Shown in pieces: positions 1 to 20,712 of a stretch of 20,712 bases of DNA. The notes beneath the pieces were generated by a model, which saw only the letters and a program-made list of their open reading frames with translations, was not told the DNA's origin and made no database searches. Source of the DNA: a virus. Position 1 is the first letter of the stretch, and each line of letters begins with the position of its first letter. Location: the IMG/VR virus record IMGVR_UViG_3300022856_000053, positions 1 to 20,712 of that record. One strand, written 5' to 3'. Made by a program: the position numbers and the translations under genes.

Positions 1-1
1 A

Positions 2-1108
2 CGTATCTTATGCGCTAGGGAAATACAGAAGTCTATTAAGCAGTCAGTACATCAACTGTTAAGCGACCAGATACAAGTATTAGGCTTGGGTGCTTTTTAT
101 ATAGTGCTAGAGTCGGAGATACGCGCTATAAATGGTACACAAATAAACTTTGCAGGATTGGCTACTAACACGGTAGAAAGTATTAAATCATTTGAAGGTG
201 TCGATATAGTATGGGTAGAAGAAGCGCAGACGGTAAGTAAGCGTAGTTGGGATATATTAACTCCAACGATACGTAAACCTGATTCAGAGATCTGGGTAAC
301 CTTTAATCCTAACGTTGATACAGATGATACTTATCAGCGGTTTGTTATTAACACAGCAAGTAACGCAATAGTTAAAAAGATCAACTGGCAAGACAATCCA
401 TACTTTCCTAAAGTATTAAACATTGAGCGGCTTTATGCTAAAGAACACAATCCTGACTATGCAAATATATGGGAAGGTGAATGTAAGGCTGCAGTAGATG
501 GCGCGATATACAGTAACGAGATAAGAGATGCTCAAGAGAATAGCAGAGTTACTAACGTACCCTACGATCCTATGCTTAAAGTTCATGTTGTGTTTGACCT
601 GGGCTGGAACGATAGTATGTCTATTATTCTATGCCAGCGCGGTGTTAGTGACATCCGTATTATTAACTATATTGAAGACGATCATAGGACTCTTGATTCG
701 TATAGCGCACAGCTTAGAGATTTGAAGTACAACTGGGGGCAGATGTTCTTACCGCATGACGGCAGGACTAAGGACTTCAAATATGGATTGAGTGCTGAAG
801 ACATAATGCGCAAAGCTGGATGGGATGTTCGGATAGTTCCTATTGCAGATATTGAATCTGGCATAAGAATTGCACGGATGAACTTCCATCGTGTTTACTT
901 TGACAACAGTGTTATTAGGTTATTAGAGTCATTGAAAAACTACAGACGGATTATTAACAACAGAACAATGGAAGCAGGCGCACCGTTACATGATGAGTAT
1001 TCTCATGGTGCTGACGTATTCCGCTACATGGCATCAAGTTTAGAGCAGATGAAAAACGAGTCTTGGGGCGGTGATGCAATTAAATACACAACAAAAGGTA
1101 TTGTTTAA
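2..1108 (+). CDS. terL: Terminase large subunit, 5' end outside window
   Basis: ATP-driven DNA packaging motor and nuclease. The reading frame is open from base 2, so the gene enters from the left. The ATPase Walker A lies upstream and is not visible. The first visible residues (CAREIQKSIKQSV) match the segment that follows Walker A in phage terminases. Walker B, DIVWVEEA, is at 203-226, followed by the coupling-type segment WVTFNPN near 293-313. The RNase H-like nuclease domain shows a first catalytic Asp in VVFDLGWND (Asp codon 596-598), a middle HDGRTKDF near 755, and the final Asp in HDEYSHGADVFRY (Asp codon 1013-1015). A TTG at 86 is only an internal codon, not the start. The TAA stop overlaps the portal ATG by one base. 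Family assignment (PBSX/terminase_3-like architecture) is from motifs only. Confidence 0.93.
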   Translation, partial: RILCAREIQKSIKQSVHQLLSDQIQVLGLGAFYIVLESEIRAINGTQINFAGLATNTVESIKSFEGVDIVWVEEAQTVSKRSWDILTPTIRKPDSEIWVTFNPNVDTDDTYQRFVINTASNAIVKKINWQDNPYFPKVLNIERLYAKEHNPDYANIWEGECKAAVDGAIYSNEIRDAQENSRVTNVPYDPMLKVHVVFDLGWNDSMSIILCQRGVSDIRIINYIEDDHRTLDSYSAQLRDLKYNWGQMFLPHDGRTKDFKYGLSAEDIMRKAGWDVRIVPIADIESGIRIARMNFHRVYFDNSVIRLLESLKNYRRIINNRTMEAGAPLHDEYSHGADVFRYMASSLEQMKNESWGGDAIKYTTKGIV

Positions 1109-3096
1109 TGAAACTTAACGACAGCGAAGTGTTGGCTAGGATCGAGCAAGAGGAACAAATATCTTACGGTATTAATGACTCTGCCTTATCTGACGACCGC
1201 GCACAGGCTATTGATTATTATCTTGGCGAACTATTCGGCAACGAGGTAGAAGGTCGATCACAAGTTATCAGTACCGACACACAAGAAGTTATTGAAGCTG
1301 CGTTACCCCAATTACTGAAAGTGTTTGTTAGTGGCGATGAAGTTGTTAGTTTTAATCCTAAGAGCAAAGAGGATGTTGCTGGTGCTGAACAGGAAACTGA
1401 TTATATTAACCACGTAGTGATGGAAAAAAACGAGGGCTACAAGGTATTCTATGTTTGGTTCAAGGATGCGCTGCTAAGTAAGAACGGTTACGTTAAGGCG
1501 TATTACAATCCTGAAGTAGATATTACCGAAGAAGATTACGAAGGTATCACAGACGGACAGTTAGGTATGCTGATTGAGAAAGACAACGTTGAGCTACTTA
1601 ATCACACAGCGTATGACGATCCTACATTCAACGCACAAGAGGCTATCGCACGGTCTATGATGACTGGCGAACCCTTGCCACCAGCCCCACAATTGCATGA
1701 TGTAAAGATTAAAGTAACGGAAACTAAAGACGGTATCAGAGTTGAAAACGTAGCACCTGAAAACATTATGGTGTCTATTGATACTACTAGCCCATCATTA
1801 AAAGATTCACGCTTTGTACAGCACCGTGAGATTATGTCACGAGATGACGCAAGTAAAGAGTTTGGTGTAAGCAAGGCTAAGATGGATGTTATATTTGCTG
1901 AGACTAATGATAACTACGAACTAGAATCTATTGCCCGTGATATTTATGATGAAGAGTACGATAGAACAACAGTCGGTAATGATGTATTAGTGCGTGATAC
2001 TTATATGCGAGTTGACAGCCAACTAATGCGGTATGTTGTTATTGGCAACTCTATTGTCTTCAAAGAGAAGGCAGGCGTTGTACCATTTGCTTGCATCACA
2101 CCTATGTTAATGCCCCATAGACACATCGGTCGTTCATACGCTGATCTGACTATGGACATCCAGTTAACCAAGTCTACATTGTTACGTGGACAGCTTGATA
2201 ATATGTACTTGGCTAACAATGGTCGCTATGCTATCAGCTCAAGAGTTAATCTAGACGATATGCTTACATCACGACCCGGCGGTATTGTTCGTGTTGAAGG
2301 TGAACCCGGCTCAGCTATTATGCCGTTAAGTCATCCACCATTACCAGCTTCTGCATTTGGCATGGTTGAGTATATGGACAAGATGAAAGAATCACGCACA
2401 GGCGTAACTGCTTACAATCAAGGCTTAGATGGTAACGCACTGAATAAAACTGCATCTGGTATCAATCAGATTATGACAGCATCGCAACAACGACTAGAGT
2501 TAGTTGCTAGAACATTTGCTGAAACAGGCGTTAAGGATTTGTTTAAGTTAGTACATCGCTTAGTCAGAACTTCTTACACTAAGCCTGACATTGTTAGATT
2601 GCGTAACACATGGGTTAATATTGATCCACGCGCATGGGCTAACCGTAAAGACTTAACCATCTCAGTAGGCTTAGGTGCTGGCAATCGTGATCAACAATTA
2701 GCACACTTAACATCTATTTTACAATTACAAAGAGAAGCGTTAGCGGTTGGAATTACTAGTCCTGATAAGATTTACAACGCATTAGCTAAACTTACACAGA
2801 ACGCAGGCTTTAAAGACCCTGACGAGTTCTGGACTGATCCTGCTGATAATCCACAACCACAAGGTGAACAGAAACCAAGTGAAGCTGAGATTATGATTCA
2901 AGGACAGTTGCAAATTGAACAGCAAAAAGCTCAAGCTAACATGGCACAAGAGCAAGAGCGTTCACGTAACGACATTATTATTGAGCGAGAAAAAATAGCA
3001 TCGCAGGCAGAACTTGAAAGATTCAAGGCTCAGCTTAAAGCGGAAACAGATTTAGCTATCGCAAACATTAAGGCACAAACAAGTATCTATGGATAA
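1108..3096 (+). CDS. Portal protein (SU10/P22-like)
   Basis: Dodecameric portal through which DNA enters and leaves the head, expected at one capsid vertex and docking the terminase. The 662-residue length fits podovirus-type portals, and the gene sits directly after the terminase with a TAATG overlap. Recognisable stretches are the N-terminal YYLGELFGNEVEGRSQ (about residues 38-53), the conserved core VPFACITPMLMPHRHIGRS, and the following helix region with TGVTAYNQGLDGNALNKTA. The last about 80 residues are rich in Gln, Glu and Lys and should form a long helix, as in the barrel of P22-like portals. The assignment to the SU10-like portal family is from memory of family sequences. The portal role itself is secure from position and length. 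Confidence 0.9.
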   Translation: MKLNDSEVLARIEQEEQISYGINDSALSDDRAQAIDYYLGELFGNEVEGRSQVISTDTQEVIEAALPQLLKVFVSGDEVVSFNPKSKEDVAGAEQETDYINHVVMEKNEGYKVFYVWFKDALLSKNGYVKAYYNPEVDITEEDYEGITDGQLGMLIEKDNVELLNHTAYDDPTFNAQEAIARSMMTGEPLPPAPQLHDVKIKVTETKDGIRVENVAPENIMVSIDTTSPSLKDSRFVQHREIMSRDDASKEFGVSKAKMDVIFAETNDNYELESIARDIYDEEYDRTTVGNDVLVRDTYMRVDSQLMRYVVIGNSIVFKEKAGVVPFACITPMLMPHRHIGRSYADLTMDIQLTKSTLLRGQLDNMYLANNGRYAISSRVNLDDMLTSRPGGIVRVEGEPGSAIMPLSHPPLPASAFGMVEYMDKMKESRTGVTAYNQGLDGNALNKTASGINQIMTASQQRLELVARTFAETGVKDLFKLVHRLVRTSYTKPDIVRLRNTWVNIDPRAWANRKDLTISVGLGAGNRDQQLAHLTSILQLQREALAVGITSPDKIYNALAKLTQNAGFKDPDEFWTDPADNPQPQGEQKPSEAEIMIQGQLQIEQQKAQANMAQEQERSRNDIIIEREKIASQAELERFKAQLKAETDLAIANIKAQTSIYG

Positions 3097-3355
3097 AGAG
3101 ATCAATGAGATTAAACGTGGTGAGCAAGCAAATAATGTGCTTAGTAACCCAGAGTTTGTAGCAGCCGTCGGCAGAGTACGTGATGGTATCGTTGCTAGTA
3201 TGACGGCAAGCCCACTTGGTGACGCTGAGACGCACAATCGTTTAGTTATTGGTCTACAACTATTATCGCAGATAGAAAAACAGCTTAAAGACGTAGTAGC
3301 AACAGGTAAGATGGCAACACTGCAAGTGAACGACAAACGGAAGTTATTTAGATAA
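3089..3355 (+). CDS. Small conserved phage protein between portal and scaffold
   Basis: An 88-residue, helical, soluble protein with no signal peptide or membrane segment. It contains VAAVGRVRDGIVASMTASPL followed by LVIGLQLLSQIEKQL and ends with VVATGKMATLQV. This resembles a small family often found between portal and scaffold genes of podovirus-like phages, where no firm function is known to me. It overlaps the portal gene by 8 bases, so translation is probably coupled. A role in head assembly is inferred from position only. Confidence 0.75.
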   Translation: MDKEINEIKRGEQANNVLSNPEFVAAVGRVRDGIVASMTASPLGDAETHNRLVIGLQLLSQIEKQLKDVVATGKMATLQVNDKRKLFR

Positions 3356-3373
3356 CACAACAGGAGTAATACA

Positions 3374-4369
3374 ATGAGTGACCAAGCCCCAATGGAGCAG
3401 TCATCAGCACAAGACAGATTGATGGCAATGCTCGATGTAGCTGACGATGAAATTTTATCCGATGAAGTAATTGAGCAAGAGGAAGTGGATGAACCTGAAC
3501 TTGAACTAGATGCTAGTGAAGATGACGAGCAACTAGACGAAGATTCAGAGCAAGATGATGAACCTGAAACCGATGCTGAAGATGATGAGGACTCGAAAGA
3601 GCAGCCACAAACATTTAAGCTAAAGATTAAAGGTGAGGAAATTGAGAAACCACTAGAAGAAGTCATCAGCTTAGCCCAAATGGGCGCAGACTACACACAG
3701 AAAACACAAGAGGTCGCAGAACAACGTAGACAGCTAGAGGATTACGCTCAGACTATAAAAGTCCAAGAGCAAAGCCTACAGAGTCAGTTTGAAGCACAAC
3801 AGTCTTTTTTAAGTGAAGTCGCTGATATTAAAGCCATTGATAACCAGTTAGCACAATTTGCAAATGTAGATTGGCAAGCATTATCAGACAATGACTTTGT
3901 AGAAGCACAAAAGCTATTCTTTACGCATAACCAACTGCAAGAACAACGCAGACAAGTGACTGCAAACTTAACAACTAAAGCTAACCAAATGCAGCAGCAA
4001 AAAGATGCACAGTTGCAGCAACGAGTCGAACAAGGTAAAGCCATACTAGCCAAAGAGATACCTAATTGGAGTCAAAAGACCAGCCAAGAGATTATTTTAG
4101 CAGGCAAAGATTATGGATTTAACGACGATGAACTCGGAACAATTGTAGATCCACGACACGTAAAGGTTCTACATGACGCGATGCAATGGCGCAAGTTAAA
4201 AGGGAATTCGGTTGTAAAGAATAAAGTATCACAAGCTAAGCCAGTCGTTAAAGCTGGTTCTAAGGATACTAAACAGGAAGCAAGTTTGGCTACACGCCAA
4301 GTACGCGAGCAATTGCGGAAAACAGGTAAGTCGGATTATGCACAAAAACTTATTGAAAATATGATTTAG
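3374..4369 (+). CDS. Capsid scaffolding-like protein
   Basis: Probable internal scaffold that guides coat assembly and then leaves the head. The first about 85 residues are extremely acidic, with Asp/Glu runs. Next comes a short basic-acidic block FKLKIKGEEIEKPLEEV with MGADYTQKTQEVAEQR, a pattern I associate with phage scaffold-type proteins. A long Gln/Glu/Lys-rich stretch predicted to be coiled coil follows (about residues 105-220). The C-terminal end is basic (KLKGNSVVKNK, REQLRKTGK), as is usual for the coat-binding end of scaffolds. The gene lies immediately before the coat gene. The start is set by AGGAG at 3362-3366, 7 bases before ATG. No protease motif was seen. Confidence 0.83.
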   Translation: MSDQAPMEQSSAQDRLMAMLDVADDEILSDEVIEQEEVDEPELELDASEDDEQLDEDSEQDDEPETDAEDDEDSKEQPQTFKLKIKGEEIEKPLEEVISLAQMGADYTQKTQEVAEQRRQLEDYAQTIKVQEQSLQSQFEAQQSFLSEVADIKAIDNQLAQFANVDWQALSDNDFVEAQKLFFTHNQLQEQRRQVTANLTTKANQMQQQKDAQLQQRVEQGKAILAKEIPNWSQKTSQEIILAGKDYGFNDDELGTIVDPRHVKVLHDAMQWRKLKGNSVVKNKVSQAKPVVKAGSKDTKQEASLATRQVREQLRKTGKSDYAQKLIENMI

Positions 4370-4379
4370 GAGAATTAAC

Positions 4380-5333
4380 ATGGCAGTTTCATCCACCAAC
4401 ACCTACACTGGTAAGGGTATTCAAGAGTCCTTTGAGGACGTAATCTTTGATATCTCGCCAGAAGATACACCACTATTATCAGCAGCTAAACGCATGACTG
4501 CTGGACAAACTTTTCACCAATGGCAAACAGATGCTTTAACAGCGGCAGGATCTAATGCACAAGTTGAGGGCGATGACGGTTCATTCGGTACATTAGCAGC
4601 AACAACTGTATTAGGTAACTACACACAGATCGCACGTAAAACAGTACAAATCTCTGGTACATACGATGTAGTTAAAAAATACGGTCGCAAATCAGAAGTT
4701 GCTTATCAACTAATGAAGGCTGGTAAAGAACTAAAACGCGACATGGAGTTTGCTATTGTGCGTAACCAAGCATCTAGCGCAGGCGGTGCAGGTACAGCTC
4801 GTACTACTGCAGGCGTAGAATCATGGATTACAAATTCTGTAGTTCCAACAGGCAATTCTACTGGTACAACTCCAGGCTTCGCAGCTGGTATTGTTGCAGC
4901 ACCTACTGACGGCACACTAGGCACATTTGTTGAGGCAGATTTTAAATCAGCTCTACAACTTGCTTGGGTTGACGGTGGCGAAACATCACTAGTATTAATG
5001 TCACCTAAAAACAAAGCATTGTTTGCTGGCTTCGCAGGTATCGCAACTAAATACAATGAAGTAAAAACTACTAGCCAAGCTATCATCACAGGTGCTGCTG
5101 ATATTTACGTATCAGATTTCGGTAACCATGCTGTTAAACTTGATCGCTTTATGCGTGATACTGCTGTTCTTTGCTTAGACCCTTCTTACGTTGGTTTAGC
5201 TTCATTGCGCCCAATGGAAAAAGTAGAGTTAGCAAAAACAGGTGACTCAAGCAAATACTTGATCACAACAGAGTTTGCTCTTGTTGTACAAAACCCAGAT
5301 GCACATTCAAAAGTGGCAAGTGTAGGCGCTTAG
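4380..5333 (+). CDS. Major capsid protein (SU10-type, HK97 fold expected)
   Basis: Main coat protein of the head. The N-terminal part, GIQESFEDVIFDISPEDTPL (about residues 13-32) and HQWQTDALTAAGSNAQ, matches the SU10 major head protein family (formerly DUF5309). The KYGRKSEVAYQLMKAGKELKRD region fits the long helix of that family. The 317-residue length is usual for it. A Gly/Thr-rich loop around residues 140-180 is probably surface-exposed. The RBS AGGAG lies just after the scaffold stop, and the gene is followed directly by an intrinsic terminator, as expected for a very highly expressed gene. Family name is from memory; coat function is supported by order and sequence. Confidence 0.92.
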   Translation: MAVSSTNTYTGKGIQESFEDVIFDISPEDTPLLSAAKRMTAGQTFHQWQTDALTAAGSNAQVEGDDGSFGTLAATTVLGNYTQIARKTVQISGTYDVVKKYGRKSEVAYQLMKAGKELKRDMEFAIVRNQASSAGGAGTARTTAGVESWITNSVVPTGNSTGTTPGFAAGIVAAPTDGTLGTFVEADFKSALQLAWVDGGETSLVLMSPKNKALFAGFAGIATKYNEVKTTSQAIITGAADIYVSDFGNHAVKLDRFMRDTAVLCLDPSYVGLASLRPMEKVELAKTGDSSKYLITTEFALVVQNPDAHSKVASVGA

Positions 5334-5340
5334 TAAACGG

Positions 5341-5366
5341 TGGGGGAGTTTCGGCTTCCCCATTTT
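5341..5366 (+). terminator. Intrinsic terminator after the coat gene
   Basis: TGGGGGAG (5341-5348) pairs with CTTCCCCA (5355-5362), giving an 8-bp stem with one G-U wobble. The loop is TTTCGG and TTTT follows directly (5363-5366). It lies 7 bases after the coat stop. The short T run suggests partial read-through into the next genes, which have no obvious promoter of their own. This would leave head genes expressed more strongly than the tail genes. Confidence 0.85.
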
Positions 5367-5378
5367 AAAGGTTAATAT

Positions 5379-5705
5379 ATGTCAGTATTTTTTGATTACA
5401 ATCCAGACACTGGTGTCACACAAACGTTTGACTACGATCCAGTTACTGAAAATGTAAATTTAACATCGCACCAAGACTTAGATTTCTTTTTTAAACAGAT
5501 AAAAGATAAGCGTGATAATCCTGAGGCATGGGCTAAAGGTGTGAAAGAATCGTTTGCACATTACGCAACAATACCTGCGGTAGTAGAGATAGAGCTAAAG
5601 AAAAAGGGGATAGATATTAATAACCCTAACCAAACAAAAGAATTGTTAAAAGAAATAAATCAAAATTATCCATATTTAAAAACAACAACTAAGATTATTA
5701 AATAA
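5379..5705 (+). CDS. Conserved phage protein of unknown function downstream of capsid gene
   Basis: 108 residues, no membrane segment. It opens with FFDYNPDTGVTQTFDYDP, then SHQDLDFFFKQIKDKRDN and KGVKESFAHYATIPAVVEIEL, and ends with YPYLKTTTKI. Similar small proteins with a DYDP...HQD...FAHYA pattern occur in the structural regions of many podovirus-like phages, but I know no proven function. The RBS AAAGG lies 8-9 bases before ATG. It is the first gene after the terminator and shares a TAATG overlap with the next gene. A virion or assembly role is inferred from position only. Confidence 0.75.
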   Translation: MSVFFDYNPDTGVTQTFDYDPVTENVNLTSHQDLDFFFKQIKDKRDNPEAWAKGVKESFAHYATIPAVVEIELKKKGIDINNPNQTKELLKEINQNYPYLKTTTKIIK

Positions 5706-7030
5706 TGGATTTAAACGAATTGAAAGAATGTCAGCTTGCAATACATAAGTTTATTGAAGCTAATGATTACAACAGCGCAATGCCTTTGATTTATTCGGTA
5801 TTAGATATATATCCTGATGACGCGGCAACATTAAACTTTCTCGGTTATATATGGCTGGAAACTAAACAAGAATCGCTGGCTTACCAAATTTTTAGGCGTG
5901 CGTTACAAGAGCAACCAAACAATAAATCATTATGGACTTCGCTTGGTCGTGCTTGCCATGAGATGGATAAACCAGAAGAGGCGATTAAATACTTTATTAA
6001 GTCTGCAGAGCTTGATCCGACCTATACGCTTGCATTTTCTAACTTATCAGCTACTTTAGTTCAGCTATCAGAGTGGGAACAGGCAGAGAAAGCCGCTAGG
6101 ACTGCAATAGAGCTATCTATAAGCGATTTAAATGCTCAATTGAACCTAGCACATTGCCTACTAGCTAAAGGCGCGTATAAAGAGGGCTGGCAAGAGTGGA
6201 AAAAATCAGTCGGCACTAAGTTTCGCAAAGACCAAGATTATAATGGTGAAGCATCATGGAATGGTGAGGCTGGTAAGAATTTAGTTATCTATGGTGAACA
6301 AGGTTTAGGCGATGAGATATTCTACGCAAGTTGCGTACACAAAGCTAAAGAGCTATCCGCTAAAGTTTATATTGACTGCGATGCTAGATTAGAGAATTTG
6401 TTTAAACGTAGCTTCCCTGATTGTGAAGTACACGGTACACGGCACTCACCGACACTAGATTGGGATGTAAGCGAGATAAATGCAAAGATACCTATTGGTG
6501 GATTGCCTGAATTTTTCTGCAACGATCCTAAAGAGTTTCCAAACAAGCCGTTCTTAATTGCTGATAGTGAAAAGCGATTAATGTGGCGTGCCTTGTTTGA
6601 TTCATGGAATAAAAAAGTTATTGGCATTACGACACATGGCGGATTAAAGCTAACACACGCCAGACATCGTAAGCTATCAGCTAGTGACTTAGCACCATTA
6701 CTTAAACGTAAAGACATACAATTAGTATCATTGGATTACGCACCTGAATCTAAAATAGATGGCGTTAAATACTTTGACACTGTAATGACATCGCCTGATT
6801 ATGATGATACTGCCGCATTGATTGCCGAGTTAGACATGGTGGTTGGAGTCCCTACTACTGCGTTACATTGTAGTGCAGCGTTAGGGATTAAGACATTGAC
6901 ATTAGTACCTAAGCATCATCAATGGCGATATGCAAGACCAAGTATGCCGTTCTATCAGAAAATGCAATTGATCTACAAAGACAATAAAGAATGGATTGAT
7001 GTTATAAAGCACGCAGAAAAGCAATGTTAA
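5705..7030 (+). CDS. TPR-repeat protein with glycosyltransferase-like C-terminal domain
   Basis: The N-terminal about 165 residues form about four to five tetratricopeptide repeats (for example PNNKSLWTSLGRACHEMDKP at 71-90, then EEAIKYFIKSAELDP at 91-105, and the AYKEGWQEW end at 157-165). The C-terminal about 250 residues look like a GT-B glycosyltransferase of the heptosyltransferase/OGT-associated kind. There is a glycine-rich GEQGLGDEIFYASC at 197-210 and a terminal nucleotide-sugar-type motif GVPTTALHCSAALGIKT at 381-397. Bacterial TPR-GT proteins of this layout modify proteins or build surface glycans; the substrate here is unknown. It is not a normal part of a podovirus head-tail module. 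It overlaps the upstream gene by TAATG and the downstream methyltransferase by 7 bases, so the two are probably made together. Confidence 0.82.
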   Translation: MDLNELKECQLAIHKFIEANDYNSAMPLIYSVLDIYPDDAATLNFLGYIWLETKQESLAYQIFRRALQEQPNNKSLWTSLGRACHEMDKPEEAIKYFIKSAELDPTYTLAFSNLSATLVQLSEWEQAEKAARTAIELSISDLNAQLNLAHCLLAKGAYKEGWQEWKKSVGTKFRKDQDYNGEASWNGEAGKNLVIYGEQGLGDEIFYASCVHKAKELSAKVYIDCDARLENLFKRSFPDCEVHGTRHSPTLDWDVSEINAKIPIGGLPEFFCNDPKEFPNKPFLIADSEKRLMWRALFDSWNKKVIGITTHGGLKLTHARHRKLSASDLAPLLKRKDIQLVSLDYAPESKIDGVKYFDTVMTSPDYDDTAALIAELDMVVGVPTTALHCSAALGIKTLTLVPKHHQWRYARPSMPFYQKMQLIYKDNKEWIDVIKHAEKQC

Positions 7031-7530
7031 TCACAGACGAGTATCGCGTTATGCAAGCGGAGTTACATCAAAACCCTAGTTACGGGGTTGCCAGTCAATT
7101 CTTTGCACCTATTGTTGATGATGTGATTAAAAACTACAACGTCAAAGAGTTACTTGATTATGGCGCAGGAAAATGCAGGTTAAAAGATAGTTTAACGGAG
7201 AACGTTAAATACACTCCGTACGAACCTAGTAATCCTTTATGGGATAAGAAGCCTGAACCATGTGAGATGGTGGCTTGTATTGACGTATTAGAGCATATAG
7301 AACCTGGTTGTTTAACTGATGTGTTGGATGATCTGCAAAGGCTAGTTTTAAAGTACGGATTGTTTACCGTGCATACTAAGCCTGCTGTAAAGATATTACC
7401 TGATGGTCGCAACGCGCACTTAATACAAGAACCTATGAGTTGGTGGCAAGATAAATTTAATAAAAGATTTAAGATAGTAAAACATTTAGAGATGGATAAT
7501 GGCTTTATTGTTTTAGTTAAAAAATTATAA
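7024..7530 (+). CDS. Class I SAM-dependent methyltransferase
   Basis: A 168-residue, compact Rossmann-type methyltransferase. Motif I, the SAM-binding loop LLDYGAGKC, is at residues 43-51. The acidic residue that normally holds the SAM ribose is E67, in YEPSNP. Motif IV, ACIDVLEHIEP, is at 84-94. These match the small methyltransferases that often accompany glycan or small-molecule modification genes. No DNA-methylase catalytic motif (NPPY or PC) is present, so a DNA target is unlikely. Its start overlaps the TPR-glycosyltransferase gene by 7 bases. The substrate is unknown; co-modification with the upstream gene is inference. A second ATG at residue 10 could also be the start. Confidence 0.85.
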   Translation: MLITDEYRVMQAELHQNPSYGVASQFFAPIVDDVIKNYNVKELLDYGAGKCRLKDSLTENVKYTPYEPSNPLWDKKPEPCEMVACIDVLEHIEPGCLTDVLDDLQRLVLKYGLFTVHTKPAVKILPDGRNAHLIQEPMSWWQDKFNKRFKIVKHLEMDNGFIVLVKKL

Positions 7531-7538
7531 GGATTAAA

Positions 7539-8147
7539 ATGGCATTTAGTAATTACAATGAATTGGTTGATACAGTCGCTAGTTACTTAGCACGTAGTGA
7601 TTTGACTAGCATCGTGCCTACTTTTGTACAACTAGCACAAGAGCGTATGACTAGAGATTTAAGAACACGCGAGATGCTTAAACTATCAACTACGACTGCA
7701 ACTGATAGCACTGTAGAATTACCAATTGACTTCTTAGAGATGCGCGAGATTCATTTTCAAGGTAACCCTCCAGTAACATTAGAATATCAAAGTCCTGATA
7801 AGTTTTTCCGCAATCATTTAACAACGACATCTGGACAACCTTATTACTTCACCATTATTGGCTATGAGATGCAATTTGCGCCAACGCCTGACAACAATCA
7901 GGTATTGCAAATGCTTTATTACAACAAGCCAGCATTCATCTCACCAAGTGTATCAAGTAACTTATATCTAGCTAACTATCCTGATGCGCTTTTATACGCA
8001 ACATTAGCTGAAGCAGAACCATACTTGATGAACGATGCTAGATTACAAGTATGGGCAAGTATGTACGAACGCGCTATATCCAACATTATGAACAACGATA
8101 TTGGTAAGAAATTCCCCAATACTGCTTTAAACGTAACTTTAAGATGA
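7539..8147 (+). CDS. Head-tail adaptor protein (SU10 adaptor-like)
   Basis: Connects the portal to the tail. 202 residues, within the usual adaptor range. The N-terminal helix region NYNELVDTVASYLARSDL with TFVQLAQERMTRDLR and EMREI, followed by EYQSPDKFF, is typical of the phage adaptor family seen in SU10- and P22-gp4-related phages. The C-terminal part LANYPDALLYATLAEAEPYL with WASMYERAI is the conserved helical pair of that family. The RBS AAGGA lies 6 bases before ATG. It resumes the normal virion gene order after the enzyme insert. Family assignment is from remembered motifs. Confidence 0.86.
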   Translation: MAFSNYNELVDTVASYLARSDLTSIVPTFVQLAQERMTRDLRTREMLKLSTTTATDSTVELPIDFLEMREIHFQGNPPVTLEYQSPDKFFRNHLTTTSGQPYYFTIIGYEMQFAPTPDNNQVLQMLYYNKPAFISPSVSSNLYLANYPDALLYATLAEAEPYLMNDARLQVWASMYERAISNIMNNDIGKKFPNTALNVTLR

Positions 8148-8156
8148 GGAAACATC

Positions 8157-8543
8157 ATGGCTGAAATTAGTAATTATCTAGAGCAGGCTCTAATCAACGC
8201 AACAATCCGCAACACTACTTATATAAGCCCGGCGACAGTTTATGTTGGTTTGTATACAACTGATCCTACAGACGCTAATACAGGCACAGAAGTATCAGGT
8301 GGCTCTTATGCACGTCAATCAGTAACTTTTGGCGCACCCTCTGACGGCTTATCTGCTAGTGATGCTGACGTAACATTTACGTCAGCTACTGCTAACTGGG
8401 GAACTGTTGGTTGGATTGGTATATTAGACGCTTCTACAAGCGGTAATTTGTTATATCACACAGCTTTAGATGCTGCTAAAACAATTGAAACTAACGACAT
8501 ATTTAAGATTGCATCAAGCAATTTAACGGTTCAGTTAAGTTAA
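8157..8543 (+). CDS. Gp80-like phage appendage protein
   Basis: 128 residues, beta-rich and without a membrane segment. It opens with ISNYLEQALINATIRNTTY and contains the well-conserved TVYVGLYTTDPTDANTGTEV, YARQSVTFGAP and TSATANWGTVGWIGILDA. This pattern recurs in small phage tail-fibre-associated proteins of many siphoviruses and podoviruses (the 'gp80' group). It probably forms a trimeric beta structure at the virion surface or tail. The RBS GAGGAA lies just upstream, and the gene precedes the fibre gene with a 9-base gap. The exact role is unproven. Confidence 0.8.
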   Translation: MAEISNYLEQALINATIRNTTYISPATVYVGLYTTDPTDANTGTEVSGGSYARQSVTFGAPSDGLSASDADVTFTSATANWGTVGWIGILDASTSGNLLYHTALDAAKTIETNDIFKIASSNLTVQLS

Positions 8544-8552
8544 GGGCATAAC

Positions 8553-9608
8553 ATGGCTTTAGTATTAGCAGATAGAGTACAGGTTACAACATCAACTACA
8601 GGCACAGGCACGCTCACGCTTGGATCTGCTGTTACTGGATTTCAAGATTTTACTGTAATAGGCGATGGAAATACTACTTATTATACAATCACAAATAGTA
8701 CCGCATGGGAAGTTGGTGTTGGAACATATACGTCTTCTGGCACTACTTTGGCTAGAACTACAATCTTATCTAACTCAAATGGTAACACATCACCAATCAC
8801 GCTATCAGGCGATAGTAACGTATTTGTTACTTATCCAGCAGTTGCCGCCTCAGATGCAGCCACTGAACTGCGCCCAATTGGAGCTACTGTAGCCTCTAAC
8901 GCTATTACGGTCACTTTGGGTATAAGCACAGTTGCTTTTAGAAGCACTACACTAACAAGTGGTGCGCTAGCTGTATTGCAGAACGCTGCTACGCTATCTT
9001 TGGTAATTGCAGCTACCGATTCATTCGGCGCTGTTACCGCTGACGGCGTTCGTAGGATTGTTATCCTTGCAATCAACAACGCAGGCACGATTGAACTTGC
9101 GGCTTCTAGTCTTGCTGGTGGCGTGAATCTGGATGAGACAGGTGTTATTACTACGGCTACAGCGGCCACGACACTAACTGCAATTAAAGCAGCAGCGGTG
9201 CGTACTGGTGTAGCTTACCGAATAGTCGGCTTTATTGACGTGCCGTTCACAACCTCTGTGGGTTGGGGTTCATTGGCAGTAGTGCAACCGATTGGCGGGC
9301 AGGCACTGGCTGCAATGTCTAGCTTGGGTTATGGGCAGACGTGGCAGGTGGTTACGCGCACCAGTGGGGTGACGTATTACAACCTGACGGGCAAACCGCT
9401 ATCAGTGAATAGATTGACCCCCGGTAGCGTCGCGGGAACTACATCTAGTGCGGTGGTTATAAACGGCGGCACAAGTTTTACGTTTGCGAAAGCTCATTCT
9501 AGTAGCGGAAATCAATCATCTGCTGGCGGTTTTGTTGTGCCGATTGGGGCGAGATACGTAATCACTGACACGAACGGCTTATGGCCAACTACAAACGAAC
9601 TTCGCTAA
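8553..9608 (+). CDS. Tail fibre / appendage protein
   Basis: 351 residues, Thr/Ser/Gly/Ala-rich and almost wholly beta-strand-like. The N-terminal part ADRVQVTTSTTGTGTLTLGSA, with IGDGNTTYYTITNSTAWEVG and VGTYTSSGTTLARTTIL, is a very widespread attachment segment of phage fibre and decoration proteins. The middle (about residues 110-230) is Ala/Val-rich. The C-terminal segment, GYGQTWQVVTRTSGVTYYNL then TGKPLSVN and VVPIGARYVITD, is a common fibre tip. The last third is encoded by clearly G+C-richer DNA than the first part, suggesting a swapped host-range tip. The RBS AAGGG overlaps the upstream stop codon. Likely binds the host surface; receptor unknown. Confidence 0.83.
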   Translation: MALVLADRVQVTTSTTGTGTLTLGSAVTGFQDFTVIGDGNTTYYTITNSTAWEVGVGTYTSSGTTLARTTILSNSNGNTSPITLSGDSNVFVTYPAVAASDAATELRPIGATVASNAITVTLGISTVAFRSTTLTSGALAVLQNAATLSLVIAATDSFGAVTADGVRRIVILAINNAGTIELAASSLAGGVNLDETGVITTATAATTLTAIKAAAVRTGVAYRIVGFIDVPFTTSVGWGSLAVVQPIGGQALAAMSSLGYGQTWQVVTRTSGVTYYNLTGKPLSVNRLTPGSVAGTTSSAVVINGGTSFTFAKAHSSSGNQSSAGGFVVPIGARYVITDTNGLWPTTNELR

Positions 9609-9617
9609 AGGAAAAAT
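9604..9617 (+). repeat. 14-bp direct repeat, copy 1 (contains an RBS)
   Basis: GCTAAAGGAAAAAT, identical to 10073-10086. Each copy spans the end region of one gene and carries the AAAGG ribosome binding site of the next. It may be a recombination boundary of the module between the copies, or two similar translation starts. Confidence 0.7.
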
Positions 9618-9618
9618 C

Positions 9619-9894
9619 ATGTACTACAAAGCCCCCGACAACTCCCTGCATTTTCTTGACGACGACAGCTACGCGCATGTCTTGCCTGCTGGCTCAGTTG
9701 CCATCACGGATGCAGACGCTGAAGCGCTCAGGCCAGTACCACCTCCACCCACCTACCAACAACTCCGCACCGCTGAGTACAACCTGAAAAGCACAGGCGA
9801 GCAGTTTGGTATGCAGTATGACGATGCTACTAACGGCACAACAACTTGGATTGACTGGCAAGACGGCATCAAAACAAGGATTCCGAAGACATGA
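9619..9894 (+). CDS. Tail fibre assembly-like protein
   Basis: 91 residues, immediately after the fibre gene, as is usual for fibre assembly chaperones. The N-terminal part MYYKAPDNSLHFLDDDSYAH then LPAGSVAITDADAEAL is typical of the short Tfa-like proteins, where this piece is repeated in the larger relatives. A Pro-rich linker (RPVPPPPTYQQ) follows, then a compact C-terminal part ending DWQDGIKTRIPK. It would help fold or trimerise the neighbouring fibre and may stay on it. The RBS AAAGGA is 6 bases upstream. Its G+C content matches the fibre's 3' end rather than the rest of the window, so fibre tip and chaperone probably moved together. Confidence 0.72.
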   Translation: MYYKAPDNSLHFLDDDSYAHVLPAGSVAITDADAEALRPVPPPPTYQQLRTAEYNLKSTGEQFGMQYDDATNGTTTWIDWQDGIKTRIPKT

Positions 9895-9898
9895 TTAC

Positions 9899-9905
9899 GG
9901 AGGAG
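9899..9905 (+). promoter_or_regulatory. Strong ribosome binding site that decides the next start
   Basis: GGAGGAG, 5 bases before ATG 9911. This places the start of the small Cys protein at 9911 and not at the GTG-type codon far upstream in the same frame (9806), which would overlap the fibre-assembly gene widely. Confidence 0.8.
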
Positions 9906-9910
9906 ATAAA

Positions 9911-10069
9911 ATGAGCAACGGATTAGAAAAATACTTGAGCGACACACTCGATGCTAATAACATGGGGTTGTCTAAATACTACTGCCCATGCTGTAAGCGA
10001 GATCTTCCTGTGCTTGCAGGGGTAATTACGCATGACGATCGGCCTCACCCTGAAAATATGGTTTTTTGA
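9911..10069 (+). CDS. Small Cys/His protein, possible zinc-binding
   Basis: 52 residues, starting at the ATG preceded by GGAGGAG. The core YYCPCCKRDLPVL (about residues 22-34) followed by THDDRPHPENM has three close Cys and two His. This could bind one metal ion as a single-knuckle zinc ribbon. Similar small 'CPxC...HDD.PHP' proteins occur in many phage genomes near tail or lysis genes, with no function known to me. It lies between the fibre-assembly gene and a small membrane protein, within the module bounded by the 14-bp repeat. Metal binding is inference. Confidence 0.72.
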   Translation: MSNGLEKYLSDTLDANNMGLSKYYCPCCKRDLPVLAGVITHDDRPHPENMVF

Positions 10070-10072
10070 GCA

Positions 10073-10086
10073 GCTAAAGGAAAAAT
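10073..10086 (+). repeat. 14-bp direct repeat, copy 2 (contains an RBS)
   Basis: Perfect copy of 9604-9617. The AAAGG within it serves the small membrane protein starting at 10089. Confidence 0.7.
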
Positions 10087-10088
10087 AA

Positions 10089-10211
10089 ATGAAACTTAAA
10101 CTTATATGGTTATGCTACTTCCCAATCAATCTGGTTGTTACCATCTTTGCGATGTTGATATCACCTATTCTAGCGATGTGTGTTAAGACTAAATATCCAA
10201 AAGCTAACTGA
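10089..10211 (+). CDS. Small single-span membrane protein
   Basis: 40 residues, supported by AAAGG 8 bases before ATG and by a TGATG overlap with the next gene. Residues 5-31 (LIWLCYFPINLVVTIFAMLI and beyond) form one hydrophobic span with a basic start, MKLK, and a basic end, KTKYPKAN. The YFPINLVVT...ISPIL pattern recalls the N-terminal part of a small phage membrane protein family (DUF7338-like) that is usually longer and continues with a Trp-rich segment missing here. It may therefore be a shortened relative. Function unknown. It sits well away from the lysis cassette, so there is no strong reason to call it a holin. Confidence 0.7.
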   Translation: MKLKLIWLCYFPINLVVTIFAMLISPILAMCVKTKYPKAN

Positions 10212-10684
10212 TGTTCGGTATATCCGCATTCTCACAGATACCGTTTAGCTCTTTAGCGCAAACTATTGTATTAGGATCTGCGGCTATTGTAGGAAGCTCA
10301 GATGTAACAGCTTTAGCGTTTGCAATTCGCACAGATTCAGCACAGATTACAGGTAACGCTCAAGTTGAGGCTAATGCCTTTGCTATCTTTACTGATTCAG
10401 CGTCTATAAGTGGCGTAGGAAGCGTTGTTGCTAGCGCAGTAAGGGAAAAGTTAAGCTCAGGTCAAATAAATGGCTTGGCGATCGTTATAGCAAATTCTAC
10501 GCGTGTTCGTACAACTTCAGGAGCAGTCACAGGCTTCGCGGTATTTAATGCTAACGGTGCGCCAATCGGCAAAAACTGGACACCTATACCAGTAGAAAAC
10601 AATACATGGAATGATATAGTTATTGGCGACAATAATTGGACAGACGTTTCATCGGACACAAACATTTGGAATCGAAAAGGATAG
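10211..10684 (+). CDS. Ala/Ser-rich virion-region protein with C-terminal Trp/Asn repeats
   Basis: 157 residues, unknown. Residues about 20-120 are a run of loosely repeated units of about 23 residues (AAIVGSSDVTALAFAIRTDS, then AQITGNAQVEANAFAIFTDS, then ASISGVGSVVASA), suggesting a regular beta solenoid. The C-terminal end has three spaced Trp-Asn units: NTWNDIV, NNWTDVS and NIWNRKG. Such W/N tails are common at the ends of phage structural proteins that lie among fibre genes. The start overlaps the upstream stop by one base. A virion surface or fibre-associated role is inferred from composition and place. Confidence 0.7.
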   Translation: MFGISAFSQIPFSSLAQTIVLGSAAIVGSSDVTALAFAIRTDSAQITGNAQVEANAFAIFTDSASISGVGSVVASAVREKLSSGQINGLAIVIANSTRVRTTSGAVTGFAVFNANGAPIGKNWTPIPVENNTWNDIVIGDNNWTDVSSDTNIWNRKG

Positions 10685-10687
10685 ATA

Positions 10688-11398
10688 ATGGCAAAAAACA
10701 AAATTAGCGAATGGTCAGCAACACCAGCAAACAATACAGATGTTGGGGGAGTAGATATTGCAGAAGGATGTGCGCCTAGCGGTATTAACAACGCAATCCG
10801 TGAAATTATGGCACAGGTTAAAGATTTAGTAACAGGGGCAGATGCTGATAATCTAACGGTAGGCGGTAATTTAACTGTTACTGGCACATCAACTTTAGGA
10901 ACTGATTTAATTGTTAATGGGGGATCAGGAACTGCTGGTCAAGCATTGTTATCTCGTGGCACTGGATTATCTCCACAATGGGGGGCAGCTTTTGTATCTG
11001 GCATGATTATGTTATGGTCAGGTTCAACAGGCTCTATTCCTAGTGGATGGTTATTATGTAACGGCTCTAGTGGAACGCCTGATTTACGCAATCGGTTTGT
11101 TGTAGGCGCAGGCTCTACTTATGCTGTAGATGCTACTGGGGGGAGTGCTGATGCTATTGTTGTAAGTCATACCCATACAGCTACAGTCACAGACCCTGGA
11201 CATACTCATGTAATTTCTAGAATCTTTATTGAGTCGGGAGGTAATGCTTTTGACTCAGGAGGCGGGCTTGTAGGAACTTCAGTAAACACACAGTCATCGG
11301 TTACAGGTATAACGATAGCTAACAGCACAACTGGTTCAAGTGGCACTAACGCTAACTTACCACCATACTATGCTTTAGCATATATTATGAAAAGCTAA
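10688..11398 (+). CDS. Tail collar domain fibre protein
   Basis: 236 residues. The N-terminal part NKISEWSATPANNTDVGGVD then IAEGCAPSGINNAIREIMAQ (residues 4-43) is a common attachment piece of phage fibres. It is followed by a beta-repeat NLTVGGNLTVTGTSTL (55-70). Residues 106-140 form a phage tail collar domain: MIMLWSGSTGSIPSGW, LLCNGSSGTPDLRNRF. A His-rich HTHTATVTDPGHTH (161-174) follows, where this family commonly binds metal ions on the trimer axis. The typical closing strand LPPYYALAYIMKS ends the protein. Probably a short trimeric fibre or spike used for host binding. It overlaps the next gene by TAATG. Confidence 0.88.
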   Translation: MAKNKISEWSATPANNTDVGGVDIAEGCAPSGINNAIREIMAQVKDLVTGADADNLTVGGNLTVTGTSTLGTDLIVNGGSGTAGQALLSRGTGLSPQWGAAFVSGMIMLWSGSTGSIPSGWLLCNGSSGTPDLRNRFVVGAGSTYAVDATGGSADAIVVSHTHTATVTDPGHTHVISRIFIESGGNAFDSGGGLVGTSVNTQSSVTGITIANSTTGSSGTNANLPPYYALAYIMKS

Positions 11399-13011
11399 TG
11401 ATGCCGATACAAAACATTACATTTACAGAGTGGACACCAGATCAACCTTCTATTGTAGAGAACATTTCTTATGCTTTTAATGTTATACCAGCAGGGGTTG
11501 GTTATAATCCTTTCCCATCTCCTGTAAATTATTCAAACGCGGCAAGTGAAAGTTTAAGCAATGTATTTGCTGGAAGGTTTGCATCAACAACTAACGTATT
11601 TGCAGGCGGCACAACTAAATTATTTAAGTTTGATTCTGCTACGCTAGATTTAGATGATGTATCAAAATCAGGTGGTTATTCAAGCATCGTGAAATGGAAC
11701 TTCACACAGTTTGGCAGTAGCGTCATTGCTGCTAACAATGTTAATAAATTACAAGTTTACACACTAGGCTCTAGCACAACATTTTTAGATGCGGCAGCTA
11801 ATGCACCAATTGCTGAATATGTAACGGTAGTGAGAGATTTTGTTGTAGCTGCCAACTTAGATTCAGGCACTAACGCAAATAAGGTTCAATGGTCAGACAT
11901 AAATGATGAAAGCGATTGGACAAGTGGCGCAACATCGCAGTCAGACTTTCAAATTATTGCAGACGGTGGCAACATTCGCGGTATCACAGGCGGTGAGTTT
12001 GGCTTAGTGTTATTAGATAGCGCAGTAGTTAGAATGTCTTACATTGGATCGCCTTTTTTCTTTCAATTCGATACTATTGCTAAAGGCTTAGGTTGCGTAG
12101 AAGGTAATTCTGTTACCAAGTATGGAAACACTACTTTTTTCTTAGGCGAAGAAGGTTTTTATTCGTGCGATGGTTCAACCGTAACGCCTATTGGTAACGA
12201 AAAGGTAGATAGATGGTTTTATGAAAACGCTAACCCTGCTAAATTTTCTAATATGTCAGCAACGGTTGATCCGTTTAAGAAAATAGTGATATGGAACTTT
12301 GAAACTACTTTTGCTAAACGTGGGCTTATGATATACAACTGGCAAGTGCAAAAATGGTCTTATGGCGAATCAGATGCAACGGTTGTGGCTCAATCAGCTT
12401 CGGCAGGTAGCACTTTAGAAGGCTTAGCAATTAACTATGTCGTAAACGCAGGCTCTTTTGTAATAGCTCAAGAATATACCATTACTGAAATAGGCGACAC
12501 AGATTTTACACTAATCGGTTCGGCTTTAAACTTGGTAGGCGCTAGATTTACGGCTACAGGAGCTGGAACTGGTACAGGTAATGCTGTAGATTTAGCGGCT
12601 GCATCTGCGGCTGGGTTTACTTTAGACACGTTAACAACGTCATTAGATTCACCATTGTATACAGGCGGTAAGACTGTATTGTCAGGTGCAATTGATGACA
12701 CAATCGTAACCTTCACAGGCGACAACGCTCCAGCTAGGATTGACACAGGCTCTTTTGGCAGCCAATTTACAACGGTGATTAAATTAGCTAGACCAATCAT
12801 TGATGACGGATCAGCGGATGTTGCTGTATCAAGTCGCAATTTATTAAACCAAGTAGTTGACTTTGGTGCTTACATTCCTGCTGATTTAGAAAATAGAGTT
12901 TCATTAAGAAGCGGGGGTAAATATCATCAACTATCAGTTATTCCAACAGGTGATCGTTGGTCTAACATTCTAGCGATTGAGGTAGACTTAGCTGAACAGG
13001 GCGTTAGATAA
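11398..13011 (+). CDS. Tail nozzle / stabilisation-type protein
   Basis: 537 residues, beta-rich, probably propeller-like, placed where podoviruses encode the tail nozzle or P22 gp10-type stabilisation protein. Recognisable stretches are AEYVTVVRDFVVAANL, NKVQWSDINDESDWT, GEFGLVLLDSAVVRMSYIGS, FQFDTIAKGLGC and FFLGEEGFYSCDG, a set shared by these tail proteins. Residues 352-397 (bases 12451-12588) hold a separate small module: GSFVIAQEYTI..DTDFTLIG..VGARFTATGAGTGTG. This is a phage repeat found inserted in many unrelated tail proteins. Function: closes and stabilises the DNA channel and carries appendages. Two adjacent ATG codons (11398 and 11401) could both serve as start; the first gives the TAATG overlap. 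Confidence 0.82.
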   Translation: MMPIQNITFTEWTPDQPSIVENISYAFNVIPAGVGYNPFPSPVNYSNAASESLSNVFAGRFASTTNVFAGGTTKLFKFDSATLDLDDVSKSGGYSSIVKWNFTQFGSSVIAANNVNKLQVYTLGSSTTFLDAAANAPIAEYVTVVRDFVVAANLDSGTNANKVQWSDINDESDWTSGATSQSDFQIIADGGNIRGITGGEFGLVLLDSAVVRMSYIGSPFFFQFDTIAKGLGCVEGNSVTKYGNTTFFLGEEGFYSCDGSTVTPIGNEKVDRWFYENANPAKFSNMSATVDPFKKIVIWNFETTFAKRGLMIYNWQVQKWSYGESDATVVAQSASAGSTLEGLAINYVVNAGSFVIAQEYTITEIGDTDFTLIGSALNLVGARFTATGAGTGTGNAVDLAAASAAGFTLDTLTTSLDSPLYTGGKTVLSGAIDDTIVTFTGDNAPARIDTGSFGSQFTTVIKLARPIIDDGSADVAVSSRNLLNQVVDFGAYIPADLENRVSLRSGGKYHQLSVIPTGDRWSNILAIEVDLAEQGVR

Positions 13012-13328
13012 TGTCAGTTAATCAGCGATACCGAAAATTAAATCCAGCAGGCGCACAGCCACGCGAGATTAGTGAAGTGGTCAATAACATTGTAGACGGC
13101 AAGACTAACAACACCGGCTACTTTGTTACTACAGCATCAACCACAAGCAGTATTTTATATAATGAGCGCATTGGTGCTGATACAGCCATTATATTTACTC
13201 CGTTAGATGATAACGCGGCTGGTGAAATGGTAAAACTATACGTTGGCACACGTTCTAAAGGGCAAGCAGTTATTAATTACGACTCCAATGCTTATGTTTG
13301 TAATTACATGTATATCGTGGTTGGCTAA
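13011..13328 (+). CDS. Small conserved phage structural-region protein
   Basis: 105 residues. The N-terminal part NPAGAQPREISEVVNNIVDG (about residues 11-30) plus a beta-rich remainder (TGYFVTTASTTSSILYNERI, KLYVGTRSKGQAVI, FxYxxVG-like end) matches a small family regularly found next to podovirus tail genes. The N-terminal PREISxVVNNI helix may attach it to a larger virion part. Function not known to me. TAATG overlaps on both sides place it firmly in the tail operon. Confidence 0.72.
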   Translation: MSVNQRYRKLNPAGAQPREISEVVNNIVDGKTNNTGYFVTTASTTSSILYNERIGADTAIIFTPLDDNAAGEMVKLYVGTRSKGQAVINYDSNAYVCNYMYIVVG

Positions 13329-13753
13329 TGTTTGTATCTGCCGTCATCCCAAAAGATTATGATTTAGTTTGGAATCAAATATCAGACTACATGGAAGGCG
13401 CAGCAAAATACACACACGGGCGATTTAATTTACAAGACATCAAAGACGGGCTATATAAAAACAAATGGCAGTTATGGATCGCATTTGATGAGAATAAGAT
13501 TTACGGTGCTGTAATAACAGAAGTCATACAATATCCACGTTTAAATGCCCTGATTTTGCATTTTACGGGTGGTACACAGCTTAAACTATGGAAAGATGAT
13601 ATGTTATCCTTGCTAAGAAGGTTCGCAAGCGATAACGGATGTAAAACGATAGAATCGTACGGTAGGACAGGCTGGAAGAAAGTATTTGAAAAAGATGGCT
13701 TCAAATCAAAATTTATGTTTTATGAATTACCGATAGAGGGAAATGAAAAATGA
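13328..13753 (+). CDS. GNAT-like acetyltransferase-fold protein
   Basis: 141 residues. Strand pattern WQLWIAFDENKIYGAVITEV, then YPRLNALILHFTGG, then a helix LKLWKDDMLSLLRRFASDNG, and an ending CKTIESYGRTGWKKVFEKDG that matches the GNAT core order. Similar proteins of about 140 residues occur among tail and internal-virion genes of podoviruses, where they may be structural or modify a host or virion protein. The acetyl-CoA binding loop (normally Q/RxxGxG/A) is not evident, so enzyme activity is doubtful. It overlaps the next gene by ATGA. Confidence 0.7.
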   Translation: MFVSAVIPKDYDLVWNQISDYMEGAAKYTHGRFNLQDIKDGLYKNKWQLWIAFDENKIYGAVITEVIQYPRLNALILHFTGGTQLKLWKDDMLSLLRRFASDNGCKTIESYGRTGWKKVFEKDGFKSKFMFYELPIEGNEK

Positions 13754-14865
13754 TTAAATTAAATTGGGTTAGTGACTTAGTTGATAGCTTTATGTTTTAT
13801 GGTGGCGGCAAAGGTAGCGGTGGTGGTGGTGAAAGCAAATCAACTGCAACGATTGATCCTATGCTTAGACCTTATGTAACTTATGGTTTAAATGAAGCGC
13901 AAGGATTGTATCAATCGAATAATCCTGATTATTATCCTGGTCAAACTTATGTTAGTCCGTCTGATACAACGCAGGCGGCACTACAAGCTCAACAAAACAG
14001 AGCTTTAGGTGGTAACCCTTTATTACCAGCTGCACAACAACAACAGCAAGACGTTATTGGCGGACAGTATCTACAAAACAATCCATTCTTTAATCAAGCT
14101 ATGGCTGGCGCAGCAGGTGCGGCATCACAAAACTATTTTGATGCTATCAACCAAGCTCAATCAGGGGCATCTCAAGCTGGTCGTTATGGATCAGGCGCAC
14201 AAGAGAACTTGTTTAATCGTGCAGGTACAACTCTAGCTAACACTTTGACAAATAAAGCTGGTGAGATGTCTTATACAAACTTTGCTAACGAAAGAGCAAG
14301 ACAAGATGCTGCCGCTGGCACCGCACCGCAATTAGCACAAGCTGATTATACTGACATTAATCAATTGGCTAATGTTGGACAAGCTCAAGAAAATTATCAA
14401 CAATCAGCACTAGAAGATAATATTAACCGTTTTAACTTTGAGCAAAACTTACCACAAAATAAACTTAACCAATTCTTAACTCAAATATCAGGCGTGCCGC
14501 AAGGGTCATCATCTACAACAACACAATCATCTAGCGGTGGTGGCAAGATTGTTTGTACAGCTATGAACCATGTGTACGGCTTTGGTAGTTTCCGTAATAA
14601 GATATGGCTTGCACAATCTAAAGACTTACATCCAGCTTATCAAGTTGGCTATCATACTTTATTCATGCCTATTTTAATGTTTGGCTATTTAAACGAAACC
14701 AATCCTATTAGACGTATGGTGAGGTCAGTATTAGAACACGTTGCTAGACATCGTACGGCTGATATCTGGAAACAGAGAAAAGGCAAGCGTGATACATTAG
14801 GTCATATATATCGTGCGATAATTGAACCTATCTGCTACGTAGTTGGCAGATTGAAAGGGGCTTAA
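13750..14865 (+). CDS. Gln/Ala-rich internal virion protein with C-terminal Cys motif domain
   Basis: 371 residues in two parts. Residues 1-260 are Gly/Gln/Ala/Asn-rich with a Gly run (19-27) and a poly-Gln patch. They are likely helical and flexible, as in phage ejection proteins, and contain AINQAQSGASQAGRYGSG then AQENLF. A Ser/Thr-rich linker (about 247-265) leads to a separate domain, residues 266-371, beginning KIVCTAMNHVYGFGSFRNKI with Cys269. It continues with GYHTLFMPILMFGYL and RHRTADIWKQRKGKRD. This C-terminal domain recalls the 'ICTELH'-type ending seen on otherwise unrelated phage virion proteins, with no known activity. ATGA overlap upstream. The virion role is inferred from composition and order. 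Confidence 0.75.
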   Translation: MIKLNWVSDLVDSFMFYGGGKGSGGGGESKSTATIDPMLRPYVTYGLNEAQGLYQSNNPDYYPGQTYVSPSDTTQAALQAQQNRALGGNPLLPAAQQQQQDVIGGQYLQNNPFFNQAMAGAAGAASQNYFDAINQAQSGASQAGRYGSGAQENLFNRAGTTLANTLTNKAGEMSYTNFANERARQDAAAGTAPQLAQADYTDINQLANVGQAQENYQQSALEDNINRFNFEQNLPQNKLNQFLTQISGVPQGSSSTTTQSSSGGGKIVCTAMNHVYGFGSFRNKIWLAQSKDLHPAYQVGYHTLFMPILMFGYLNETNPIRRMVRSVLEHVARHRTADIWKQRKGKRDTLGHIYRAIIEPICYVVGRLKGA

Positions 14866-14866
14866 T

Positions 14867-15412
14867 ATGGGATTAGGAATAGTGCCATTAATGGGTATAG
14901 GAGCTGGTCTTGGATTGCTTCGTGGGGGCGGTATTGGTGGGGCGTTAAAAGGAGCGGCTTTAGGTGGGGCTGGCGGTTTAATTGGCAACGCATTACAAGG
15001 AAGTGAAGCCGCTATTGAAGGAGCAAAGGCAATTGAGGGGGCAAGTCAAGTAGGTTCAAGCGCAATTCCTACATCCGCAATAATTCCTGGCAGTATTGAA
15101 TCATCTGGAATGGTTGCAGGCGCATCTGGTAATTTAGTTAATCCTGAATACTTTGTAGGCGCAGGAACACCATTTCAAACATTTACAGGTGGTGAAGGTG
15201 TATTGTCAAACGCTTTTCAAAACTTTTCATCAAACTTACCTGACTATGTAACGCCTGACAATGTTGTTGGTGCTGCAAACATTTTATCGCAATCACAACC
15301 ACAGCAAATGCCTATGCCTTCAAGTAGCGCAAGCGTGTCACGCGGAAGCCAAAGACAAGGGAATATTGATTATGGAATGGCTCAACCTATCAAACGCAGA
15401 GGAATACTATAA
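14867..15412 (+). CDS. Glycine-zipper internal virion / ejection-type protein
   Basis: 181 residues. Residues 1-45 are a Gly/Ala/Leu-rich hydrophobic segment with repeated GxxxG spacing (GIGAGLGLLRGGGIGGALKG), suited to inserting in or crossing a membrane during DNA ejection. The rest is low-complexity Ser/Gly/Pro/Asn. The basic tail, RQGNIDYGMAQPIKRRGIL, resembles ends of podovirus internal proteins. It starts one base after the previous stop with GAAAGGGG upstream, and ends with a TAATG overlap. Placed between other ejection-type genes, it may correspond in role to P22 gp7/gp20 or T7 gp14; homology is not claimed. Confidence 0.68.
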   Translation: MGLGIVPLMGIGAGLGLLRGGGIGGALKGAALGGAGGLIGNALQGSEAAIEGAKAIEGASQVGSSAIPTSAIIPGSIESSGMVAGASGNLVNPEYFVGAGTPFQTFTGGEGVLSNAFQNFSSNLPDYVTPDNVVGAANILSQSQPQQMPMPSSSASVSRGSQRQGNIDYGMAQPIKRRGIL

Positions 15413-16644
15413 TGAATTTTAATATATTCGGATCAGCCCCTGAGTATTATTCAGGACTGTTAGGACAAGAAGCTACTGATAAGCTACAAAAACGCGCTAC
15501 AGGTACAGGCATCGCTAATGCTTTGCTTGCTCTTGTTGCTCAGCCGCGCAACCAAGGTTACGGCTCTGCTTTGCCTTATATCGGCAAGGCTTTGATGGCT
15601 GGACAACAAGCTGGTCAGAATGTCATTGAAAGTGGCTTTGGTGACTTTGAACGAACCCAAAAAATTGCTGATATGAAACGTCAACAAGACCAACGTGCAG
15701 CTCAACAGCAATATATAAACACATTAACTCCAGACCAACAAAGGGTGGCATTGGCATACCCTGAATCCGCAGCTAAATTTGCTGAATCAAACCTTGTTCC
15801 AACTAAAAGAACCACGTTTGTTGCTCCTGATGGTTCTATCAGATTTAATGATACTGGAGAAATAGCTAGAAAAGAAAATGTTTCAGCTCCACGAAAATTT
15901 GAAACAATTGAAGTGCAAGAAGGTAGAAATAAAATTACTTATCAAATAAATCCAGATGGAACTAGGGGCGGCAGAATAGCTACTGGACAAATGGATGCCC
16001 CAAAAACACCATCTGCTACAACTTACAAAACTGAAACGGATGCAAGCGGTAATTTAGTTTATATTCCAAATACTCCAGGTATGCAAATTTTAAATACAGC
16101 AGGTCAGCCAACAACTTATACACCAAAATCAACTCAACCTAAAACTACTGACGCTCAAAATTTAGCTGCTGGATTTTACGATAGAATGAAATCAGCAACA
16201 GCCACAATAGATGAATTGAGTGCTTCAGCAGGTCAGCCAACAGCATTTGAAGAAGGGCTAGGAGCAATACCTTTTGTTGGTGATGTTGCATCTAGAAGTT
16301 TTGCACAAACGCCTCAAAGACAACAATATAGACAAGCACAAGCTAACTGGGTAAGAGCAAATTTAAGAAAAGAATCTGGAGCTGTTATTGGCGAACAAGA
16401 AATGGAAGATGAAATAGCAACGTATTTCCCACAACTTGGCGATTCGCAATCAGTAATTGAACAGAAAAAACAAGCTAGAGAAGTTACTCAAAATGCAATG
16501 AAAAGAAATGCTGGTGGTGCTATTGAGCAAAATGTTCAAAATGTCATTCCTGAACTTTATTTATCAAATGATTCTGTAATTGCACCACGAGTACAACCAA
16601 AACCACGTTTGCAATACAACATGAGAACTGGAGCATATAAATAA
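15412..16644 (+). CDS. Virion / DNA-transfer-type protein
   Basis: 410 residues. The N-terminal 100 residues are helical (GTGIANALLALVAQPRNQGY, then GKALMAGQQAGQNVIE and a charged RQQDQRAAQQQY helix). The middle (about 130-230) is beta/loop-like with APDGSIRFNDTGEIARKEN and PDGTRGGRI repeats. The C-terminal block WVRANLRKESGAVIGEQEME, followed by YFPQLGDSQSVIEQKK and QARE, is a motif set I know from phage injection and large virion-associated proteins. No transglycosylase catalytic motif is visible. TAATG overlaps on both sides couple it to the two other ejection-type genes. Confidence 0.75.
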   Translation: MNFNIFGSAPEYYSGLLGQEATDKLQKRATGTGIANALLALVAQPRNQGYGSALPYIGKALMAGQQAGQNVIESGFGDFERTQKIADMKRQQDQRAAQQQYINTLTPDQQRVALAYPESAAKFAESNLVPTKRTTFVAPDGSIRFNDTGEIARKENVSAPRKFETIEVQEGRNKITYQINPDGTRGGRIATGQMDAPKTPSATTYKTETDASGNLVYIPNTPGMQILNTAGQPTTYTPKSTQPKTTDAQNLAAGFYDRMKSATATIDELSASAGQPTAFEEGLGAIPFVGDVASRSFAQTPQRQQYRQAQANWVRANLRKESGAVIGEQEMEDEIATYFPQLGDSQSVIEQKKQAREVTQNAMKRNAGGAIEQNVQNVIPELYLSNDSVIAPRVQPKPRLQYNMRTGAYK

Positions 16645-18674
16645 TGCCTAAAATCAGAACAATAGAAAATGTAGGAGAGGTTGAGTTCCCAGATTCAATG
16701 TCAGACCAAGAGATAGATTTTGCTATTTTAAGGAATCAGGCAGCTGACGTTCAATCAATGCAACAACCAACAATGGCACAATCATTAAAACAAAGCGGTT
16801 ATGGCAATGTTTCAGAGTTTGATCCTTATGGCGGTACTTTTAATAAATTTGCGCTTGGTGTTGGCAAGGGATTAGTAGATACAGGTCGTGGAATAGGTCA
16901 AAGATTAGGTATAGTTTCAGAAAGTGATATTGCCAAAGCAAGAGAATTAGACAAGCCATTAATGAAAAGTACAGCAGCGCAAGCAGGAAATATTGCAGGT
17001 TCTATTTTACCAGCAATTCCAACTGCGTTTATTCCTGGCTCACAAGGTTATGCAGGATCAACTTTAGTTGGTGGTGTGCTGGGTGCTTTACAACCAACAA
17101 CAGAAGATGATTCAATAGTTGCAAATACCATTTTAGGTGGAGCAGGTGGAGCAGTAGGTAAAGGGATAGGCGATGTAATTGGTGCTGGAATATCAAAAGG
17201 ATATACAGGAGCTAAAACAATAGCTGAAAGATTAAAAAATGTAAGTCAAAAAGGACAAGTTCCATTAGCACAAAAAAAAGCTCAAGCTGTATTGCAAACG
17301 TCAGGCATTAATTTAGCTGACTTATCAGAAAGCGTACGAAACTCTATTGTTAAAGACACACAAGATGCGTTAAAAATAAACCCAAAATTGTCAAAAGACG
17401 CATTAAACAGATTGCTTGATTACAGAAACACAGGCGCAACTCCTAGAAAAGCACAGTTAACTTTAGACCCTTCAGATATTACACGCCAAACTAATGTAGA
17501 AAAACTAGCTGTTAATAGCGCAGGAAACTTAAAAAATGTAGCTAACGAAAACAATTCTGTTTTACTTAAAAATTTAGATGATTTAGGTGCTGCACAATCA
17601 TCTGGTGAGTTGTTTACTTCTGGAAGTAATGTTTTAGATTCTGCATCAAACTTTTTGCAAGGTAGAAAAGAAGCTGTTACTAATTTATATGACGTAGCTA
17701 AAGGATTGGGTGGGCGAGATGTCATGTATGATAATTTAGCTTTTACTAATCAAGTTGGCAAAAATTTAGATGCTCAATTAAAAAATGCTTTTTTGCCCGG
17801 TGAAATTAAAACTATTGTAAATGATATTGCTGAAGGTAAAATCCCTTTAAACATACAAGTAGCAGAACAGCTAAAAACAATATTATCTAGCGCAAGTAGA
17901 GCGGCAAAACAATCTGGTAATGGCAATGCAGTATCTGCTCTAAAAATAGTCAGAGATGCTATTGAGGAAACTCCTCTAGTTGGCGATGTTGGCAATGATG
18001 TTTTAGGGGCTTTTAATGCTGCAAGAAAAGAAGCGTTTAACCTTAAAAAGTTACAAGAAAACGCGCCTATATTAAAAGCTATTGATGATGGTGTTGAACC
18101 AGATAAAATATTTGAGAAATATATAATCAGGTCAAATTTAGATGAATTTAAAAACACAATAGATGTTTTAGACGAAACAGCAAAACAACAGTTAAAAAAT
18201 GATATGTTGTCTTACATTAAATTTAAATCAACAGCAGGCAATTTAGATAACACCACAGCAAAAATTAGTTCTTCTGCTATGGATAAAGTCTTTGGTAAAA
18301 ACGGTTTGATTACTAATAAGAAACTAGAGTTGTTATTTAATAAAGATGAAATTGCTAAATTAAACGCAATTAAAAACGTTATAAAATACGAAACAACGCA
18401 ACCAGTTGGAAGTGCTGTGAATAATTCAAACACTGCATCATCTGTGTATTCTGCATTGGAAAGAATAGGATCATCTAAAGTCGTTAATGCCATCCCTTTT
18501 GGCAAACCAATGCTTGCTGATCCATTAACTGGAATAACAACTGATGCGGCAGTAAGAAATTCGCTTAACGTGCCTAGAAGTTTGCTTGATAATACGAAAA
18601 TACCAGCAACACCTTCTAGATTTAGAGGGCTTGGTGGCAGATTAGGTGCTGAATCTTTCCAAAAACGTCAATAA
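16644..18674 (+). CDS. Large internal virion / DNA ejection protein
   Basis: 676 residues, the last gene before lysis. The N-terminal GEVEFPDSMSDQEIDFAIL (about residues 11-29) is a short domain common at the start of phage internal virion proteins. Residues 66-180 are Gly/Ala-rich with amphipathic and hydrophobic segments: FALGVGKGLVDTGRGIGQRL, then GNIAGSILPAIPTAFIPG and GGVLGALQP, likely membrane-active. The remaining about 490 residues are mostly helical and Lys/Asn-rich. It probably travels in the head and helps form the DNA path across the envelope. No lysozyme or protease motif was seen. The DNA here is markedly AT-rich (for example 15 G+C of 60 at 17521-17580). Confidence 0.78.
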   Translation: MPKIRTIENVGEVEFPDSMSDQEIDFAILRNQAADVQSMQQPTMAQSLKQSGYGNVSEFDPYGGTFNKFALGVGKGLVDTGRGIGQRLGIVSESDIAKARELDKPLMKSTAAQAGNIAGSILPAIPTAFIPGSQGYAGSTLVGGVLGALQPTTEDDSIVANTILGGAGGAVGKGIGDVIGAGISKGYTGAKTIAERLKNVSQKGQVPLAQKKAQAVLQTSGINLADLSESVRNSIVKDTQDALKINPKLSKDALNRLLDYRNTGATPRKAQLTLDPSDITRQTNVEKLAVNSAGNLKNVANENNSVLLKNLDDLGAAQSSGELFTSGSNVLDSASNFLQGRKEAVTNLYDVAKGLGGRDVMYDNLAFTNQVGKNLDAQLKNAFLPGEIKTIVNDIAEGKIPLNIQVAEQLKTILSSASRAAKQSGNGNAVSALKIVRDAIEETPLVGDVGNDVLGAFNAARKEAFNLKKLQENAPILKAIDDGVEPDKIFEKYIIRSNLDEFKNTIDVLDETAKQQLKNDMLSYIKFKSTAGNLDNTTAKISSSAMDKVFGKNGLITNKKLELLFNKDEIAKLNAIKNVIKYETTQPVGSAVNNSNTASSVYSALERIGSSKVVNAIPFGKPMLADPLTGITTDAAVRNSLNVPRSLLDNTKIPATPSRFRGLGGRLGAESFQKRQ

Positions 18675-18702
18675 GTAAAATATATGAATTAAAGGGAACA
18701 AG

Positions 18703-18909
18703 ATGGACAAAGAATCTATTGCAGCGGCAGCGACAAAAGTCACTTATGGTGGCGCAAGTGGAGCTGTATTTTTTGGGCTGACGGCTAATGAATTGGCAGC
18801 GATTGGTGGTTTAATATTGGCATTAATTGGCTTGATTGTGCAGATTGTTTTTAAGGTGTTAGGTTACTTGGAAATCAAACGTCACCACGATGAAATAGAG
18901 AAAAAATGA
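18703..18909 (+). CDS. Holin (two membrane spans)
   Basis: 68 residues with two hydrophobic segments: about residues 14-30 (TYGGASGAVFFGL...) and 33-54 (AAIGGLILALIGLIVQIVFK). A charged C-terminal tail, EIKRHHDEIEKK, follows. Size, topology and its place directly before the lysozyme fit a class II holin or pinholin, which opens or depolarises the inner membrane at lysis time. The RBS AAAGGGA is upstream. The stop overlaps the endolysin start (ATGA). Because the endolysin seems membrane-tethered, a pinholin role is plausible but not shown. Confidence 0.85.
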   Translation: MDKESIAAAATKVTYGGASGAVFFGLTANELAAIGGLILALIGLIVQIVFKVLGYLEIKRHHDEIEKK

Positions 18910-19376
18910 ATCGAGCACCTATCATCAGCTTAGGCATTAGCGGTATTGCGTTAATCGGATTGCTTGTTGCTGAAGGTTATCGTGACAATGCTTATATCCC
19001 AATTGCTGGCGATGTGCCTACAATTGGCTTTGGAACGACACAAAATGTTAAGATAGGCGATAAGGTAACAGTAGCTGAAGCATTAAATCGCGCTGTAGTT
19101 GATGTACAGAAGTTTGAGGGCGCAATTAAATCCTGCGTTACCGTACCCTTGCATCAATACGAATATGATGCTTATACTAGCTTAGCGTATAATATTGGAT
19201 CAGGTGCATTTTGTCGTAGTACGCTAGTTAGATTATTAAACAAAACAAACTATGATGATGCTTGTAGGCAAATTTTAAAGTGGGATAATTTTAAAGGTAA
19301 GCCATTGCGCGGACTAACAATAAGGCGCGAAAAAGAATACAAACAATGCATAGGCGTTACTAATTATAAAGGATAG
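18906..19376 (+). CDS. Endolysin, GH24 lysozyme with N-terminal membrane/SAR segment
   Basis: Muramidase that cuts the peptidoglycan glycan strand. Catalytic Glu is E23 in LVAEGYRDNAY. The conserved Thr is T39, in GDVPTIGFGTT. The usual E-8-D-5-T spacing is not exact: one extra residue lies between, and Asp36 rather than the T4-type position carries the acid. I believe this is a regular variant in this subfamily (GDVPTIGFGTT with VPLHQYEYDAYTSLAYNIG further on). Residues 5-22 (PIISLGISGIALIGLLVA) are a weakly hydrophobic Gly/Ala/Ser-rich segment, typical of signal-arrest-release lysozymes. The RRE...C end and four spaced Cys suggest periplasmic disulphides. ATGA overlap with the holin. Confidence 0.92.
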   Translation: MNRAPIISLGISGIALIGLLVAEGYRDNAYIPIAGDVPTIGFGTTQNVKIGDKVTVAEALNRAVVDVQKFEGAIKSCVTVPLHQYEYDAYTSLAYNIGSGAFCRSTLVRLLNKTNYDDACRQILKWDNFKGKPLRGLTIRREKEYKQCIGVTNYKG

Positions 19377-19379
19377 CTA

Positions 19380-19520
19380 ATGCAAGAGTTTCTGCAATAC
19401 TGCGAAACTGAGCGGCAAACTGAAATTATACAAGCTGTTATTGAAGCAGGCAGTAATAACCAAGCAAGTTTTAAACTTGGCATAAGCAGGCAATTTGTTG
19501 ACGATACGGTACACCGCTAG
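19380..19520 (+). pseudogene. Truncated helix-turn-helix phage gene (5' fragment)
   Basis: 46 codons, starting 3 bases after the endolysin stop: MQEFLQYCETERQTEIIQAV, IEAGSNNQASFKLGI, then SRQFVDDTVHR and TAG. The first about 42 residues match the N-terminal helix-turn-helix of a phage protein group that usually continues for hundreds of residues into a metallophosphoesterase-like domain. Here it stops abruptly, just after the recognition helix. Downstream coding sense moves to another frame and another protein (an M15 peptidase end). It is therefore probably a 5' remnant left by a deletion. A tiny working HTH protein cannot be excluded. Confidence 0.7.
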
Positions 19521-19690
19521 ATATTATCAAAGTGATTGAAGCAAGTGATATTGATTACGATCAGTTAATCGAAGAAGGTTCATGGGTGCATCTTTCTGTT
19601 CATCCTAAAATGCGTAGGCAAACAATGATAGCAAACTTTAGTGGGCGCAAAGTAACCTACGCATTTTATCAGCCAACGAGGTCAGCATAA
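19502..19690 (+). pseudogene. C-terminal remnant of an M15-type D-Ala peptidase
   Basis: 62 codons with no usable start: RYGTPLDIIKVIEASDIDYD, QLIEEGSWVHLS, then KMRRQTMIA. The DQLIxEGxWVHxS block is the C-terminal zinc-ligand end of the M15A family of cell-wall peptidases used by phages. The zinc-binding His/Asp motif (HxxGxAxD) of the front half is missing. The frame is closed by TGA at 19499-19501, right at the border with the HTH fragment, which is in a different frame. A lysis peptidase was probably here and has lost its 5' half. The stop overlaps the Rz start (TAATG), as an intact neighbour would. Confidence 0.78.
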
Positions 19691-20316
19691 TGTTCACAAT
19701 TATCGGATTACTGCTTAAAAGTTGGCTTACTTCTTTCATATCAATTATCCCTAAAATATTCAGCTTTATTGTGACGCATTGGCGCGTTATTTTACCAGTG
19801 GCAATAGTAGTTATAGGCTTGCTATACGTTCGTGCGCTACGCATTGATAACGCAAGCCTAAGCGCATCTAACGCACAATTGGCTATTGAAATTAAGGCAT
19901 ATCAAGACTACGCAAGCATATTAAATGAAAATAATCGTGGGTTAGAGCAAAAAGCACAGGTTGATGCTGATATTGAAAGTGAAAAGCACAAAGCCGAATT
20001 AGCTAAACTCAACATCAAATCACAATCAGACCGTGACAATCTTAAATCTCAACTGGAAAAATCTTATGCTAAAAAACTTAACGATATGCGGGTTGCTACT
20101 GCTAACAAGTTGCGCGACAGCACCAAAGCTAGTAGCGGTGGAATGTCCGACATTACCAACACGCCCGAATATACCGAAAGCGGGACAGAGCGTGACACAA
20201 CCGATTCTTACATACGAACTATTGAACGAGCAACAGCAGTAACGACTAGCGATTTCAACACTTGCTCAGCATGGGTTGACAATGTTTGCAATACTTTTGG
20301 GTGTGCTGAAAAATAA
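19690..20316 (+). CDS. Rz: Inner-membrane spanin (Rz-like)
   Basis: 208 residues. Residues 1-50 hold an N-terminal hydrophobic region, with the clearest span WRVILPVAIVVIGLLYVRAL (about 31-50). A long charged coiled-coil periplasmic part follows (about 55-150: ASNAQLAIEIKAYQDYASIL, ENNRGLEQKAQVDAD and onward). Together with a nested lipoprotein this is the classical Rz layout: the i-spanin reaches across the periplasm and fuses the inner and outer membranes at the last step of lysis. The C-terminal part contains Cys residues (NTCSAWVDNVCNTFGC). The first hydrophobic stretch, residues 2-28, could be a second membrane segment, which is unusual for an i-spanin. Confidence 0.85.
   Translation: MFTIIGLLLKSWLTSFISIIPKIFSFIVTHWRVILPVAIVVIGLLYVRALRIDNASLSASNAQLAIEIKAYQDYASILNENNRGLEQKAQVDADIESEKHKAELAKLNIKSQSDRDNLKSQLEKSYAKKLNDMRVATANKLRDSTKASSGGMSDITNTPEYTESGTERDTTDSYIRTIERATAVTTSDFNTCSAWVDNVCNTFGCAEK
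20066..20242 (+). CDS. Rz1: Outer-membrane spanin lipoprotein (Rz1-like), nested inside Rz
   Basis: 58 residues read in the +1 frame wholly inside Rz. The signal sequence MLKNLTICGLLLLTSC ends in a lipobox, LTSC, so Cys16 should be the lipidated first residue of a mature 43-residue protein. The mature part is Pro-rich (PTLPTRPNIPKAGQSVTQP), as is usual for Rz1 proteins. The in-frame GTG at 20033 would add 11 residues before the signal sequence, so the ATG at 20066, with a weak GGAAAA upstream, is the better start. Partner of the Rz-like spanin. This gene is easily missed by automated annotation. Confidence 0.85.
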   Translation: MLKNLTICGLLLLTSCATAPKLVAVECPTLPTRPNIPKAGQSVTQPILTYELLNEQQQ

Positions 20317-20320
20317 AGGG
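20315..20320 (+). promoter_or_regulatory. Ribosome binding site that decides a TTG start
   Basis: AAAGGG, 6 bases before TTG 20327, overlapping the Rz stop. It supports TTG rather than the upstream in-frame TTG at 20276 or the ATG at 20339 as the start of the metallophosphoesterase. Confidence 0.55.
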
Positions 20321-20326
20321 CTTGCT

Positions 20327-20626
20327 TTGACAACTCATATGTTTATACCTGACATACAGGCTAAGCCTGATGTTGATTTTACTTATCTAAAAGCTATCGG
20401 TAATTACATGGTAGCAAAAAAGCCTGATGTAGTAGTTTGTATTGGTGATTTTGCTGATATGGAAAGTTTAAGTTCTTATGATCGCGGTTTAAAATCTTTC
20501 GAGGGCAGAAGTTACCAAAAAGATATTTGGGCAGCGCGTGAAGCTATGGATGCTTTACTAACACCATTGTTTGAATTTAACAAGAGGCAGATAGTTATGA
20601 TGGCTATGCGATTACTAAGCAGCTAG
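20327..20626 (+). pseudogene. Metallophosphoesterase, N-terminal part only (broken)
   Basis: About 99 codons from TTG 20327. HMFIPDIQAKPDVDF near the start and VVVCIGDFADMESLSSYDRG (GDxxD metal-binding motif) are followed by KSFEGRSYQKDIWAAREAMD. They match the front of calcineurin-like phosphoesterases carried by many phages, which are expected to be at least twice this length. Similarity ends at about FEFNK. The last residues (RQIVMMAMRLLSS) do not fit, and the GNHE and His motifs needed for the metal centre are absent. A frameshift or deletion near 20580-20590 is therefore likely. As it stands it should be inactive. It lies right after the spanins, a common place for accessory phage genes. 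Confidence 0.75.
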
Positions 20627-20694
20627 AAACGTACAACACTAAATCAGCATCAAAAGCGCATGAACAAGAGGTGATATTTAAAGTTGTGATTTAG
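20581..20694 (+). pseudogene. Reading-frame fragment of unknown origin after the broken phosphoesterase
   Basis: In a different frame from the phosphoesterase, the open stretch reads EADSYDGYAITKQLETYNTK then SASKAHEQEVIFKVV and TAG. Codon use looks coding, but there is no start codon or ribosome binding site. It may be the 3' part of a neighbouring phage gene joined to the phosphoesterase by a deletion. After the stop, another frame reads DLVIVSLI to the window end, so a second small frame change near 20686 is possible. I do not recognise the family. Confidence 0.35.
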
Positions 20695-20712
20695 TGATTG
20701 TGTCCTTGATTT

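Follow-up and report, generated by a model that had tools for sequence, protein, structure and literature searches.

In enzymes of the FlmG type, the TPR domain binds the acceptor and the GT domain transfers nonulosonic acid to Ser/Thr. FlmG from Caulobacter is a flagellin glycosyltransferase of 596 aa that combines TPR and GT-B domains; it binds flagellins through its TPR domain, and its GT domain by itself is not sufficient (PMC7591256). In the mycobacteriophages Che8, Corndog and Myrna, both capsid and tail-tube proteins receive sugars from phage-encoded transferases (Freeman 2023, as cited in PMC12363180 and PMC11256854). For Maravista, the transferases are reported to lie close to the 3′ genome end.

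The DNA analysed here, referred to as the window, is a virus record of 20.7 kb (20,712 nt) from an SU10-type podovirus, and the phage is described as water-borne. Behind the gene of the major capsid protein (MCP), it encodes a TPR protein with a putative glycosyltransferase half (TPR-GT), followed by a small methyltransferase. TPR-GT resembles FlmG in that an N-terminal TPR domain and a C-terminal GT-B-type domain form a single cytoplasmic chain. However, TPR-GT is phage-encoded and shorter (441 vs 596 aa), and its gene adjoins the capsid side, not flagellins, with the methyltransferase gene next to it. By sequence, the likeness runs via a flagellin-linked Phenylobacterium protein of FlmG size and not via FlmG itself. 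Since TPR-GT lies between an MCP-linked gene and the head-tail adaptor gene, we propose that it works like FlmG, not that it is FlmG. OGT and SPINDLY (GT41) share with TPR-GT the TPR and GT-B architecture, the top PDB folds and the logic of protein O-glycosylation, but the identity is about 13%, and the TPR-GT motifs resemble GT9 instead. GT9 heptosyltransferases (PF01075) have a GD motif, as does TPR-GT, and a DTGxxH motif, to which an altered motif in TPR-GT is similar. TPR-GT gave a sub-threshold PF01075 match; in contrast to the heptosyltransferases, it is fused to a TPR domain, and its acceptor is presumably a protein rather than LPS. The mycobacteriophage transferases are phage-encoded, as is TPR-GT (a transferase by fold and family), but their excerpted descriptions mention neither the fusion of a transferase to TPR repeats nor a fixed place behind the MCP where a tailoring gene is exchanged. 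Phage virion glycosylation being already known, the new element is a putatively TPR-docked transferase with an exchangeable finishing gene behind the MCP; a search of open-access literature turned up no such combination in a fixed slot on the capsid side.

Gene order at the capsid-side slot

The Pfam search of the window matched the SU10 portal (PF23899), MCP (PF17236) and adaptor (PF24175) without ambiguity. The MCP gene, whose product is our proposed substrate, occupies positions 4380..5333 (PF17236, E 4e-87). It is followed by the gene for a 108-aa capsid-linked, phrog_3982-like protein (5379..5705; phrog_3982, E 2e-4), which forms the left border of the slot. TPR-GT (441 aa) is encoded at 5705..7030 and the methyltransferase (168 aa) at 7024..7530, so that the stop of the former and the start of the latter overlap by 7 bp (7024..7030, from the ORF coordinates). 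The SU10-type head-tail adaptor gene (7539..8147; PF24175, E 3e-31) forms the right border. All these genes, and the features within them given below, are on the + strand. The sequence-only reading had already placed both ORFs, their overlap and the flanking capsid-linked and adaptor genes in this way, as the PF17236 and PF24175 matches bear out. Among relatives, short overlaps between these genes are the rule.

Compared with a close relative (L002), dN/dS was 0.077 for TPR-GT and 0.062 for the methyltransferase; both genes are under purifying selection. As they are also kept in order among relatives, both look functional.

Elsewhere in the window, a 141-aa GNAT-like (acyltransferase-like) gene lies at 13328-13753, between the stabilisation-protein region and the ejection-protein gene. 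The Pfam search of the window gave no match for it; its homologue in ctDrO704 is annotated as a "putative acyltransferase", and it recurs in place in some relatives.

Folds and kinship of the two enzymes

The AlphaFold model of TPR-GT, calculated with 38 environmental relatives as input, reached a pLDDT of 94.9 and consists of a helical TPR superhelix, with helices over residues 3-167 (5711..6205), and a two-lobed α/β domain of residues 178-441 (6236..7027). The TPR repeats were also matched by Pfam at residues 17-160 (PF14559, E 4e-14). The top PDB matches of the model were Arabidopsis SPINDLY (E 4e-11) and OGTs, whereas TPR-only proteins scored lower (E about 1e-7). The global superposition was loose, with a TM of about 0.46 for the query, which is expected if the angle between the TPR and GT domains differs. 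Among viral models, the top matches included phage TPR proteins and single-domain phage "family 9" transferases (TMt 0.70-0.74). According to the model, TPR-GT is a TPR domain joined to a GT-B-type glycosyltransferase domain, and we regard it as a putative protein O-glycosyltransferase.

The GT half alone matched PF01075 (GT9) weakly (E 0.02-0.04). PF01075 was matched by 13 of 32 family members, with a best E of 4e-5, and the family profile gave one weak match (E 0.095) among PDB sequences. Pfam, NCBIfam and PDB sequence searches of the GT half returned nothing beyond weak GT9 matches, and the GT assignment is therefore carried by fold and family evidence. The TPR protein with a GT-B-like C-terminal half, which the sequence-only reading had proposed for comparison with GT9 and GT41, was recovered in PF14559 and in the OGT/SPINDLY and phage family 9 folds. 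Membership by sequence was not: GT41 (OGT/SPY) was rejected as Pfam gave no GT41 match, the likeness being at the level of fold and architecture only, and the window protein stays under the curated PF01075 cut-off (14.5 vs 22 bits).

GT9 enzymes hold the catalytic base and the donor site in their GD and DTGxxH motifs. In the TPR-GT family, GD is invariant and the DTGxxHxAAL-like motif is there in altered form: GEQGxGDE, with an invariant Asp, is followed by TTxxH...AALG. In alignments, the first of these corresponds to YGEQGLGDE (residues 196-204; 6290..6316), whose Asp203 was present without exception in phage (39/39) and mixed (32/32) sequences; we take this residue to be the equivalent of the catalytic Asp of GT9 heptosyltransferases. 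The GVPTTALHCSAALG region (residues 380-394; 6842..6886) is a putative donor-binding motif, like DTGxxHxAAAL of GT9. The motifs previously quoted for TPR-GT, GEQGLGDEIFYASC and GVPTTALHCSAALGIKT, were both found in its sequence. The invariant residues of the GT domain are Q199, G200, G202, D203, R235, G307, G312, R322, V379, G394 and R408, and its motifs are conserved at least as strongly as the TPR domain.

Bacterial genomes contain many TPR-transferases with 25-35% identity, often in tandem arrays. A 599-aa TPR-transferase from Phenylobacterium, which adjoins two flagellin genes, aligned with TPR-GT over 429 residues covering both domains (26% identity, E 2e-39). The architecture, size and neighbourhood of this homologue are as expected from the published description of Caulobacter FlmG. 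Judged by sequence, the nearest kin of TPR-GT are FlmG-like bacterial TPR-transferases with GT9-like motifs, and, by analogy with FlmG (PMC7591256), its TPR domain would dock the substrate. Two contigs assigned to MAGs of Acidobacteria and Bradyrhizobium (L174, L229) look phage-like and carry the portal, MCP and TPR-GT in the order of the window.

The product of 7024-7530 matched phrog_24759 (E 9e-19) but fell below the cut-off of PF13489 (21 vs 27). Its model (pLDDT 95.5) has a Rossmann-like fold, and the PDB matches are class I SAM methyltransferases. Alignment placed the glycine-rich SAM-binding motif I, DYGAGK, at residues 45-50 (7156..7173), and a family-specific LPDGRNAHL motif was also present. 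Judged by this model, the protein is a class I SAM methyltransferase, as had been read from the sequence; we ascribe to it a putative role in glycan tailoring. Its family stands beside GT9 in the unrelated phages CcrColossus, CcrBL9 and DSL-LC06, beside GT-D in phage S20, and beside TPR-GT plus GT8 genes in ctDrO704; in a Synechococcus phage, a related transferase is fused to a region that weakly matches methyltransferases. In the Roseobacter phage CRP-9, the family is next to the coat gene with no transferase beside it, and other phages carry it with no obvious transferase nearby. In other phages (L063, L082, L086) it stands alone and is transcribed in the opposite direction to its neighbours.

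The slot among related phages

TPR-GT relatives in viral contigs numbered 426 candidates, of which the best 80 were used. As the surveys rest on the best 80 matches per scan, near relatives are over-represented. In the best 80 of 426, the order MCP, 108-aa gene, TPR-GT, variable gene(s) and adaptor was preserved. A slot survey was started from the MCP rather than from either enzyme. Among the matches listed, 43 dereplicated loci showed the slot, which held TPR-GT in 26, a GT-A-like transferase in 11 and no transferase in 6. The GT-A-like transferase of sister phages (e.g., L287:7349-7963, L298:5082-5699 and L172:8350-8976) has roughly 207 aa and Pfam matches of the Anp1/GT2/GT21 kind, and is unrelated to TPR-GT. 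The slot is empty in the cultured relatives Venkman (OM43) and PaP3, which keep the 108-aa gene without a transferase. In phiM5, an SGNH hydrolase lies near the slot position.

On the MCP tree (82 rows, with one long and unsure branch, L005), the TPR-GT label required 1 change (99/97 support), the GT-A-like label 4 and the empty label 5. Among nine near-genome-length relatives, whose records may be incomplete, each carried one copy of TPR-GT; in the same records, no integrase was found (0/9), and a thymidylate-synthase family gene occurred in two. TPR-GT is a stable, single-copy, clade-wide gene. The sequence-only reading had seen the pair as an unexpected insertion in the morphogenesis operon and had suggested a survey of this slot in relatives; that survey, with TPR-GT in 26 of the 43 loci listed, and the single change on the MCP tree contradict it, and a recent insertion was rejected on both grounds.

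The second position is far more changeable. Among dereplicated TPR-GT loci from the best 80 of 426, it held the methyltransferase in 43, the methyltransferase plus GT8 in 13, GT9 in 7, FkbM in 4, GT8 in 3, and other genes in the rest. On a quick TPR-GT tree, the second-position gene needed 20 changes with nine label types, and 19 changes with six grouped labels, against a floor of 5. In L094, whose TPR-GT is 74% identical, only 16 bp separate TPR-GT from the adaptor gene. As the second gene can be a methyltransferase, FkbM, GT9, GT8, a radical-SAM enzyme or nothing, the "pair" consists of a constant core enzyme and a swappable tailoring enzyme. Of the joint action earlier suggested from the gene overlap, the translational overlap stands, but an obligate enzyme pair was rejected, since the methyltransferase is replaced or missing in many relatives, L094 among them. 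We also observed a radical SAM/SPASM enzyme in the slot of L055 (9107-10036), near the methyltransferase. Two families of about 237 and 206 aa (L154:10043-10753 and L163:9918-10535) nearly always follow the GT9/FkbM slot genes; family searches gave no confident match for either.

Proposed modification, its acceptor and the alternatives

We consider it reasonably probable that the two genes are a virion-glycosylation cassette, with the MCP as the likeliest acceptor and the methyltransferase finishing the glycan. The TPR domain would dock a phage structural protein, most likely the MCP, in the cytoplasm before or during assembly, and the GT-B-type domain would move a host-supplied nucleotide-activated sugar onto Ser/Thr, in the way that FlmG glycosylates flagellins. 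Through the gene overlap, the methyltransferase would be translated from the same mRNA, and it would then methylate the attached sugar. Where relatives exchange the last enzyme (FkbM, GT9, GT8, radical-SAM), the finish of the glycan would differ and the first transferase stay. In this scheme we infer the enzymatic activity, the sugar, the acceptor protein and site, and the methylation of the sugar rather than the protein. More generally, most surveyed relatives have a sugar enzyme in the slot, and such phages therefore probably sugar-coat a virion protein of their own.

Two arguments favour the MCP as the acceptor: the capsid-side slot is used by two unrelated transferases, and the motif [ST][ST]xGF tracks TPR-GT, being found in 48/53 MCPs of TPR-GT phages vs 0/27 of others. 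In the window, TTPGF (MCP residues 163-167; 4866..4880) is the candidate acceptor site. We must also note that this correlation amounts to about one clade-level evolutionary event. Ser/Thr occupied 4/18 MCP signature positions vs 18/131 conserved-class positions, with no clear enrichment, and the overall Ser/Thr content did not differ (0.189 vs 0.184); the TTPGF site is therefore given as a prediction only. Nor does the position of the slot beside the MCP gene establish the MCP as acceptor, as linkage alone could preserve the order.

That the same chemistry acts on another virion target, namely the 108-aa neighbour, a fibre or another tail protein, is rather unlikely, although several observations point there. 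The 108-aa gene was nearly always present at the slot, the annotation of its homologue in the Sinorhizobium phage phiM5 places it in the particle proteome, the structural genes at 8157-10684 are Ser/Thr-rich, and capsid and tail-tube proteins of mycobacteriophages are both glycosylated (Freeman 2023, as cited in PMC12619734). However, the fibre-like genes downstream vary or are missing in relatives while the cassette is constant, and the 108-aa gene also occurs where the transferase is absent, as in Venkman and PaP3. A modification of the host surface (flagellin, pilin or LPS) that blocks superinfection or changes the host seems improbable to us, given that practically every relative has the genes within its late structural operon and that sister phages fill the same capsid-side slot with a GT-A-like transferase; with no integrase in the nine near-genome-length relatives, lysogenic conversion is unlikely. 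Such a role would suit the FlmG-type homologues that modify bacterial flagellin, the flagellin-like genes near three bacterial relatives, and the GT9 enzymes, which classically act on LPS. The fixed slot behind the MCP and the lack of an integrase in the nine long relatives agree with the earlier preference for a virion protein as the target.

Phage transferases that glycosylate DNA are also known (Pyle 2024, as cited in PMC12619734), and two of the nine near-genome-length relatives carry a thymidylate-synthase-type gene. Nevertheless, glycosylation of hypermodified phage DNA by TPR-GT is very improbable: that family is missing in seven of the nine, whereas TPR-GT is in all nine, the TPR-GT architecture fits protein transferases, and the locus is the virion operon and not replication. 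We give hardly any credence to enzymes that are no longer catalytic, with the TPR protein as an assembly or scaffold factor, because conservation in the GT-domain motifs is no lower than in the TPR domain (11 invariant residues from Q199 to R408) and those exchange partners that could be identified are sugar-type or SAM enzymes. TPR proteins do commonly act as scaffolds, and the SGNH hydrolase at the phiM5 slot is annotated as found in particles.

Virion glycosylation with the MCP as the likeliest acceptor can be extended to a whole clade, in a form that is possible but on balance doubtful. Across a large clade of aquatic SU10-type podoviruses, most of them uncultured, an OGT/FlmG-like TPR-GT would place an O-glycan on a conserved Thr-Thr loop of the MCP, exchange of the tailoring gene would vary the outer sugar or methyl cap, and the GT-A-like slot transferase of sister phages would serve the same purpose, giving a modular, swappable coat. 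The predictions offered are a mass shift, an acceptor loop, and loss of the modification when one gene is removed. The question raised is whether the sugar coat would be of use to an aquatic phage in adsorption, in protist predation, or in escaping host or environmental binding proteins. If true, capsid glycosylation would be a standing trait of widespread environmental phages and not an actinobacteriophage curiosity, with a constant TPR-transferase and an exchangeable finishing enzyme encoded at one set position after the capsid gene.
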